From the NCBI RefSeq assembly GCF_014610845.1, contig NZ_JABTCG010000003.1, positions 62,001-126,000 of the forward strand: a stretch of 64,000 nucleotides of DNA, read 5' to 3'. Shown piece by piece: positions 1 through 64,000 of the stretch; position 1 is the first letter of the stretch; each line of letters begins with the position of its first letter. Below the pieces are notes generated by a model. That model saw only the letters and a list, made by a program, of their open reading frames with translations. It made no database searches and was not told where the DNA came from. Source of the stretch: Maribacter arenosus (GTDB lineage: Bacteria; Bacteroidota; Bacteroidia; Flavobacteriales; Flavobacteriaceae). The position numbers and the translations under genes were made by a program.

Positions 1-1103
1 CGTAATACTGAAGCAGCTACTGCCGCTTCATAGGCTTCTTGAGCTCCTGCTTGCCCAAGGCCCAATCTAGCCTCCGCTTCGATGAATTTCAATTCTGAAT
101 AGGTCATCAATTTAGCCGAAGCATCAAAAGCTGCAAGGTTTGGTCCAGGAAAGGAGGCATCACTATTTTGAGATCTAAGGGCACTTCCCGAATAATTACC
201 ATCGGCATCCTCTTCGGCATAAAAAGGCAATCTGGGATCGTCAGTGGCCAACAACAAGTCGATAAGATTGGCGCCCATTCTGATATCCGTTCGCTGCTCC
301 ATAAATTGGAATATAGGATTTTTATTCTGATCTTCAAAAGGAACTAGAAAATCATCGTCATTGGACGTAAACCCATTGGCAACGGCTGCTAAAGCCGCAG
401 AATAAGCCGCATTGCCATTACGTTTAGTTTGCTGAATGGCGTGTCGGGCCTTAATTGAGCTGGCCGCTTTTTTCCATTTGTCCAAATCCCCATCATAAAT
501 TACATCCCCAGATACATCAATAACGTTGTTGGTACTGTTTAAATTACCAATCGCCTGATCTAAAAGGGTATTGATCGATCCATAAAGGGATTCCTGTCCG
601 TCATAAACGGGGCTCAAGATATTTTCCCCACCTTTGAATGCTTCTGTAAAGGGCATATCGCCGAATAAATCGGTACCTATACCCAAAGAAGTTGCCAAAA
701 GTACCTGGGCAATACCGGCAAAATGCGGTGATTCCAGGCCTTCATCATCAGCTTTATCAATGATGATGGTACTGTTAATCATCATTTCAGTATACATGTT
801 CGTCCATAAATTGTTTACATCGGAAGAGACCAATTGGTACCTTCCTTCTGTAAAGGATTGACGATCGACACCTTCAAAAATCTGCATCCATATATTATTG
901 GTGCGAACCGAGTTATTACCGACTAGGTTGTATCCCATGGATTGTTGTATCCCAGGAAGTATTAAACCCATGGGCACATTTGCGGGTTTGTCCGGATCGA
1001 TGTTGATGTCCGAATCGGTCCACTTCTCGCAAGATATGGTGAAAACAAGTACTGACAATATTAGTGCCAGACCTTTATATGTTATATTTCTATTTTTTTT
1101 CAT
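1..1103 (-). CDS. SusD/RagB-like outer-membrane lipoprotein, partial (3' end outside window)
   Basis: The start codon is the ATG at 1101-1103 and the reading frame stays open to the left edge, so the C-terminus is missing. About 367 residues are visible. The N-terminus is a lipoprotein signal with lipobox VFTISC followed by EKWTDSDINIDPDKP, typical of the SusD-like_2 group. The middle carries helical, TPR-like SusD sequence, such as LDKWKKAASSIKARHAIQ and YSELKFIEAEARLGLG. SusD proteins sit on the cell surface as the lid over a SusC transporter and bind its glycan or other ligand. The start is 12 nt after the SusC stop, so the two genes form an operon. The substrate cannot be inferred. The family call is strong. 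Confidence 0.9.
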   Translation of the reverse strand, partial: MKKNRNITYKGLALILSVLVFTISCEKWTDSDINIDPDKPANVPMGLILPGIQQSMGYNLVGNNSVRTNNIWMQIFEGVDRQSFTEGRYQLVSSDVNNLWTNMYTEMMINSTIIIDKADDEGLESPHFAGIAQVLLATSLGIGTDLFGDMPFTEAFKGGENILSPVYDGQESLYGSINTLLDQAIGNLNSTNNVIDVSGDVIYDGDLDKWKKAASSIKARHAIQQTKRNGNAAYSAALAAVANGFTSNDDDFLVPFEDQNKNPIFQFMEQRTDIRMGANLIDLLLATDDPRLPFYAEEDADGNYSGSALRSQNSDASFPGPNLAAFDASAKLMTYSELKFIEAEARLGLGQAGAQEAYEAAVAASVL

Positions 1104-1115
1104 GATCTATTTTTT

Positions 1116-4100
1116 TTAAAATGTCAATTTAAGGCCTAAGGTATAGCTCCTAGTACCAGGACTATTGAAATAATCCATACCCTGGGCGTTGGTGGCACCT
1201 CCTAAGTTCGTCTCAGGATCGATACCTGAGTAAGGGGTATCTATCCAAAGGTTTCTACCTGAGAAGTATATTTGTCCTCCTTTTATCGTTTTTCCTTTTC
1301 CAATTTCTGGTAAATTATAAGCGAACGTCAAATCTCGTAGTCGTACCCAATCCGCAGGCTCCATGGCCGCGGAAGAAGGGCCACCTCCAAAGTTACTTCC
1401 TTGTCCTTGGAACCAATCTTGGTCCTGGACTACAGGAGTGACGTTTGGAACACCACTGGAAATAATTTCACCATCAGGACCAATATGTCCGTAAACGCCA
1501 TCCATTACCACCAAGTTCTCAGCGGGGGTAGTATCAAAATTGATGCTACCATCAGCATTGTAATACACTTCACGGTTGACAGTACGCTCAGACACACCGA
1601 AGAAATTCATGGCAAAAGCGGTACCATTGTACATTACGCCACCTTTCTTCACATCGATCAAGAAAGATAAGGATAGATTCTTATAAGTAAGGGTATTGGT
1701 CATGTTGGCGGTCCAATCCGGGTTAAAGTTCCCAATAGGCACCAAACCTTGAGCGGTATTGGTCATTGGATAACCGTCCCTATAACTATCCGTAGGATCA
1801 TCATTGATTAGAATGTTTCCACTGGCATCCCTATACCAATCTTCCCCAAAGATACTTCGGTATTCCTCCCCTACAACGGCCCGAACCTGGGGCGTGGTAA
1901 ATCCACCAAGGAAAATGTTGTCAACACCCTCTGCCAACTCGGTTACGATATTGGTAAATTGGGTGAAATTCGCAAGAAATTCCCAAGAGAAGTTCTCTGT
2001 TTTTATGGGACTTGCATTTAAGCTTATCTCAATACCTTTAGATTCCATAGAGGCCGCATTCAAGAACACGGAGTTAAACCCGGAAGATGCCGCAATAGGA
2101 ACTGGCATTAACAGGTCGGTATTGGTGTTGTTGAAATAGGTAAAATCAATACCCAACCTACTTTTGAAAAAGCGAAGATCAGCACCAACCTCCCACGTAT
2201 CTTGGGTCTCGTGTTTCAAATCTGAATTTCCTAAATCATCATCAACAAAAAATCCAGTTTGGCCTTGATATGGGAATTGATAGGCTATATTATCATTGTT
2301 GCCAGTCCATCCATCAGCCCCGTTGGCTGCTTCAAAATAGTTGCTTGTGCTGTATACTGGCGCAATGTTTGCCGTACGTGCGGCAGAGGCCCTTAATTTA
2401 CCAAAACTAAAGAAGTCGCTCTTTAACCCTTCGATCTCAGAAAAGACAAACCCCAAACTAGCAGATGGATAAAAAGCTGATTTGTTCTGTTGTGGCATAG
2501 TCGTTGCCCAGTCATTTCTTCCTGTAACGCCTAAGAAGATCATATCATCAAAAGATAATTGAAGGTCAGCAAAAACAGCGGAAGTCCTTAAATTTGCCGT
2601 TCCGGTTTGGGTGGTATTGGCACTTGAGTTGTTCAACTGATAATAATCAGGGATTTCCAAACCACTGGCATCACCGAATAAAGCTTTGTTGTAATCCGAA
2701 AAGAAGTTATTCCCCAAGGTGAGGCTCATATTCAGTTTGTTCGAAATGTCCTTTCTATAGGTTAACAACAAATCAGAATTAAATATACTTTGAAATTCCA
2801 TCTGTTCCTTTAAATACCCTGCAGGGAGATTATTAGACCCTATTTTGAATTGATCGGTAAACTTGGTACTGTACCAATCGATACCGGTATTATAATTCAA
2901 ACTCAATTCATCGGTGAACTGCACACTTAGGTTGATATTGCCCGTAAAACGGTTTACATCTTCTTTATACGCAATATTGTTCGCTACCCAATATGGGTTA
3001 TCGTACCCGCCACCGTTTCTATAGTTACGTTGCGTACCATCGGGAAATTCATACCCGGCGCTGTTATCAAAGGTAGTGGCTGTTCTTAAAAGCCCCAACA
3101 TGATCCCAGATGTGTTGGATCCTTTTTGGATCTGTACGGCCCTAGAATTCGTGTAGGCCATATTTGCCCCAAAAGTGATTGCGTCAGAAATTTTGGTGGA
3201 TGCGTTCAAACGCAATGTGGTTCTTCCATATTGGTTGTTAGGTATAACACCCGTCTGCTCCAAATTGGATAGGGAAAAGAAATAGTCCCCTTGTTCAGAA
3301 CCATTACTGATGCTGAAACGGTTGTTCAATTGGTATCCATTTTGGAAAAATTCGTACGGATCGTAGTACCTCGCTGGGTTCCCGTTTCCTGTTCCCTTAG
3401 GAACCAATCTACCATTGGGGTCCCATTGGTAGCTAGTATCACCATCATATTCCAAACTGGAGATTTCAGGTCCCCATGACCTTCTATCACCACTTATCCA
3501 CGTTGAATTATTTCCTTGGGCATATTTCTTTTGCCGTGCTGGAGTTTGCGATATCTGATCAACACCTATAGAGGTGTGGAACTCGATTTTTCGTTGTGTC
3601 AAGTTCTTACCGGATTTTGTGGTGATGATAATCGCACCGTTTGCGGCACGTACCCCATAAAGTGCTGTTGCAGCACCCCCTTTTAATACGGATAGGGTAG
3701 CAATGTCGTCAGGGTTGATATCAATACTCCTGTTCGAAGTATTCACCCCACCGGTTCCACTGTCCCCACCACCTGTATCAATGGGCTGGCCATTGACCAC
3801 AAACAAAGGTTGGTTGTTTCCGGTGATAGAGGCTGAACCCCTAATGGTAATATAAGGTAGAAGCACCGGCTTCACCCGAAGCATTTACAATCTGCACACC
3901 CGATGTCGCACCGTTCAATGAATTCACAAGGTCGGCATTTGGTTTTACACTGATCGCTTCCGCTTCCACACTCTGCACGTTATAACCAAGACCTTTTTCA
4001 CTCCTGGTTATACCTACTGCTGTAACGACAACTTCGTCAAGAGCCTGGGCATCTTCTTCCATTTGTACATTGATACTGTTGTCGGCTCCAATCGTTCGAC

Positions 4101-4344
4101 GGACCTCCTTTTGACCAATGTAGGTAAACATTAGGGTCTGACCTTCTGATGCTTTGATAGAGTAATTCCCATCAAAATCGGTCTGAGTACCATTAGTTGT
4201 ACCTACTACAACGATATTCACTCCAGGAAGGGGTAGACCACTTTGGTCCGTAACCATACCGGATATCGTTTTCTCTTGTGCAAACGTAATGTGCACAACA
4301 AACGCCAATAATAGCGTCAGGATTCCACTTAAATTTGTTCTCAT
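1116..4344 (-). pseudogene. SusC/RagA-family TonB-dependent outer-membrane transporter, split by a frameshift
   Basis: Two reading frames together make one SusC protein of about 1075 residues. The N-terminal part (start ATG at 4342-4344) has a signal peptide ending near ITFAQ, a carboxypeptidase-like regulatory domain (ISGMVTDQSGLPLPGVNI) and a TonB box-like stretch (LDEVVVTAVG). It ends prematurely at 3841. The second frame resumes with YITIRGSASITGNNQPLFVV, the SusC plug signature, and runs through the beta-barrel to a terminal phenylalanine at 1116. Removing one A from the AA at 3854-3855 (plus strand) restores GEAGAST-YITIRGS. It is either a real disabling mutation or an assembly error; the rest of the barrel is intact, which suggests a recent event or an error. 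The gene is first in an operon with the SusD gene. Confidence 0.88.
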
Positions 4345-4674
4345 TTTTAAATTATTTGAATTAGCTAAGCGCAAAAATCACAATTTAGCGTTAATAATCC
4401 AAGTTTATTTTAATAAAACTTTAAGAGTTCATTTGAATAATACAACTTTCTTGATTCTTTTTGTGGTAAATTATGGATAATGCAATGGAATTGGCTATTA
4501 ATGAAAAATTGGCAACAAACACCTTATTTGGGAAACGAAAACGAAATAAAATTGGATATAATGGTATATTTTTAATCATTCTTCAATTTAAGCATTACAA
4601 TAATGGGTATTGGGAGCGATTTGTGGTTGTTTTTTAGGTGTGTGTAAAAAAAGTTTAAAATTAATCTTTAGGGA
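4345..4674. other. Divergent intergenic region, SusC / rpsL
   Basis: This AT-rich stretch separates the minus-strand SusC gene from the plus-strand ribosomal operon. No convincing open frame or RNA gene was seen. A weak -7-like box for SusC, TAAACTTG on the minus strand (4400-4407), has one mismatch to TAnnTTTG. The rpsL promoter lies just to the right. Confidence 0.5.
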
Positions 4675-4705
4675 TTTGAATTATAATGAAATATTGCTAC
4701 ATTTG
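4675..4705 (+). promoter_or_regulatory. Bacteroidota sigma-A promoter for the ribosomal operon
   Basis: A TTTG at 4675-4678 (-33 element) and TACATTTG at 4698-4705 (matching the -7 consensus TAnnTTTG) are separated by 19 nt, the usual spacing in this phylum. Transcription would begin near 4711, giving rpsL a leader of about 40 nt. This is the best promoter match found in the window and fits the strong expression expected here. Confidence 0.75.
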
Positions 4706-4751
4706 CCAGCCCTTAAACAAGGGGTACAATTTTTATACATTAATATATAGT

Positions 4752-5126
4752 ATGCCAACAATTTCACAATTAGTACGAAAAGGAAGGGCCACGATTACCA
4801 AGAAGAGTAAATCGGCTGCTTTGGATTCGTGTCCTCAAAGGAGGGGTGTATGTACAAGGGTATATACAACAACTCCCAAGAAACCAAACTCAGCCATGCG
4901 TAAAGTGGCCAGGGTGAGGTTGACCAATGGAAAGGAAGTGAATGCCTATATTCCAGGAGAGGGACACAATTTACAAGAGCACTCGATAGTATTGGTAAGG
5001 GGCGGAAGAGTAAAGGATTTGCCAGGAGTTAGATATCATATTGTCAGAGGGGCTTTGGATACTGCCGGTGTTGCAGGCCGAACCCAACGTAGATCGAAAT
5101 ATGGAGCAAAACGACCTAAGAAGTAA
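4752..5126 (+). CDS. rpsL: 30S ribosomal protein S12
   Basis: 124 residues, the usual length. S12 sits at the decoding centre of the 30S subunit and controls tRNA selection accuracy. The hallmark [11 protein letters not shown] (residues 41-51) and [10 protein letters not shown] (87-96) are intact. Lysines 43 and 88 correspond to the E. coli K42/K87 positions, so the streptomycin-sensitive form is expected. A longer in-frame start exists 22 codons upstream at 4686, but it lies upstream of the predicted -7 box. The ATG at 4752 gives the canonical [12 protein letters not shown]. First gene of the str block, followed by rpsG after 25 nt. Confidence 0.98.
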
Positions 5127-5151
5127 TCAAAACTTTTTTTAAAAGACAGTA

Positions 5152-5628
5152 ATGAGAAAAAGACAGGCAAAAAAAAGACCACTTTTACCGGATCCTAGGT
5201 TTAACGACCAGTTGGTGACCCGTTTTGTGAACATGATGATGTGGGATGGTAAGAAATCAGTGGCATTCAGTGTATTCTATGATGCTATAGATATTGTAGA
5301 GGAAAAGAAAACGGATGAGGAAAAAACGGCATTGGAGTTGTGGAAAGATGCGCTTTCCAATGTTATGCCCCATGTTGAGGTAAGAAGTAGAAGGGTTGGT
5401 GGAGCCACCTTTCAAATCCCGATGCAGATTCGACCCGATAGAAAGATATCCACAGCGATGAAATGGCTTATCAGTTTTGCGCGCAAGCGAAATGAAAAGG
5501 GGATGGCCCAGAAATTGGCCGGTGAGATATTAGCGGCTTCAAAAGAAGAAGGTGCTGCCGTTAAGCGAAGAGTGGATACCCACAAAATGGCGGAGGCAAA
5601 CAAAGCATTTTCCCACTTTAGATTTTAA
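5152..5628 (+). CDS. rpsG: 30S ribosomal protein S7
   Basis: 158 residues. S7 nucleates assembly of the 30S head by binding the 3' major domain of 16S rRNA and contacts E-site tRNA. Conserved features visible are the basic N-terminus [19 protein letters not shown], the loop [16 protein letters not shown] and the C-terminal [17 protein letters not shown]. It lies between rpsL and fusA, the classic str operon order, with 6 nt to fusA, so co-translation is likely. Confidence 0.98.
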
Positions 5629-5634
5629 TCAGAA

Positions 5635-7767
5635 ATGGCAAGAGATTTAAAATATACTAGAAATATAGGTATAGCAGCACATATTGATGCTGGAAAAACG
5701 ACGACGACCGAACGTATATTGTTTTATACTGGGGTCAGTCATAAAATAGGCGAGGTTCACGATGGTGCCGCCACAATGGATTGGATGGAGCAGGAGCAAG
5801 AGCGTGGAATTACCATTACTTCCGCCGCTACTACTTGTACATGGAGGTTTCCAATGAAAAATGGGCAGGTTATTGACGAGACCATGCCATACCATTTCAA
5901 TATTATCGATACCCCTGGGCACGTAGATTTTACCGTTGAGGTAAACCGGTCATTGCGGGTTTTAGATGGTTTGGTGTTCTTGTTTAGTGCGGTTGATGGC
6001 GTAGAGCCACAATCAGAGACGAACTGGAGACTTGCTGATAACTATAAGGTACCGCGAATAGGTTTCGTAAATAAGATGGATCGCCAAGGAGCGAACTTTC
6101 TGATGGTTTGCAAGCAGGTTAAGGAAATGTTGGGTTCCAATGCGGTTCCTATCGTTTTGCCTATTGGTGATGAGGCCGATTTTAAAGGTATCGTTGATTT
6201 GGCAAAAAACAGGGCAATTGTATGGCATGAAGAAGGTTTCGGTGCCACTTTTGACGTTATTGACATTCCTGAAGAAATGAAAGCCGAAGTAAGGGAGTAT
6301 AGAGCTGCTTTAATTGAGGCTGTTGCTGAGTATGATGAGCAGTTGATGGAAAAATTCTTTGAAGATGAAGATTCCATTACCGAAGACGAAGTGCACGCTG
6401 CCCTAAGGGCTGCGGTTATGGATAGGGCTATCATTCCTATGATTTGCGGTTCTTCCTTTAAGAATAAAGGGGTACAGTTTTTATTGGATGCGGTATGTAG
6501 ATATTTACCTTCCCCTATAGATAAGGATGCGATTGTTGGTATTGATCCCGATACAGGTGAGAAGATCAGCAGAAAACCAGATGTTAAGGAGCCTTTTGCT
6601 GCCTTGGCATTTAAGATTGCTACCGATCCTTTTGTAGGTCGCTTGGCATTCTTTAGGACCTATTCGGGTCGTTTGGATGCCGGTTCTTATATTTTGAACA
6701 ATCGTTCAGGTAAAAAAGAACGTATCTCACGGATCTATCAAATGCACTCGAACAAGCAAAACGCTATCGATTATATAGAAGCTGGTGATATTGGAGCTGC
6801 TGTAGGATTTAAGGATATTAAGACCGGGGATACGATGTCGGCTGAAAAGCATCCGATCATTTTGGAAAGTATGAACTTTCCAGATCCAGTAATCGGTATT
6901 GCTGTAGAGCCTAAGACCAAGGTCGATGTTGATAAGTTGGGTATGGCTTTGGCTAAATTAGCGGAAGAGGATCCTACATTCCAAGTAAAAACAGATGAAG
7001 CCTCAGGCCAGACCATTATTTCCGGTATGGGTGAGCTACACTTAGATATTATCGTTGACCGATTAAGAAGGGAATTCAAGGTTGAGGTGAATCAAGGTCA
7101 ACCACAAGTAGAGTACAAGGAATCCCTGACCAAAACGGCCAGCCATAGGGAAGTTTATAAGAAACAATCCGGTGGTCGTGGTAAATTCGGTGATATTGTA
7201 TTTGAAATGGGTCCTGCGGATGCGGATTTCGAAGGAACAGGATTGCAATTTGTCGATGAAATAAAAGGAGGTAGAATTCCAAAAGAATTTATTCCATCGG
7301 TAGAAAAGGGCTTTAAGGCAGCAATGCTGAACGGACCTTTGGCCGGTTATGAAATGGATACCATGAAAGTGGTATTGAAAGATGGGTCTTTCCACCCTGT
7401 GGATTCAGATGCGCTTTCATTCGAATTGGCTGCAAAAATGGGATATAAAGCCGCAGGTAAAGCTGCTGGTGCCGTAATTATGGAGCCTATTATGAAGTTG
7501 GAAGTAATTACGCCAGAAGAAAATATGGGTGATATTGTTGGTGATTTGAACCGAAGAAGAGGTACGATCAGTGACATGAGCGATAGGGCAGGTGCCAAAG
7601 TGGTTAAAGGTACCGTTCCATTATCTGAAATGTTCGGGTATGTTACCTCATTAAGAACATTGTCTTCAGGTAGGGCTACATCGACAATGGAATTCTCGCA
7701 TTATGCCGAGACACCATCGAACATTGCAGAAGAAGTTATTAAGGCCGCTAAAGGGGTAACCGCTTAA
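5635..7767 (+). CDS. fusA: Elongation factor G
   Basis: 710 residues. This is the translational GTPase that drives ribosomal translocation and, with RRF, ribosome recycling. The G domain is complete: AHIDAGKT (15-22, P-loop), RGITI (57-61, switch region), DTPGH (92-96) and NKMD (146-149). Domains II to V follow, with the domain IV segment [17 protein letters not shown] and domain [13 protein letters not shown]. No tuf gene follows; rpsJ comes 10 nt downstream, the usual Bacteroidota arrangement. A second fusA paralog elsewhere cannot be excluded. Confidence 0.98.
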
Positions 7768-7777
7768 ATTTTAGAAG

Positions 7778-8083
7778 ATGAGTCAGAAAATCAGAATAAA
7801 ACTAAAATCTTACGATCACAATTTAGTGGACAAGTCCGCGGAGAAAATCGTAAAAACGGTGAAGACTACTGGTGCTGTGGTTACAGGACCAATTCCATTG
7901 CCAACACATAAGAAAATATTCACCGTGTTGCGTTCGCCCCACGTGAACAAAAAATCGCGGGAACAATTTCAGTTGAGCTCTTACAAACGTTTGTTGGATA
8001 TTTATAGTTCATCATCCAAGACGATCGATGCCCTAATGAAGTTAGAACTTCCCAGTGGTGTTGAGGTAGAGATCAAGGTATAA
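7778..8083 (+). CDS. rpsJ: 30S ribosomal protein S10
   Basis: 101 residues. S10 is a 30S head protein and, as NusE, also a transcription antitermination factor. The conserved loop [21 protein letters not shown] is intact up to residue substitutions normal for the phylum, and the C-terminus ends in [11 protein letters not shown]. It opens the S10 block. Unlike most junctions here, it is followed by a long 149-nt gap before rplC that carries inverted repeats (8082-8177). Confidence 0.98.
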
Positions 8084-8177
8084 TTCAACCGTCATTCTTT
8101 ATATAGGAATGACACGAACATGTCCTGAGCTGCGTGCAAGGGAAAAACGGTAACAAAAATTAATTCAGGGTTGAATT
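8082..8177 (+). repeat. Nested inverted repeats in the rpsJ-rplC gap
   Basis: An outer 9-bp perfect inverted repeat, AATTCAACC (8082-8090) and GGTTGAATT (8169-8177), encloses an inner 7-bp hairpin, GTCATTC (8091-8097) and GAATGAC (8107-8113), with a 9-nt loop. The left outer arm begins at the rpsJ stop codon. It may be an intergenic palindromic element or a structured mRNA segment regulating the downstream S10 genes. It has no U-run, so it is not a simple terminator. Confidence 0.5.
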
Positions 8178-8232
8178 GTTTTTGACTCTGTTTTTTTTTA
8201 ACAAAGAATAGTAATAAATAAATAATAGTTAT

Positions 8233-8856
8233 ATGTCTGGGTTATTAGGAAAAAAAGTAGGTATGACCAGCATCTTTGATGAGAATGGGAAAAATGTTCC
8301 CTGTACTGTCATAGAAGCAGGACCATGCGTAGTTACCCAAGTCAGAACCGAAGAGGTAGACGGGTACAATGCCCTTCAGCTTGGTTTCGATGACAAGGCA
8401 GAAAAACGTGCTAACAAGGCCGAAGTAGGCCACTTTAAAAAAGCAGGTGCTTCTCCCAAGAAAAAAGTCATGGAATTCCAAGGATTTGAAGGAGATTACA
8501 AATTAGGGGACACTGTAGGTGTTGATGTATTTGTAGAAGGTGAATTTGTTGATGTTATTGGAACATCAAAAGGAAAAGGATTTCAGGGAGTTGTAAAACG
8601 TCATGGTTTCCGTGGTGTAGGCCAGTCAACGCACGGTCAACATAACCGATTGCGTGCCCCGGGTTCTATCGGTGCGGGATCAGATCCGTCAAGAGTATTC
8701 AAAGGAATGCGGATGGCAGGTAGAATGGGAGGTGATAGGGTAACCGTTCAAAACCTTAAAGTTTTAAAAGTAGTTCCAGAAAAAAATCTTTTAGTGGTAA
8801 AAGGTTGTGTTCCTGGGCATAAGAATGCTTATGTAACCATTAAAAGGTGGCAGTAA
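8233..8856 (+). CDS. rplC: 50S ribosomal protein L3
   Basis: 207 residues. L3 binds domain VI of 23S rRNA early in 50S assembly and reaches towards the peptidyl transferase centre. The central signature [19 protein letters not shown] and the loop [20 protein letters not shown] are complete; the glutamine in the latter is the usual methylation site. The stop overlaps the rplD start in TAATG, so the two are translationally coupled. Confidence 0.98.
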
Positions 8857-9485
8857 TGAAAGTAGCAGTTTTAGATATTAAAGGAAAAGAAACAGGTAGA
8901 AAGGTTGACCTCTCTGATGCTGTTTTCGGAATAGAGCCAAATAACCATGCGGTGTATTTAGATGTGAAGCAGTATTTGGCACATCAAAGACAAGGCACAC
9001 ATAAGGCCAAGGAACGAGCTGAGATTGCTGGTAGTACCAGAAAGATCAAAAAGCAAAAAGGTACCGGTACTGCAAGGGCAGGGAGTATAAAGTCGCCTAT
9101 ATTTAGAGGCGGTGGACGTATTTTTGGACCAAGACCTAAGGATTATAGCCAAAAACTGAACAAAAACGTAAAACGTTTGGCGAGAAAATCGGCGTTGAGT
9201 ATCAAGACAAAAGAGAAGGCCGTTATGGTCGTTGAGGACTTTAGTTTTGAGACACCGAAAACCAAAGATTTCGTACAGGTTTTAAAGGCATTGGGACTCG
9301 AAAACAAAAAATCTTTATTTGTGTTGGGCGATTCAAATAATGGTGTATATTTGTCTTCGCGTAATTTGGAGCTTTCTGAGATTATAACTAATTCAGAATT
9401 AAGTACTTACAAAATATTAAACGCAAATAATATTGTGTTCTTGGAAGGTTCTTTGGAAGGAATTGAATCGAACTTAAATAAATAG
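8856..9485 (+). CDS. rplD: 50S ribosomal protein L4
   Basis: 209 residues from the ATG at 8856, which overlaps the rplC stop by one base. A start 3 codons upstream is possible, but [15 protein letters not shown] is the family N-terminus. L4 has a globular domain and an extended loop that lines the peptide exit tunnel; the loop sequence KQKGTGTARAGS followed by FRGGGRIFGPRP is present. In gamma-proteobacteria L4 autoregulates the S10 operon; whether it does so here is unknown. Confidence 0.98.
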   Translation: MKVAVLDIKGKETGRKVDLSDAVFGIEPNNHAVYLDVKQYLAHQRQGTHKAKERAEIAGSTRKIKKQKGTGTARAGSIKSPIFRGGGRIFGPRPKDYSQKLNKNVKRLARKSALSIKTKEKAVMVVEDFSFETPKTKDFVQVLKALGLENKKSLFVLGDSNNGVYLSSRNLELSEIITNSELSTYKILNANNIVFLEGSLEGIESNLNK

Positions 9486-9491
9486 GAAACC

Positions 9492-9782
9492 ATGAGTGTG
9501 TTGATAAAGCCGATTATAACGGAAAAAATGACTGCGGATAGCGAGTTGCATAATCGTTATGGTTTCATTGTGGATCCCAAGGCGAACAAAATTCAAATCA
9601 AGGAAGCTGTAGAGGCTGCGTATGGTGTTTCGGTGAATAAGGTAAGAACCATGAATTATGGTCCGACCAGAAAGTCAAGATATACCAAAACCGGAATTCA
9701 ACATGGGAAGACAAACGCCATTAAAAAGGCGATTATCGATGTTGCGGAAGGTGACATAATTGATTTTTACAGTAATCTATAA
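9492..9782 (+). CDS. rplW: 50S ribosomal protein L23
   Basis: 96 residues. L23 lies at the exit of the nascent-chain tunnel and is the docking site for trigger factor and the signal recognition particle. The family pattern IIKPIITEKMT near the start, followed by YGFIVDPKANKIQIKEAVE and VNKVRTMNY, is clear. Spacing is 6 nt from rplD and 9 nt to rplB. Confidence 0.97.
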   Translation: MSVLIKPIITEKMTADSELHNRYGFIVDPKANKIQIKEAVEAAYGVSVNKVRTMNYGPTRKSRYTKTGIQHGKTNAIKKAIIDVAEGDIIDFYSNL

Positions 9783-9791
9783 AGACAAAAA

Positions 9792-10616
9792 ATGTCAGTT
9801 AGAAAATTAAAACCAATCACTCCAGGACAGCGTTTTAGAGTAGTAAACGGATTTGACGCCATTACTGCTGATAAGCCGGAGAAAAGCTTGCTTGCTCCGT
9901 TAAAAAAGTCGGGAGGTAGAAACAGTCAAGGAAAAATGACCATACGCCATAGAGGTGGAGGTCATAAAAGGAGGTATCGTTTAATTGATTTTAAAAGAGA
10001 TAAGCAAGGTGTTGCTGCTACGGTAAAATCAATTCAGTATGATCCCAATAGAACGGCTTTCATAGCATTATTGGAATATGCAGATGGGGAAAAGCGATAT
10101 ATAATCGCACAAAATGGTTTACAGGTTGGGCAAACAGTGTCTTCTGGCGAAAATGCCGCACCTGAAATCGGAAATGCATTGCCATTGAACAGTATTCCGT
10201 TAGGTACGATCATTTCTTGTATAGAATTGCGGCCTGGACAAGGTGCGGTGATGGCAAGAAGTGCTGGTACATTTGCACAGTTGATGGCAAAAGAGGGTAA
10301 GTTCGTTACCGTGAAATTGCCATCAGGTGAGACAAGGCTCATTTTAGCGGATTGTTTAGCGACCGTTGGGGCCGTATCCAATTCGGATCACCAATTATTG
10401 GTGTCCGGTAAGGCGGGTAGAAGTAGATGGTTAGGAAGAAGGCCTAGAACTAGACCGGTAGCCATGAACCCAGTGGATCATCCGATGGGTGGTGGTGAAG
10501 GTAGGGCTTCGGGAGGTCATCCAAGATCTAGAAACGGAATTCCTGCAAAAGGCTTTAGAACGCGTTCTAAATCCAAGAGTACAAATAGATATATATTAGA
10601 ACGTAGAAAGAAATAA
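9792..10616 (+). CDS. rplB: 50S ribosomal protein L2
   Basis: 274 residues. L2 is a primary rRNA-binding protein required for subunit association and peptidyl transferase activity. The N-terminal basic segment [20 protein letters not shown], the OB and SH3-like barrels, and the conserved C-terminal [19 protein letters not shown] with its catalytically important histidine are all present. Standard S10 position between rplW and rpsS. Confidence 0.98.
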
Positions 10617-10628
10617 AAAGAAAAATAA

Positions 10629-10907
10629 ATGGCACGTTCATTAAAAAAAGGACCATACGTTCATTATAGCTTGGATAAGAAAATCCAACAAAGTGTAACT
10701 TCTGGCAAGAAAAGCGTTATCAAGACTTGGTCAAGGGCCTCAATGATAACACCTGATTTTGTTGGGTTGACGATCGCGGTACACAATGGTAGACAGTTTG
10801 TACCCGTGTATATCACAGAGAATATGGTAGGTCACAAATTAGGTGAGTTTTCTCCAACAAGATCATTTAGGGGTCATGCAGGAGCTAAGAATAAAGGAAA
10901 AAAGTAA
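10629..10907 (+). CDS. rpsS: 30S ribosomal protein S19
   Basis: 92 residues. S19 pairs with S13 in the 30S head and contacts the A-site tRNA and the subunit bridge. [33 protein letters not shown] and [15 protein letters not shown] are diagnostic. Three nucleotides separate it from rplV. Confidence 0.98.
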
Positions 10908-10910
10908 GCT

Positions 10911-11318
10911 ATGGGAGTTCGAAAAAGACAAATGGCCGAAAGAATTAAGGCTGAAAAACAACAAGTGGCTTTTGCAAAATTGAACAACTGTCCAACATCT
11001 CCGAGAAAGATGAGGTTGGTAGCTGATTTGATCAGAGGGGTCGAGGTAGAGAAAGCATTGGCCATCCTAAGATTCAATTCAAAGGAAGCATCTAGAAGAT
11101 TGGAGAAGTTGCTTTTATCAGCTTTAGCTAACTGGCAGGCAAAGAACGAGGATGCCAATGTAGAAGAAGCCGGTCTTATCGTAAGCGAAATACGCGTCGA
11201 TAGCGGCAGCATGTTAAAAAGATTGCGGCCAGCCCCACAAGGTAGAGCGCACAGAATACGTAAACGTTCAAACCATGTAACAGTGGTATTGGGGTCTAAT
11301 AATAATATAGCAAGCTAG
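10911..11318 (+). CDS. rplV: 50S ribosomal protein L22
   Basis: 135 residues. L22 contacts all six 23S domains and its beta-hairpin forms part of the exit-tunnel constriction. [17 protein letters not shown] and the hairpin tip [19 protein letters not shown] are conserved. The N-terminus [18 protein letters not shown] is longer than in E. coli, as is common in Bacteroidota. One nucleotide separates it from rpsC. Confidence 0.97.
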
Positions 11319-11319
11319 A

Positions 11320-12039
11320 ATGGGACAGAAAACAAATCCGATAGGAAATCGTCTAGGAATTATCAGAGGATGGGAATCCAACTGGTATGGTGGAAATGAT
11401 TATGGTGACAAACTAGCTGAAGACGACAAAATTAGAAAGTATATACATGCGCGTCTTTCCAAGGCCAGTGTATCCAGGGTAATTATCGAACGTACTTTAA
11501 AACTGATCACTGTAACGGTTACTACCGCCAGACCGGGTATTATAATCGGTAAAGGAGGTCAGGAAGTCGATAAGCTTAAAGAAGAGCTTAAGAAGATTAC
11601 CAATAAGGAGGTACAGATCAATATTTATGAGATCAAAAGACCTGAGGTTGACGCGAATTTAGTGGCAGCGAGTATCGCTAGACAGATTGAAAGTAGAATT
11701 TCTTTTAGAAGGGCTATCAAGATGTCGATAGCAGCAGCCATGCGAATGAACGCAGAAGGAATCAAAGTGCAAATTTCAGGACGATTGAACGGTGCGGAAA
11801 TGGCAAGATCTGAATCTTATAAAGATGGCCGTATCCCTTTATCGACCTTTAGGGCCGATATTGATTATGCCCTACATGAAGCCCATACTACCTATGGAAG
11901 ATTGGGGATCAAGGTATGGATAATGAAAGGTGAGGTATTCGGAAAGAGAGAGCTTTCCCCATTGGTCGGTATGCAAAAAGGCCAAGGTGGAAAGGGAGGA
12001 AAGCACGAAGGTCAGAGAAAGCAACGACGTAGAAAGTAA
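11320..12039 (+). CDS. rpsC: 30S ribosomal protein S3
   Basis: 239 residues. S3 forms the mRNA entry site of the 30S head and contributes to mRNA helicase action. The start [20 protein letters not shown], the KH-type motif [15 protein letters not shown] and the C-terminal domain ending in a basic tail rich in K and R are present. Followed by rplP after 20 nt. Confidence 0.98.
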
Positions 12040-12059
12040 TTTTTTAAAGAAGTAAAAAA

Positions 12060-12485
12060 ATGTTACAACCGAAAAGAACCAAGTTTCGTAAAATGCAGAA
12101 AGGCCGTATGAAGGGTAACTCCGGAAGGGGGCATCAGCTTTCAAATGGCATGTTTGGCATTAAATCCTTGGATTCATCTTTTTTGACTTCCCGTCAAATT
12201 GAGGCAGCCCGTATCGCAGCCACGAGATATATGAAAAGGGAAGGTCAATTGTGGATTAAAATATTTCCGGACAAGCCTATTACCAAAAAACCATTGGAAG
12301 TACGTATGGGTAAAGGTAAAGGTGCGCCTGAATATTTTGTAGCTGTGGTGAAACCTGGTAGGATTATGTTTGAAATTGGTGGGGTTAGCCAAGAAATTGC
12401 GAAAGAGGCCTTGCGTTTAGCGGCTCAAAAATTGCCTGTGAAAACAAAATTTGTTGTTGCAAGGGATTATACGGATCAGAATTAA
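12060..12485 (+). CDS. rplP: 50S ribosomal protein L16
   Basis: 141 residues. L16 binds near the A site and helps position aminoacyl-tRNA. It begins [19 protein letters not shown] and contains [20 protein letters not shown] and [20 protein letters not shown], all typical. The gene sits in the rpsC-rplP-rpmC order, 12 nt before rpmC. Confidence 0.98.
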
Positions 12486-12497
12486 TCGTAAGGAATC

Positions 12498-12689
12498 ATG
12501 AAAAATCTAGAAATAAAGAAATTATCGGTCGAAGAACTTACGGAAAAGCTTGCTGAGTTTAAAAAACAGCACGCCGATTTAAAAATGGCGCATTTTGTAA
12601 CTCCATTGGAGAATCCACTTCAGATCAGGAAAGTAAGAAGAACGGTTGCAAGATTGGCTACTGAATTAACTAATAGGGAAAACCAATAA
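12498..12689 (+). CDS. rpmC: 50S ribosomal protein L29
   Basis: 63 residues, the usual size for this small two-helix protein. L29 sits beside L23 at the tunnel exit. The sequence [18 protein letters not shown] and the C-terminal [18 protein letters not shown] match the family. Thirteen nucleotides separate it from rpsQ. Confidence 0.96.
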
Positions 12690-12702
12690 TTGGTTCTGCT
12701 TT

Positions 12703-12960
12703 ATGGAAAAAAGAAACTTAAGAAAAGAAAGAGTAGGGGTTGTTACTAGTGACAAGATGGAGAAGTCCATAGTTGTTGCCGAAGTAAAAAGAGTTAAACA
12801 CCCTATGTACGGTAAGTTCGTGTTGAAAACAAAGAAATATGTGGCACACGACGAAAAGAACGATTGTAAAGAAGGTGATACCGTCAAGATAATGGAGACC
12901 CGACCCATGAGTAAGACCAAATGTTGGAGGTTAGTAGAAATCCTAGAAAGAGCTAAATAA
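12703..12960 (+). CDS. rpsQ: 30S ribosomal protein S17
   Basis: 85 residues. S17 is a primary 16S-binding OB-fold protein in the 30S body. It shows [19 protein letters not shown] and the signature [20 protein letters not shown]. It ends one nucleotide before the rplN start. Confidence 0.97.
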
Positions 12961-12961
12961 T

Positions 12962-13330
12962 ATGTTACAGCAAGAATCAAGACTAAAAGTAGCGGACAAT
13001 ACTGGGGCAAAAGAGGTTTTGACCATTAGAGTTCTAGGTGGTACAAAAAGAAGATATGCTTCTATTGGCGATAAAATCGTGGTTACCGTAAAAGAGGCTA
13101 CACCAAATGGGGGTATAAAAAAAGGAGCAGTTTCTACCGCAGTAGTGGTTAGGACCAAAAAGGAAGTACGAAGGCCTGATGGCTCATACATTCGTTTTGA
13201 TGACAATGCTTGTGTATTATTGAACCCTACTGGTGAAATGAGAGGCACACGTGTTTTTGGACCTGTTGCAAGGGAATTGAGGGATAAGCAATTCATGAAA
13301 ATTGTATCATTGGCCCCTGAGGTACTTTAA
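12962..13330 (+). CDS. rplN: 50S ribosomal protein L14
   Basis: 122 residues. L14 contributes to intersubunit bridges and is the docking site of the silencing factor Rsf[20 protein letters not shown] and the C-terminal [19 protein letters not shown] are diagnostic. It opens the L14-L24-L5 part of the spc block. Confidence 0.98.
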
Positions 13331-13344
13331 TATTCAAGACTATA

Positions 13345-13659
13345 ATGAAAAAGTTAAAAATAAAAACAGGAGATACCGTAAGGATAATTGCCGGAGACCA
13401 TAAAGGTACCGAAGGTAAAGTCACTAAGGTGTTTATTGAAAAGAACAAGGCCATCGTAGAAGGTGCGAACATGGTTTCTAAACATGAGAAGCCAAGTGCG
13501 AACAATCCCCAAGGTGGTATTGTGAAAAAGGAAGCGCCAATACATATTTCCAACCTTTCATTGATCGATTCAAAATCAAACGAAGCTACCCGAGTGGGTA
13601 AGGAAGTTAGGGATGGTAAGAAGGTTAGATTTTCTAAAAAATCCAATGAAGTAATTTAG
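13345..13659 (+). CDS. rplX: 50S ribosomal protein L24
   Basis: 104 residues. L24 is one of the assembly initiators of the 50S subunit, binding the 5' end of 23S rRNA. The KOW motif is at the start ([20 protein letters not shown]) and the segment [20 protein letters not shown] follows. It ends two nucleotides before rplE. Confidence 0.97.
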
Positions 13660-13661
13660 TT

Positions 13662-14213
13662 ATGGCTTACGTTGCAAGATTAAAAAAAGAATATAGGGAG
13701 CGTATCGTAGATGCGCTTAAGGAGGAATTTGGTTACAAGAATGTAATGCAAGTACCCAAATTAGAGAAAATCGTGGTGAGTAGAGGTGTAGGTGCTGCCG
13801 TGGCTGATAAAAAGTTGATCGATCATGCTGTTGATGAATTGACATTGATTACAGGCCAAAAAGCAGTTTCCACAATGTCTAAAAAGGATGTGGCCGCCTT
13901 TAAATTGCGTAAAGGAATGCCAATTGGGGCCAAAGTTACTTTGCGCGGTGAAAAAATGTACGAGTTTTTAGATAGATTGGTCACTTCGGCTTTGCCAAGG
14001 GTACGCGATTTTCAAGGAATTCGTTCAACAGGTTTCGACGGTCGCGGAAATTATAGTTTAGGCGTTACCGAACAGATTATTTTTCCAGAGATAAATATCG
14101 ACAAGATCAATAGAATCAATGGAATGGATATAACTTTTGTTACTTCTGCCCCTACGGACAAAGAAGCAAAATCATTATTAACCGAATTAGGATTACCTTT
14201 TAAAAAGAACTAG
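13662..14213 (+). CDS. rplE: 50S ribosomal protein L5
   Basis: 183 residues. L5 binds 5S rRNA and contacts P-site tRNA and S13. Conserved blocks are [36 protein letters not shown] and [17 protein letters not shown]. Stop and the rpsN start are one nucleotide apart. Confidence 0.98.
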
Positions 14214-14214
14214 T

Positions 14215-14484
14215 ATGGCTAAAGAATCAATGAAGGCCCGTGAAAGAAAAAGAGCTAGAACAGTTGCTATCTATGCTGAAAGGCGTAAGGCTTTAAAGGA
14301 AGCGGGTGACTACGAAGCACTTCAGAAATTGCCAAAAAACGCATCTCCGGTTCGTATGCACAATCGTTGCAAACTTACAGGAAGACCTAAAGGGTATATG
14401 AGAACTTTTGGTATCTCAAGGGTAACATTCAGGGAAATGGCCAATCAAGGTTTAATTCCAGGTGTTAGAAAAGCCAGCTGGTAA
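14215..14484 (+). CDS. rpsN: 30S ribosomal protein S14, zinc-independent form
   Basis: 89 residues. S14 is a late-assembling 30S head protein. The length and the absence of the CxxC pairs that bind zinc identify the C-minus form; only one cysteine, in [16 protein letters not shown], is present. The C-terminal [18 protein letters not shown] is canonical. With the cysteine-poor L36 and S4 in this same cluster, this part of the ribosome appears not to need zinc. Confidence 0.97.
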
Positions 14485-14549
14485 TAAAAAATATAAACTG
14501 GTTTTAGGTCTTGCTTAATCGCAGGAAACCGATACCAAAATTAACAAAT

Positions 14550-14948
14550 ATGGTAACAGATACTATAGCAGATTACTTAACAAGAGTTAGAAATGCCAGT
14601 TCAGCCGGACATAGAGTGGTTGAAATTCCTGCTTCCAATGTTAAGAAAGAGATAACCAAAATATTGTTCGATCAAGGGTATATTTTGAGTTATAAGTTTG
14701 AGGAAGACAAAGTACAGGGTTCTATTAAGATCGCTTTGAAATATGATAAAGTGACCAAGGAACCAGTAATCAAGAAAATACAGCGTATAAGTAAGCCAGG
14801 ATTGCGTAAATATGCCAATTCAGGCGATATGCCTCGTGTGCTCAACGGTTTGGGGATTGCCATAGTCTCTACATCACATGGTGTGATGACGAGTAAGCAG
14901 GCCCAGAGAGATAACGTTGGTGGTGAGGTTTTGTGCTACGTGTATTAA
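14550..14948 (+). CDS. rpsH: 30S ribosomal protein S8
   Basis: 132 residues from the ATG at 14550 (MVTDTIADYLTRVRNA, the family start). An in-frame upstream start at 14511 would add 13 residues of no family resemblance. S8 is a central-domain 16S binder and, in E. coli, the spc operon repressor. The C-terminal GVMTSKQAQRDNVGGEVLCY is conserved. There is a 65-nt gap to rpsN. Confidence 0.97.
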   Translation: MVTDTIADYLTRVRNASSAGHRVVEIPASNVKKEITKILFDQGYILSYKFEEDKVQGSIKIALKYDKVTKEPVIKKIQRISKPGLRKYANSGDMPRVLNGLGIAIVSTSHGVMTSKQAQRDNVGGEVLCYVY

Positions 14949-14970
14949 TACATTATAAAGAGTAAAAAAA

Positions 14971-15513
14971 ATGTCAAGAATAGGTAATAATCCGATAGCG
15001 ATTCCAGAAGGAGTGACTATAGATGTAAAAGAGAATGTAATTACCGTAAAAGGTAAATTGGGCGAATTGACCCAAGAGTTTTCTGGTGTGGCTATAAAGG
15101 TTGAAGACGGACAAGCTTGGGTTACAAGACCATCTGATTCAATAGAACATAAGGCTAAACATGGTCTTTATAGATCATTGGTTTTGAATATGGTCAAAGG
15201 AGTATCCAAAGGTTGGACCAAAGAACTCGAATTGGTAGGTGTTGGTTACAGGGCAAGCCATCAGGGTCAAAAATTAGATTTGGCACTAGGTTTTTCACAT
15301 AATATCGTGTTGGACATAGCCCCTGAGGTGAAGATAGAAACGAGTTCGGAAAAGGGAAAAAACCCGATTATAAAACTAACTTCTTTTGACAAACAATTGG
15401 TAGGGCAGGTTGCGGCCAAGATCCGATCTTTCCGTAAACCGGAACCTTACAAAGGAAAAGGAATTAAGTTCGTCGGGGAACAATTAAGAAGAAAAGCAGG
15501 TAAATCAGCTTAA
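14971..15513 (+). CDS. rplF: 50S ribosomal protein L6
   Basis: 180 residues. L6 sits near the factor-binding GTPase centre beside the sarcin-ricin loop. It starts [17 protein letters not shown] and its second domain ends with [20 protein letters not shown], the diagnostic L6 signature. Eleven nucleotides separate it from rplR. Confidence 0.98.
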
Positions 15514-15524
15514 TAATTAGTGTC

Positions 15525-15881
15525 ATGGGATTATCAAAGACTCAGAGAAAATTAAGAATTAGAAGGAGAATCAGAAAAGTTTCCTTTGGAACTAACGATA
15601 GGCCAAGATTGTCTGTATTTAGAAGTAATACAGGAATCTATGTCCAAGTAATAGATGATATTAAAGGAACTACATTGTTCGCTGCTTCTTCTAGGGATAA
15701 GGATTTGGCATCGGCTAAAGGCAATAAGACGGAAATAGCCAAATTAGTTGGCAAGACCATTGCCGAAAAATGTAAAAAAGCCGGAATAGATAAAGTCGCC
15801 TTTGATAGGGGAGGTAATTTATATCATGGTAGGGTTAAATCGCTCGCTGAAGGAGCAAGGGAAGCAGGACTAAAATTTTAA
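15525..15881 (+). CDS. rplR: 50S ribosomal protein L18
   Basis: 118 residues. L18 binds 5S rRNA together with L5 and L25 and places it on the 50S. The features [20 protein letters not shown] and the C-terminal [20 protein letters not shown] are typical. Eight nucleotides separate it from rpsE. Confidence 0.98.
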
Positions 15882-15889
15882 TAAATAGT

Positions 15890-16414
15890 ATGTACCAGAA
15901 ATACAAAAACGTAGAAACGGTTAAGCCAGGAGGTCTAGAGCTTAAAGATAGGTTGGTCGGTGTGCAAAGGGTAACCAAGGTAACCAAAGGTGGTAGGGCA
16001 TTTGGCTTTTCCGCCATTGTAGTTGTAGGGGATGAAGCCGGTGTTGTAGGACATGGTTTGGGGAAATCCAAAGAGGTGGCCACCGCCATTGCAAAGGCTA
16101 TCGAAGATGCTAAAAAGAACCTTATAAGAATTCCTTTGGACAAACATACCTTGCCCCATGAACAAAAAGGCAAATACGGAGGAGCTAGAGTATATATCCA
16201 ACCTGCATCCCATGGTACAGGAGTTATTGCAGGAGGTGCCGTAAGGGCGGTATTGGAATCTGTTGGCGTACATGATGTATTGTCTAAATCCCAAGGGTCT
16301 TCCAATCCCCACAATGTTGTCAAGGCCACTTTTGATGCCCTATTGCAATTAAGAGGTGCACATACGGTAGCAAAACAAAGAGGGGTTTCATTGGATAAAG
16401 TTTTTAAAGGATAA
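15890..16414 (+). CDS. rpsE: 30S ribosomal protein S5
   Basis: 174 residues. S5 lies at the mRNA entry and influences decoding fidelity. It has the dsRBD-like N-domain ([20 protein letters not shown]) and the C-domain with [21 protein letters not shown] 92-nt gap to rpmD follows, holding a 7-nt repeat element. Confidence 0.98.
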
Positions 16415-16421
16415 AAAGATA

Positions 16422-16497
16422 GTAATACGTACTGAGTATCTAGTCGGGAGTATTGATTTTGGTTAATGAAAATCCCTAGCTGCTAAATACTAAATAC
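16422..16497 (+). repeat. Inverted heptad-repeat element upstream of rpmD
   Basis: The left arm is five consecutive 7-nt units starting with GT (16422-16456): GTAATAC, GTACTGA, GTATCTA, GTCGGGA, GTATTGA. After a 27-nt spacer come two inverted units, TAAATAC twice (16484-16497), whose complement is GTATTTA. The element fills most of the rpsE-rpmD gap and ends 9 nt before the rpmD start. It shares its layout with the element at 19246-19336. Confidence 0.65.
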
Positions 16498-16506
16498 CAA
16501 GAAATA

Positions 16507-16686
16507 ATGGCAAAGATTAAAGTAAAACAATTAAAAAGTAGCATAAAGCGACCACAGAACCAAAAAAGAACTTTGGAGGCTTTGGGATTACGTAAGATTG
16601 GCCAGATTGTAGAGCATGATGCCACACCGAATATACTTGGCATGATAGATAAAGTTAAACACCTGGTTTCCACAGAGGAAGCTTAA
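16507..16686 (+). CDS. rpmD: 50S ribosomal protein L30
   Basis: 59 residues, the normal size. It begins MAKIKVKQLKSSIKRPQNQK and continues TLEALGLRKIGQIVEHDATP, the L30 signature. L30 is a small ferredoxin-like-fold 50S protein. The start is the ATG at 16507, after the 7-nt repeat element; rplO follows after 15 nt. Confidence 0.97.
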   Translation: MAKIKVKQLKSSIKRPQNQKRTLEALGLRKIGQIVEHDATPNILGMIDKVKHLVSTEEA

Positions 16687-16701
16687 TATAAAAAGTAACA
16701 G

Positions 16702-17154
16702 ATGAACTTAAGTAATCTAAAACCAGCTGAAGGCGCTGTCAACAGGGATGGAAAAAGGGTAGGAAGAGGCCAGGGTTCCGGAAAAGGCGGAACCGCCACC
16801 AGAGGACATAAAGGGGCGAAATCCAGATCTGGTTATTCCAAGAAAATCGGTTTTGAAGGTGGACAGATGCCATTACAAAGACGAGTTCCAAAGTTTGGGT
16901 TTACCAACATCAACAGAAAGGAATATAAAGGCATCAATCTTGATAAACTTCAAGAATTGGTCGACAAAAAAGTAATCAAGGATGTCGTTACTTTGGATAA
17001 CCTTGTTGAAAATGGATTGGTGGGAAAAAACGATTTGGTTAAAATATTAGGAGGGGGTGAATTAAAAGCTTCCTTGAAGGTATCAGTACATAAGTTTACA
17101 GCCACTGCCAAAGCCGCTATAGAAGCCGCCGGTGGGGAAGCCATAGATTTATAA
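16702..17154 (+). CDS. rplO: 50S ribosomal protein L15
   Basis: 150 residues. L15 is a late-assembly 50S protein with a long glycine- and basic-rich N-terminal extension, visible here as GRGQGSGKGGTATRGHKGAK. The C-terminal core contains VHKFTATAKAAIEAAGGEA. Standard spc position, 18 nt before secY. Confidence 0.98.
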   Translation: MNLSNLKPAEGAVNRDGKRVGRGQGSGKGGTATRGHKGAKSRSGYSKKIGFEGGQMPLQRRVPKFGFTNINRKEYKGINLDKLQELVDKKVIKDVVTLDNLVENGLVGKNDLVKILGGGELKASLKVSVHKFTATAKAAIEAAGGEAIDL

Positions 17155-17172
17155 GCCAGAGAATAGCATACT

Positions 17173-18516
17173 ATGAAGAAATTTTTCGAAACACTATCCA
17201 ATATCTGGAAGATTGAAGAGCTAAGGAATAGAATAGTCATTACCTTAGGTCTTCTTTTGGTATACCGTTTTGGTTGTCAAATAGTTCTTCCTGGTATTGA
17301 TACCGCCCAATTGGCTGAATTAACCTCAAATACCGAAAGTGGTATTTTGGGAATTCTAAATGCTTTTACTGGGGGGGCTTTCGCAAATGCGTCGGTGTTT
17401 GCGTTAGGGATAATGCCCTATATTTCGGCATCGATTGTGGTACAATTAATGGGGATTGCCATTCCGTACTTACAGAAATTGCAGAAAGAGGGTGAAAGTG
17501 GTAGAAAAACGATCAATCAAATAACCCGTTGGTTAACCATAGGTATTTGTATTGTTCAAGCTCCGGCTTATTTATACAGCTTGGGTGCTTTAGGAGTACC
17601 GGATAGTGCTTTTATATTAGGTAAAGGAATGGATTTTATCATTCCATCCGTAATAATTTTGGTTACAGGTTGTGTGTTCGCTATGTGGTTAGGTGAAAAG
17701 ATTACCGATAAAGGAATAGGAAATGGGATATCCCTTTTGATAATGATCGGTATCATTGCCACGCTTCCACAGTCATTTGTACAGGAGTTTATCTCAAGAA
17801 CAGCCAATAATAATGGGGGTTTGATGTTCATTTTAATTGAAGTCATCATATGGTTCCTAGTTATCTTAGCCAGTGTATTGTTGGTCATGGCAACACGGCA
17901 AATACCGGTACAATACGCAAGGAGGACAGCTTCTGGTGGCTATGAGAAGAATATAATGGGTTCTAGACAATATATCCCATTAAAATTGAACGCTTCTGGG
18001 GTAATGCCGATCATTTTTGCCCAGGCCATTATGTTTGCCCCGGGATTAATAGGAAGAACCTTTAACAGCACCGCTGTAGGTCAATGGATGGAAGTTCAAT
18101 TCCAGGATATCTTTGGTTTGGCTTACAACTTATTGTTTGCCTTATTGATCATTATATTCACCTATTTTTATACGGCGATAACGGTACCAACCAATAAAAT
18201 GGCAGATGATTTAAAAAGAAGTGGCGGTTTTATTCCGGGCATCAGACCAGGTAAGGAGACCGGTGATTTTCTTGATAAGATTATGTCTTTGATCACATTG
18301 CCAGGATCTGTATTTTTAGCGCTTTTGGCCGTATTGCCTGCAATAGTCGTTAAACTTATGGATGTACAATCAGGGTGGGCCATGTTTTATGGCGGTACGT
18401 CATTATTGATCATGGTGGGTGTTGCCATTGATACCGTACAACAAGTAAATGCGTATTTGTTGAACAGGCATTACGATGGATTGATGAAATCAGGTAAAAA
18501 CAGGAAAGTAGCATAA
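17173..18516 (+). CDS. secY: Preprotein translocase subunit SecY
   Basis: 447 residues with about ten predicted membrane helices. SecY is the protein-conducting channel of the inner membrane, working with SecE, SecG and SecA or the ribosome. Visible hallmarks are the plug region near residues 60-75 (ILNAFTGGAFANASVFALGI), the cytoplasmic loop RQIPVQYARR and the C5 loop RSGGFIPGIRPGKET needed for SecA and ribosome binding. It is followed by infA after 3 nt. Confidence 0.98.
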   Translation: MKKFFETLSNIWKIEELRNRIVITLGLLLVYRFGCQIVLPGIDTAQLAELTSNTESGILGILNAFTGGAFANASVFALGIMPYISASIVVQLMGIAIPYLQKLQKEGESGRKTINQITRWLTIGICIVQAPAYLYSLGALGVPDSAFILGKGMDFIIPSVIILVTGCVFAMWLGEKITDKGIGNGISLLIMIGIIATLPQSFVQEFISRTANNNGGLMFILIEVIIWFLVILASVLLVMATRQIPVQYARRTASGGYEKNIMGSRQYIPLKLNASGVMPIIFAQAIMFAPGLIGRTFNSTAVGQWMEVQFQDIFGLAYNLLFALLIIIFTYFYTAITVPTNKMADDLKRSGGFIPGIRPGKETGDFLDKIMSLITLPGSVFLALLAVLPAIVVKLMDVQSGWAMFYGGTSLLIMVGVAIDTVQQVNAYLLNRHYDGLMKSGKNRKVA

Positions 18517-18519
18517 GTT

Positions 18520-18735
18520 ATGGCTAAACAAGCAGCAATAGAACAAGATGGGTCTATTATAGAGGCCCTTTCAAATGCAATGTTTCGAGTGGAATTGGAA
18601 AATGGCCATGTGGTCACGGCCCATATTTCAGGTAAAATGAGAATGCATTATATAAAATTGCTTCCTGGCGACAAGGTCAAATTGGAAATGAGTCCATATG
18701 ATCTTACCAAAGCAAGAATTACTTATAGATATTAA
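18520..18735 (+). CDS. infA: Translation initiation factor IF-1
   Basis: 71 residues forming a single OB fold that binds the 30S A site during initiation. [40 protein letters not shown] and the C-terminal [10 protein letters not shown] are typical. Located between secY and rpmJ, without the adk/map genes seen there in many other bacteria. Confidence 0.97.
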
Positions 18736-18744
18736 GAAAGCAAC

Positions 18745-18861
18745 ATGAAAGTAAGAGCTTCAGTAAAGAAAAGAAGTGCCGATTGCAAAATAGTACGCAG
18801 AAAAGGCAGGTTGTACGTAATCAACAAAAAGAATCCTAGATTTAAACAAAGACAAGGATAA
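18745..18861 (+). CDS. rpmJ: 50S ribosomal protein L36, cysteine-poor form
   Basis: 38 residues: [20 protein letters not shown], followed by a basic tail ending [10 protein letters not shown]36 normally holds zinc with three cysteines and a histidine. Here only one cysteine remains (residue 14), and the positions of the other ligands are occupied by S, N and F, so it is the zinc-independent form. It ends two nucleotides before rpsM. Confidence 0.96.
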
Positions 18862-18863
18862 TT

Positions 18864-19238
18864 ATGGCAAGAATTGCAGGTATAGATATACCAAAACAGA
18901 AAAGAGGAGTAATAGCCTTGACCTATATTTTTGGTATTGGAAAAAGTAGAGCTAAAGAGATTTTAGAAAAGGCACAGGTTAGTGAAGACACTAAGGTGTC
19001 CGATTGGAACGATGATGAGATTGGTCGTATTCGTGAGGCTGCGGCTTCATACATAATAGAAGGCGAATTACGGTCAGAGACCCAATTGAACATCAAACGA
19101 TTGATGGATATTGGTTGTTATAGGGGTATTCGCCATAGAGCTGGACTTCCATTAAGAGGTCAAAGAACCAAGAACAACTCTAGAACCCGTAAAGGAAAAA
19201 GAAAAACAGTGGCCAACAAGAAAAAGGCGACTAAATAA
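18864..19238 (+). CDS. rpsM: 30S ribosomal protein S13
   Basis: 124 residues. S13 is a head protein that contacts P-site tRNA and L5 in bridge B1. Features are [20 protein letters not shown], the helix-two-turn-helix region, and the basic tail with [21 protein letters not shown] 102-nt gap to rpsK contains the second 7-nt repeat element. Confidence 0.98.
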
Positions 19239-19245
19239 TAATATA

Positions 19246-19336
19246 GTACGAAGTACTGGGTACATAGTATTAAGTAGGTAAGCCCTTGGGCAATAGATTC
19301 ATATCCACTACGCAATATGTTGTACTAAATACTAAA
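19246..19336 (+). repeat. Inverted heptad-repeat element upstream of rpsK
   Basis: The left arm is five 7-nt units beginning with GTA (19246-19280): GTACGAA, GTACTGG, GTACATA, GTATTAA, GTAGGTA. The right arm is two inverted units, TACTAAA twice (19323-19336). The internal spacer of 42 nt shows no similarity to that of the rpmD element. The right arm ends 4 nt before the rpsK start codon. Same five-plus-two architecture as at 16422-16497. Confidence 0.65.
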
Positions 19337-19340
19337 CAAT

Positions 19341-19733
19341 ATGGCAAAGACAAATGTAAAATCGGCTAAGAAGCGTAAGGTTATAGTAGATGCTGTTGGA
19401 GAAGCCCACGTCACGGCATCTTTCAATAATATCATCATCTCGTTGACCAATAAAAAGGGAGATGTGATCTCATGGTCATCAGCCGGAAAACAAGGATTTA
19501 GAGGGTCAAAAAAGAACACACCCTATGCTGCCCAAGTAGCTGCTGAGGACTGTGCGAAAGTAGCCCATGAAGCTGGTCTTAGAAAAGTAAAAGTCTATGT
19601 TAAGGGGCCAGGTAACGGAAGGGAATCCGCAATTCGTTCTATTCACAATTCCGGTATAGAGGTTACCGAAATCATCGATGTTACACCTATGCCACATAAT
19701 GGCTGTAGACCTCCAAAACGAAGAAGAGTTTAA
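19341..19733 (+). CDS. rpsK: 30S ribosomal protein S11
   Basis: 130 residues. S11 forms the 30S platform beside the mRNA exit and anti-Shine-Dalgarno region. The signature [20 protein letters not shown] and the C-terminal [18 protein letters not shown] are intact. The start ATG at 19341 lies just downstream of the 7-nt repeat element, so the element is within its ribosome-binding region. Confidence 0.98.
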
Positions 19734-19762
19734 TTCAATAGTAATATTTCATACTAATTCAT

Positions 19763-19821
19763 AGGGAATGTAGTTACGATTATCGAAGGATTAAGCCTTA
19801 ATTCATAATCACATTTCCAAA
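19763..19821 (+). repeat. Imperfect inverted repeat upstream of rpsD
   Basis: The rpsK-rpsD gap holds AATGT and GATTAT on the left (about 19768-19784) and their complements ATAATC and ACATT on the right (about 19806-19816), around a central ATTAAG-C-CTTAAT palindrome. The left arm can be read as degenerate 7-nt units (TAGTTAC, GATTATC, GAAGGAT) and the right arm as inverted GATTATG-like units. It is weaker than the two elements upstream of rpmD and rpsK. An S4-binding leader is an alternative explanation. Confidence 0.35.
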
Positions 19822-19831
19822 TTAAAAGAAG

Positions 19832-20437
19832 ATGGCAAGATACACAGGACCAAAAAGTAAAATCGCCCGTAAATTCGGTGAAGCGATTTTTGGAGACGAT
19901 AAGTCTTTTGAAAAGAAAAATTACCCTCCAGGGCAACACGGACAAAATCGACGAAGGGGAAAGAAATCAGAATATGCCGTGCAGTTGATGGAAAAACAAA
20001 AAGCGAAATATACGTATGGTATATTGGAGCGCCAATTCAGAAACTTGTTTGCCAATGCCAACAGAAGTAAAGGGGTTACCGGTGAGGTGCTTTTACAGTT
20101 GTGCGAATCCAGACTAGACAACGTTGTCTACAGAATGGGGATTTCTACCTCTAGAAGAGGGGCAAGACAATTAGTGTCGCACAGGCACATTACCGTTAAC
20201 GGGGAATTGGTAGACATTCCATCTTATTCTTTAAAAGCCGGTGATGTTGTTGGGGTTAGGGAGAAATCCAAATCGCTACAGACCATTCAGGATGCTTTGG
20301 CAGCAAGTAGTCATGTATATGAGTGGATTACTTGGAATACCGAAAAGAAAGAAGGCACATTTGTTTCTGTTCCAGAAAGAATGCAGATTCCTGAAAATAT
20401 CAAGGAACAATTAATAGTCGAGTTATACTCCAAATAA
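19832..20437 (+). CDS. rpsD: 30S ribosomal protein S4
   Basis: 201 residues. S4 is a primary 16S-binding protein that nucleates 30S body assembly and, in E. coli, represses the alpha operon. It begins [20 protein letters not shown] and contains the S4 RNA-binding domain with [20 protein letters not shown]. The N-terminus has no CxxC zinc pair, so this is the zinc-free form. Confidence 0.98.
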
Positions 20438-20455
20438 AACAACACTGATCCAATT

Positions 20456-21448
20456 ATGGCATTATTTAATTTTCAGAAACCCGATAAAGTAATAATGATC
20501 GATTCCTCAGATTTCGAAGGGAAATTTGAATTTCGACCATTGGAGCCTGGCTACGGTCTAACCGTTGGGAACGCATTAAGAAGAGTCTTGCTTTCATCTT
20601 TGGAAGGCCATGCAATTACTTCGGTAAGAATCGATAAAGTAGAGCATGAGTTTTCTGTTATCCCCGGTGTTGTAGAAGATGTAACCGAAATTATCCTTAA
20701 TCTGAAGCAAGTTCGTTTTAAAAAGCAGATTGAAGATTCAGAAGCCGAAGTTGTTTCAATATCCGTAAGTGGTAAGGAACAATTGACCGCAGGTGATTTT
20801 CAAAAATTCATTTCTGGGTATCAAGTTTTGAATCCTGATCTGGTAATTTGTAATATGGACTCCAAAGTCAGTATCAATATGGAGATTGTTATTGATAAGG
20901 GAAGAGGATACGTACCTGCCGAGGAGAATAAAAAATCCAATGCGGCTTTAGGAACAATTGCGGTAGATTCTATTTTCACACCTATAAAGAATGTGAAATA
21001 TAGCATAGAGAACTTTAGGGTTGAACAAAAAACCGATTACGAAAAATTGGTTTTTGAAATCGTCACCGATGGTTCGATCCACCCTAAGGAAGCCTTGACA
21101 GAAGGTGCGAAAGTTCTAATACATCACTTTATGTTGTTCTCTGATGAGCGTATCACTTTGGAGGCCGATGAAATTGCCCAAACGGAAACATACGACGAGG
21201 AATCACTACATATGCGCCAATTGTTAAAAACAAAATTGGTCGATATGGATCTTTCGGTTCGTGCATTGAACTGTTTAAAGGCAGCGGAAGTCGATACCTT
21301 GGGTGATTTGGTTTCATTCAATAAGAACGATCTTATGAAATTCAGGAATTTCGGAAAGAAATCGTTGACCGAACTTGAGGAATTGGTAATCAATAAAGGT
21401 CTGAGCTTCGGTATGGATCTATCAAAATATAAATTAGACAAAGATTAA
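20456..21448 (+). CDS. rpoA: DNA-directed RNA polymerase subunit alpha
   Basis: 330 residues. Alpha dimerises to scaffold the polymerase core and its C-terminal domain contacts UP elements and activators. The N-terminal domain shows [20 protein letters not shown]; after a linker the C-terminal domain has [18 protein letters not shown] and [16 protein letters not shown]. Located between rpsD and rplQ, with 65 nt before rplQ that show no obvious element. Confidence 0.98.
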
Positions 21449-21513
21449 TTAATCATATTTTGCTCTTCTGACGCAATTGTTAGGATTTGGTAGCAAGATG
21501 ATAATATTTAGAA

Positions 21514-22008
21514 ATGAGACACGGAAAGAAAGTAAATCATTTAGGAAGAAAAGCAGCCCATAGAAAGGCTATGTTGGCCAATATGGCTTGTTCCTTGATA
21601 GAATATAAAAGAATCAATACCACGGTTGCTAAAGCCAAGGCCTTAAAGCAGTTTGTTGAACCCTTGATTACAAAGTCAAAAGCCGAGAATAACCAATCTG
21701 CCGATAAGGGGACACATAATAGACGTATTGTTTTCAAGTATCTAAGAAACAAATATGCCGTAGCGGAATTGTTCAGTGCCGTTTCTGAAAAGGTCGGCGA
21801 TAGGCCAGGAGGTTATACCAGGATTATTAAATTAGGAAATCGTCTTGGTGATAATGCTGATATGGCCATGATCGAACTGGTTGATTTTAACGAGCTTTAC
21901 AATGCCGATAAGCCCAAGAAGAAAACTACCAGACGTAGTAGAAGGGGTGGTTCTAAAACAGTGACGCCACCTGTTGCTGATAAAAAGACAGATGATTCAG
22001 AGGAATAA
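21514..22008 (+). CDS. rplQ: 50S ribosomal protein L17, with C-terminal extension
   Basis: 164 residues; the core of about 120 residues ([59 protein letters not shown]) is followed by a charged low-complexity tail, [16 protein letters not shown] then [17 protein letters not shown]17 surrounds the exit tunnel on the 50S surface. It is the last gene of the ribosomal cluster and is followed by a strong terminator. Its last 100 nt reappear in degenerate form at 22865-22962. Confidence 0.97.
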
Positions 22009-22029
22009 CATTCATTTAAAGAATATGAT

Positions 22030-22062
22030 AAAAGGATAGGCCAACTGGTTTATCCTTTTTTT
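22030..22062 (+). terminator. Terminator of the ribosomal operon
   Basis: A 9-bp stem AAAAGGATA (22030-22038) and TATCCTTTT (22051-22059) encloses a loop that contains a CCA-ac-TGG mini-stem, followed by a T-run to 22062. It lies 21 nt after the rplQ stop. A mutated copy occurs at 22983-23016. Confidence 0.8.
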
Positions 22063-22165
22063 GTTTCTGATAATAGGAAGATTCGGAATAGTATTTGTGG
22101 ATAAATAAAGTACCCTTAAGCTTTATATGAAATGATTATTCTTTTGATAACCAAAATTTAAAATT

Positions 22166-22858
22166 ATGAAAATAGGTATTTTTCTAAGTATGTTACTGTG
22201 TAGTACATTCTTGTCATCGCAAGTCCAGGTGTATTCATACGGTTTCGTTGATCATAGTTATTCTATGTCTATGGGAGATTATGTGGTTGGTGAGAATAAA
22301 AAAACCACAGAGGGCTCACCCTACCTTTACGAGACATGGGACAACGAATCAAAAGTCTATTTCGAAAATAAGGCCTATATATTCAAAGCCTGTAATTACA
22401 ATGCACATGTTGGGCAATTTGAGGCCAAGGTTTCCAAAGACTCGGTATTTGTCATCAATCCATCTGGTGTTGACAAAGTGGTTTTGAGAAATAGGGTGTT
22501 TAAACAATATTTAGATCCAGTAAATGAAAAGAAGGCCTATTTTGAGGAAATAATGAAATCAAAGGACCTTCTTTTATTGCGTAAGTTTATTACTAAAATC
22601 AAGAAAGCCGAAGTAAATCCTTTAACCAAGACACCGATGGGTCTGCCGGTGTTGAAATTGGAGGAGGATTTCTATGTACTCAAAGGAGAAAGTACCCTAC
22701 TGGAGAAGATAACTTTCAAAAAATCAGCAGTACTAGATTTAGTCGATAAGAACTTTACCAAGGAGGTACAATCCTATGTCAAGGAAAATGGATTGAAATA
22801 TAACAACCTGGAGGATGTTACCACCATATTGGCATATTACAATACATTGGGTTCCTGA
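22166..22858 (+). CDS. Secreted protein of unknown function (paralog A)
   Basis: 230 residues with an N-terminal signal peptide (about 19 residues, ending near LSSQ) and no lipobox or later membrane helix, so it is probably periplasmic or secreted. I do not recognise a named domain. Recurrent elements are EGSPYLY, KVYFENKAYIF, NYNAHVGQFEAKVSKDSVFV, NPSGVDKVVLRNRVFKQYLD and NPLTKTPMG. The gene at 23246 encodes a protein roughly half identical over the mature part, judged by eye. Together with the duplicated rplQ tail between them, this shows a tandem duplication. Function unknown. Confidence 0.85.
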   Translation: MKIGIFLSMLLCSTFLSSQVQVYSYGFVDHSYSMSMGDYVVGENKKTTEGSPYLYETWDNESKVYFENKAYIFKACNYNAHVGQFEAKVSKDSVFVINPSGVDKVVLRNRVFKQYLDPVNEKKAYFEEIMKSKDLLLLRKFITKIKKAEVNPLTKTPMGLPVLKLEEDFYVLKGESTLLEKITFKKSAVLDLVDKNFTKEVQSYVKENGLKYNNLEDVTTILAYYNTLGS

Positions 22859-22864
22859 AATAAG

Positions 22865-22962
22865 TAAGCCCGTAAATAAAACGACCAAACACAGTAGACG
22901 GGTTGGTTCTAAAATAGTGAACTCCACCTGGTGAAGAAAAAATGAATGATTCAGTGAAATAA
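22865..22962 (+). pseudogene. Fossil copy of the rplQ 3' end
   Basis: This stretch aligns with rplQ 21909-22008. Shared landmarks in order are TAAGCCC, AAAACTACC (here AAAACGACC), AGTAGA, GTGGTTCTAAAA (here TTGGTTCTAAAA), CAGTGA, CCACCTG, GATGATTCAG (here AATGATTCAG) and the terminal AATAA. Read in the rplQ frame it gives KPVNKTTKHSRRVGSKIVNS, against [20 protein letters not shown], before a stop and small indels. No start codon or upstream L17 sequence remains. It is a non-coding relic of a tandem duplication that took in the end of rplQ. Confidence 0.85.
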
Positions 22963-22982
22963 AATAGTATTATAAGAACATA

Positions 22983-23016
22983 AAAAAGGCTAAGCCATCA
23001 GGTTTATCCTTTTTTT
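22983..23016 (+). terminator. Duplicated terminator copy
   Basis: AAAAAGGCTAA (22983-22993) pairs with TTTATCCTTTTTT (23003 onward), with one C-T mismatch in the stem and a T-run to 23016. It matches the rplQ terminator at 22030-22062 in sequence and in its distance after the rplQ-like tail. It probably now terminates paralog A. Confidence 0.7.
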
Positions 23017-23194
23017 ATGTTTATTTGTGAGAAAGCCAAAGGGCATGGGGTAGCCTATATCAATGGATAGAAAGAATTTGTAAAAGACAAAATCCGGTCG
23101 GGATTCGGGGAAACCCGAAACCATTTTGTGCCACGCATTTTTTTTGAACATCCGATAGCATAAGACCATTGGCAATCGATTTGGAATTATTAGT
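23017..23194. other. Spacer before paralog B, with a GAAA-tetraloop hairpin
   Basis: No open frame was found. The main feature is a long hairpin at 23087-23129: ACAAAAT, GGT and TTCGGG on the left pair with CCCGAA, ACC and ATTTTGT on the right, closing on a GAAA tetraloop at 23110-23113. The 3' strand is continuous over 16 nt and the 5' strand has two bulges (CC and CGGGA). The spacer is about 124 nt longer than its counterpart before paralog A. Confidence 0.55.
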
Positions 23195-23223
23195 TTTGTA
23201 TAGAATATTTTAGAAATACTTTG
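23195..23223 (+). promoter_or_regulatory. Candidate promoter for paralog B
   Basis: TTTG at 23195-23198 and TACTTTG at 23217-23223 are separated by 18 nt. The -7 element has one base fewer than TAnnTTTG, so this is a near match. The start codon lies 22 nt downstream. A perfect TAGTTTTG at 23191-23198 is an alternative -7 box. Confidence 0.4.
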
Positions 23224-23245
23224 TTGGGAATTTAAGCGAATTGTT

Positions 23246-23956
23246 ATGAAAAAAGGCATCTATTTGTTAATGTTTGTGTGTAGTCTGAATACGTTTTCCC
23301 AAGATGGATTTTCAATGGCATTTGGTCAAAACGATTATGTACGGCTTGTAGGAATGAGTACCGAGGATTATAATAAGGCTATTGGCAATAATTTTAATAG
23401 TGCCGTGGAAGGATCTCCCTATTTATATCCGGCTTGGTTTAATAACGCTAAGGTATATTTCGAGCAAAAGGAGTATATTTTCCCCAGTTTGAATTATAAT
23501 GTATATGCGGAAAGGTTTGAGGCAAAATTGTCCAAGGATTCTGTTTTTATCATTAATCCTAAAGGCGTTGATAAGGTAGTATTGGGAAACAAAGTGTTTA
23601 AACGGTACCTTGATCCCGAATTTCAGAGAAACTCCTATTTTGAGGAACTCGCTAGACTAAATAATGTGGTTTTATTGCGAAAATATTTTGCCGAGATCCA
23701 GGAGGCTGGCTTAAACCCATTGACCAAAGTCCCTATGGGTGCTCCCAAACTGCTTCAGAAAGAGAAATTCTACACACTAATGGTGGAAGATGAAGCCTTG
23801 AAGGCGGTAAAATTGAAAAAGTCGGTAATATTGAATTTGGTAGATGATGATGATGTGAAAATCTTGAAAACCTATGCCAGGGAGCATGGACTGAGTTTTA
23901 GGAATTCCGATGACGTAATACAAATTTTAACATATTTTAATTCCTTAGGTGCCTAA
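23246..23956 (+). CDS. Secreted protein of unknown function (paralog B)
   Basis: 236 residues with a signal peptide (MKKGIYLLMFVCSLNTFSQ). It is related to the product of 22166-22858 along its whole mature length: EGSPYLYPAWFNNAKVYFE, NYNVYAERFEAKLSKDSVFI, NPKGVDKVVLGNKVFKRYLD, NPLTKVPMGAPKL, and a shared C-terminus ending in YFNSLGA (YYNTLGS in paralog A). No known domain was recognised. The conserved tyrosine, asparagine and lysine clusters could be a structural core; no catalytic motif is evident. It arose with paralog A by tandem duplication and the two have since diverged strongly, while both frames stayed open. Confidence 0.85.
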   Translation: MKKGIYLLMFVCSLNTFSQDGFSMAFGQNDYVRLVGMSTEDYNKAIGNNFNSAVEGSPYLYPAWFNNAKVYFEQKEYIFPSLNYNVYAERFEAKLSKDSVFIINPKGVDKVVLGNKVFKRYLDPEFQRNSYFEELARLNNVVLLRKYFAEIQEAGLNPLTKVPMGAPKLLQKEKFYTLMVEDEALKAVKLKKSVILNLVDDDDVKILKTYAREHGLSFRNSDDVIQILTYFNSLGA

Positions 23957-24026
23957 CGCTGAATTACAGATAGGGCTAGCAAGACAAGAAAGGAAAGATT
24001 TTGAACATAGAACAAATAAGTATAAA

Positions 24027-25154
24027 ATGAAATATCAATCCAAGAAAAAAGCATTGTTGTTATTGGCTGATGGTACCATTTTCCATGGAAAGTCCGTTGG
24101 CGGAAAAGAGGGTACGGCCTACGGTGAGGTTTGTTTTAATACAGGTATGACAGGATATCAGGAAATTTTCACCGACCCATCTTATTTTGGTCAACTTATG
24201 GTGACCACCAATGCCCATATCGGTAATTATGGTACCAATCAAGATGAAGTGGAGTCCAGTTCGGTAAAGATTGCTGGATTGATCTGTAAAAATTTCAGTT
24301 ATGATTATTCCCGTCCGGATGCGGACATGGGATTGCTCGAATTTTTGGAAAAGAATAAAACACTGGCCATTTCCGATGTGGATACCAGGGCATTGGTAAG
24401 TTATATCAGGGACAATGGGGCAATGAATGCCGTAATGACCACCGATGTGGATCAAGTAGATAAGCTCAAAATCGAATTAGCCAAAATGCCCAGTATGAAA
24501 GGCTTAGAGCTTGCTTCCAAGGTTTCGACAAAGGAAGCCTATTATTTTGGGGATGAGAATGCCACCTTTAGGGTGTCGGCCTTGGATATCGGCATTAAGA
24601 TGAATATCTTAAGAAATCTGGCCCAACGGGATTGTTATATAAAGGTCTTTCCTTATGATGCAACCTTTGAGGAAATGAGTGAATGGAACCCCGATGGTTA
24701 TTTTATTTCCAATGGCCCTGGAGATCCAGAGCCTCTGCATGCATCAATAAAAACGGCCAAGGAAATCATAGCTTGTGGAAAACCACTTTTCGGTATTTGT
24801 TTGGGCCATCAGGTAATTGCCTTGGCAAATGGTGTATCTACGTATAAGATGCATAATGGTCATCGTGGTATTAACCATCCTGTGATGAACTTACTTACTG
24901 GAAAAGGGGAAATCACCAGTCAAAACCATGGGTTCGCAATCGACCGTAACGATACGGAAGCAAATCCTGACCTCGAGATTACCCATGTACATTTAAATGA
25001 CAACACCGTTGCTGGTCTCCGAATGAAAAATAGGGATGTCTTCTCTGTGCAATACCATCCAGAAGCGAGTCCTGGGCCACATGATGCGGAGTATCTATTT
25101 GACCAGTTTTTCGAATCGATCAAGAAATCGGCAAAGGAAAAAGTCAAAGTTTAA
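24027..25154 (+). CDS. carA: Carbamoyl-phosphate synthase small subunit (glutamine amidotransferase)
   Basis: 375 residues from the ATG at 24027 (MKYQSKKKALLLLADGT); an upstream in-frame start at 23949 would overlap paralog B and add unrelated residues. CarA removes ammonia from glutamine and channels it to CarB for carbamoyl phosphate, used for arginine and pyrimidines. The N-terminal domain shows GEVCFNTGMTGYQEIFTDPS. The class I amidotransferase domain has the nucleophile cysteine in FGICLGHQV and the His-Glu pair in QYHPEASPGP. carB is not adjacent, so the subunits are encoded apart. Confidence 0.96.
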   Translation: MKYQSKKKALLLLADGTIFHGKSVGGKEGTAYGEVCFNTGMTGYQEIFTDPSYFGQLMVTTNAHIGNYGTNQDEVESSSVKIAGLICKNFSYDYSRPDADMGLLEFLEKNKTLAISDVDTRALVSYIRDNGAMNAVMTTDVDQVDKLKIELAKMPSMKGLELASKVSTKEAYYFGDENATFRVSALDIGIKMNILRNLAQRDCYIKVFPYDATFEEMSEWNPDGYFISNGPGDPEPLHASIKTAKEIIACGKPLFGICLGHQVIALANGVSTYKMHNGHRGINHPVMNLLTGKGEITSQNHGFAIDRNDTEANPDLEITHVHLNDNTVAGLRMKNRDVFSVQYHPEASPGPHDAEYLFDQFFESIKKSAKEKVKV

Positions 25155-25186
25155 ATTATCTTTATTTTCATGTAAATATAGTGTTG

Positions 25187-25212
25187 AAACAGGTTTAGAA
25201 ACTTACCTGTTT
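25187..25212 (+). terminator. carA terminator
   Basis: AAACAGGT (25187-25194) and ACCTGTTT (25205-25212) form a perfect 8-bp stem with a 10-nt loop, running directly into TTTTG. The short T-run makes it a modest terminator. It immediately precedes the eno -7 box. Confidence 0.6.
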
Positions 25213-25214
25213 TG

Positions 25215-25222
25215 TATCTTTG
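25215..25222 (+). promoter_or_regulatory. -7 box of the eno promoter
   Basis: TATCTTTG matches TAnnTTTG exactly and lies 34 nt before the eno ATG. No clear TTTG is found at the -33 spacing because the carA terminator stem occupies that region, so promoter and terminator overlap. Confidence 0.55.
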
Positions 25223-25244
25223 TGCATTCAAAAATCAATACTAA

Positions 25245-26549
<1,305 letters not shown>

Positions 26550-26563
26550 TTTTAAAAAGAATG

Positions 26564-26595
26564 AAAAAAAGCCTTTCTTAGAAAGGCTTTTTTTT
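26564..26595 (+). terminator. eno terminator
   Basis: GCCTTTC (26571-26577), a TTA loop and GAAAGGC (26581-26587), flanked by an A-run before and a T-run of eight after. The A and T runs extend the stem and make the signal symmetric, but no minus-strand gene lies nearby. Confidence 0.9.
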
Positions 26596-26661
26596 GGCTT
26601 AAAGACCAAATTTACTTACCTTAATAAAATATCTACTACTAATCAATGATTACTATATTAC

Positions 26662-28203
26662 ATGAATAACTTTTTATTTGTTGCCGCCGAAAATGACGGA
26701 TTACATAAGTGCAAAGCAGGGGGTATGGGCGATGTGGTCCGCGATGTCCCTAGACAAATTTCGGAACGGGGAGATAAGGTACATGTAGTTGTCCCTGCTT
26801 ATTCACGTTTACATCATGGGGGTATGTTCAAGACCAACCTTAATTTTGAATTGAGGGGCACTACCTACACCGCCGAATTATATGAAGTTATTCCCAAGAA
26901 AGAATTCAGTAATATCCACCATTATGTCATCCATCATCCTGAGATTGAAGGGGGTGAAATCGCAAAGATTTACCATGATAACTCTGTTGAACCTTTCTTT
27001 ACAGATTTTATAAAATACGTAATTTTCTGTACCGCTGTGGCAGAGGCTATTAAGCAAGGGGCCTTTGGTGAGTTAGACATTGTACATATGCACGATTGGC
27101 ACTCAAGCCTAGTGTTGTTTTTAAAAACCTATCATCCAGCATACGGGTCACTTAAAAAAATAAGGTTTGTATATACTATTCATAATTTGGCCATTCAGGG
27201 CATTAGACCTTTTGAAAATAATTATGCCTCATTAAGAAACTGGTTTCCAAATATTTCATACGACACTGAGAAGTTGAAAGACTATAGGTACCAAGACTGT
27301 ATAAATCTAATGGCCGTGGGTATTCGCTTTGCAGATGCTGTACATACAGTTTCGCCCTCCTATAAGGAAGATGTTATGCTGCCCAGTAGGCCACCTGAGT
27401 TCATTGGAGGCGAGGGCCTCGAGAAAGACTTGAAGGAAGCCGATGAACAAGGACGTCTTTTTGGTATTTTAAATGGGAGTAACTATAGTAATATTAACGT
27501 AGAAACCAAGGGAATGATTTACCGAAACACGGTGATAGCATTGTTTCGGTGGCTACAAGATGAAACTAAAAAGTACAAAGCGGATTTTTTGGCCCACACG
27601 GGCGAAAAAATTATGAAGCACATCATAGAGAGTAGGCCCGGTTTTATTGTTTCTAGCGTGGCACGTTTAACAGAGCAGAAATTTTATTTCTTTAAACGTT
27701 CACCGGAAGCCTTTGTTGCAATTCTCAAAAAACTGGAAAAGGTAAATGGCATTTTTATACTATTAGGTACTGGGGCTCCTGAATATGAAGAATTATTCAG
27801 GAAAATAAGTTATGAGAATAGAAACTTCATATTTACCAATGGTCAATCAGAAAGATTGATTGATTCAATCTACCTTGAATCGGACCTCTATTTCATGCCA
27901 AGCCTCTTTGAGCCTTGTGGTATAAGCCAAATGCTGGCAATGCGAAATGGGGTGCCATGTCTGGTACATCATACAGGAGGATTAAAAGATACGGTTGAGC
28001 ATATGAAGACAGGATTTAGTTTTGATGGGGATACCTTTGACGAAAAGATTAAGAACATGCTTGACACGTATGACTTGGCATTGGATATATATACGAATGA
28101 CAAGCCCTTGTGGAAGAAAATACAGACCAATGCCAAGAAGATGAGATTTACCTGGAAGAAGTCCGTTGATGCTTACTACAAGTTGTTGTATTTATGCGGT
28201 TGA
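26662..28203 (+). CDS. GT5-family glycogen/starch synthase-like glycosyltransferase
   Basis: 513 residues. The GT5 fold is recognisable. The N-terminal AENDGLHKCKAGGMGDVVRD contains the KxGG nucleotide-sugar loop. HMHDWHSSLV, FVYTIHNLAIQGI, the C-terminal VARLTEQKFYFF and the donor-binding SLFEPCGISQMLAM with HHTGGLKDTV follow. The reaction is likely transfer of glucose from ADP- or UDP-glucose to an alpha-1,4-glucan. It is longer and more divergent than typical GlgA, with R to L in the SLFEPCG motif, so the exact substrate is uncertain. It is not next to glgC or other glycogen genes; its neighbours are eno and gltA. Confidence 0.85.
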   Translation: MNNFLFVAAENDGLHKCKAGGMGDVVRDVPRQISERGDKVHVVVPAYSRLHHGGMFKTNLNFELRGTTYTAELYEVIPKKEFSNIHHYVIHHPEIEGGEIAKIYHDNSVEPFFTDFIKYVIFCTAVAEAIKQGAFGELDIVHMHDWHSSLVLFLKTYHPAYGSLKKIRFVYTIHNLAIQGIRPFENNYASLRNWFPNISYDTEKLKDYRYQDCINLMAVGIRFADAVHTVSPSYKEDVMLPSRPPEFIGGEGLEKDLKEADEQGRLFGILNGSNYSNINVETKGMIYRNTVIALFRWLQDETKKYKADFLAHTGEKIMKHIIESRPGFIVSSVARLTEQKFYFFKRSPEAFVAILKKLEKVNGIFILLGTGAPEYEELFRKISYENRNFIFTNGQSERLIDSIYLESDLYFMPSLFEPCGISQMLAMRNGVPCLVHHTGGLKDTVEHMKTGFSFDGDTFDEKIKNMLDTYDLALDIYTNDKPLWKKIQTNAKKMRFTWKKSVDAYYKLLYLCG

Positions 28204-28336
28204 TGGTTAATTTATTGGCTGTTTTACACTATTGTCAAAAAGGGCCATGAAGTTAGATTATTATCCTTCGCTCAATTGTTAAAATGACGCGTTTTTCTTA
28301 AATTTACTTTTCATATTAACTCATTAATACATACAA

Positions 28337-29623
28337 ATGTCTGATAAAGCAATTCTTGAATACGATGGTAAGAAATATGAGTTTCCGGTAATTAAAGGTA
28401 CTGAAGACGAATTGGCCATTGACATTAAAACATTAAGGCCAACAACAGGAATGATTACCATAGATCCCGGTTTTAAAAATACCGGTTCTTGTGAGAGTGC
28501 CATTACCTTTCTGAATGGGGAAAAGGGAATGCTCAGGTATAGGGGTTATTCGATTGAGGATTTAGCTGAAAAGGCCGATTTCTTGGAAGTTGCCTATTTA
28601 CTCATTTTTGGGGAATTGCCAACTAAGGAGCAATTGAAAACATTCCATAACGATATAAAGGCTGAATCCCATGTAGATGAGGAAATGAAAAAGATTTTGG
28701 ATGGGTTTCCTAAATCGGCACACCCAATGGGCGTATTGTCATCATTGACCAGTGCATTAATAGCTTTTAATCCTTCCTCGGTCAACGTATCCTCTGAAAA
28801 AGACATGTACCACGCGATTGTACGTATCATGGCCAAATTCCCAGTTCTTGTTGCATGGACCATGCGTAAGAAAAAAGGATTACCCCTAGATTATGGGGAT
28901 GATAATTTGGGGTATGTTGAAAATCTTCATAAGATGATGTTCAAAAGGCCAAATAAGGATTATAAAACCAATAAGATCGCTATTGATGCGCTTGACAAGT
29001 TATTGATACTACATGCGGATCATGAACAGAACTGTTCCACCTCCACAGTACGGATAACCGGTTCATCGCACGCTGGCTTGTTCGTGTCGTTATCTGCAGG
29101 AATATCCGCTCTTTGGGGACCTTTACACGGTGGGGCCAATCAAGCCGTTCTAGAGATGCTCGAAGCGATTGATGAAGATGATGGGGACACTCAAAAATAT
29201 ATGGCGAAAGCCAAGGACAAAGACGATCCTTTTAGGTTAATGGGTTTTGGACATAGGGTGTACAAGAATTTTGATCCAAGGGCAAAAATACTTAAAAAAT
29301 CAGCGGATGAGGTGTTAAGTGATTTGGGATTAGAAGACCCTATTTTGGATGTAGCGAAGGGTTTGGAAAAAGTGGCTTTGGAAGATCCTTATTTTGTAGA
29401 TAGAAAATTATATCCCAATGTTGATTTCTATTCGGGAATAATATATCGTGCATTGGGCATTCCCACGGAAATGTTCACAGTAATGTTCGCCATGGGTCGA
29501 CTACCTGGTTGGATTGCCCATTGGAGGGAAATGCGATTACGAAACGAACCTATTGGCCGTCCTAGGCAAGTATATATTGGTAAAACCTCTAGGCCTTTCG
29601 TGCCATTGAAAAAAAGGAAGTGA
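28337..29623 (+). CDS. gltA: Citrate synthase
   Basis: 428 residues, type II (hexameric) length. It condenses acetyl-CoA with oxaloacetate at the entry of the TCA cycle. Features include the N-terminal KYEFPVIKGTEDELAIDI, the FLNGEKGMLRYRGYSIEDLA block, DHEQNCSTSTVRITGSSHA, LHGGANQAVLEML with a catalytic histidine, and GFGHRVYKNFDPRAKIL. The C-terminus has WIAHWREMRL and GRPRQVYIG. Followed by a strong terminator. Confidence 0.98.
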   Translation: MSDKAILEYDGKKYEFPVIKGTEDELAIDIKTLRPTTGMITIDPGFKNTGSCESAITFLNGEKGMLRYRGYSIEDLAEKADFLEVAYLLIFGELPTKEQLKTFHNDIKAESHVDEEMKKILDGFPKSAHPMGVLSSLTSALIAFNPSSVNVSSEKDMYHAIVRIMAKFPVLVAWTMRKKKGLPLDYGDDNLGYVENLHKMMFKRPNKDYKTNKIAIDALDKLLILHADHEQNCSTSTVRITGSSHAGLFVSLSAGISALWGPLHGGANQAVLEMLEAIDEDDGDTQKYMAKAKDKDDPFRLMGFGHRVYKNFDPRAKILKKSADEVLSDLGLEDPILDVAKGLEKVALEDPYFVDRKLYPNVDFYSGIIYRALGIPTEMFTVMFAMGRLPGWIAHWREMRLRNEPIGRPRQVYIGKTSRPFVPLKKRK

Positions 29624-29647
29624 TCCTTTTGAAATGAAGGTATATTT

Positions 29648-29686
29648 AAACCACCTATTTGCATTGTCGGAAATAGGTGGTTTTTT
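29648..29686 (+). terminator. gltA terminator
   Basis: AAACCACCTATTT (29648-29660) and AAATAGGTGGTTT (29671-29683) form a perfect 13-bp stem with a 10-nt loop, followed by T-run. The promoter of the next gene begins about 20 nt later. Confidence 0.92.
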
Positions 29687-29708
29687 ATGGTCGCCATAAC
29701 CGAATTCA

Positions 29709-29716
29709 TATATTTG
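29709..29716 (+). promoter_or_regulatory. -7 box of the DDAH-like gene
   Basis: TATATTTG matches TAnnTTTG exactly and is 14 nt before the ATG at 29731. The implied leader is only about 10 nt. This supports the ATG at 29731 against an in-frame ATG at 29677, which is inside the gltA terminator. Confidence 0.55.
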
Positions 29717-29730
29717 CGCAAAATAGTACA

Positions 29731-30645
29731 ATGCTACATCTTAATATAAAAGACGAAACTTCAAAATTAAAAGCTGTAGTTCTAGGTACTGCCAAAGAAA
29801 GTGGTCCCATACCACTTCCTGCAGCGGCTTATGATCCCAAATCCCTAGAGCATATTCTAGCGGGTACTTACCCCAAGGAAGAGGATATGATTTTGGAAAT
29901 GGAAGCATTCGCAAAAGTCTTTAAGAAGTATGGTGTTCGGGTTTTTCGCCCAGAGGTACTCCCGGACTGCAATCAGATATTTTCGAGGGATATTGCCTTT
30001 GTGATCGAAGACAAATTGATAAAGGCGAATATTCTCCCTGACCGGGAAGAGGAATTTGAAGCCATACTTCATGTTCTCGACAAAATGGACCCTCGGAATA
30101 TTTTATATCCCCCAAATGAGGTTCATATTGAGGGGGGGGATGTTATGCCTTGGAACGATTATATCTTTATCGGGACGTATACGGGAAAGGATTATCCGGA
30201 TTATATTACAGCCCGGACCAATTGGCAGGGGGTGGAGTATATTAGGAAAATGTTTCCATCCAAAAAAGTCAAGTCCTTCGAATTGAGGAAATCGATAACC
30301 AACCCCAAAGAGAATGCATTGCATTTAGATTGTTGTTTTCAACCTGTTGGTAAGGACAAGGCGATCTTGCATAAAAATGGGTTTTTGATCGAAGAGGAAT
30401 ATGAATGGCTGTTAGCATATTTTGGAAAGGAGAATGTTTTTGAAATCACCGCAGATGAAATGTATCAGATGTGTAGTAATGTTTTTTCGATCGCTCCGGA
30501 CGTTGTTGTATCAGAACGTAATTTCAACCGTTTAAACAGATGGTTGAGAGCTCAGGGGTTCACTGTTGAGGAAATTCCGTACGCCGAAGTCTCAAAGCAA
30601 GGTGGGTTACTCCGTTGCAGCACGTTGCCCTTGGTACGGGAATAG
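29731..30645 (+). CDS. Amidinotransferase-fold hydrolase, dimethylarginine dimethylaminohydrolase-like
   Basis: 304 residues with the pentein (amidinotransferase) fold. Likely catalytic and guanidinium-binding residues are R86-D87 in FSRDIAFV, E134 and D137 in HIEGGDVM, H198 in NALHLDCCF and C296 in GLLRCSTLPL. Enzymes with this set hydrolyse or transfer the guanidino group of arginine or its methyl derivatives, forming citrulline. The exact substrate is not determined; glycine amidinotransferase-like activity is an alternative. The gene is cytoplasmic and is followed 92 nt later by a second enzyme of the same superfamily. Confidence 0.85.
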   Translation: MLHLNIKDETSKLKAVVLGTAKESGPIPLPAAAYDPKSLEHILAGTYPKEEDMILEMEAFAKVFKKYGVRVFRPEVLPDCNQIFSRDIAFVIEDKLIKANILPDREEEFEAILHVLDKMDPRNILYPPNEVHIEGGDVMPWNDYIFIGTYTGKDYPDYITARTNWQGVEYIRKMFPSKKVKSFELRKSITNPKENALHLDCCFQPVGKDKAILHKNGFLIEEEYEWLLAYFGKENVFEITADEMYQMCSNVFSIAPDVVVSERNFNRLNRWLRAQGFTVEEIPYAEVSKQGGLLRCSTLPLVRE

Positions 30646-30737
30646 GTCAACTTTATATATTCTAGTATGTTTTTGTTTTTTAAGTAGTCCATACAGGGCT
30701 AAAAACCTAATTTTACCCAAACATCCAATTTTAGAAG

Positions 30738-31667
30738 ATGCAGATTACAAATACCATTTTAATGATTCGTCCGGTGAATTTCAGGATGAACGAACAAACG
30801 GCCGTGAACAATTATTTCATGGAAGATATGGATTTGAAGAACCAGACCATAAACGCAAAAGCACAGGAGGAATTTGATGCATTTGTTTCGGTATTGAGGA
30901 GTAAGGGCGTAAATGTTATTGTTGTCGAAGACCGTAAAGACCCCGACACTCCAGATTCCGTTTTTCCCAACAATTGGGTCTCATTCCATGCGAATGGTAC
31001 TGTAGTAGTGTATCCCATGTTCGCCGAGAATAGAAGGTTGGAAAGACGTGATGATATTTTTGATATTTTGGAACAGCATGGTTTTAGTATCAACGAAATC
31101 ATAGATTATACGGCTGCCGAGCAAGAAGGGGTTTTTTTGGAAGGCACAGGGAGTATTTTAAAGGATAGGGTGAACCAAAAAGCCTATTGTGCGCTTTCAG
31201 ATCGGGCACATGAAGAGTTGTTCATCGAGTTTTGTGAGGATTTTGATTGTTTCCCGGTTATTTTCAATGCCAATCAAACAGTGAATGGGGAACGCTTACC
31301 CATTTACCATACCAATGTAATGATGGCCATGGCGGAAAATTTCGCGGTTATTTGCCTGGATTCCATCGATGATAAAAATGAACGTAAAAATGTAATACAT
31401 CATCTGAAAAAAGATGGTAAGGAAATTATTGAAATAACAGAAGCACAGATGCACCATTTTGCTGGAAATATGTTGCAGGTTATTGGTGCAAATGAACAGA
31501 GATTAATGGTAATGAGTTCGCAGGCTTATCATAGTCTTACCCCTCTGCAAATAAAGAACATTGAAAAGTATTGTGAGATCGTACATAGTAGCTTGGATAC
31601 CATCGAAACCTGCGGTGGCGGTAGTGCCCGTTGCATGATGGCCGAAGTGTTTTTGCCAAAAGCTTAA
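30738..31667 (+). CDS. ctlX: Citrulline utilization hydrolase, CtlX type
   Basis: 309 residues, another pentein-fold enzyme. Diagnostic segments are MIRPVNFRMNEQTAVNN, DSVFPNNWVSFHANGTVV, FLEGTGSIL, LPIYHTNVMMAMAENF and the catalytic CGGGSARCMMAEVF with C299. Proteins of this kind are linked to citrulline breakdown. Next to the DDAH-like enzyme it suggests a two-step route from arginine derivatives through citrulline to ornithine and ammonia; that pathway is inference. Confidence 0.85.
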   Translation: MQITNTILMIRPVNFRMNEQTAVNNYFMEDMDLKNQTINAKAQEEFDAFVSVLRSKGVNVIVVEDRKDPDTPDSVFPNNWVSFHANGTVVVYPMFAENRRLERRDDIFDILEQHGFSINEIIDYTAAEQEGVFLEGTGSILKDRVNQKAYCALSDRAHEELFIEFCEDFDCFPVIFNANQTVNGERLPIYHTNVMMAMAENFAVICLDSIDDKNERKNVIHHLKKDGKEIIEITEAQMHHFAGNMLQVIGANEQRLMVMSSQAYHSLTPLQIKNIEKYCEIVHSSLDTIETCGGGSARCMMAEVFLPKA

Positions 31668-31731
31668 TGTATTAAATTAGAGAATCTTTTAGCAACATAG
31701 TTGTGGCTTTGAACGTATGAATGAAAGATTT

Positions 31732-33156
31732 TTACGTTTTGACAATATTTCGAATCATTCCCCCAAAAATAAAATAATGGAAAGGAACAATACTGTACCA
31801 GTACAACCTGCCTTTTAAGCCACGTGGTCTAAAGGTTGCTGTCTGATGTAGGACGTTGTTTTCATCGATCTTGAATTCGAGCCATGCCTCTCCTGGCAGT
31901 TTCATCTCGGCAAAAAGCAACAATCGTTTGGCCTCTTTATCAGCCAAAAGCACCCTCCAAAAATCCAGGGCATCACCAGGAAAAATCTTATCGGGATGCG
32001 TTCGCCCTCTTCGTAACCCAACACCGCCAGTTAATTTATCGATAAATCCCCTGATTTTCCATAGCCAATTGCCGTAATACCACCCATTTTCACCCCCTAT
32101 TTTCCAAATGTTTTCCAAAACGGCCTGCGCATCCTTGACCTTTCTTTTTTGTTCATCTTTCAACACACCATATTTGGGAACCTGAATATATTTTTCAAGG
32201 TTTTTTTGAAAACGCCCACTGATCATACTGTCTTTCCAACTACTGATGACCAGATTTTGTTCAATTTTCTTAAAGGCCATAGCTATGGCTTCTTTGTAGC
32301 TGTGGGTTTCGATCCCTAGAATATCCTGTAACCTTCGATCTCTGGCAACAACTTCCATTTTCATACTGTCTACAAGGTTCATGGCCAATTTATATGAGGT
32401 AGAGGTTACGAAATACAGCCAATAGGAGGATAACTTGGGGGTCATAATAGGTACGGTGACAATCCAATTCTTAAAACCTCGTGTTTGAGCATATTGTTGA
32501 AGCATTTGTTTGTAGGTTAGTACATCAGACCCACCGATATCGAAAGAATCATTATAGGTTTTTTCATTCCCTATAACCCCTGTTAAAAAACGTACAACAT
32601 CCCTAATGGCAATAGGTTGGGTTTTGGTCAACACCCATTTCGGGGTAATCATAAGAGGTAGCTTCTCACAAAGGTCTCGGATAATCTCAAATGAGGAGCT
32701 CCCTGATCCCACAATAATACCCGCCCTGAGTACCGTAAGGTTAAAGCCGCCACGAAACAGAATTTCCTCGACATTTTTACGCGAACTCAAATGTTTTGAG
32801 AGTTTTTCCTCATTGACGATACCGCTTAAGTAAATGACCTGTTTTACCCTGGTATCGGCCATATATCGATTAAACATTTCAGCCGATTGAGCTTCTTTAA
32901 CATCAAAGTCGGAAGTTGACGAACTCATGGAATGGATAAGGTAATACGCGATATCAATATCCTTGGGAATAAGATTTGGCGTATATTCCTTTAAGAAATC
33001 TACTTCGATAATTTGTAATTGGGCTTTGGTATCCTCATCAATTGAAAAGCGATTTTTATCCCGCACTGCGCAGATTACCTCATGGCCCAATTCCAATAGT
33101 TGTGGCAATAATCGCATTCCTATATAACCATTGGCGCCAGTGAGAAGAATTTTCAT
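31732..33156 (-). CDS. SDR-family NAD(P)-binding protein with DUF2867 domain
   Basis: 474 residues. The N-terminal half is a Rossmann fold with the dinucleotide motif TGANGYIGMR (residues 7-16) and an atypical SDR core (YYLIHSMSSS, VIYLSGIV). The C-terminal half is DUF2867-like (GRTHPDKIFPGDALDFWRVL, LPGEAWLEFKID), as in E. coli YbjT-type proteins. The function is not established; an NADPH-dependent reductase or nucleotide sensor is likely. Its start overlaps the stop of the upstream gene by 4 nt (ATGA), so the two are co-translated. Confidence 0.85.
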   Translation of the reverse strand: MKILLTGANGYIGMRLLPQLLELGHEVICAVRDKNRFSIDEDTKAQLQIIEVDFLKEYTPNLIPKDIDIAYYLIHSMSSSTSDFDVKEAQSAEMFNRYMADTRVKQVIYLSGIVNEEKLSKHLSSRKNVEEILFRGGFNLTVLRAGIIVGSGSSSFEIIRDLCEKLPLMITPKWVLTKTQPIAIRDVVRFLTGVIGNEKTYNDSFDIGGSDVLTYKQMLQQYAQTRGFKNWIVTVPIMTPKLSSYWLYFVTSTSYKLAMNLVDSMKMEVVARDRRLQDILGIETHSYKEAIAMAFKKIEQNLVISSWKDSMISGRFQKNLEKYIQVPKYGVLKDEQKRKVKDAQAVLENIWKIGGENGWYYGNWLWKIRGFIDKLTGGVGLRRGRTHPDKIFPGDALDFWRVLLADKEAKRLLLFAEMKLPGEAWLEFKIDENNVLHQTATFRPRGLKGRLYWYSIVPFHYFIFGGMIRNIVKT

Positions 33157-33578
33157 ATATCCTCGATTGAAGTGGGTTTGTTTTCGGTCCTAAAATCCAA
33201 AATCTTCTTAAAAAACTTTTGAATAGCCTTGGTGTCCGACTTGACTTTTATAAAGTGATGGTCTCTATAAACCGAATATACGGCGAAATCACCTTTGTAA
33301 ACGGTCAATTTATAAAAGGGAATAACCAGGGCATAGCTTTCTAACAAAGAACGAAATCGTACAATAATACCCTTGGGCCTTAACTCGATATTACAACAAT
33401 CGATGTTGTTGTCTAAAATGAGCAAATTCCTGATTTCAAGACTGGCCTCTGTGATGAACAACTTGGGGGATCCAATACCACCCATGGCCCAGCGCTCTTT
33501 TAAGGTAAAAGGTTTTCCGACTTCCTCATCGACTTTGCGCGTAACATCCCTATGGTTGTAAGAAACATTCAATAACAT
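33153..33578 (-). CDS. Conserved hypothetical protein
   Basis: 141 residues, no signal peptide and no clear membrane helix. No known domain was recognised. A central stretch, CNIELRPKGIIVRFRSLLES, and YKLTVYKGDFAVYSVYRDHH look like a beta-rich, PH-like fold. It overlaps the SDR/DUF2867 gene by 4 nt, so the two probably act together. Its start is 116 nt from the divergent argS start. Confidence 0.75.
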   Translation of the reverse strand: MLLNVSYNHRDVTRKVDEEVGKPFTLKERWAMGGIGSPKLFITEASLEIRNLLILDNNIDCCNIELRPKGIIVRFRSLLESYALVIPFYKLTVYKGDFAVYSVYRDHHFIKVKSDTKAIQKFFKKILDFRTENKPTSIEDI

Positions 33579-33665
33579 AGTATCTCTTTTTCATTAGCGG
33601 TACTAAAGTTAACCAAATCCTTGTGATTAACAGCTGCGCATCACTATTAAAGCTTAAAAATTGTT

Positions 33666-33673
33666 TAGTTTTG
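33666..33673 (+). promoter_or_regulatory. -7 box of the argS promoter
   Basis: TAGTTTTG fits TAnnTTTG exactly and lies 20 nt upstream of the argS ATG. No -33 TTTG was seen at the usual distance. Confidence 0.5.
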
Positions 33674-33693
33674 CTGCTTAAATTCAATAATCG

Positions 33694-35529
33694 ATGAATA
33701 TCCAAGATGTCCTTTCAGAAAAGGTCAAAGAAGCCATTTTTACCAATTTCAACGTAGAATTGCCGAATGTGGAATTTCAACCCACCCGTAAGGATTTTGA
33801 AGGGGATATTACGATTGTCGTATTTCCTATGCTCCGTTTTGTCAAGGGTAATCCTGAGCGCATAGGCAACCAGATCGGGGATTATTTGCAGCAACATGTC
33901 GAAGAGGTCTCCGGATATAACGTAGTCAAAGGATTTTTGAATGTTGTGATCAGTGATGCGTATTATCTTCGGTTTTTCAATACGATTAAGGATATTCGGA
34001 ATTTCGGGTATAAAACAAATACCAGTAAGGAAGCGATAATGGTCGAATATTCTTCACCAAATACCAATAAGCCTTTGCATTTGGGCCATATTAGAAACAA
34101 CCTGTTGGGGTATTCGGTTGCAGAAATAGTAAAGGCATCAGGAAAAAAGGTGTATAAGACCCAAATCATAAATGATAGGGGGATACATATTTGTAAAAGT
34201 ATGTTGGCTTGGCAAAAATACGGTAAAGGGGAGACACCACAGAGTACAGGTCTAAAGGGCGATAAGTTGGTCGGGAAGTATTATGTTGCATTTGATAAAA
34301 CCTATAAAGCCGAAGTAACAGCTATGGTGGCAGAGGGCATCGCAAAGGAAGTTGCCGAAAAAGAAGCCCCCATTCTTATGGAAGCCCAAGATATGCTACG
34401 AAAATGGGAAGCCGGGGATGATGAAGTGGTTGCCCTTTGGAAAAAGATGAACAGTTGGGTGTATACGGGTTTTGAAGAAACCTATAAAAACCTTGGCGTT
34501 GATTTTGACCAATTATATTTTGAAAGTAACACCTACCTTTTGGGAAAGGATGTCGTTGCCGATGGTTTGAAAAAAGGGGTGTTTTATAAAAAGGAGGACG
34601 GTAGTGTCTGGATCGATCTTACCGATGAAGGACTGGACGAAAAAATCGTATTGCGTTCCGATGGGACAGCGGTTTATATGACCCAGGATATAGGTACCGC
34701 CATCCAACGGGTAAAGGATTATCCCGATGTTATGGGAATGGTCTATACCGTGGGAAATGAACAGGACTATCATTTTAAGGTGTTGTTCCTGATTCTGAAA
34801 AAATTGGGTTTTGCCTGGGCAGACCAGTTACACCATCTAAGTTACGGAATGGTCGATTTGCCCAGTGGTAAAATGAAAAGCAGGGAAGGTACCGTGGTCG
34901 ATGCGGATGATCTAATGGACGATATGACCCAGACGGCAGCCAAAATAGCACAGGAGCTGGGGAAGTTGGAAGATTATTCAACAGAAGAGAAACAGGAATT
35001 GTACAAAATAATAGGCTTGGGAGCTCTCAAGTATTTTATTTTAAAGGTAGATCCCAAGAAACGGATCTTGTTCAATCCTGAAGAGTCTGTCGATTTTCAA
35101 GGAAATACCGGGCCATTTATTCAGTACACCTATGCCCGAATACAGTCTATCCTACGAAAGGCGGAGGAGTTGTATCTGGAAGGTTTAGAAAATCCCGCGG
35201 TTCAAGATACCAAGCAAGACCTACTTGACGTTACCAACGAAGTAGGCATCCAATTAGGGCTTCATCCAAAAGAAAAGGAACTCATCAAGCAAATCCAACT
35301 CTTTCCGGAGACCATTAAATTGGCAGCCGAAAATTTTAGTCCGGCTTTGATAGCCAATTACACCTATGATCTCGTGAAGGAATTCAATTCATTCTATCAG
35401 CAAGTTTCCATCTTGGGAGAAACCAATGATCAAAAGAAAATGTTACGGGTGCAATTGTCTAAAAAAGTCGGTGAGGTCATTCAATCCGCATTTTTGTTAT
35501 TAGGGATTCAAGTTCCAGAACGTATGTAG
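33694..35529 (+). CDS. argS: Arginyl-tRNA synthetase
   Basis: 611 residues, class I aminoacyl-tRNA synthetase. The HIGH-type motif is in NKPLHLGHIRNNLLGYS and the KMSKS-type motif is SGKMKSREGTVVDADDL. An N-terminal tRNA-recognition domain precedes the catalytic core, and the C-terminal DALR anticodon-binding domain ends the protein. It charges tRNA-Arg. The TAG stop (35527-35529) directly abuts the convergent TonB-receptor stop (TTA at 35530), with no room for an intergenic terminator. Confidence 0.97.
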   Translation: MNIQDVLSEKVKEAIFTNFNVELPNVEFQPTRKDFEGDITIVVFPMLRFVKGNPERIGNQIGDYLQQHVEEVSGYNVVKGFLNVVISDAYYLRFFNTIKDIRNFGYKTNTSKEAIMVEYSSPNTNKPLHLGHIRNNLLGYSVAEIVKASGKKVYKTQIINDRGIHICKSMLAWQKYGKGETPQSTGLKGDKLVGKYYVAFDKTYKAEVTAMVAEGIAKEVAEKEAPILMEAQDMLRKWEAGDDEVVALWKKMNSWVYTGFEETYKNLGVDFDQLYFESNTYLLGKDVVADGLKKGVFYKKEDGSVWIDLTDEGLDEKIVLRSDGTAVYMTQDIGTAIQRVKDYPDVMGMVYTVGNEQDYHFKVLFLILKKLGFAWADQLHHLSYGMVDLPSGKMKSREGTVVDADDLMDDMTQTAAKIAQELGKLEDYSTEEKQELYKIIGLGALKYFILKVDPKKRILFNPEESVDFQGNTGPFIQYTYARIQSILRKAEELYLEGLENPAVQDTKQDLLDVTNEVGIQLGLHPKEKELIKQIQLFPETIKLAAENFSPALIANYTYDLVKEFNSFYQQVSILGETNDQKKMLRVQLSKKVGEVIQSAFLLLGIQVPERM

Positions 35530-38100
35530 TTAAAACCTAACCCTGAAACTTATATTGGGGGTAAGGCCCAAAGAAACGCTTTCCACGGTCTCGATCTCAT
35601 CATCATCATTAAGCCGATAATAGGTGTTAAGAATGTTCTTTCTATCGGTAAGGTTAAGAACAGATGCTCCCACCGTTGCATTTATCCTTGGCGATAGTTT
35701 AAAATCATAGATGGCAGAAACATCCATCCTTAGATAATCCGGTAACCGACTACTATTCGCTTCTTGAAAGGAAATTTGACTGGGAAAAAAGCTGGTATCC
35801 ACTGGGTTGTCGGGGTCGGGTTCTGTATACGGTTTTCCGGTTCTATAGTTCAACCCTACACCGATTTTAAATTTGTTATAGGTATAATTACCGGCAAAGG
35901 TGATGGTATGGCGTACATCCAGATTATTGGGAAAGGTCTGGGGTACGATATCCTCGAAGGTATAATCGTTTAGATTATAGGAATAACTAAACCAAGCACT
36001 GTAATCCGATGTTTTTTTATTGACGAGGAATTCCAATCCCTTTACCGTATAACTTCCAATTTCCTCATTAAATTCCCCTTCACTCTGAAAGCCTTGGGTT
36101 CGCGCACTGATACCATTGACTTCTTTATAGAATCCTTCGATACCGACATATAGGCTAGGGTGGTCATAGTTGAGGCCTAAAGAACCTTGCTTGCTTTTGG
36201 TTATGGGTAAGGGCAGTAAAGGGTTATCAGGGTCGGCGATATACCAACGTCGTTTTTCTACGCCCAAAAAATTTTGTTCCAGATCAACGACCTGATGGGT
36301 GGTTTGGTTCTTGAACTCACCCTGTAGTTCCATTTTAAGATTATCCACAAGTTCATAATTGACATTTAGCCGTGGTTCGATAAAAAATTCACTGAAGGTG
36401 TTGAGGTTTTCAGAATAATTGAGACGGGTACCTCCACGAGCAAAGAGCTTCTTGTCGGGAGATCGGTATTCCAATTCGGAAAAAAGGGCATGTGTTCGCA
36501 TAACCCCCTTTATTTTGTTGCTATATGGAGGTTGGGTCACATCTGAAAAGTTTAAAATCCCTGTTTCCGTTAATTGGTATCCATTTGACCAAGTTAAATT
36601 TTCGCTTAAGCTATAGGCAGTATTCAACTTTAGTGCGGTTTCAATAACTTCGTTTTCTTGGGATAGCAGCTGAGGTGAATTTACGGTAGTATTATCCGAA
36701 TCAAGATTATAACGGGTATAATAGGCATTGATTTTTGTAGTGAAGATATCGCTCCAACGACTATCCAAACTACCCCCAATAGAAATATTCACTTGGTTCA
36801 ACTTGCTCCTGGTTTCGCGTAAGGCCGTAAGATTCTGTTCTGTATAATCCAGATTATTATTGATGTTGATAAAACTGATACGAACTTTGTGGTCGGGACT
36901 TATATCGAACAAAAGCTTTCCTGTAAAATCATAGAAATAGAAATCCTGGGTCCTTTTGATTTCGTCGGTCTGACCACTAGTACTCATGATTTGACTATCT
37001 TGGAAAGCCCTATCGGAAAATTGATTATAGGTCGGGGTGTCAAAAAAGTCGGTCAATGAGCGTCGTGCGGAGAACAGGAATGCGGCATTTTGGGCAATGG
37101 GAACATAGCCATAAACATCCCCATTGATCAAATTGAAACCGGTACCTCCATAAAAATCCCCGGTAATATCATTTTTGGTTTCCATATCTAGGACCCCACT
37201 AACCCCATCACCATATTGGGCACTGGTACCATTTTTTATAAGGGTTACCTTGTCTGTCAAATACGGATTGAACGCTGAAATAAGACCAAAAAAGTGCCCG
37301 GATTGGTACATTTTTATACCATCCCAAAGGATAAGGTTCTGATCATTTGTTCCTCCTCGGATGTTGATGTTCGATACGGTTTCGTCAATACTTTCAATTC
37401 CTGGCAGGGCTTGAACGGTCTGAAGGACATCTGGTTCTATCAAACCTGGTAGAATACCGAAATCCTTAGTGGTCAATTGAATGCTGGCATCGATCTCCTT
37501 GCTTAGTCCTGTAGTTAAAAATTGATATACGATGACTTCATCTAATTGTTCGTATTTCAAATCTAATACTAAAGTCTTACAGGGATTATGGCTGACCAAT
37601 TCCTCTGCCGTAATAAACAAGGGTTTAAAGCCTATATGCTTTATTTGGATCATCGACTTTCTTGGAATATTTTCCATAGAAAAATATCCATCACTATCGG
37701 TAATCATGGCAATATCACTATTGAGCACCGAAACTGAAGACCCGGTAACGGTATTTTCTTTGAAATTGTCCAAAACCGTTGCGCAGATATCTACCGTTAT
37801 GCTTTTTGTGACGGTATAATAGCGCTCATTCAATTTTTGAATTTTCAACTGTGTCTGATCTCGAATATCGGAAAGTATGTCTTGAAGATCTTCAAAATGG
37901 CTGCTTTTGATGGTAATATCGGTGATATCGGCATCAATATAGGAGAACTTAATGTCATACCTAGTTTCAAGGCTTCGAAGTACGGAAATGAGTTTTTTAG
38001 CCGTGACGGAATCGTCCTGTGCCATTATTTTGGAGAAGGAAAAAAACAATAGCAGGCACGCAATAATCGATAAAAGCGGTTTATGGTGCGCTTTCGGCAT
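35530..38100 (-). CDS. TonB-dependent receptor with STN and carboxypeptidase-like N-terminal domains
   Basis: 856 residues. A signal peptide ends near SKIMAQ. It is followed by a secretin/TonB N-terminal (STN) domain, residues about 30-100, a carboxypeptidase regulatory-like domain (SVLNSDIAMITDSDGYFSM), the plug (DVLQTVQALPGIESIDETVS, NINIRGGTNDQNLILWDGI) and a C-terminal barrel ending in ISFRVRF. The STN domain marks a transducer that contacts the anti-sigma factor FecR, so it both imports and signals. The start overlaps the end of the fecR-like gene by 20 nt. The ligand is unknown; no SusD partner is encoded next to it. Confidence 0.9.
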   Translation of the reverse strand: MPKAHHKPLLSIIACLLLFFSFSKIMAQDDSVTAKKLISVLRSLETRYDIKFSYIDADITDITIKSSHFEDLQDILSDIRDQTQLKIQKLNERYYTVTKSITVDICATVLDNFKENTVTGSSVSVLNSDIAMITDSDGYFSMENIPRKSMIQIKHIGFKPLFITAEELVSHNPCKTLVLDLKYEQLDEVIVYQFLTTGLSKEIDASIQLTTKDFGILPGLIEPDVLQTVQALPGIESIDETVSNINIRGGTNDQNLILWDGIKMYQSGHFFGLISAFNPYLTDKVTLIKNGTSAQYGDGVSGVLDMETKNDITGDFYGGTGFNLINGDVYGYVPIAQNAAFLFSARRSLTDFFDTPTYNQFSDRAFQDSQIMSTSGQTDEIKRTQDFYFYDFTGKLLFDISPDHKVRISFININNNLDYTEQNLTALRETRSKLNQVNISIGGSLDSRWSDIFTTKINAYYTRYNLDSDNTTVNSPQLLSQENEVIETALKLNTAYSLSENLTWSNGYQLTETGILNFSDVTQPPYSNKIKGVMRTHALFSELEYRSPDKKLFARGGTRLNYSENLNTFSEFFIEPRLNVNYELVDNLKMELQGEFKNQTTHQVVDLEQNFLGVEKRRWYIADPDNPLLPLPITKSKQGSLGLNYDHPSLYVGIEGFYKEVNGISARTQGFQSEGEFNEEIGSYTVKGLEFLVNKKTSDYSAWFSYSYNLNDYTFEDIVPQTFPNNLDVRHTITFAGNYTYNKFKIGVGLNYRTGKPYTEPDPDNPVDTSFFPSQISFQEANSSRLPDYLRMDVSAIYDFKLSPRINATVGASVLNLTDRKNILNTYYRLNDDDEIETVESVSLGLTPNISFRVRF

Positions 38101-38992
38101 AGAACAACACTTTATTCCCTTCTAATTTAAACTTTATTCGGGAAGGTACACTAATACTCTGTAACGCCAAATCTGTATTTGTGTTGCTAAAAGTGCCGGT
38201 AAATAATTTACCCAAATCAATATTTTGGGTCTTGACCTTTACATTGTGTTGTCTTTGAAATTCATCCAAAACATATTTTAGTGGAATACTCTTAAAAGTA
38301 CTCTCATTATCCATCCAAGAGGGATTTAGGTTCTTTGGTTCTTCAGCTGGGACGATTTCGCCCTCAACAACCATAAAGGAAGTGCCTGCAGGTAATTTGG
38401 TTTCCGAGCCTTTATAGCTTACGCTAACCAAACCTTCAAAACAGGTTACCTCGAAAAAACCTTCACGACCTTCTACATTGAATTGCGTACCCAATACCGC
38501 TACAGTACCATGATCTGTTGTTACGGTAAAACGTTCACCTTTGGCTACTTTGAAGAAAGCTTCACCATTTAATGATACATTTCTTTCTGTGTCCCACTTT
38601 TTCTTACTATACGCTATTTTGGAATCGGCATTCATAATGATCTCAGAGGAATCCGGAAGAATCACCTCTTTATTCTCCGCAAACTGGGTGGTGATATTTT
38701 CATTTAAGGTATTTAAATAAAAATAGGAGCCTACCATAATAATGGTCACAGCTGCGGCAACCTTCAGGAATCTTCTGAACGGTTTCAGTTGCACCACTTT
38801 TGGTTCTTGCAAGATTCGTTTGTTCTTTATGGCCTGCAACGCATCTTCGACATCGAAATCTGGCCCTTCCATGGTTTTGGAAGCTTCCAGAATTCGCTGA
38901 TAAGAAGCATACTCGTCAGATTTTTTAAATACTGCGAGTTCTTCCTCAGTGAGTTCGTTATTGAGCCATTTTGCCAAGTAATTCTCTTGCAT
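38081..38992 (-). CDS. FecR-family anti-sigma factor
   Basis: 303 residues: a cytoplasmic N-terminal part of about 72 residues, one membrane helix (about residues 73-93, KVAAAVTIIMVGSYFYLN) and a periplasmic FecR domain (EVILPDSSEIIMNADSKIAY, VSLNGEAFFKVAKGERFTV, GTQFNVEG). The C-terminal DUF4974-like part begins around FKSIPLKYVLDEFQRQHN. It holds the ECF sigma factor inactive until the TonB receptor signals. It is the middle gene of sigma-FecR-receptor. A heptad-repeat element lies between it and the sigma gene. Confidence 0.93.
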   Translation of the reverse strand: MQENYLAKWLNNELTEEELAVFKKSDEYASYQRILEASKTMEGPDFDVEDALQAIKNKRILQEPKVVQLKPFRRFLKVAAAVTIIMVGSYFYLNTLNENITTQFAENKEVILPDSSEIIMNADSKIAYSKKKWDTERNVSLNGEAFFKVAKGERFTVTTDHGTVAVLGTQFNVEGREGFFEVTCFEGLVSVSYKGSETKLPAGTSFMVVEGEIVPAEEPKNLNPSWMDNESTFKSIPLKYVLDEFQRQHNVKVKTQNIDLGKLFTGTFSNTNTDLALQSISVPSRIKFKLEGNKVLFYAESAP

Positions 38993-39060
38993 GATTTCTA
39001 GCTTTACTATTTAATAACAATCCAGGTTCTAAAAACCCTACTTGTTCTTTTTATTTTTTG

Positions 39061-39159
39061 TTATTAATTGGTCGTTGATGGTATTATAATTATTGGGCGG
39101 AAACAATAATAATGTCAATATTTTCCATCAACCATCAACCATCAACCATCAACCATCAA
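39061..39159 (-). repeat. Heptad-repeat element between the ECF sigma and fecR genes
   Basis: On the plus strand five perfect tandem copies of CCATCAA occupy 39125-39159. Facing them are TTGATGG (39075-39081) and the related TTGGTCG (39068-39074), which are inverted units. Read along the minus-strand transcript this is five TTGATGG units, a spacer of about 43 nt, then two or three inverted units. It is the same five-plus-two layout as upstream of rpmD and rpsK, with a different unit. It begins 5 nt after the sigma stop codon. Confidence 0.75.
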
Positions 39160-39164
39160 CCCGT

Positions 39165-39677
39165 TCATATTCCATCGATTTGTTCCCTTAAGGATTTCAA
39201 AGCCAAATGCATCCGCTTTTCTATGGCCTTGATACTAACCCCTTCCATTTCGGCTATTTCAGCATATTTTTTACCATCGATCCTGTTTAATAAAAATGTG
39301 GTTCGCTGGTTTTCGGGCAGCGCTTGCAAGGCATTGTCCAATTTTAGTTTAAACTCATTTTCCTCCATGACATATTCTGGGGTCTCATGATTGGTCGTAG
39401 TTACCCTATCGGCATATTTTAAACGTACCTTCTCAGCCTTTAATACATTCAGGTAAAGGTTATTGGCTATGGTATAAACATAAGCTTTGGCCTTAGCCGG
39501 GGTCACCTTGGCACAGTTCTCCCAAAGTCGTGCAAAAGCTTCCTGTACAGCGTCATAGGCTTTTTCTTCATTACCGTACTTATAATATATGTAGTTAAAA
39601 ACCGTTTTGGAATTAGCCCTGAAGAGTGTACTGTATACCTCTTCATCACATACGTTATCCTTGGTGTCCGTGTTCAA
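39165..39677 (-). CDS. ECF RNA polymerase sigma factor
   Basis: 170 residues of the sigma-70 ECF class. Region 2 is seen in VYSTLFRANSKTVFNYIYYK and AYDAVQEAFARLWENC. Region 4 is LQALPENQRTTFLLNRIDGK followed by the helix-turn-helix KYAEIAEMEGVSIKAIEKRM. It is the transcription activator of a FecIR-type system whose anti-sigma and receptor follow. No ATG fits; the first codon is TTG at 39675-39677, supported by a -7 box 17 nt upstream and an in-frame stop further up. Confidence 0.9.
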   Translation of the reverse strand: MNTDTKDNVCDEEVYSTLFRANSKTVFNYIYYKYGNEEKAYDAVQEAFARLWENCAKVTPAKAKAYVYTIANNLYLNVLKAEKVRLKYADRVTTTNHETPEYVMEENEFKLKLDNALQALPENQRTTFLLNRIDGKKYAEIAEMEGVSIKAIEKRMHLALKSLREQIDGI

Positions 39678-39693
39678 TTCGTTGGTTTTGTAC

Positions 39694-39701
39694 CAAAGAT
39701 A
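39694..39701 (-). promoter_or_regulatory. -7 box of the ECF sigma gene
   Basis: On the minus strand this reads TATCTTTG, a perfect TAnnTTTG match. The implied transcript begins about 12 nt before the TTG start codon at 39677. It lies in the 107-nt divergent region shared with the lipoprotein gene at 39785. Confidence 0.5.
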
Positions 39702-39784
39702 TTTGAAAAAAATGAAATATTAGGGTAGGGTATTTTTAAAGTGGGTTGTTTCATAGTCATACGAACAAAAAATACCAAATCGTT

Positions 39785-41548
39785 ATGAAAAAGTTTTTTA
39801 GTTACGCATTTTACACAAGCCTACTGGTAATAGCGTTGAGTTTTACGTCTTGTCAGGATGAATTTGAACCGTTACCGGAGGAAGGTGTCCAGGCAGAAGC
39901 GATTGCAGCGAGTTCCACAACTGCAAAATTAATCGAGGATACATGTTCCAATGATGGCTCTTTTGACAATATTGTGGACGAGTCGAGCTGTTTCAATATT
40001 AATTTTCCATACCGGGTCAAGGCCAACGGAGTCGATTTAACCATTAATTCTATCGATGACCTAGATTCCATTGAGGAGATTTTTGATGCCCTTGAGGAAG
40101 ATGAGGACATAATTGATATCATATTTCCTATTACCATCACCTTGGCGGATTATGCCGAGATTACCATAAACGGTATCGAAGATCTAAGGGAACTTGCCAA
40201 AGAATGTAGGGAAGGTGGCGATGATGACGACATTGAATGTATTGATTTTGTGTATCCGATCACCTTGTACACTTTTGATCTCAACAATGAGGAAACAGGA
40301 AATTTCACAGTAGAAAGTGATAAGAATCTAAGACGTTTCTTTGCCGGATTGGATCAAAATGATTTGATCGGTATTGATTTTCCTATTACGTTAAAACTTT
40401 ATGATGGTACTGAGGTGGTAGTGAATACTAACGCCGAATTGGCCAATGCCATTGAAAATGCAAAGGAATTATGTGATGAGGATGATGACAATGACCATAA
40501 TGACGATGATTTTACGCAAGAAGATTTAGCGGATTATTTGGTATCGTGCCCTTGGTTGGTCAAAGAGGTAAAGAGAAACGATCAATTACAAACAGACCAA
40601 TACTTCGACTATGTAATGAATTTTAAAGAGGATGGTAATGTAACTGTAAATGATAGGGAAGGAAACAGCATGACAGGTATATGGAGTATCAGGGAGACAG
40701 ATTTCGCCCTACTTCTCAAATTGGAGTTTGAAACACTGGTCGATTTTAATCTAGAATGGTTTATATATGAGCAGGGTGAAGGTACGATCAAATTACACGT
40801 AAGTGACGGCAATAGGATAATCATGAAAAAAGGTTGTGACATCATCAACGATGATCCAACTACCTTACGTGAAGCACTAAAAGAGTGCGGCTGGATAATT
40901 AAAAAGGTATTCTATGATGGCCAAGAAGTAAAAAGACTATTAGGTTTTGAGTTCAATTTCGAGGCTGAAGGTGTTGTTACTTTAAGCAATGGGGATCTAG
41001 TTTCCCAAGGAAGTTGGGAGATAACGGTTAATGAACAAGGACGTTTGGTAATGGCGATTACAATGGGTGAAGAACCCGGAGTTAGTTTCGAATGGCCTTT
41101 AAGTGAACTTAGAAATGAGCGATTGAAGTTTGAGATTCCCGGTACCGATTATATGTTGATTCTTGAAAGGAATTGTGATAATGATGATAACGATGAAGAT
41201 GTAACTTGGATCAGGGGATTATTCAATGACACCGATTGGGAATTGGCTTTGTTCTCTCAAAATGAAGACCCCCTTACCGAGGCTTATGCCGATTATACCT
41301 ATAGATTTGGTATGGATGGTACTATCACGGTACTCGATATGGTTATGACCGAAATCAGTGCAGGCAACTGGTATGTGTATCGAAATAGCGATGGTAAATT
41401 GGAGATGATCATTCGTTTTGGATCTGATAGTAACTTCTATCCGTTAGGCAATGATTACAAGATCCTAGAAATAGAAGAAAACCGATTGGAGCTAAAGCAC
41501 GAGAATGACTATGATGGATATGACCATCTCGTTTTCGAAAAGAAATAA
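39785..41548 (+). CDS. Acidic multi-repeat lipoprotein with lipocalin-like repeats
   Basis: 587 residues from the ATG at 39785 (an upstream in-frame start at 39746 does not fit a signal peptide). Lipobox SFTSC with C23, then QDEFE, an acidic stretch that in Bacteroidota favours surface export. Four repeats of about 45 residues follow with a FPI/FPY core: INFPYRVKANGVDLTIN, IIFPITITLADYAEITIN, DFVYPITLYTFDLNN, IDFPITLKLYDGTEVVVN. An Asp-rich linker (DEDDDNDHNDDD) leads to three lipocalin-like repeats, each starting near a tryptophan (CPWLVKEV, CGWIIKKV, TDWELALF). Divergent from the ECF sigma gene. Ligand unknown. Confidence 0.8.
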   Translation: MKKFFSYAFYTSLLVIALSFTSCQDEFEPLPEEGVQAEAIAASSTTAKLIEDTCSNDGSFDNIVDESSCFNINFPYRVKANGVDLTINSIDDLDSIEEIFDALEEDEDIIDIIFPITITLADYAEITINGIEDLRELAKECREGGDDDDIECIDFVYPITLYTFDLNNEETGNFTVESDKNLRRFFAGLDQNDLIGIDFPITLKLYDGTEVVVNTNAELANAIENAKELCDEDDDNDHNDDDFTQEDLADYLVSCPWLVKEVKRNDQLQTDQYFDYVMNFKEDGNVTVNDREGNSMTGIWSIRETDFALLLKLEFETLVDFNLEWFIYEQGEGTIKLHVSDGNRIIMKKGCDIINDDPTTLREALKECGWIIKKVFYDGQEVKRLLGFEFNFEAEGVVTLSNGDLVSQGSWEITVNEQGRLVMAITMGEEPGVSFEWPLSELRNERLKFEIPGTDYMLILERNCDNDDNDEDVTWIRGLFNDTDWELALFSQNEDPLTEAYADYTYRFGMDGTITVLDMVMTEISAGNWYVYRNSDGKLEMIIRFGSDSNFYPLGNDYKILEIEENRLELKHENDYDGYDHLVFEKK

Positions 41549-41556
41549 ATTTATGA

Positions 41557-41591
41557 TAACCCCGATGACTTTGCGCATCGGGGTTACTTTG
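41557..41591 (+). terminator. Terminator after the multi-repeat lipoprotein
   Basis: TAACCCCGATG (41557-41567) and CATCGGGGTTA (41576-41586) form a perfect 11-bp stem with an 8-nt loop, followed by the T-rich CTTTGTT. The next gene starts 30 nt later. Confidence 0.8.
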
Positions 41592-41620
41592 TTAACATAA
41601 CCCCAAAAACCTACTTACCT

Positions 41621-42073
41621 ATGAAACGAAGAATAATTTGTATGGCAATTGCCTTGCTTAGTATAGGACTGATCAGTTCTTGCAGTGAGGATGAAGTAAA
41701 AGTGGACGAAGAAATCACAGCGGCCGATATGGCAAGCATAAAAGCCACGGTTGAATCTGGTGATTGGAGCATCAGCAAATATTCTGATGATGATATTGAT
41801 GAAACCAGTAACTATGTTGGTTTCAGTTTTAGGTTCAATTCCGATGGTACGCTTGGGGCAACTGATGGGAATACTTCAGTGTCGGGAGCGTGGTCAATGA
41901 CCACATCGGAGGCCGATGAACTCGATTTCAATATATTTTTCACGGCCCCTGATATATTTGAAGAACTTGCCGATGATTGGGAAGTCTTGAAATATTCAAG
42001 CTCTAAAATCGAACTGATCGACATAAGTGATGATGAAAGTTCAACCGACTATTTGACCTTTGAAAAAAAATAA
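41621..42073 (+). CDS. Small lipoprotein with one lipocalin-like domain
   Basis: 150 residues. Lipobox GLISSC, then SEDEVKVDEE, a strongly acidic start that suggests transport to the cell surface. The domain runs from WSISKYSDDD through YVGFSFRFNSDGTLGATDG and VSGAWSMTTSEADELDFN to DYLTFEKK. It matches the third repeat of the preceding protein in layout, including the shared ending LVFEKK/LTFEKK, so the two probably arose by duplication. Function unknown; binding of a small ligand or a polysaccharide is plausible for this fold. Confidence 0.8.
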   Translation: MKRRIICMAIALLSIGLISSCSEDEVKVDEEITAADMASIKATVESGDWSISKYSDDDIDETSNYVGFSFRFNSDGTLGATDGNTSVSGAWSMTTSEADELDFNIFFTAPDIFEELADDWEVLKYSSSKIELIDISDDESSTDYLTFEKK

Positions 42074-42097
42074 ACCTTATTTGCCCCACATTTTTTT

Positions 42098-42129
42098 GAA
42101 AGGCATCCATTTTAAATGGGTGCCTTTTT
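42098..42129 (+). terminator. Terminator after the small lipoprotein
   Basis: AAAGGCA-t-CCATTT (42099-42112) and AAATGG-g-TGCCTTT (42114-42127) with one internal mismatch and a terminal T-run. The loop is short, so the inner pairs may be partly open. Confidence 0.75.
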
Positions 42130-42206
42130 AAATTTTAGACCAAAAGGATTAGGTTTTCCTTGTTCGATAAAATACTGAACAATCCACGATTCTTATTAAC
42201 ACTCCC

Positions 42207-42237
42207 TTGCCTATGGGCACTATATTTCTTTACTTTG
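42207..42237 (+). promoter_or_regulatory. Candidate ffh promoter
   Basis: TTG at 42207-42209 and TTACTTTG at 42230-42237 are separated by 20 nt. The -7 box differs from TAnnTTTG at one position. The ffh start lies 27 nt downstream. Confidence 0.4.
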
Positions 42238-42263
42238 CAAACCTCCGCTAATAAGGAAAGAAT

Positions 42264-43601
42264 ATGTTTGATAATTTAAGTGAAAAGCTGGATAAAGCGC
42301 TACACGTCCTTAAAGGACATGGGCAGATTACCGAAATAAATGTGGCAGAGACCACCAAGGAAGTCCGAAGGGCTTTATTGGATGCCGATGTCAACTTTAA
42401 GATAGCCAAAGAATTCACCAATAGGGTGAAGGAAAAAGCATTGGGCCAAAATGTATTGACCACTTTACAACCTGGCCAATTAATGGTCAAGATCGTAAAG
42501 GATGAACTGACCCAGCTTATGGGTGGCGAAACTGAGGGTATAGATTTGTCAGGTTCCCCTTCGATTATCCTAATGTCTGGTTTACAGGGTTCAGGTAAAA
42601 CCACCTTCTCAGGAAAGTTGGCTAATTATCTTAAGACCAAGAAAAACAAAAAGCCATTGTTGGTAGCGTGCGATGTTTACCGCCCCGCGGCAATAGACCA
42701 GTTGCATGTAGTTGGGGATCAAATTGGTATTGAGGTATTTTCAGATCGGGAGAATAATGATCCGATAGCTATTGCCCAAGCAGGTGTTGCCCATGCAAAA
42801 GCCAATGGCCATAATGTGGTTATCATTGATACCGCCGGTCGTTTGGCAGTCGATGAGAGGATGATGAACGAGATATCGAATATCCGTAACGCCATAAAAC
42901 CACAGGAAACACTTTTCGTAGTAGATTCCATGACAGGCCAGGATGCGGTTAATACGGCCAAGGCTTTTAATGATGTTCTGAATTTTGATGGGGTCATCTT
43001 GACCAAATTGGATGGTGATACCCGGGGGGGTGCTGCAATATCCATTAAATCGGTAGTCGATAAACCCATTAAGTTCATCGGTACGGGTGAAAAGATGGAG
43101 GCCATAGATGTATTCCATCCCTCGAGAATGGCGGATCGAATATTGGGTATGGGCGATGTGATCTCCTTGGTCGAAAGGGCACAAGAGCAGTTCGATGAAG
43201 AGGAAGCACGAAAGATTCAAAAGAAAATCGCCAAGAATAAATTCGGTTTTGATGATTTCCTGAGCCAGATCCAACAGATCAAGAAAATGGGGAATATCAA
43301 GGATCTAATGGGTATGATTCCCGGTGCGGGAAAGGCGTTGAAAGGATTGGATATAGATGATGACGCCTTTAAACATATTGAGGCGATAATTCATTCGATG
43401 ACCCCAGACGAACGATCTACGCCCTCAAAATTGAATGCCAGTCGTAAAAAACGAATTGCAAAAGGAAGTGGTCGGGATGTACAGGAAATCAATCAGCTAT
43501 TAAAGCAGTTCGACCAAATGAGCAAAATGATGAAAATGATGCAAGGTGGTGGCGGTAAAAAGATGATGCAGATGATGGGGGGAGGCTTGGGCCGAAAGTA
43601 A
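42264..43601 (+). CDS. ffh: Signal recognition particle protein Ffh
   Basis: 445 residues. Ffh binds 4.5S RNA and hydrophobic signal sequences and delivers ribosomes to FtsY and SecY. The N domain is followed by the GTPase domain with GLQGSGKTT, DVYRPAAIDQLHV, DTAGRLAVDERMM and TKLDGDTRGGAA. The methionine-rich M domain includes MIPGAGKALKGLDIDDD and ends MSKMMKMMQGGGGKKMMQMM. Full length. A heptad-type inverted-repeat arm begins 6 nt after its stop. Confidence 0.97.
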   Translation: MFDNLSEKLDKALHVLKGHGQITEINVAETTKEVRRALLDADVNFKIAKEFTNRVKEKALGQNVLTTLQPGQLMVKIVKDELTQLMGGETEGIDLSGSPSIILMSGLQGSGKTTFSGKLANYLKTKKNKKPLLVACDVYRPAAIDQLHVVGDQIGIEVFSDRENNDPIAIAQAGVAHAKANGHNVVIIDTAGRLAVDERMMNEISNIRNAIKPQETLFVVDSMTGQDAVNTAKAFNDVLNFDGVILTKLDGDTRGGAAISIKSVVDKPIKFIGTGEKMEAIDVFHPSRMADRILGMGDVISLVERAQEQFDEEEARKIQKKIAKNKFGFDDFLSQIQQIKKMGNIKDLMGMIPGAGKALKGLDIDDDAFKHIEAIIHSMTPDERSTPSKLNASRKKRIAKGSGRDVQEINQLLKQFDQMSKMMKMMQGGGGKKMMQMMGGGLGRK

Positions 43602-43604
43602 ATA

Positions 43605-43625
43605 GTAGGCAGTTGCAGTTAGCAG
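43605..43625 (+). repeat. Left inverted-repeat arm of the four-helix-bundle locus
   Basis: GGCAGTTGCAGT (43608-43619) is the exact complement of ACTGCAACTGCC at 44061-44072, a 12-bp perfect inverted repeat. The whole arm reads as GT-starting units of about 7 nt: GTAGGCA, GTTGCA, GTTAGCA, GCGGCA. Confidence 0.65.
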
Positions 43626-43654
43626 CGGCAATTACGTCTTTTAAATGGTCATAA

Positions 43655-44026
43655 ATGAGTTTTAAAACGCTTGAAGGTTATAAAAAAGGTTTTGATTTAG
43701 CTATGGATGTTTATCAAGTATCAAAAAGCTTTCCTAAAGAAGAGACCTTTTCGTTGACCGATCAGATCAGACGATCCTCTAGGTCGGTTTGCGCCAATAT
43801 TTCAGAGGCTTATAGAAAACGAAGATATGTTAAGAATTGGATCAGATAGTTGACCGATTCCGATGGTGAAAATTCAGAGACGCAAGTTTGGCTAGATTTT
43901 GCTAAAGCGTGCAATTATATTAGTGATGATCACTTTAATCAACTAACTGAACGTAGTGAAGAAGTTGGAAGATTATTAAATTATATGATAAATAACCCGG
44001 GCAAATTTGAAGTCAAGGAGAATTAA
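43655..44026 (+). pseudogene. Four-helix-bundle protein (S23/IVS family), interrupted by a stop codon
   Basis: The frame from 43655 to the TAA at 44024-44026 encodes a 123-residue protein with one internal TAG at 43847-43849 (codon 65). Before the stop are MSFKTLEGYKKGFDLAMDVY, LTDQIRRSSRSVCANISEAY and RRYVKNWI. After it the same frame continues with LTDSDGENSETQVWLDFAKA, CNYISDDHFNQLTERSEEVG and a final GKFEVKEN. This is the full family pattern. Relatives are encoded in the intervening sequences of some 23S rRNA genes. A single AAG-to-TAG change would explain the break. The gene is flanked by inverted repeats (43605-43625 and 44053-44084). Confidence 0.85.
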
Positions 44027-44052
44027 TGTTACAGGAAACTGTAAACATATAT

Positions 44053-44084
44053 AACTGTAGACTGCAACTGCCAACTGAATACTT
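44053..44084 (+). repeat. Right inverted-repeat arm of the four-helix-bundle locus
   Basis: Its complement reads as GT-starting units: GTATTCA, GTTGGCA, GTTGCA, GTCTACA. The core ACTGCAACTGCC (44061-44072) pairs with 43608-43619. It ends 6 nt before the folD start codon. Confidence 0.65.
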
Positions 44085-44089
44085 TTTAA

Positions 44090-44974
44090 ATGACAATTCT
44101 AGACGGAAAAAAGATTTCGAATCAAATAAAAGAGGAAATTGCTGCTGAGGTGGCCAAAATGAAAGAAAACGGGGAGAAAGTCCCTCATCTGGCCGCAATT
44201 ATCGTTGGGAATGACGGGGCCAGTTTAACCTATGTGGGTAGCAAGGTACGTTCATGCAAGCGGGTAGGTTTTGAATCGACCTTAGTACAAATGCCAAGTA
44301 CAACTTCAGAAATCGAGTTGTTGAGAAAGATAGAACAGTTGAACCAAAATGATGATATCGATGGTTTTATTGTACAGCTTCCTTTACCCGATCAAATCGA
44401 TACCCAAAAGGTTATTATGGCTGTTGATCCCGACAAGGATGTCGATGGTTTCCACCCAACCAATTTTGGTAAAATGGCCTTAGACATGAGTACCTTCATT
44501 CCTGCCACGCCTTTTGGTATTTTGGAATTGATCGAACGCTATGGCGTAGAGACACAGGGCAAACATACGGTGGTTATCGGTAGAAGCCATATCGTTGGTC
44601 GCCCCATGAGTATATTGATGGGACGAAAGGGATTCCCGGGAAACTCGACCGTAACATTGACACATAGTAGAACAAAGAATATAACTCAAATAACTTCCCA
44701 GGCAGATATTATTATCTCAGCTTTAGGGGTGCCCAATTTCCTTAAAGCTGAAATGGTCAAAGACGATGTTGTCGTTATAGACGTCGGTATTACGCGTGTT
44801 CCAGATGATACCAAGGAAAAAGGATATTATATAACCGGGGATGTAGATTTTGAGAATGTAAGTAAAAAAGCATCATTTATAACCCCTGTTCCTGGTGGGG
44901 TTGGTCCCATGACCATTGCCATGCTGCTCAAGAATACCTTATTAGCCCGAGAAAGGCATAGAGGTAGAAAGTAA
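44090..44974 (+). CDS. folD: Bifunctional methylenetetrahydrofolate dehydrogenase / cyclohydrolase
   Basis: 294 residues. FolD oxidises 5,10-methylene-THF with NADP and hydrolyses the product to 10-formyl-THF, feeding purine and formyl-Met synthesis. The substrate-site YVGSKVRSCKRVGFES contains the catalytic lysine region; VQLPLPDQID, KDVDGFHPTN, VVIGRSHIVGRPMSILM for NADP, and the C-terminal PVPGGVGPMTIAMLL are intact. The start is just downstream of the heptad-type repeat arm. Confidence 0.97.
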   Translation: MTILDGKKISNQIKEEIAAEVAKMKENGEKVPHLAAIIVGNDGASLTYVGSKVRSCKRVGFESTLVQMPSTTSEIELLRKIEQLNQNDDIDGFIVQLPLPDQIDTQKVIMAVDPDKDVDGFHPTNFGKMALDMSTFIPATPFGILELIERYGVETQGKHTVVIGRSHIVGRPMSILMGRKGFPGNSTVTLTHSRTKNITQITSQADIIISALGVPNFLKAEMVKDDVVVIDVGITRVPDDTKEKGYYITGDVDFENVSKKASFITPVPGGVGPMTIAMLLKNTLLARERHRGRK

Positions 44975-44989
44975 AGGGATTCCCTTTTT
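44973..44989 (+). terminator. Short terminator at the folD stop
   Basis: AAAGGG (44973-44978), loop ATT and CCCTTT (44982-44987) followed by T's. The stem overlaps the last two bases of the folD stop codon, so it is modest and could be read through. Confidence 0.5.
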
Positions 44990-45083
44990 AAAAAAGCCTT
45001 TTATTTGGAGTCTAAGGATTATTTTATCTAACATGACTCTTATTTTATAGTCGAATTCTAAAACTATTTCAAGCTAAAACAAT

Positions 45084-47129
45084 ATGAAAAAAACGGTAGT
45101 ATTAAAATCTACTTTGGCCATGGTTATTTTAATGGCAATTGGATGTAAAAACGATCAAAAAGAAAACATCGAAAATAAGGAATTAACATCAGGAATACTT
45201 ACGCAATATATGGATACCCTGGTGAATCCCGGAGATGACTTTTCAGCTTATGTAAATGGTACTTGGGTAAAGAATACGGAGATTCCTGCTGATAAGTCGT
45301 CTTATGGCGTGGCGTATATTATTTACGAAGAATCAGAGGATGCCGTGAAGAAAATTATCGAGGAATCTGCTTCTGGTGATTTTGCTGCGGGTTCAGATGA
45401 ACAAAAAGTGGGCGACCTGTTCCAATCCTATATGGATATGGAAAAAAGGAATGAATTGGGAGTTGCACCTTTGCAGCCTGAGTTGGCCAAAATTGATGCT
45501 ATTAGCAACTACGATGAATTGGCTACTTATTTTGGTTACGCCAACACGTATAGCATTAACAATCCAATGACCATGTTTATAAGTACAGATTTTAAAAACC
45601 CTGATGTATATGCGGTTTATGCCTATCAATCCGGATTGGGTTTGCCGGATCGGGAATATTACTTGAAAACAGACGACAGATCAAAAGAAATACAGTCCAA
45701 ATACGTAGAACACATAGAAAAAATGTTTGATTTGGCTAACATGTCGGAAGGGAGCAATGCTGCCAAGAAAATTATGGAGTTGGAAACTAAAATTGCATCC
45801 AAGCATTTAGAAAAGGAGAAAGCAAGAAATTGGGTAGAATTATATAATATGTTTCCAGTAGATACCCTTTCGAACATTATGCCCAATTTTAATTGGGATA
45901 ACTATTTGAAAGCATCCGGTTTGGAAAAGCTGGATAAATTATGTGTATTAACCTTGGATTATACTATAGCGCTGGATAAAATTATTGCGTCTACTGATTT
46001 AAGTACTTGGAAAACCTATCTAAAATGGAGTGTCTTGGATGCAAATGCTTCCAGGCTAAATGAAGTTTTGGACAATCAGAATTGGGAATTTTATAGCAAG
46101 GAACTTAGAGGGACACAGGAACAACGGCCACTATGGCGAAGAGGGGTTTCTGCTGTGAATGGTGCATTGGGCGAAGTTGTGGGTAAGGTGTACGTGAAAA
46201 AACATTTTTCACCAGAGGCCAAGGCCCATATGGAAATTTTAGTCGACAATCTATTAAAGGCCTATGAGGTAAGTATAAAGGATTTGGATTGGATGGGTAA
46301 GGATACCAAAAACGAAGCTTTGGATAAGTTAAGCAAGTTTACCCCAAAAATTGGGTATCCCGATAAATGGAAATCTTATGATATTGAAATAAAGGCGGAT
46401 GATTTATTTGGAAATTTAAAGAGATCTACCTTATTGGAGCATAATAGGGAACTGGCAAAATTAGGTCAGCCCATTGATAAGGATGAATGGGGAATGAATC
46501 CTCAAACCGTGAACGCTTACTACAACCCAACAATGAATGAAATAGTTTTTCCAGCGGCTATTTTACAACCGCCATTTTTTGATTTGAATGCGGAAGATGC
46601 CGTTAACTATGGTGCTATTGGGGCTATAATCGGCCATGAAATCGGACATGGTTTTGATAACAGAGGCAGTACTTTTGATGGTGATGGTGCCCTGCGCAAT
46701 TGGTGGACCGAAGCCGATAAAGAGGAGTTTGAAAAGCGCACCGAAGCACTGATCGAGCAGTATAATGGTTTTGAGGTACTACCTGATTTGAATATAAATG
46801 GGGAGTTTACCCTTGGAGAGAACATTGGTGATCTAGGCGGATTAAGTATTGCATTGAAAGCTTATAAAATGTCGTTGGAAGGTAAGGAGTCGCCTAAAAT
46901 CGATGGTTTTACAGGAGACCAAAGGGTATTTATCGGGTATGCCCAATCTTATAGGAACAAAGCTAGGGATGAATCGTTACGGGTTCAAATCAATACCGAT
47001 CCCCATTCCCCGGCCGACTTTAGGGTAAATGGAGTTGTACGGAATATTCCAGAATTCTATACGACTTTCAATGTAAAAGAAACCGATTCTTTGTATTTGG
47101 CACCTGAGGAAAGAGTGAAAATTTGGTAG
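45084..47129 (+). CDS. M13-family (neprilysin-like) metalloendopeptidase lipoprotein
   Basis: 681 residues. Signal with lipobox MAIGC followed by KNDQKEN. The zinc motif is HEIGH (H518-H522) within GHEIGHGFDNRGS, with the third ligand E579 in ENIGDLGGLS. The N-terminal M13 domain begins with NPGDDFSAYVNGTWVKNTE. The family cleaves short peptides outside the cytoplasm; as a lipoprotein it is anchored in the envelope. It is complete and has its own terminator. Confidence 0.94.
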   Translation: MKKTVVLKSTLAMVILMAIGCKNDQKENIENKELTSGILTQYMDTLVNPGDDFSAYVNGTWVKNTEIPADKSSYGVAYIIYEESEDAVKKIIEESASGDFAAGSDEQKVGDLFQSYMDMEKRNELGVAPLQPELAKIDAISNYDELATYFGYANTYSINNPMTMFISTDFKNPDVYAVYAYQSGLGLPDREYYLKTDDRSKEIQSKYVEHIEKMFDLANMSEGSNAAKKIMELETKIASKHLEKEKARNWVELYNMFPVDTLSNIMPNFNWDNYLKASGLEKLDKLCVLTLDYTIALDKIIASTDLSTWKTYLKWSVLDANASRLNEVLDNQNWEFYSKELRGTQEQRPLWRRGVSAVNGALGEVVGKVYVKKHFSPEAKAHMEILVDNLLKAYEVSIKDLDWMGKDTKNEALDKLSKFTPKIGYPDKWKSYDIEIKADDLFGNLKRSTLLEHNRELAKLGQPIDKDEWGMNPQTVNAYYNPTMNEIVFPAAILQPPFFDLNAEDAVNYGAIGAIIGHEIGHGFDNRGSTFDGDGALRNWWTEADKEEFEKRTEALIEQYNGFEVLPDLNINGEFTLGENIGDLGGLSIALKAYKMSLEGKESPKIDGFTGDQRVFIGYAQSYRNKARDESLRVQINTDPHSPADFRVNGVVRNIPEFYTTFNVKETDSLYLAPEERVKIW

Positions 47130-47153
47130 TCTCCAGAATAATAAAATGAATAT

Positions 47154-47177
47154 AAAGCCCTCTTTTTAGAGGGTTTT
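47154..47177. terminator. Terminator between the M13 peptidase and the small lipoprotein
   Basis: CCCTCT (47158-47163), a TTTT loop and AGAGGG (47168-47173), flanked by AAAG and TTTT, so it can work in both directions. The stop codon of the minus-strand small lipoprotein (47166-47168) lies inside the hairpin. Confidence 0.7.
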
Positions 47178-47312
47178 ATTATTTAGGTCAATCCCTGTTT
47201 GTGTGCTGTCATTGGGTGCAATAATATCAATGTCATTACTATCATCATAGTCACAACTGCCCATTGTTATCACGCTGGCCAACACCATTCCTATAAGTAC
47301 TATCTTTTTCAT
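47166..47312 (-). CDS. Small lipoprotein (48 residues), function unknown
   Basis: ATG at 47310-47312, stop TAA at 47166-47168. The protein begins MKKIVLIGMVLASVITMGSC (a full lipoprotein signal with the cysteine at 20) and continues DYDDSNDIDIIAPNDSTQTG. The mature peptide is only 29 residues, with an acidic start typical of Bacteroidota surface lipoproteins. No relatives were recognised. It is convergent with the M13 peptidase gene and shares its terminator. The complete lipobox and a Lys-Lys n-region argue against a chance frame. Confidence 0.6.
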   Translation of the reverse strand: MKKIVLIGMVLASVITMGSCDYDDSNDIDIIAPNDSTQTGIDLNNKTL

Positions 47313-47454
47313 TATCCGTAATTTGTACAGGTATCAATACCAAGTTGCTGCTATTTCATAACGTAATATTCAAAAAATTGTTATTTGAACGGCCCAGTTA
47401 AGTTTGATTGATTGGCTGTAAATCAGTACCTTTTGTTGAAAATCAATCTTCTAT

Positions 47455-49191
47455 ATGAAAAAGCGGATTTCACTCCCATTTGCACTACTAATGGTATTTG
47501 CCAGTTGTCAATCAGATCAGGACAAAACGTCCGATAAACGTATCAATGTATCATTTTCGAATACCGCAAGTTCAGATGTTTTGGATGGCCGACTTTTGTT
47601 GATGTTCTCTAATAATGAGGCCGAGGAACCTCGATTTCAAATTAATGACGGACTCGAAACCCAATTGATTTTTGGGATGAACGTTGAGGGAATGGAAGCA
47701 GGTAAAAACATAGTTTTCGACGAAACGGTATTTGGATACCCTTATCCAAGTCTTGCCGATGTACCTGCCGGTGAGTACAACGTACAGGCACTTTTGCATG
47801 TGTATGAAACGTTCGACCTTTCTACAGGCCATTCGGTAAAGTTGCCTATGGATAATGGGGAGGGCCAACAATGGAATAAATCTCCCGGTAACGTGTACAG
47901 CCAACCTTTTAAAATTACCATAACAGATAGGGGTATCAAAAATGTAGATGTTGTCATGGATCAGGTAATTCCGCCTATTGAAGAACCAGAGGATACCGAA
48001 TGGGTAAAACATATTAAAGTGAAATCTGAAAAATTATCCGAATTTTGGGGCAGGGATATTTATTTGGGGGCCCATGTTCTGCTCCCAAAAGGATTCAAGG
48101 AGCATCCGGAAGCCAAATACCCCTTGATGGTTTTTCACGGCCATTTCCCCTCCGATTTTGGAGGGTTTAGCACCACCCCGCCCGACCCGAATATGAAACC
48201 CGAATATTCTGAGCGTTTCGATGTGGAAGGATACAATATCATTCAGGCACAAGAATCCTATGATTTTTATAAACGATGGATCGATCCGGATTTCCCCCGC
48301 TTCCTTATTATTGAAATACAACATCCTACGCCTTATTATGACGATTCCTATGCGGTAAATTCCGCAAGCCAGGGACCTTATGGCGACGCCATAACCTATG
48401 AACTAATTCCAGAGATCGAGAGGCAGTTTAGGGGAATGGGCGAAGGCTGGTCCCGCTTTTTATATGGGGGTTCTACAGGAGGATGGGAAGCCCTGGCCGT
48501 ACAGGTTAAATACCCTGACGAATACAATGGCTGTTTTGCGGCCTGTCCGGACCCTATTGATTTTAGGGCGTATTGCTTGACCAATATTTACGAAGATGAA
48601 AATGCATACTACTATCCAAGTGAACACAAAACATTGGAAGTCCCGGCACATCGCGATTATTTGGGCCAAATACAATCCACTTTGCGTCAAGGCAATCATC
48701 TAGAATTGGTTTTAGGCGATAAGTCGAGGTCTGGCCAGCAATGGGATATTTGGGAGGCTACGTATTCGCCCCAAGGAGAGGATGGATATCCAGTACGCTT
48801 GTGGGATAAATTTTCTGGAGATATCGACCACAAGGTAGCCGAATATTGGAAAGAGAATTATGACCTGCGCTATATTCTGGAACGCGATTGGGCTAAATTA
48901 GGGGATCATCTAAAAGGGAAAATCCATATTTATTGTGGGGATATGGATAATTACTATCTCAACAATGCGGTATATCTGATGGAGGATTTTTTAGAAAGCA
49001 CGACTGAACCCTATTACGATGGGGAGGTGGCTTATGGTGATCGGGCAGAGCATTGCTGGAATGGGGATCCTGACCAACCCAATGCGATCAGTCGTATGCG
49101 GTATAATTCCATGTATGTTCCCAAGATCATGAAACGTATTGCCGAAAGTGCGCCAAAAGGTGCCGATTTAACGAGTTGGCGTTATAAATGA
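47455..49191 (+). CDS. Esterase-like alpha/beta hydrolase lipoprotein
   Basis: 578 residues with lipobox VFASC and C18. The N-terminal part (about 25-185) is a beta-rich domain with RINVSFSNTASSDVLDGRLL. The C-terminal part is an alpha/beta hydrolase of the esterase D/Fes kind: the oxyanion stretch KYPLMVFHGHFPSDF, the nucleophile elbow FLYGGSTGGWEAL with S340, and a late histidine in DRAEHCWNGD. Substrate unknown; these proteins often sit among glycan-degrading or siderophore genes. The DUF2306 gene starts 4 nt after its stop, so the two may form an operon. Confidence 0.8.
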   Translation: MKKRISLPFALLMVFASCQSDQDKTSDKRINVSFSNTASSDVLDGRLLLMFSNNEAEEPRFQINDGLETQLIFGMNVEGMEAGKNIVFDETVFGYPYPSLADVPAGEYNVQALLHVYETFDLSTGHSVKLPMDNGEGQQWNKSPGNVYSQPFKITITDRGIKNVDVVMDQVIPPIEEPEDTEWVKHIKVKSEKLSEFWGRDIYLGAHVLLPKGFKEHPEAKYPLMVFHGHFPSDFGGFSTTPPDPNMKPEYSERFDVEGYNIIQAQESYDFYKRWIDPDFPRFLIIEIQHPTPYYDDSYAVNSASQGPYGDAITYELIPEIERQFRGMGEGWSRFLYGGSTGGWEALAVQVKYPDEYNGCFAACPDPIDFRAYCLTNIYEDENAYYYPSEHKTLEVPAHRDYLGQIQSTLRQGNHLELVLGDKSRSGQQWDIWEATYSPQGEDGYPVRLWDKFSGDIDHKVAEYWKENYDLRYILERDWAKLGDHLKGKIHIYCGDMDNYYLNNAVYLMEDFLESTTEPYYDGEVAYGDRAEHCWNGDPDQPNAISRMRYNSMYVPKIMKRIAESAPKGADLTSWRYK

Positions 49192-49195
49192 ATTC

Positions 49196-49819
49196 ATGAA
49201 GAATACATCAAATAAGGTATCATGGGTGGTTTTCGCGGTTTTGGCCGTGACGATAGGTTTATATCCTTTGATGTATTTTGTCGTAGATAGGGAGTTTGGT
49301 CTTTTGGCTTCAAAAAGTGATGAACTGCTGTCGAACACCTTTTGGAATATTGGATTTTACGGACATATTCTCCTGGGTGGACTTGCCTTACTCATTGGAT
49401 GGATCCAGTTTAGTGAAAAAGTAAGGAACTCAAATTTAAAAAGACACCGAGTCATTGGTAAAGTATATGTTATTTCGGTGATTATCAGTGGACTGTGTGC
49501 CCTGTATATTGGTTTCTTTGCAACTGGGGGCATAATAGCTTCTTTAGGTTTTATTTCCTTGGGGATTATTTGGCTTTATACAACTATAATGGCTTACAAC
49601 GCAGCCCGAAAAAAAGATTTTTCGTTGCATAAAGGATTTATGATTTATAGTTATGCCGCATGCTTTGCAGCGGTTACCCTTCGAATTTGGTTGCCCATAT
49701 TGAGCTTTGTCTTTGATGATTTTGTGGTGGCTTACCGCATTGTTGCTTGGTTATGTTGGGTACCCAATATGGTATTCGCTTTTTTCTGGGTGCGTAAAAA
49801 AGGGTTGATCGTAGGCTGA
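49196..49819 (+). CDS. DUF2306 membrane protein
   Basis: 207 residues with about six predicted membrane helices: WVVFAVLAVTIGLYPLMYFV, IGFYGHILLGGLALLIGWIQ, VYVISVIISGLCALYIGFF, LGFISLGIIWLYTTIMAY, then two C-terminal helices. The conserved HILLGGLALLIGWIQF and KRHRVIGKVYV pattern fits DUF2306, with histidines in helices as in haem-binding membrane proteins. Function unknown. It follows the esterase after 4 nt. Confidence 0.8.
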   Translation: MKNTSNKVSWVVFAVLAVTIGLYPLMYFVVDREFGLLASKSDELLSNTFWNIGFYGHILLGGLALLIGWIQFSEKVRNSNLKRHRVIGKVYVISVIISGLCALYIGFFATGGIIASLGFISLGIIWLYTTIMAYNAARKKDFSLHKGFMIYSYAACFAAVTLRIWLPILSFVFDDFVVAYRIVAWLCWVPNMVFAFFWVRKKGLIVG

Positions 49820-49945
49820 TCGATTCATTGTAGGGTCCACACTATAATGCTTAAGTAAAATACGGGGCTATATTATTAGTTGATCTTAAATAAATGTAAT
49901 TTAGTATGTCTTTTTGAAATAGAAAAAAAATAAAATAAAACGAAC

Positions 49946-50506
49946 ATGATAACTATGATAATTTTACTCGGTTTACTCATTCTGGTTGTATTATTACTTG
50001 TAGGGATATTCAATCGATTTGTAAAAAATAGGAATACGGTAAATGATGCCTGGAGCAATATTGACGTGGCATTGAAACGGCGATATGATCTGATTCCAAA
50101 TTTGGTGGAAACCGTCAAGGGGTATGCAAAGCATGAAAAATCCACGTTGGAAGATGTAACCAATGCCCGAAATGCGGCTATGCAGGTACCTAAAGGGGAC
50201 ATAAATGCCCAAATCAAGGCGGAGAATCAATTACAACAAAGCCTACGGAGTATTTTTGCCCTTGGTGAAGCTTACCCGGATTTAAAGGCCAACACAAATT
50301 TTTTGGATTTACAAGAGAAATTGAATGTAATTGAAGAGAATCTCGAACGCAGCAGGCGTTATTACAACGGAACCGTAAGGGAAAATAATACCTATGGTGA
50401 AAGTTTTCCAGGAGTGCTTTTTGCAGGAATGTTCAAATACCAGCATTTTGACTTTTTCGAAGTTGATGAGGCAAGTAGGGCCAATGTAAAAGTGGATTTT
50501 TCTTAG
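49946..50506 (+). CDS. lemA: LemA family protein
   Basis: 186 residues. One N-terminal membrane helix (ILLGLLILVVLLLVGIFNRF), then the LemA core: RNTVNDAWSNIDVALKRRYD, LIPNLVETVKGYAKHEKSTL and YNGTVRENNTYGESFPGVLF. LemA proteins are membrane-anchored helical proteins of unclear role. The next gene encodes a DUF2207 protein, a partnership found in many bacteria. Confidence 0.93.
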   Translation: MITMIILLGLLILVVLLLVGIFNRFVKNRNTVNDAWSNIDVALKRRYDLIPNLVETVKGYAKHEKSTLEDVTNARNAAMQVPKGDINAQIKAENQLQQSLRSIFALGEAYPDLKANTNFLDLQEKLNVIEENLERSRRYYNGTVRENNTYGESFPGVLFAGMFKYQHFDFFEVDEASRANVKVDFS

Positions 50507-50743
50507 ATCCTTATCTGGATAGGAATAATTAGGATTTTTTGTGAAGACAAGTGGTCGTACATTCATAGAACACTTTGTAGAACGTTATTGTAATTTAACA
50601 TGACCATCTTTAGGTGGTGTATGGCTTTTGATCTTCCGACCGTACCAACCCCAAAAACAAGTATGGGCTACTTGCAGCTAAAAATGGGTCAACAATCGGT
50701 GGTCGTTGGCTTAGGGGTGATTAATATAACTGAACTTTTATCG
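50507..50743. other. lemA-DUF2207 intergenic region
   Basis: 237 nt without a supported gene. A short ATCCT/AGGAT inverted pair around 50507-50540 followed by TTTTTT may be a weak terminator. The downstream frame stays open to 50600 without resembling a protein start. Confidence 0.4.
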
Positions 50744-52438
50744 ATGAAAAGGTTTTTTTTGGTGCTATTCGCTTTGCTTCCCATTTTTAATGGGTTTGCA
50801 CAGGATTTCACGGTGCATGGTTACTCGGTAGAAATCTTCATTCATCAAGAGGGCTATTTTGATGTTATTGAAAATTACGACGTCAACTTTGAAACATACA
50901 AGCATGGTATTTACCGCACCATACAAACCAACTATGACCTCATAGATGAAGAAGGTAACGCCCAGAAAAGGAGAATAAAAATCAGGGATATAAAGGTTCC
51001 GAATTATAAATTTGATGCCCCATTTGACTTTGTCCAAAAGTTGAGTGATCAGATTGAAATTAAAATCGGGGATGAAAATAAAACCCTTATAGGGCCACAG
51101 CATTATGAAATCAGCTATCGTGTTTACAATGCCTTTCTATTTACAGATTCCCAAATTCGGTTTTATTGGAATATAAAACCCGATGGGTGGCAGGCCGATT
51201 TTCATCAAATTACTTTTAAGATACACGTCCCGGATGAAATAATACTTGGCAGGGAGAATAGTTTTGTTTATTCGGGCCTTTCGGGAACCAGGATCACGAG
51301 CAATGATTTTAAAATTGACTTTGACAAAGGATCGTTGGAAGGTAGGGGTATCGAAGATTTCGTATCACGTCCAGGGGAAAGTGTGACCGTATTGATCAAT
51401 CTTCCTCCCAATGCTATAAAGGAAATAAAACCTTTATGGCCATTTTGGAATGAGTATGGTTGGTTGTTCTTCGTTGGGGCTTTGATTATCGCATTCTTTT
51501 TGATATGGCGGAAATTTGGTAAGGACGAACGGGTTGTGCGCACTACGAGTTACTATCCGCCAGAGAATATAGACCCCGCAATGGCAGGTTTTCTCATTGA
51601 CGATAAAGCGGACAATGCGGATTTGATTTCATTGTTGCCTTTTTGGGGGTCCAAAGGACATTTACGGATTGAGGAAGTGCCCAAAAAAGGTCTGTTCGGA
51701 AAAAAGGATACCAAACTTATTTGTTTAAAACCATTACCGAACGAAGTGGCGGATTATGAATTAAAGATATTCAATGGGTTGTTTGGCAGTAATCCGGGCA
51801 AAGATGGGGCCGAAGTACTGGTAAGCAGTTTAAAAGACACCTTTTACACTACCATGTTAGAAGCGAATAGGGCCCTAAAGAAAAAGGCACAGCCCTATTA
51901 TGTGGCTGAATCAAAAAAAATACAGGGCATCACTTGGATCGTTTTAGTCTTCATAGCCATAGTATTGACCTTTGTGGGATTAGTTTATTGGGGGCTCTTA
52001 GCTGCCATAGCCCTTTTTATTACCTGTATTTTATTGATGATCCTCAATGTCTATATGGTGAAAAAAAATTCCAGGGGTAACCGGGTGCTTTCAGAATTAA
52101 AGGGTTTCAAGCAATTTATAAAAGTGGCAGAGGAAAATAAATTGAAGATGTTGTTAAAGGATGATTCTAGCTATTTTGAAAATACTATGGGGTATGCCCT
52201 TGCCTTCGGTAGATTTGATAAATGGGCCAAAAAGTTCGAAGCTTTGCACGTACCACCCCCACAATGGTATAGCTCCCCATCCTCCAAGACGCTTACCATG
52301 CACAGTTTTTCAAAATCGTTCTCAAGATCAATGACCATGGCAAAATCGAATATGGTGAGCACCCCCTCGAGCAGTGGGTCCTCTGGAGGCGGATCTTCCG
52401 GGGGCGGATTCGGTGGAGGCGGTGGCGGAAGTTGGTAG
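50744..52438 (+). CDS. DUF2207 membrane protein
   Basis: 564 residues from the ATG at 50744, where the protein has a clean signal peptide (MKRFFLVLFALLPIFNGFAQ). An in-frame start 48 codons upstream has none. A periplasmic N-terminal domain (about 20-235: YDVNFETYKHGIYRTIQTNY, YRVYNAFLF, IRFYWNIKPDGWQADFHQI) precedes a helix near residue 245, a cytoplasmic segment (TTSYYPPENIDPAMAGFLID) and two more helices. It ends in a glycine-serine tail, GSSGGGSSGGGFGGGGGGSW. Partner of LemA; role unknown. Confidence 0.88.
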   Translation: MKRFFLVLFALLPIFNGFAQDFTVHGYSVEIFIHQEGYFDVIENYDVNFETYKHGIYRTIQTNYDLIDEEGNAQKRRIKIRDIKVPNYKFDAPFDFVQKLSDQIEIKIGDENKTLIGPQHYEISYRVYNAFLFTDSQIRFYWNIKPDGWQADFHQITFKIHVPDEIILGRENSFVYSGLSGTRITSNDFKIDFDKGSLEGRGIEDFVSRPGESVTVLINLPPNAIKEIKPLWPFWNEYGWLFFVGALIIAFFLIWRKFGKDERVVRTTSYYPPENIDPAMAGFLIDDKADNADLISLLPFWGSKGHLRIEEVPKKGLFGKKDTKLICLKPLPNEVADYELKIFNGLFGSNPGKDGAEVLVSSLKDTFYTTMLEANRALKKKAQPYYVAESKKIQGITWIVLVFIAIVLTFVGLVYWGLLAAIALFITCILLMILNVYMVKKNSRGNRVLSELKGFKQFIKVAEENKLKMLLKDDSSYFENTMGYALAFGRFDKWAKKFEALHVPPPQWYSSPSSKTLTMHSFSKSFSRSMTMAKSNMVSTPSSSGSSGGGSSGGGFGGGGGGSW

Positions 52439-52489
52439 TGCCAAAAAGTGGGTTTTTAGAGTGATTTCGCCTGGATATAAACAAGAATA

Positions 52490-52813
52490 ATGAAAAAGAA
52501 ACTCACCACCTTATGCATGTTGTTTTTTCTTTTTATGGCTTGTAAGGAGTCTACAAAAAAAGGGTCTTCCAGCTTGGATTCAATTACATCGGGCAACCCT
52601 ATTTTTGAAGGTTGGTATGCCGACCCTGAAGCTGTGGTGTTCAAAAACGAATATTGGGTGTACCATACCTATTCCTATTTTACAGGGATTGTGCCATGGG
52701 AAGATGGTAGTCTTTTCATGAAAATTACTTCAGAATTCAGAGGGTTATGTGGAAGGTCCGTTTACGTTTTTGTTCGTGAAAGGCATTTTGAAGTAATCGA
52801 ATTGATGGGGTAA
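52490..52813 (+). pseudogene. Truncated GH43-type glycosidase fragment (lipoprotein N-terminus)
   Basis: The frame encodes 107 residues. It starts with a lipoprotein signal (LFFLFMAC, then KESTKKGSS) and continues with NPIFEGWYADPEAVVFKNEY and WVYHTYSYF. That is the first blade of a GH43 five-bladed propeller, with the catalytic-base aspartate in ADPEA. After about residue 65 the similarity stops and the rest has no GH43 character; a full enzyme needs about 300 more residues. It is most likely a deletion remnant of an arabinanase or xylosidase. A real short product cannot be excluded. It sits beside a CE1 esterase, a common partner in xylan degradation. Confidence 0.7.
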
Positions 52814-52843
52814 TTTCATAGTCCCAGTGCCTAAATGGTTAAA

Positions 52844-52851
52844 TACTTTTG
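52844..52851 (+). promoter_or_regulatory. Candidate -7 box of the CE1 esterase gene
   Basis: TACTTTTG is a perfect TAnnTTTG match, 69 nt upstream of the start at 52921. No -33 element was seen, so support is limited. Confidence 0.35.
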
Positions 52852-52920
52852 CACTCACCTGCATCTTAATTCAGTGGTCTTTTCTTATCTTGTCATCAAT
52901 AAAAAGTAACCCAAAATAAG

Positions 52921-53778
52921 ATGAAGAAAACTATACTTTTATTTGTATTCTGTTTCGCGATAATGGTTTCGGCCAATGCACAAACCGGTAAGGTTTACGA
53001 CGATCTGGCCTTGACCAGTAAAATTCTTAAGAGTGAACGCAAATATGCCGTGTACCTACCACCAGATTATGAAACCTCAGAGCGAAGTTATCCTGTTTTG
53101 TATCTACTTCATGGGGCAGGGGATGATCAGACAGGTTGGGTGCAATTTGGCGAGGTACTTCGAATAACCGATAATGCCATTAAGGATGGTACTGCAACTC
53201 CCATGGTTATTGTCATGCCCGATGCCCAGACCGGTCAAAGAGGGTATTTTAATCAGGGAGATTGGCGTTATGAGGATTTCTTTTTTGAGGAACTCATGCC
53301 CTATGTTGAGCAAAAATATCGAATTAAGAGCGAAAAAAGATATCGCGCTGTGGCGGGACTTTCTATGGGCGGTGGAGGTTCCTTTATGTATGCACTGCAT
53401 CATCCAGAATTGTTTTCTTCGGCCTGTCCTCTGAGCGCATATATAGGTCCATTGACTATTGAGGATTTCAAGGCACAGATCAATAAGGGGGGGCAAAATT
53501 ATTCGGATAAAGAAATACAAGAGTATTTTGAACGACACAACACCCTTAATTTAATCGAGAGCGTTCCCGTTGAAGATATAAAATCGGTTCGATGGTATAT
53601 TGATTGTGGTGATGACGATTTTTTGTATGAGGGTAATAGTTTGGTACATATTGCCATGAAAAAGAAAGAGATTCCACATGAATACAGGGTTCGCGACGGT
53701 GGTCATAGTTGGACGTACTGGCGGGAATCTTTGCCTAAGGTGTTGGAATTTGTTTCACAGGCATTTCATCAGTATTAA
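52921..53778 (+). CDS. Secreted esterase, CE1 (feruloyl/acetylxylan esterase-like)
   Basis: 285 residues with a signal peptide ending at ANAQ (residue 21). The catalytic triad is readable: S148 in AGLSMGGGGS, Asp in IDCGDDDFLY (231-233) and H262 in RDGGHSWTYW. The oxyanion stretch is YLLHGAGDDQTGW. Such enzymes release ferulic or acetyl groups from xylan, or act on other esters, in the periplasm or outside. It follows the GH43 remnant, in line with a decayed hemicellulose locus. The next gene begins 9 nt later. Confidence 0.88.
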   Translation: MKKTILLFVFCFAIMVSANAQTGKVYDDLALTSKILKSERKYAVYLPPDYETSERSYPVLYLLHGAGDDQTGWVQFGEVLRITDNAIKDGTATPMVIVMPDAQTGQRGYFNQGDWRYEDFFFEELMPYVEQKYRIKSEKRYRAVAGLSMGGGGSFMYALHHPELFSSACPLSAYIGPLTIEDFKAQINKGGQNYSDKEIQEYFERHNTLNLIESVPVEDIKSVRWYIDCGDDDFLYEGNSLVHIAMKKKEIPHEYRVRDGGHSWTYWRESLPKVLEFVSQAFHQY

Positions 53779-53787
53779 AAGAAGATA

Positions 53788-53973
53788 ATGAACAAAAAAA
53801 GAGTATTGGTACAAGTATTGGCCGCAATAGTATTGTATGTTATTATCTCATTAATTCTTGAAAAGGAATATTCGAACGATATTATCATGCGAGAAGTTCT
53901 TGAAGGACTTGTTTTTGGTGCCCTTTATGGGGCATTTATCTGGTTTAGGGAAAAATGGAAGAACAAGGAATAA
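53788..53973 (+). CDS. Small membrane protein of unknown function
   Basis: 61 residues with two hydrophobic stretches: VLVQVLAAIVLYVIISLIL and LEGLVFGALYGAFIWF. The C-terminus is basic (REKWKNKE). No domain recognised. It starts 9 nt after the CE1 gene, so it is probably co-transcribed. A weak AAAACC/GGTTTT stem follows at 53972-53996. Confidence 0.65.
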   Translation: MNKKRVLVQVLAAIVLYVIISLILEKEYSNDIIMREVLEGLVFGALYGAFIWFREKWKNKE

Positions 53974-54041
53974 AACCAGATACATTTACCGGTTTTGCGA
54001 AATGAATACTAGAAAGTAAAGTACATTTAATGATTCCCCAA

Positions 54042-54464
54042 TTACTTCGCAAATAATTGTCCCATATCTTTAAAAGCCTTGAATTCCAAGGCATTCCCTG
54101 CTGGGTCTAAAAAGAACATGGTGGCTTGCTCACCTATCAGCCCCTTAAAACGTATATACGGGGCAATAACGAACTTCACCCCTTTGGATTTCAACTCCTC
54201 TGAAAACGTTTGAAACGTGTCCCAGGGTAAGACTACACCATAATGGGGTACAGGAACATTTTTACCATCTACGGGATTGGTGTGAAGTGCTTCTTTGGAT
54301 TTGGGTTTATAATGAATGACCAATTGGTGTCCAAATAAATTAAAATCCACCCAATGGTCGCTACTACGGCCTTCTTCACAATTCAGGATCTCACCATAGA
54401 ATTTACGGCATTCGTCCAAATTATGAACAGGTATCGCGATGTGGAAAGGAGTTACATTTCGCAT
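54042..54464 (-). CDS. VOC (glyoxalase/dioxygenase-like) family protein
   Basis: 140 residues with one VOC domain built of two beta-alpha-beta3 modules: [20 protein letters not shown] in the first and [18 protein letters not shown] with [15 protein letters not shown] in the second. Metal ligands are probably H8, H50 or H55 and E131. The family covers glyoxalases, dioxygenases and resistance proteins, so the reaction is not assigned. Transcribed alone. Confidence 0.88.
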
Positions 54465-54495
54465 ATATATAAGTTTGATTAAATGTAGGTTTTTT

Positions 54496-55335
54496 CTAAG
54501 ATTTTATAAAATCCAAAATGCGAAGATTCACCTCATCGTGATGCATCGAATGCCCATAACCTTCAGTAGTATAAAATTCACTGTTTTTCCAGGAGGCATG
54601 TACTGGCTCTGAGGCGCTGAAAGGAATAATGGTATCCCTCCTATCATGTATGATCAGCCCTTTTTTGTCTAAATGTCCTTTAAAGTCCGACGAATTGAAT
54701 TCATGGATTCTAAAACCATAATTTTTCAATATATAATCATCCAAACCATTGAAAACAACATCATTGAATTTTAAGAGTTGTTGGTATTGTTGCATTACGT
54801 CTTGAAGTTTTGATGGCGAACCTATAGTCACAATTTTTTCAATTTCAGAATCAGGATATTTTTCCTGATGGTACAACGTATTCATACCGCCTACCGAATG
54901 ACCAATTATTATTTTTGGTTTGTAGGCATCCACAATAACCTTGGTACATTCCGTATAAAGGGCAACATTGAAGATGCTCCCAGTTGAATTCCCATGGGCC
55001 GGGGCATCAAAAGCGATGATATTATAGTTTTCATCTTTTAGGAACGCTATTAATTTTCTCCAACGAAAAGAGTTGCTTTCCCATCCATGTAATAAAAGCA
55101 CGGTATCTTTATCCCCTTTCCATTGATAGGTCTGTAATTCAATATTCATTGCCTGTAAACGTTGATGTCTTGCATCGTCGAGATACGCTGATTGGGCCGA
55201 AAGTACTTTTCCTTTTCTCGGGGTACAGAATAATTGAAAAGCTTTCTTTGCCGCTTCTTGTTGGGAAAAAAGTGACAATGAGTTGAAATAAGCCCCATAA
55301 GCAAGGGGAATGAATTTATTGAGTGCTTTTTGCAT
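54496..55335 (-). CDS. Alpha/beta-fold hydrolase
   Basis: 279 residues. The hydrolase core shows [32 protein letters not shown], the nucleophile elbow [13 protein letters not shown], an acidic residue in [15 protein letters not shown] and the catalytic histidine in [10 protein letters not shown]. No signal peptide, so it is probably cytoplasmic. Substrate unknown. Nearest relatives are lipase/esterase-like proteins that are widespread in Flavobacteriaceae. Confidence 0.88.
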
Positions 55336-55395
55336 TATGTATATTGGCTATTGAATCGGATTTGGGTAATAGATAAGGTCGGGGATGGCAAAAGC

Positions 55396-55950
55396 TTATT
55401 CCCAACCCACCATCAAATACTTTATTTTCGCGTTATCCGGTACCTGAACCGCATCTATATTAGGACTTGAGACATAGCGAAGGCTTTCGGGCAGTTGACT
55501 TTTGTCGATGGTAAAATAGATATCACTATCCTTGACGAAAATTACGATATTGTTGATAGACGTTACGATCTTTTGAATCGTATACTTTTCCTTGATGTCT
55601 TTGAATGTACTTTGTAGGCCAATGCCTTGTTCAGTTTTGAATCTTGGATCGTTAATCCTAACATTCTGGATTTTAGGAATACTATCCGAACTGGGAGTCA
55701 AGGTCAAGAGGTGATTTCCTCCCTTTTCGTATATTTTAATACTTCTGGCGCCCAAGCCGGATGTTAATTTCATGGTATCCTTAACTATGGAATCCTGATA
55801 AAATATAACATCCAAATCCCTGATCAAACTAATTTTTTCAAGTTGGCCTACACTGTTATTGGTTATTAGGAATTTGGTGTCTTTTTCTTTTTCGCACTGT
55901 GTCAATAAGGCCATGCAACAGATGCCTATGACTATAATAATTTTCTTCAT
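55396..55950 (-). CDS. Lipoprotein of unknown function
   Basis: 184 residues from the ATG at 55948-55950; a TTG two codons upstream is less likely. Lipobox ALLTQC followed by EKEKDTK. The mature part is beta-rich (FLITNNSVGQLEKISLIRDL, YEKGGNHLLTLTPSS) with no recognised domain. It lies just downstream of the HerA-like ATPase gene, 6 nt after its stop, so it may share its transcript. Confidence 0.75.
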   Translation of the reverse strand: MKKIIIVIGICCMALLTQCEKEKDTKFLITNNSVGQLEKISLIRDLDVIFYQDSIVKDTMKLTSGLGARSIKIYEKGGNHLLTLTPSSDSIPKIQNVRINDPRFKTEQGIGLQSTFKDIKEKYTIQKIVTSINNIVIFVKDSDIYFTIDKSQLPESLRYVSSPNIDAVQVPDNAKIKYLMVGWE

Positions 55951-55956
55951 GTTCAA

Positions 55957-57462
55957 TTAGCGCATTACCTTTTTTAAAACCCCTAGAACACCACGAATAA
56001 AGGTGGCGCTCGTCAATACTTTGATAACCGGATTCTGTCTTGTACTTCTTCGGGTCGATGTTCGTCTACCCGCAGAGCTTGTTTTTTCTTTTTCCGCTTC
56101 CTTTTCTGCCTTTTCGATCTTTTCGTTCAGTATTTCATAAGCACTTTCCCGATCTATTTCTTGGTTATATTTCCCGACCAATTTCGAATTCTTGATTACC
56201 GAATTCAATTCGCTATCGGTCAGAATATCCATTCGGCTCATAGGGGCACGTAATAAAGTGGCGGCCAAGGGTGTTGGCCGTCCTTTTTCATCCAAGGCCG
56301 AAATCAAGGCTTCCCCGATTCCAAGGGAAGTCAAGACTTCCTTTGTGTCATAGTAATCCGAGATAGGGTAGTTTTCCGCCGTTAGTTTTATGGCCTTTCG
56401 ATCTCTGGCTGTAAAGGCACGTAAGGCATGCTGGACTTTTAGCCCCAATTGTGCCAAGACCTCATTGGGTACGTCAGTTGGGTTTTGGGTTACAAAATAA
56501 AGGCCGATTCCTTTTGAACGGATTAATTTAACAATACTTTCAATCTGATCCAATAAAGCCTTTGAAGCTTCCTTAAAGATCAAATGGGCTTCATCTATAA
56601 ACAATATTAGTTCAGGCTTGTCGCTATCCCCTTGTTCCGGGAACGTGGCATATACTTCTGCCAACAAGCTCAACATAAACGTCGAAAATAATTTAGGTCG
56701 ATCTTGGATGTCCGTCAATCGTATGATGTTAATATAGCCCCTTCCATTTTCATCAATACGGGTCAAATCATCAACTTCAAAGGATTTTTCCCCAAAAAAC
56801 AAATCGGCACCCTGTTGTTCTAATTCAATGATCTTTCTTAGAATGGTACCTGTAGAACTCGTGGAAATACGTCCGTAATCCTTTGTGAATTCCTTCTTGC
56901 CCGCACCAGTGGCATACTGAAGCACTTTCTTGAAATCCTTCAGATCCAGAAGTGGCAGTTTATTGTCATCACAGTATTTGAATACCACAGCGACTATGCC
57001 TTCCTGGGTTTCCGAAAGATCCAATATTCTTGAAAGGAGTATTGGCCCGAATTCTGAAACCGTTGCACGTAATTTAACCCCATCCTGTTCTGAAAGGGAA
57101 AGGATTTCCACCGGAAAATTTTTCGCTTCGAAGGGTATCCCTATTTTGGCGTGTCGTTCATCGATTTTAGGATGTCCAGGGCTAGGTTGGGCCAGGCCAC
57201 TAAGGTCTCCTTTTAAATCCATTAACAAGACCGGTATTCCTTTATCAGATAAATTCTCGGCAAGGACCTGAAGCGTTTTGGTTTTTCCCGTCCCGGTAGC
57301 TCCTGCGATCAGTCCATGGCGGTTCAAGGTTTTAAGAGGTATTTTTACTAGGGCATTGGTGACAGCCTCGCCATCGAGCATGGCTGCACCCATAGTTATG
57401 GAATCGCCTTTCGTGGTATACCCTTTTTCGATATGTGCAAAGAATTTTTCTTTGGAACTCAT
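55957..57462 (-). CDS. HerA-like DUF853 family ATPase
   Basis: 501 residues from the ATG at 57462 (MSSKEKFFAHIEKGYTTKGD, the usual family N-terminus); the ATG at 57492 would add ten non-family residues. It has Walker A GATGTGKT (54-61), Walker B in ELILFIDEAHLIF, and the arginine-finger region GLYFVTQNPTDVPNEVL. The C-terminus is basic and low in complexity, EKAEKEAEKEKTSSAGRRTS, suggesting nucleic-acid contact. Homologs of E. coli YjgR; a DNA translocase role is inferred from the fold. No NurA nuclease is nearby. Confidence 0.9.
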   Translation of the reverse strand: MSSKEKFFAHIEKGYTTKGDSITMGAAMLDGEAVTNALVKIPLKTLNRHGLIAGATGTGKTKTLQVLAENLSDKGIPVLLMDLKGDLSGLAQPSPGHPKIDERHAKIGIPFEAKNFPVEILSLSEQDGVKLRATVSEFGPILLSRILDLSETQEGIVAVVFKYCDDNKLPLLDLKDFKKVLQYATGAGKKEFTKDYGRISTSSTGTILRKIIELEQQGADLFFGEKSFEVDDLTRIDENGRGYINIIRLTDIQDRPKLFSTFMLSLLAEVYATFPEQGDSDKPELILFIDEAHLIFKEASKALLDQIESIVKLIRSKGIGLYFVTQNPTDVPNEVLAQLGLKVQHALRAFTARDRKAIKLTAENYPISDYYDTKEVLTSLGIGEALISALDEKGRPTPLAATLLRAPMSRMDILTDSELNSVIKNSKLVGKYNQEIDRESAYEILNEKIEKAEKEAEKEKTSSAGRRTSTRRSTRQNPVIKVLTSATFIRGVLGVLKKVMR

Positions 57463-57524
57463 GAGGTCTAATTTTCGATAAAAATAGGGCATTTTTAGGC
57501 AACAATAAAACGATAAGTTAGTAC

Positions 57525-57532
57525 TATCTTTG
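57525..57532 (+). promoter_or_regulatory. -7 box of the queE promoter
   Basis: TATCTTTG fits TAnnTTTG exactly and ends 4 nt before the first ATG (57537). Transcription would begin near 57537, so the mRNA is almost or completely leaderless. It would use the ATG at 57537, 57540 or 57546. Confidence 0.5.
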
Positions 57533-57536
57533 CCAA

Positions 57537-58169
57537 ATGATGAATATGAAGGTTTTGGAATTGGTCAATAAAGGCCTGATGCTTCCGCTTATGGAAGAGT
57601 TTTATACCATCCAGGGCGAAGGATACCACAAAGGTACGGCCGCTTATTTTATTAGGGTTGGGGGTTGTGATGTAGGTTGCCATTGGTGTGATGTTAAGGA
57701 AAGTTGGAACGCGGATACACATCCACCGACAGCTATTGAAAGCATTGTGGAAAAAGCAGCGACGTTTTCCGATACGATCGTTGTTACTGGGGGTGAGCCC
57801 CTCACCTGGGATATGGGACCGTTGACCAAGGCGCTTAAAAATAAAAATTTACAAACCCATATCGAAACATCCGGTGCATATGAACTAAGTGGGACTTGGG
57901 ATTGGATATGCCTTTCACCCAAGAAAAACAAACTCCCCACCGCTGAGGTTTATAGGCAAGCCCATGAATTGAAGGTAATTGTCTATAATAAACATGATTT
58001 TCTTTTTGCGGAGGAACAGGCCGAACAAGTTAACAAAGACTGCATTTTATATTTACAACCAGAATGGAGTGTACGGGAGAAGATTATTCCCCTAATCGTT
58101 GATTATGTGATGGCAAACCCCAAGTGGAAGGTATCATTACAGACCCATAAGTACTTGAATATTCCTTAG
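57537..58169 (+). CDS. queE: 7-carboxy-7-deazaguanine synthase
   Basis: 210 residues. QueE is a radical SAM enzyme of the queuosine pathway, converting 6-carboxytetrahydropterin to 7-carboxy-7-deazaguanine. The cluster motif is C44, C48 and C51 in VGGCDVGCHWCDVKESW. The substrate-binding EEFYTIQGEGYHKGTAAYFI and the SAM region VVTGGEPLTW are present. Start codons at 57537, 57540 and 57546 are all possible; the promoter sits so close that the message may be leaderless. No other queuosine gene is adjacent. Confidence 0.95.
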   Translation: MMNMKVLELVNKGLMLPLMEEFYTIQGEGYHKGTAAYFIRVGGCDVGCHWCDVKESWNADTHPPTAIESIVEKAATFSDTIVVTGGEPLTWDMGPLTKALKNKNLQTHIETSGAYELSGTWDWICLSPKKNKLPTAEVYRQAHELKVIVYNKHDFLFAEEQAEQVNKDCILYLQPEWSVREKIIPLIVDYVMANPKWKVSLQTHKYLNIP

Positions 58170-58270
58170 TTCGAATTACTAAGTACGATGAACCAAGGTT
58201 TACCTTGCATCGACAATCCCCACATCCCCACATGGGTGAGACCATGCCGGCAAGGTATCCGTAATTTTTT
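58151..58270 (+). other. Structured intergenic region after queE
   Basis: Two overlapping hairpins compete. The first is CGATG-CAAGG (58186-58198, with a 3-nt bulge) pairing with CCTTGCATCG (58203-58212). The second is TACCTTGC (58201-58208) pairing with GCAAGGTA (58250-58257), followed by a T-run at 58265-58270, so it resembles a terminator. An imperfect GTACTT/AAGTAC pair (58151-58156/58181-58186) lies further upstream. It is probably the queE terminator, but the alternative pairings are unusual. Confidence 0.45.
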
Positions 58271-58287
58271 CAATGCACCTTCTAAGG

Positions 58288-59112
58288 CTAGGGTCTAGCG
58301 CCATTAGCTTGAAGGTCCAAAAGACATTCAGAACCTAGTCCTGGAATGCTGGCTAATCCTTTTGAGGTTCTTTGCTCCAACAATTTTTTCATACCCGAGC
58401 CAAACTGTAATTCTGCCCGCATAAGACAGCCTTCAACAGTACAGTGATTATCACCTATTTGGTTGTTATCATCGTCTGTTGTAGTGCCCTCATGCTCATT
58501 TACGGGCGCCGAACCAAGGTTGACGAGTCCCATTAAATGGCCAAATTCATGGTTCAAGGTCGCAGTCTCAATATCTTCGACACCAACATAGATGCTTTTG
58601 CTTGCCAACTTCCTTATTGTATCTTCATAGATTACCATCGATGTATTCCAGTAGACCGCCCCTAAGGTAACTAGGTCTTCCTCTTCAACATCCCCATCAG
58701 AAGGGGCATCGGCGAAATAAATATAAATGGCCAAAGTTTTACCATCATTGAAGGCCGTTCTGTTCTTTTTTTCCAAGTCGTCAACTTCTTCCAAGGTCAA
58801 TTTTTCCTCATTGGGAGAAGGTAATTCGTTGTATATGATTTCAATATCGTCCTTGTATATATGTTGTTCCAAAAAGGTGACAAAATCGGTCATTGCCAAC
58901 GAGGTTGGTCTATAACCGGTGACATAGGCAATTTCAATGAGTAATTTGTCAAAGGTGGTATCCGATAGAATATCGTTGGCAGATTCGCCAGAAGCTTTAT
59001 AGTTGGCAGAATGATTTACTGTGATTGGTTCTGTCGTATCGCTCGAGTCTTTAGAACAACTTAGGTTAAATGCTAAAAACAGGACCAATACTGCCAAAAG
59101 TCGATTTTTCAT
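58288..59112 (-). CDS. Zinc metalloprotease-like lipoprotein
   Basis: 274 residues. Lipobox FNLSC with C19, then SKDSSD. The zinc motif is HEFGH at 188-192 in ATLNHEFGHLMGLVNLGS. The position of a third histidine of metzincins holds asparagine (N198), so the third ligand must come from elsewhere, perhaps the later HEG segment or NHCTVEGCLM. The CLM methionine is the likely Met-turn. It looks like the lipoprotein metalloproteases found in Flavobacteriaceae; its target is unknown. The start ATG is at 59110-59112. Confidence 0.82.
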   Translation of the reverse strand: MKNRLLAVLVLFLAFNLSCSKDSSDTTEPITVNHSANYKASGESANDILSDTTFDKLLIEIAYVTGYRPTSLAMTDFVTFLEQHIYKDDIEIIYNELPSPNEEKLTLEEVDDLEKKNRTAFNDGKTLAIYIYFADAPSDGDVEEEDLVTLGAVYWNTSMVIYEDTIRKLASKSIYVGVEDIETATLNHEFGHLMGLVNLGSAPVNEHEGTTTDDDNNQIGDNHCTVEGCLMRAELQFGSGMKKLLEQRTSKGLASIPGLGSECLLDLQANGARP

Positions 59113-59208
59113 AGCTTTTTTTAAAATGATATCGTCTATTATTTTTACAGATTGAAAATATAGACATTTTTCGTTTAAAAAGATAACGCAAAAATAATGC
59201 CGTTGGTA

Positions 59209-59898
59209 TCAAATACGTGTTAATCTGGCTAAATAGTCGTAATGTTCGCCCTCACTTACAAGTTCACAACGTAAACCACATTCGAAAGCCACATTCTGAA
59301 GGATATTATAATCCAAATACAACCATGGAAAAGATGAACTGGCCAAGCCTTTATAATGCATCGTAAATTCTACTTCACCATAGTATGCGGTAAACGCTTC
59401 ATCGGGATCGAACATATAGATGATATCACTGGAATCCAATAAAATTTGCCCATTTGAACGTAATAGGGATTTAAAATGTATCAAATAGGACTTTAAATCG
59501 GAAAGTTTGCCAACGATTCCGATGCCATTCATCAATAGGAGCAGTGTATCGAACTTTGGTCGGGTGAAATCAAGTATCGAACTATTAATAGTAGACTCTA
59601 TGCCCCGTCGAATACAGGTTTCAATGGCTCCACTGGAATGATCCAATGCGGTGACCTGAAATCCTTTCTCTTGGAGGTATAGACTGTGGCTTCCCGCCCC
59701 ACATCCAATATCCAAAACGGCTCCCCGACATAAGTTTAGGGCATTTTGTTCAAGAGCGGGCATTTCTTCATAGGACCTAAAAAGGTAGGGAATAGGAATT
59801 ATGTCTTCTTCATCCAAGGATGAAAACGTAATGATATCCTCCGTGTATTTGCCATTTAGGTAATCCAGCAATGCCTTACCGAAAACATCCATTTCCAT
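59209..59898 (-). CDS. Class I SAM-dependent methyltransferase
   Basis: 229 residues. Motif I is AVLDIGCGAGSHSLYL (residues 60-75); the acidic end of strand 2 is in FQVTALDHSSGAIET and LLLLMNGIGIV is motif IV-like. The methyl acceptor is unknown; small-molecule methyltransferases of this size are common. It is transcribed alone and divergent from the DUF2059 gene. Confidence 0.85.
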   Translation of the reverse strand: MEMDVFGKALLDYLNGKYTEDIITFSSLDEEDIIPIPYLFRSYEEMPALEQNALNLCRGAVLDIGCGAGSHSLYLQEKGFQVTALDHSSGAIETCIRRGIESTINSSILDFTRPKFDTLLLLMNGIGIVGKLSDLKSYLIHFKSLLRSNGQILLDSSDIIYMFDPDEAFTAYYGEVEFTMHYKGLASSSFPWLYLDYNILQNVAFECGLRCELVSEGEHYDYLARLTRI

Positions 59899-59955
59899 AG
59901 AATTCGTACTTTGCGAACAAAAGTGGGACTTTTAGTCCGTTTTATAAAACCGAAT

Positions 59956-60477
59956 ATGAAGCAAATCAAACTATTTCTTTATTGTTTTCTTTTGACCCCT
60001 TTGGTCTGCATGGCACAAGAATCGAACTTTTCCAAGGATATCAAGGATTATCTAGAGCATAATGGCACAATGCGGCAATATGAATATGCTTATGATCAGT
60101 TGATGATAATGATGGAGGGGAATTATCCCAAGAGCGAGGACAATAAACAGGGTTGGACCTATTTAGAAGAGAATAGGGGTAAGGCCTTGGAAGAGATGAA
60201 AAGTTTAATGGTTCCTATATATCAGGAAAATTTCACCCATGAAGAAATCAAACAAATGGGGGCTTTTTACAAAACCGAAGCAGGTGTTTTGTTGATAACG
60301 GACCGCTCGAAAATGACAGATATCCACAAAGAGGAATTGAATACTTTTTATAATTCGGTCGTGGGCCAAAAGATTATAAGCAAGAAAGAAGTGCTTATAT
60401 CGGAAATATCAAAGGTGTCAGAAAGTTGGAGTCGCCAATTGTATGAAACTTCATTACGACTTTTGCAAAATGGATGA
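59956..60477 (+). CDS. Secreted DUF2059-domain protein
   Basis: 173 residues from the ATG at 59956; the upstream in-frame start at 59911 lacks a signal peptide. A signal peptide (MKQIKLFLYCFLLTPLVCMA, cleaved near AQ) precedes a helical domain with the DUF2059 pattern HEEIKQMGAFYKTEAGVLL and FYNSVVGQKIISKKE. It is probably periplasmic, function unknown. Its stop overlaps the start of the YkgJ gene by 8 nt, so the two are translationally coupled. Confidence 0.8.
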   Translation: MKQIKLFLYCFLLTPLVCMAQESNFSKDIKDYLEHNGTMRQYEYAYDQLMIMMEGNYPKSEDNKQGWTYLEENRGKALEEMKSLMVPIYQENFTHEEIKQMGAFYKTEAGVLLITDRSKMTDIHKEELNTFYNSVVGQKIISKKEVLISEISKVSESWSRQLYETSLRLLQNG

Positions 60478-60964
60478 GGTGATACGACAGCTCCCAAAAA
60501 AGGCGTCCGAAAAATTGAAGGACAACAAAAAGTTTTTTACCAGATTAAGAAAGAGGCCCCCAAAGAATTTAGATTATCTAATGCAGGAGTTGCATACGGC
60601 CGAATTTCAACGAACGGACTGCCTAAACTGTGCCAATTGTTGCAAGACCACAGGACCTCTTTTTACCAATACTGATATTGAACGCATTTCGAAACATTTC
60701 CGATTGAAGCCGCAAAAATTCATTTCAGAATTTTTAGAGGTAGATGAAGAAAATGACTATGTGTTGCAGCAGCTTCCCTGTACTTTTTTAGGAGCGGACA
60801 ATCTATGCACTATTTATGAGGTCAGACCTAAGGCATGCCGCGAATTTCCGCATACCGACCGCAAAAAATTCCATAAAATAAGTAATCTCACCCTCAAAAA
60901 CGTGGCCATTTGTCCTGCAGCTTTCAATATTGTCGAGGAAATGAAAAAAAGGATAAAACATTAA
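60470..60964 (+). CDS. YkgJ-family cysteine-cluster protein
   Basis: 164 residues from the ATG at 60470, inside the last codons of the DUF2059 gene; an earlier in-frame start at 60443 is less likely. The CxxCxxCC motif is in TDCLNCANCCKTTGP, with later cysteines in LPCTFLGADNLCTIYEVRPK and ACREFP, as in the family that binds zinc or an iron-sulfur cluster. Function unknown. The convergent namZ ends 12 nt away. Confidence 0.88.
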   Translation: MDEVIRQLPKKASEKLKDNKKFFTRLRKRPPKNLDYLMQELHTAEFQRTDCLNCANCCKTTGPLFTNTDIERISKHFRLKPQKFISEFLEVDEENDYVLQQLPCTFLGADNLCTIYEVRPKACREFPHTDRKKFHKISNLTLKNVAICPAAFNIVEEMKKRIKH

Positions 60965-60976
60965 GGGTTAATAGCC

Positions 60977-62215
60977 CTAGTCGTATATTAAATACTTTGC
61001 CCTAATAACCTTAAACTTATCCAAATCATCTTTCCAGGTGGCCTTGATTTCCGATTCGGAGAGTCCGGCTTCAATTTGTTGCTGTAATTTTGAAGTTCCG
61101 GCGTGTTTGGTAAAACCACTGGTTATGAAAACCTTATTCTTATCGGTTGCATTTTTATAAGCATCGATAATCCACTTTAAGGAAACCTCGTTCATTCTAG
61201 GAATTTTAGTAAGATCCTTGCCATAACAAACCTTTCCATTTTCCTTTGGGCTTTTTGAACCGAAATTGGGTCTCGGCCAGTATTTGAAACTGTATTGGGT
61301 GCTATCAAGGAAAGATGCACCATACCGTTGAAACTGAAATTCGGTACCCCTACCCGCATTTATATGGGTGCCCTCGAACAATCCCAGACTGGGATAGAGA
61401 TTGATGGCGATATCGTTGGGTAAATTGGGTGACGGTCGAACAGGCAGACTATATTCCGAATCATGACTGTAATTTTCCAAGGGTATAAAAGTCAAATCAA
61501 CCTTTGCCTTATTTGCCAACCAGCCTTCTTCATTGATCATGATGGCATATTCCCCTATGGTCATACCATAGACCAAAGGTATAGTGGTCATACCGAGGAA
61601 ACCCGTATGTTCTTTTTCCATAGTAGGACCGTCGACATAATGGGCATTCGGATTAGGTCGGTCCAATACCACAATAGGAATGTCGTATTCCGCACAGGCC
61701 TCCATGACCAATTGCAGCGTAGCGATATAGGTATAAAAACGAACGCCTACATCCTGAATATCGAAGAGGACCACATCTAGATCTTGGAGTTGCTCCTTTG
61801 AAGGTTTTCGGTTTTTGCCATAAAGCGAAATCAAGGGCAATCCCGTTTTGGTGTCTATGCCGTCTTGAACCTTTTCGCCGGCATCAGCCTGCCCCCGAAA
61901 TCCATGCTCTGGTGCAAATACTTTTTTAATGTCGATATTCAGGCTTAATAGCGAATCCACTAGGTGGGTATAGCCATTTTTTTTGAAGATCACACTGGTC
62001 TGGTTCGCAACCACCCCAACTTTCTTTCCCTTTAACAATTCTAGATAGGCTTCAGTACTGTTAGCACCAACAACAATCGGCTTTTTTTCCACCTGTTCGG
62101 CATTGTCGCTTTTCGAGTCCTGATTGTTTTTAGTCTGTTTTTCAGTGTTTCCACAAGATGACACAATTAAAACCCATAAGAAAACTGTACTTTTGAAACT
62201 GGATAAAAATGCCAT
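60977..62215 (-). CDS. namZ: DUF1343 protein, exo-beta-N-acetylmuramidase NamZ-like lipoprotein
   Basis: 412 residues. Lipobox LIVSSC near residue 21, then GNTEKQ. The NamZ domains are clear: GKKVGVVANQTSV, FAPEHGFRGQADAGEKVQDG, LFDIQDVGVRFYTYIATLQL, VLDRPNPNAHYVDGP and EGTHINAGRGTEFQFQRYGA. The enzyme removes N-acetylmuramic acid from peptidoglycan fragments, allowing wall recycling. Its start is only 3 nt from the divergent ABC permease start. Activity is inferred from family. Confidence 0.88.
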   Translation of the reverse strand: MAFLSSFKSTVFLWVLIVSSCGNTEKQTKNNQDSKSDNAEQVEKKPIVVGANSTEAYLELLKGKKVGVVANQTSVIFKKNGYTHLVDSLLSLNIDIKKVFAPEHGFRGQADAGEKVQDGIDTKTGLPLISLYGKNRKPSKEQLQDLDVVLFDIQDVGVRFYTYIATLQLVMEACAEYDIPIVVLDRPNPNAHYVDGPTMEKEHTGFLGMTTIPLVYGMTIGEYAIMINEEGWLANKAKVDLTFIPLENYSHDSEYSLPVRPSPNLPNDIAINLYPSLGLFEGTHINAGRGTEFQFQRYGASFLDSTQYSFKYWPRPNFGSKSPKENGKVCYGKDLTKIPRMNEVSLKWIIDAYKNATDKNKVFITSGFTKHAGTSKLQQQIEAGLSESEIKATWKDDLDKFKVIRAKYLIYD

Positions 62216-62218
62216 AAT

Positions 62219-63457
62219 TTGAATTTAGAATATTTTATAGCCAAAAGACTCATTAAGGGATCGGCGCATAAAATTAGTATATCTGCACCGATAATAAAAA
62301 TAGCTATCACGGCCATAGCCATTAGTGTTTTTATGATGTTGATCGCCATTGCCACGGGGGTTGGTCTAAAGCACAAGATTCGGGAAAAAGTAGCTGCCTT
62401 CAATGGCCATATACAGATTTACAATTACGATAATAATACCTCCGATGTTTCTGTGGTACCGGTTTCAAAGGAACAGGATTTTTATCCCAATTTCACCGCT
62501 GTGCATGGTATTGTACATATACAGGCCGTGGCCACCAAAGGGGGCATAATACGCACTGAGGATACCTTTGAAGGTTTTATAGCAAAAGGGGTAGGTGCCG
62601 ATTATAATTGGGAAGTTTTCAAGGAATATTTAGCGGAAGGGTCATTGCCTGATTATTCAAATGATTTGAATACCGATGTACTACTGTCAAAATTAATGGC
62701 CAACAGGTTGCAATTGAAGGTTGGTGATTCTTTTTCGGCTTTCTTCCCGAAAGAGGAAGATCCCTTAAAACCAAATCAGAGAAGATTTCAAGTATTGGGT
62801 ATTTATGATAGTGGCTTTGAGGAAATTGACGGCATGTACGTATTTGTCGATATTCGCCATATTCAACGTATGAACAAATGGGAGGAAAACCAAGTGGGTA
62901 ACTTTGAGGTTTTTCTCAATGGTTTTGAAGATTTGGAACAAAAGAACCGGGAGATTTATGGCACTATTCTATCGACTTTGGATACACAAACGATTACCGA
63001 TAAGTATTACAAGATTTTTGAATGGATCGGATTGTTCGACTTTAATATCGCATTGATTATTGGCATTATGATCATTGTGGGGGGCATTAATATGATCACT
63101 GCCCTTTTGGTATTGATCCTTGAACGCACCCAGATGATCGGAATTTTAAAAGCTTTGGGTACTGTGAATTGGAGTATTCGAAAGATATTCCTATATAATG
63201 CCGCATATTTGATCGCCATTGGTCTTTTTTGGGGAAATTTATTGGGACTTGGATTTGTCTGGGTACAAGGGAAATACCGTCTCCTTAAATTTCCAAATCC
63301 CCAAGAATATTATATGGAATATATACCGGTACACCTTGATATGGTCACTGTGATATTGCTTAATCTTGGAGTATTGATCCTATGCTTGTTGATGCTGTTG
63401 GTGCCCTCTTATATCATAACAAGGATTAGCCCTGTAAAGGCCATAAAATTTGAATAA
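62219..63457 (+). CDS. ABC transporter permease, FtsX/LolC-LolE family
   Basis: 412 residues with an N-terminal helix (IIKIAITAIAISVFMMLIAI), a periplasmic MacB-like domain of about 200 residues, and three C-terminal helices (NIALIIGIMIIVGGINMITA, IFLYNAAYLIAIGLFWGNLL, VTVILLNLGVLILCLLMLLV). It resembles the lipoprotein-releasing LolC/E group. The start is a TTG at 62219: an in-frame TAA lies 15 nt upstream and no ATG or GTG intervenes. It begins 3 nt from the divergent namZ. The ATPase subunit is not in this window. Confidence 0.86.
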   Translation: MNLEYFIAKRLIKGSAHKISISAPIIKIAITAIAISVFMMLIAIATGVGLKHKIREKVAAFNGHIQIYNYDNNTSDVSVVPVSKEQDFYPNFTAVHGIVHIQAVATKGGIIRTEDTFEGFIAKGVGADYNWEVFKEYLAEGSLPDYSNDLNTDVLLSKLMANRLQLKVGDSFSAFFPKEEDPLKPNQRRFQVLGIYDSGFEEIDGMYVFVDIRHIQRMNKWEENQVGNFEVFLNGFEDLEQKNREIYGTILSTLDTQTITDKYYKIFEWIGLFDFNIALIIGIMIIVGGINMITALLVLILERTQMIGILKALGTVNWSIRKIFLYNAAYLIAIGLFWGNLLGLGFVWVQGKYRLLKFPNPQEYYMEYIPVHLDMVTVILLNLGVLILCLLMLLVPSYIITRISPVKAIKFE

Positions 63458-63521
63458 TGACTATGATTCAAATGTAAGGTTATTGGCAGAGAAACGATAT
63501 CTTAGCTGAAAATATTCCTTC

Positions 63522-64000
63522 ATGAAATTAACATTACGGCATTTTTATTCCAAATGCTCCCTAAGGGCGTTTTTACTTCTTTTATTCCTAACGACTGCCT
63601 GCAGTAAAGATGGGACAAGTATAGAAAAAGAAATTGAAAAAGAAGGGATAACTATTGCCGATGCGGATAAAATACCGTTGGTTAATATCAATACCAATGG
63701 GGCAACTATTCCTGATGAACCGAAAATCGATGCGGAAGTGACCGTATCCGAAAAAGGTGAAATAACGTTTGTGAACAATATCGGAATCGAGATTCGTGGG
63801 TCTTCCTCCCAGATGTTTCCCAAAAAATCATATGGTTTTGAAACAAGGGATGAAAACAACGAGGATATCGATCTACCATTTCTTGGATTTCCCGAGGAAG
63901 AAGATTGGATTCTTTACGCGCCATACAGCGATAAGACTTTGGTGCGGAACAAATTGATTTTTGACCTTGCAAGGGATTTGGGGGGGTACGCTAGTCGCAC
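63522..64000 (+). CDS. CotH kinase-like lipoprotein, partial (3' end outside window)
   Basis: The start ATG at 63522 gives a lipoprotein signal (LLLLFLTTAC, then SKDGTSIEKE), and the frame is open to the right edge. The CotH core is visible in IGIEIRGSSSQMFPKKSYGF, NEDIDLPFLGFPEEEDWILY and APYSDKTLVRNKLIFDLARD. Bacterial CotH proteins carry a protein-kinase-like fold and act at the surface or on spore coats; in Flavobacteriaceae they occur as lipoproteins. It is separated from the permease by 64 nt. Confidence 0.86.
   Translation, partial: MKLTLRHFYSKCSLRAFLLLLFLTTACSKDGTSIEKEIEKEGITIADADKIPLVNINTNGATIPDEPKIDAEVTVSEKGEITFVNNIGIEIRGSSSQMFPKKSYGFETRDENNEDIDLPFLGFPEEEDWILYAPYSDKTLVRNKLIFDLARDLGGYASR

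Follow-up and report, generated by a model that had tools for sequence, protein, structure and literature searches.

Comparative sequence analysis of a putative Fec-type surface-signalling module with a divergent acidic lipoprotein in Maribacter arenosus and other Flavobacteriaceae

Organization of the locus

The locus lies in the window, that is, the whole stretch of 64,000 nucleotides of Maribacter arenosus DNA that was analysed (from contig NZ_JABTCG010000003.1), to which all positions refer. Its main features are the following.

35530-38100, minus strand: TonB-dependent receptor, with an N-terminal FecR_C/STN-like domain (sub-threshold), a CarboxypepD_reg-like domain, a plug and a barrel
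38081-38992, minus strand: FecR-type anti-sigma/sigma regulator (PF04773, 72 bits, and PF16344, 32.6 bits, both above cut-off)
39165-39677, minus strand: ECF sigma gene with a TTG start; recognition helix SIKAIEKRMH
39785-41548, plus strand: LipoA gene, from the ATG at 39785 to the stop at 41548; a 587-residue lipoprotein whose lipid cysteine, Cys23, is followed by QDEFE
41558-41586, plus strand: terminator-like hairpin between lipoA and lipoB, read from the sequence (AACCCCGATG / CATCGGGGTT)
41621-42073, plus strand: LipoB gene, facultative; a 150-residue lipoprotein with one lipocalin-like domain

The sigma and LipoA genes diverge with a spacing of 107 nt, a value given in the preliminary description of this DNA and confirmed from the gene coordinates. 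The fecR and receptor genes are downstream of the sigma gene on the minus strand, both outside the span 39165-42073; the receptor reading frame overlaps fecR by 20 nt, so that the two probably form a single operon.

The Pfam families that score above cut-off at the locus are Sigma70_r2, Sigma70_r4_2, FecR, FecR_C (in the FecR protein) and Plug. The matches of the sigma protein (PF04542, 44.1 bits; PF08281, 59.2 bits) are those of an ECF sigma factor, and the FecR protein has the predicted transmembrane segment of a FecR-type regulator, in the hydrophobic stretch FLKVAAAVTIIMVGSYFYL. The receptor has a Plug domain (38.7 bits, above cut-off). Its N-terminus scores 20.4 bits against FecR_C in the window and in the related region L085, and 26.2 bits in L077 (cut-off 24.4), while FecR_C is absent from the Pfam listing of the L032 receptor; the STN match of the L077 receptor, at 18.2 bits, is below the cut-off of 28.4. 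No receptor homologue of known structure was found by phmmer, and a profile search against known structures matched four receptor or SusC-like chains, solely over their CarboxypepD_reg part. The neighbouring reading frames (31.7-47.1 kb of the window) resemble ArgS, Ffh, FolD and a peptidase.

Conservation of the module

In all 60 regions from relatives, which were picked from search hits and not at random, the genes for LipoA and a related sigma factor are divergently oriented, and fecR is adjacent in 58 of them. The LipoA row of L082 was dropped because the frame finder had returned a downstream reading frame. Most LipoA orthologues adjoin Ffh-FolD; paralogous modules located away from the Ffh locus (L072, L075-L079, L081, L088, L090, L091) keep the same arrangement. 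LipoB is found after LipoA in just 17 of the 60 regions.

The expected co-occurrence of the lipoprotein with the sensing genes is borne out for LipoA: among 299 genomes of the family, 191 have LipoA and the receptor, 87 have neither, 7 have LipoA alone and 14 the receptor alone. Roughly two of every three sampled genomes of the family have the FPI domain of LipoA, nearly always alongside the sensor. Many marine flavobacteria retain, as a single gene unit, the sensor, the switch protein and the large lipoprotein of surface type.

Promoters and sigma factor specificity

Three promoter elements are predicted in the intergenic regions of the locus.

39016-39041, minus strand: predicted ECF promoter of the fecR-receptor operon, GTAGGGT-N15-TGTT; the motif or its class variant is present at fecR in 60 of 61 regions
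39694-39701, minus strand: housekeeping -7 box of the sigma gene, TATCTTTG (TAnnTTTG)
39725-39750, plus strand: predicted ECF promoter of lipoA, GTAGGGT-N15-TGTT; the motif or its class variant is present at lipoA in 61 of 62 regions

The GTAGGGT-N15-TGT motif or class variant precedes the sigma gene in none of 61 regions; by comparison, then, the predicted target promoter of the sigma factor belongs to the receptor operon and is absent from the sigma gene itself. When the strict form GTAGGGT-N15-TGTT is searched on both strands of 61 regions (1.15 Mb), 77 sites are found, all 77 at lipoA or fecR. The fecR motif is kept even where 7.5 kb (L039) or 3.3 kb (L059) separate fecR from the sigma gene. 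Not all motif sites are genuine: of 46 examined, 10 fall within reading frames, as does a 47th (L092), which was excluded on that ground.

The sites fall into three classes (GTAGGG, GTAGGA and TCAGG), which were defined only once the sites had been seen. The classes of lipoA and fecR are concordant in 59 of 59 modules, including within each module of the four genomes that have two modules of different class, and the class follows region 4.2 of the sigma factor, which contains the recognition helix. Among the 15 ECF-like sigma factors compared in genome G000, the window's own included, this helix is unique to the window's sigma factor; a sigma-like hit above cut-off that lay in a 520-residue frame (L290) was left out. 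Upstream of the sigma gene, TAnnTTTG, a housekeeping consensus taken from PMC9723704, occurs in 38 of 61 regions versus 5.2 expected from shuffles, and stands out chiefly in modules of the GTAGGGT class.

The preliminary description proposed that the ECF sigma factor co-regulates both lipoproteins. Co-occurrence, synteny and the shared ECF-type promoter, all read from DNA, make common control of lipoA and fecR-receptor very likely, and for LipoA the proposal is supported; for LipoB it is weak. No promoter motif proper to LipoB was found in the window, and its gene is behind the terminator-like hairpin, so that it would be reached at most by read-through.

The lipoproteins

The predicted structure of LipoA comprises an N-terminal domain and three C-terminal domains.

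39896-40513, plus strand: FPI domain, residues 38-243, with four repeats plus two acidic linkers that have Cys on their flanks
40517-40837, plus strand: lipocalin-fold domain 1, residues 245-351; Z 11.2 over 97 residues at 2.2 Å (8u2f_A) and Z 10.9 (4qrl)
40847-41179, plus strand: lipocalin-fold domain 2, residues 355-465; Z 10.5 (4nw4) and 10.0 (4kh8), both at 4.0 Å
41186-41545, plus strand: lipocalin-fold domain 3, residues 468-587; Z 10.4 (8ehd), over residues 474-587

The four FPI repeats noted earlier are supported by the invariance of their four prolines in 82 aligned sequences and by a fold model of four strand-helix units, in each of which a helix follows two or three strands (pLDDT 87, pTM 0.81). 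The three lipocalin-like repeats hold up equally, since each is modelled as an eight-stranded lipocalin-like barrel; their leading VIA-align partners (Z 10-11, 2.2-4.0 Å, 89-108 residues) are lipocalin-like proteins, ToxS and potempin E. No curated lipocalin profile matched at the sequence level, in Pfam at E ≤ 10 or in NCBIfam at E ≤ 1. The earlier statement that the repeat domains cannot be named therefore no longer applies to the C-terminal domains, which have a lipocalin fold, and still applies to the FPI domain.

Neither lipoprotein of the window matches a Pfam family above cut-off. Searches with the FPI domain gave no convincing solved fold: the best Foldseek E was 0.14, and the best VIA-align Z 5.7 (58 residues of RimK), below the Z of 8 that the tool gives as common. 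This failure is no proof of a new fold. A PB1 domain was considered: of the 82 members, 26 match it at E ≤ 0.1, with 3.2e-5 as the best value; the window's LipoA scores 16.3 bits for a cut-off of 23.6, and the match was kept as a hint only. The FPI domain of LipoA represents a so far unnamed family, in which the acidic loops are invariant. A TbpB-like similarity of the whole LipoA (TM ≤ 0.13) was distrusted.

LipoB was described as a single-repeat relative, in agreement with its match to LipoA residues 465-587 (28% identity, E 1.5e-8). The acidic residues reported right after the lipid cysteine are common in the family: at least two of the next five residues are D or E in 55 of 62 LipoA genes, counting from the first cysteine in residues 13-45, which in 3 of the 62 is plainly another cysteine. 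The commonest motifs are QEEFE (17) and QDEFE (10), and the consensus of the lipoprotein export signal (LES) is SDDFE/QKDDE (PMC5080379). LipoA thus has the acidic signal of surface-exposed Bacteroidota lipoproteins and is probably located at the cell surface.

A small RNA and other genes with the module promoter

Outside the window, a small RNA (sRNA) gene was recognized by its covarying stems and by a 20-nt element that hardly varies; it has a terminator and a predicted ECF promoter. Under strict filters the sRNA is found in 29 of 199 genomes, and the module promoter is present at 24 of 30 sRNA hits, the search model having been built without the promoter. The same sigma factor very probably turns on this sRNA. 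The module promoter also precedes two genes for tiny predicted membrane proteins, in 7 of the 7 genomes checked. The sRNA seems undescribed so far. In the seven sRNA loci searched, no Rfam family scored above the gathering score, and all hits were sub-threshold. The sRNA was also considered as a micro-ORF (MCLGWFFDFD), which was rejected: G000 and G150 have an interrupted frame, and differences in spacing further downstream put the sequence out of frame.

Searching 20 genomes for the complement of the 20-mer with up to three mismatches gave 34 sites, 19 of them sRNA genes (that of G000, which differs by a deletion, was missed), and 15 others versus 12 in the reversed control. Four of the 11 readable non-sRNA sites put an ATG at the start of a reading frame of at least 476 residues. 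The best, at locus L356 of G103, matches 19 of 20 positions across the start codon of a gene for a lipoprotein, and the other three are weaker. Since the 20-mer pattern contains ATGAA, which favours starts, these matches are a lead only. An 11-mer gave nine sites in two genomes, one being the sRNA, versus six in the reversed control.

A glycosyltransferase gene was rejected as a conserved member of the regulon. It has the motif in Maribacter, but none of the 15 hits does, which came from 13 of the 14 genomes searched; these hits are just 35-57% identical, so that some may be non-orthologous. Its motif is either restricted to the Maribacter group or due to chance.

Interpretation

We consider it likely that this locus works as a cell-surface signalling module of the Fec type, with a surface lipoprotein, the receptor operon and an sRNA under its control. 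The gene linkage, the shared promoters, the covariation of promoter and sigma factor and the structure and promoter of the sRNA are established by genome comparison. In the mechanism that we propose, a housekeeping promoter would drive the sigma gene, and FecR would hold the sigma factor until the N-terminal domain of the receptor relays a surface signal. The freed sigma factor would then read two promoters, identical in sequence, on either side of its gene, leftwards for fecR-receptor (sensor and feedback) and rightwards for lipoA, whose product is a large, acidic lipoprotein; in the window's clade its targets would further include, at other genomic loci, the sRNA gene and genes for tiny membrane proteins. 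LipoA would most likely act with the receptor outside the cell, by capturing a ligand or covering the receptor mouth, and the sRNA may tune other envelope mRNAs. The ligand, the direction of signalling and the sRNA targets are inferred, as is the contact between LipoA and the receptor, with which the covariation of divergence is consistent: the two halves of LipoA vary with the receptor with partial r 0.51 and 0.58, the pairwise distances not being independent and 11 of 35 modules having been dropped for missing any of eight genes.

It is possible, though not probable, that this is a sigma-linked nutrient uptake unit, in which LipoA serves, in the manner of SusD, as a lid that binds the substrate, and which imports a single specific ligand (metal, peptide or glycan), with no wider envelope role. 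The plug and CarboxypepD_reg-like domain of the receptor are SusC-like, LipoA and receptor covary, lipocalin folds often bind small ligands, and Foldseek distantly matches LipoA to a Bacteroides surface glycan-binding protein (probability 0.97-0.99, TM ≤ 0.29). However, neither lipoprotein has a SusD family match in Pfam at E ≤ 10, the neighbouring genes at 31.7-47.1 kb look unlike a catabolic or inner-membrane uptake set, and the promoter is shared with the sRNA and the tiny membrane-protein genes.

That same set of motif-bearing genes would fit another explanation, which we find rather unlikely: LipoA itself is the signal, the receptor reads its arrival or loading at the surface, and lipoprotein export or outer-membrane state is what the circuit senses, as in an envelope stress response. 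Nearly all modules have two outputs in common, LipoA and the fecR-receptor operon, and the N-terminal start of LipoA resembles an export signal, but 14 of 205 receptor-bearing genomes have no LipoA hit, with thresholds that differ between the two proteins. Last, it is highly improbable that LipoA is a mere divergent neighbour with its own regulation, linked by conserved gene order beside Ffh: most orthologues do adjoin Ffh-FolD, but paralogous modules elsewhere share the arrangement and the promoter classes are concordant throughout.

Returning to the Fec-type module, we tentatively suggest a broader function, as a sigma-E-like envelope homeostasis circuit of marine Flavobacteriaceae in which a TonB-dependent receptor, not a protease cascade, would be the surface sensor. 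The responses would be the acidic LipoA with a new FPI fold, the tiny membrane proteins and the sRNA with its almost invariant element TTCATGTGTTTAGGTTGGTT, covering start codons of envelope mRNAs; LipoA would be both an output and the ligand or gate of the sensor. The sigma factor and its promoters would have been re-tuned together in each lineage, so that paralogous circuits are insulated within one cell.

Flavobacteriaceae are major marine polymer degraders, and to our knowledge their pairings of ECF sigma factors with promoters and surface-sensor targets are largely uncharted. Full-text literature searches, which covered neither subscription papers nor preprints, returned no paper on the LipoA family, the module or the sRNA. 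Comparison alone yields here the sigma factor, its promoter code, the regulator, the sensor, the main lipoprotein output and the sRNA. The three natural promoter-sigma classes, at times two per genome, lend themselves readily to testing how specific and how insulated ECF sigma factors are. The sRNA offers a concrete way into post-transcriptional envelope control in Bacteroidota and, if the same sigma factor switches it on, the module is a testable envelope-control circuit.

Comparison with known systems

The module has the ECF sigma factor, the FecR-type regulator and the TonB-dependent receptor that characterize FecA-FecR-FecI of E. coli (ferric citrate) and FpvA/PupB of Pseudomonas, the receptor here with a putative N-terminal signalling domain. 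It differs from them in having as second output a lipoprotein of surface type, encoded divergently, together with a predicted sRNA, and no iron or ABC transport genes were recognized beside it. In Fec-type systems the sigma factor controls the receptor and its own gene is not autoregulated (PMC9249621), as is predicted for the module. Unlike in Fec systems, fecR-receptor has its own predicted ECF promoter, and the sigma gene is therefore probably transcribed apart from fecR.

Like SusC/SusD systems with an ECF sigma/anti-sigma pair, the module combines a Bacteroidota TonB-dependent receptor that has a CarboxypepD_reg-like and a putative STN-like domain (the role of STN in SusC is treated in PMC7782687) with a putative partner lipoprotein. 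Unlike SusD, LipoA is encoded divergently, not downstream, and has no SusD match; no polysaccharide locus was recognized.

Among the Dma/Das anti-sigma systems of Bacteroides thetaiotaomicron there is also an ECF sigma system with a Bacteroidota-specific output protein: NigD1 is there among the outputs, and the system affects the envelope (PMC13088901). The word FecR does not appear in this Dma2 paper. Dma is a dual-membrane-spanning anti-sigma factor, a role that FecR and the receptor would take here.

MicA and RybB, the sRNAs of the sigma-E regulon of enterobacteria, have a terminator and an ECF sigma promoter; the sRNA described here resembles them in this predicted organization.

Organization and conservation of the module

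The best reading of this locus is a Fec-type surface-signalling switch, a module in which the genes of an ECF sigma, FecR and a TonB-dependent receptor are divergent from lipoA. The genome (G000) is 4.17 Mb and the window lies on its contig 18, with the following features:

35530-38100, minus strand: TonB-dependent receptor (plug domain above curated cut-off)
38081-38992, minus strand: FecR (domains above curated cut-offs)
39016-39041, minus strand: predicted ECF promoter of fecR (motif site)
39165-39677, minus strand: ECF sigma (domains above curated cut-offs)
39725-39750, plus strand: predicted ECF promoter of lipoA (motif site)
39785-41548, plus strand: LipoA
41621-42073, plus strand: LipoB

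The neighbouring ORFs are presumably ArgS, Ffh and FolD. Short tandem CATCAAC repeats (39125-39161) lie just 3' of the sigma gene, before the fecR promoter. No curated Pfam or NCBIfam family matches LipoA or LipoB above cut-off; a search of G000 finds LipoA once, and LipoB as a relative of its residues 465-587.

The preliminary description was right about the divergent arrangement: a related sigma is divergent from LipoA in 60/60 regions, a non-random sample made of 40 of the strongest matches taken by rank (three skipped) and 20 picked for short, long or paralogous forms. FecR is adjacent (within ~0.7 kb) in 58 of these 60, and lies at 7.5 kb in region L039 and 3.3 kb in L059. Ffh-FolD adjoins most LipoA orthologues, and ten regions (L072, L075-L079, L081, L088, L090, L091) have the module without Ffh, its layout unchanged. 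LipoB, present in 17/60 regions (window included), is a facultative lipocalin-domain satellite behind a hairpin. Region L038 contains tandem LipoA duplicates (8057-9799 and 10009-11760; 43% and 63% identical to LipoA of the window), each with its own GTAGGGT promoter.

The co-occurrence check proposed earlier also gave a positive answer for LipoA. Among 299 genomes of the same family, a LipoA relative is found in 198 (E<=1e-5) and the receptor in 205 (E<=1e-100): 191 have both, 21 only one (7 LipoA, 14 receptor) and 87 neither (Fisher p ~3e-51, a statistic that ignores shared ancestry). The LipoA profile matches 43/395 genomes of a phylum sample, 36 of which are from the same family as the window; of the remaining seven, six are weak matches to the C-terminal domain only (E 1.9e-14 to 4.6e-19), while in G345 the FPI region is matched too (E 9e-63).

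A predicted promoter motif shared by lipoA and fecR

The motif, GTAGGGT-N15-TGT or one of its class variants (scan pattern [GT][TC]AGG[AGT]-N16-TGT), is found 41-97 nt 5' of the lipoA start in 61/62 genes, a count that includes the window and omits L082, and 40-138 nt 5' of fecR in 60/61 regions; the two misses are the second LipoA gene of L070 and fecR of L091. Allowing one mismatch, the 64 kb window has 4 sites versus 0.8 expected, and none of 100 shuffles reaches 4. Scanning both strands of the 61 regions (1.15 Mb) for the strict form GTAGGGT-N15-TGTT yields 77 sites, all of them at lipoA (39) or fecR (38). A looser pattern gives 214 sites versus 61 with a reversed control: 62 at lipoA, 60 at fecR, one each at lipoB and at a further gene, and 90 without an assigned place. 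The earlier proposal that both lipoproteins are under the neighbouring ECF sigma is strongly supported for LipoA, which shares its motif with the receptor operon, and only weakly for LipoB.

The ECF motif is upstream of the sigma gene in 0/61 regions; a housekeeping TAnnTTTG is found there in 38/61 (versus 5.2 expected), chiefly among regions of the GTAGGGT class. According to PMC9723704, TAnnTTTG is the flavobacterial sigma-A -7 box; SM6, the motif which that paper assigns to ECF sigmas, has a CGT -10 box and therefore differs from the motif of the module.

Promoter class and sigma recognition helix

Within a module, the lipoA promoter always matches the fecR promoter in class (59/59 modules with both sites: 38 GTAGGG, 13 GTAGGA/T, 8 TCAGG), the classes having been defined after the sites had been seen. 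Four genomes (G182, G126, G231, G102) each have two modules of different classes, each internally matched. The recognition helix of the sigma reads S[VI]KA[IV]EKR, then mostly MH or IH, in the GTAGGG class, S[TS]KAVEKRIY in the GTAGGA/T class and VT.KV[VI]EYR in the TCAGG class. AIEKRMH is found only in the window's sigma among the 15 ECF-like sigmas compared in G000 (window's included; 16/26 matches were over the cut-off and one of the 16 was omitted), and within the limits of this comparison the helix sequence assigns the motif to the window's sigma as its predicted reader.

Receptors of the GTAGGA class can be aligned only from about residue 180, or in two pieces (L066-L071, L074, L082-L087, L089). 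For that of L085, the only one run on Pfam, a FecR_C/STN-like N-terminus is listed and a CarboxypepD_reg-like domain is not.

LipoA as a putative surface partner of the receptor

The mature N-terminus of LipoA is acidic (QDEFE), and similarly so in 55/62 genes. According to PMC5080379, in Capnocytophaga canimorsus signals such as SDDFE and QKDDE direct lipoproteins to the cell surface, and by analogy we infer that LipoA is surface-exposed. The structure prediction suggested in the preliminary description identified the C-terminal repeats as three lipocalin-fold domains of eight predicted strands each; the FPI domain, predicted to form four units with invariant prolines and acidic Cys-flanked loops, gave no convincing PDB match.

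Over the 24 of 35 modules tried in which all neighbours are complete, and with Ffh, FolD and ArgS corrected for, the two halves of LipoA covary with the receptor (partial r 0.51 and 0.58) more strongly than they do between themselves (0.22), and less than sigma and FecR covary with it (0.74 and 0.76); the ArgS control gives negative values. Since pairwise distances are non-independent, the LipoA-receptor covariation is supportive and not a proof.

A conserved sRNA candidate with the same predicted promoter

A conserved non-coding unit with the module's predicted promoter lies elsewhere in the genome:

G000:C20:423716-423858, minus strand: conserved sRNA candidate, outside the window
L212 (fetched locus of G000) 7834-7859: the module's predicted ECF promoter, at the sRNA candidate

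Its flanking ORFs we take to be guaA-like and pdxH-like. A covariance model built from seven non-coding units, promoters removed, finds 30 matches in 29 of 199 family genomes (E<=1e-3, strict filters), far fewer than carry LipoA. The GTAGGGT motif starts 87-254 nt upstream of the match midpoint in 24/30; the other six matches are weak (E 1.8e-4 to 8.8e-4), and three comparably weak ones have the motif. LipoA is present in all 24 genomes with a promoter-bearing sRNA. Three elements recur in these 24 sequences: a nearly invariant one of 20 nt (TTCATGTGTTTAGGTTGGTT), a 5' one that is also conserved (AAATTGCTATGAAAAAG) and a terminator of variable sequence. Covariation was counted on 28 aligned matches (the 24 and 4 weak extras from the same loci): both sides are changed in 56 cells, versus 15.8 in shuffles and <=11 when slid, counts which are biased towards the model because the alignment was fitted to it. 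No Rfam family scored above its gathering threshold in a search of the seven sRNA loci. In L323 (G026), a second, altered copy of the sRNA core follows the first.

The 5' element AAATTGCTATGAAAAAG (L301-L326) is similar to the leader and start codon of lipoA, CCAAATCGTTATGAAAAAG (window 39770-39790); a common origin or a decoy function is possible. The complement of the 20-nt element contains ATG. Outside sRNA genes it has 15 sites, close to the 12 of a reversed control, and 4/11 readable ones are the start of a long gene; a shorter 11-mer gives 9 sites versus 6 in the control, with no clear pattern. The best site (19/20 matches) is in the start-codon region of a lipoprotein gene of G103 (L356, centre), which from this complementarity may be a target of the sRNA. 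By eye, the L356 lipoprotein is amidohydrolase-like.

Other motif sites in Maribacter relatives

The strict motif occurs 9 times in G000 versus 2 in a reversed control. We examined 46 sites outside the module in seven genomes (G000, G032, G258, G683, G685, G686, G018), covering 4/10 sites of G018 and 6/7 of G000; 10 of the 46 are inside genes. Three clusters recur downstream of the motif in 7/7 genomes: a predicted membrane protein of ~55 aa (L094, L216, L220, L229, L233, L249, L251; translated in full for L233 and traced through DNA similarity in the others), a second of 29-34 aa (L098, L214, L222, L227, L237, L244, L252) and the non-coding unit described above as the sRNA candidate. A DUF4382-like lipoprotein is found in 3 genomes and an oxidoreductase in 2; the remainder are pairs or singletons. 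A glycosyltransferase follows the motif in 6/7 genomes; it was rejected as a wider regulon member, the motif being at 0/15 matches in 13 genomes outside the Maribacter group, including two of the GTAGGGT class (G143 and G077).

Comparison with known systems

A Fec-type switch is a known kind of system; literature searches returned nothing on this family of lipoproteins, on the layout with promoters to both sides, on a promoter code that goes by class or on the sRNA. The N-terminal domain of the receptor would signal to FecR, which would control sigma, and sigma would read the receptor operon, lipoA and the sRNA. As in E. coli fecIR (PMC9249621), the sigma gene is not under the control of its own sigma. 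Unlike in E. coli, fecR is here predicted to be under sigma's control, which would result in negative feedback if FecR is inhibitory.
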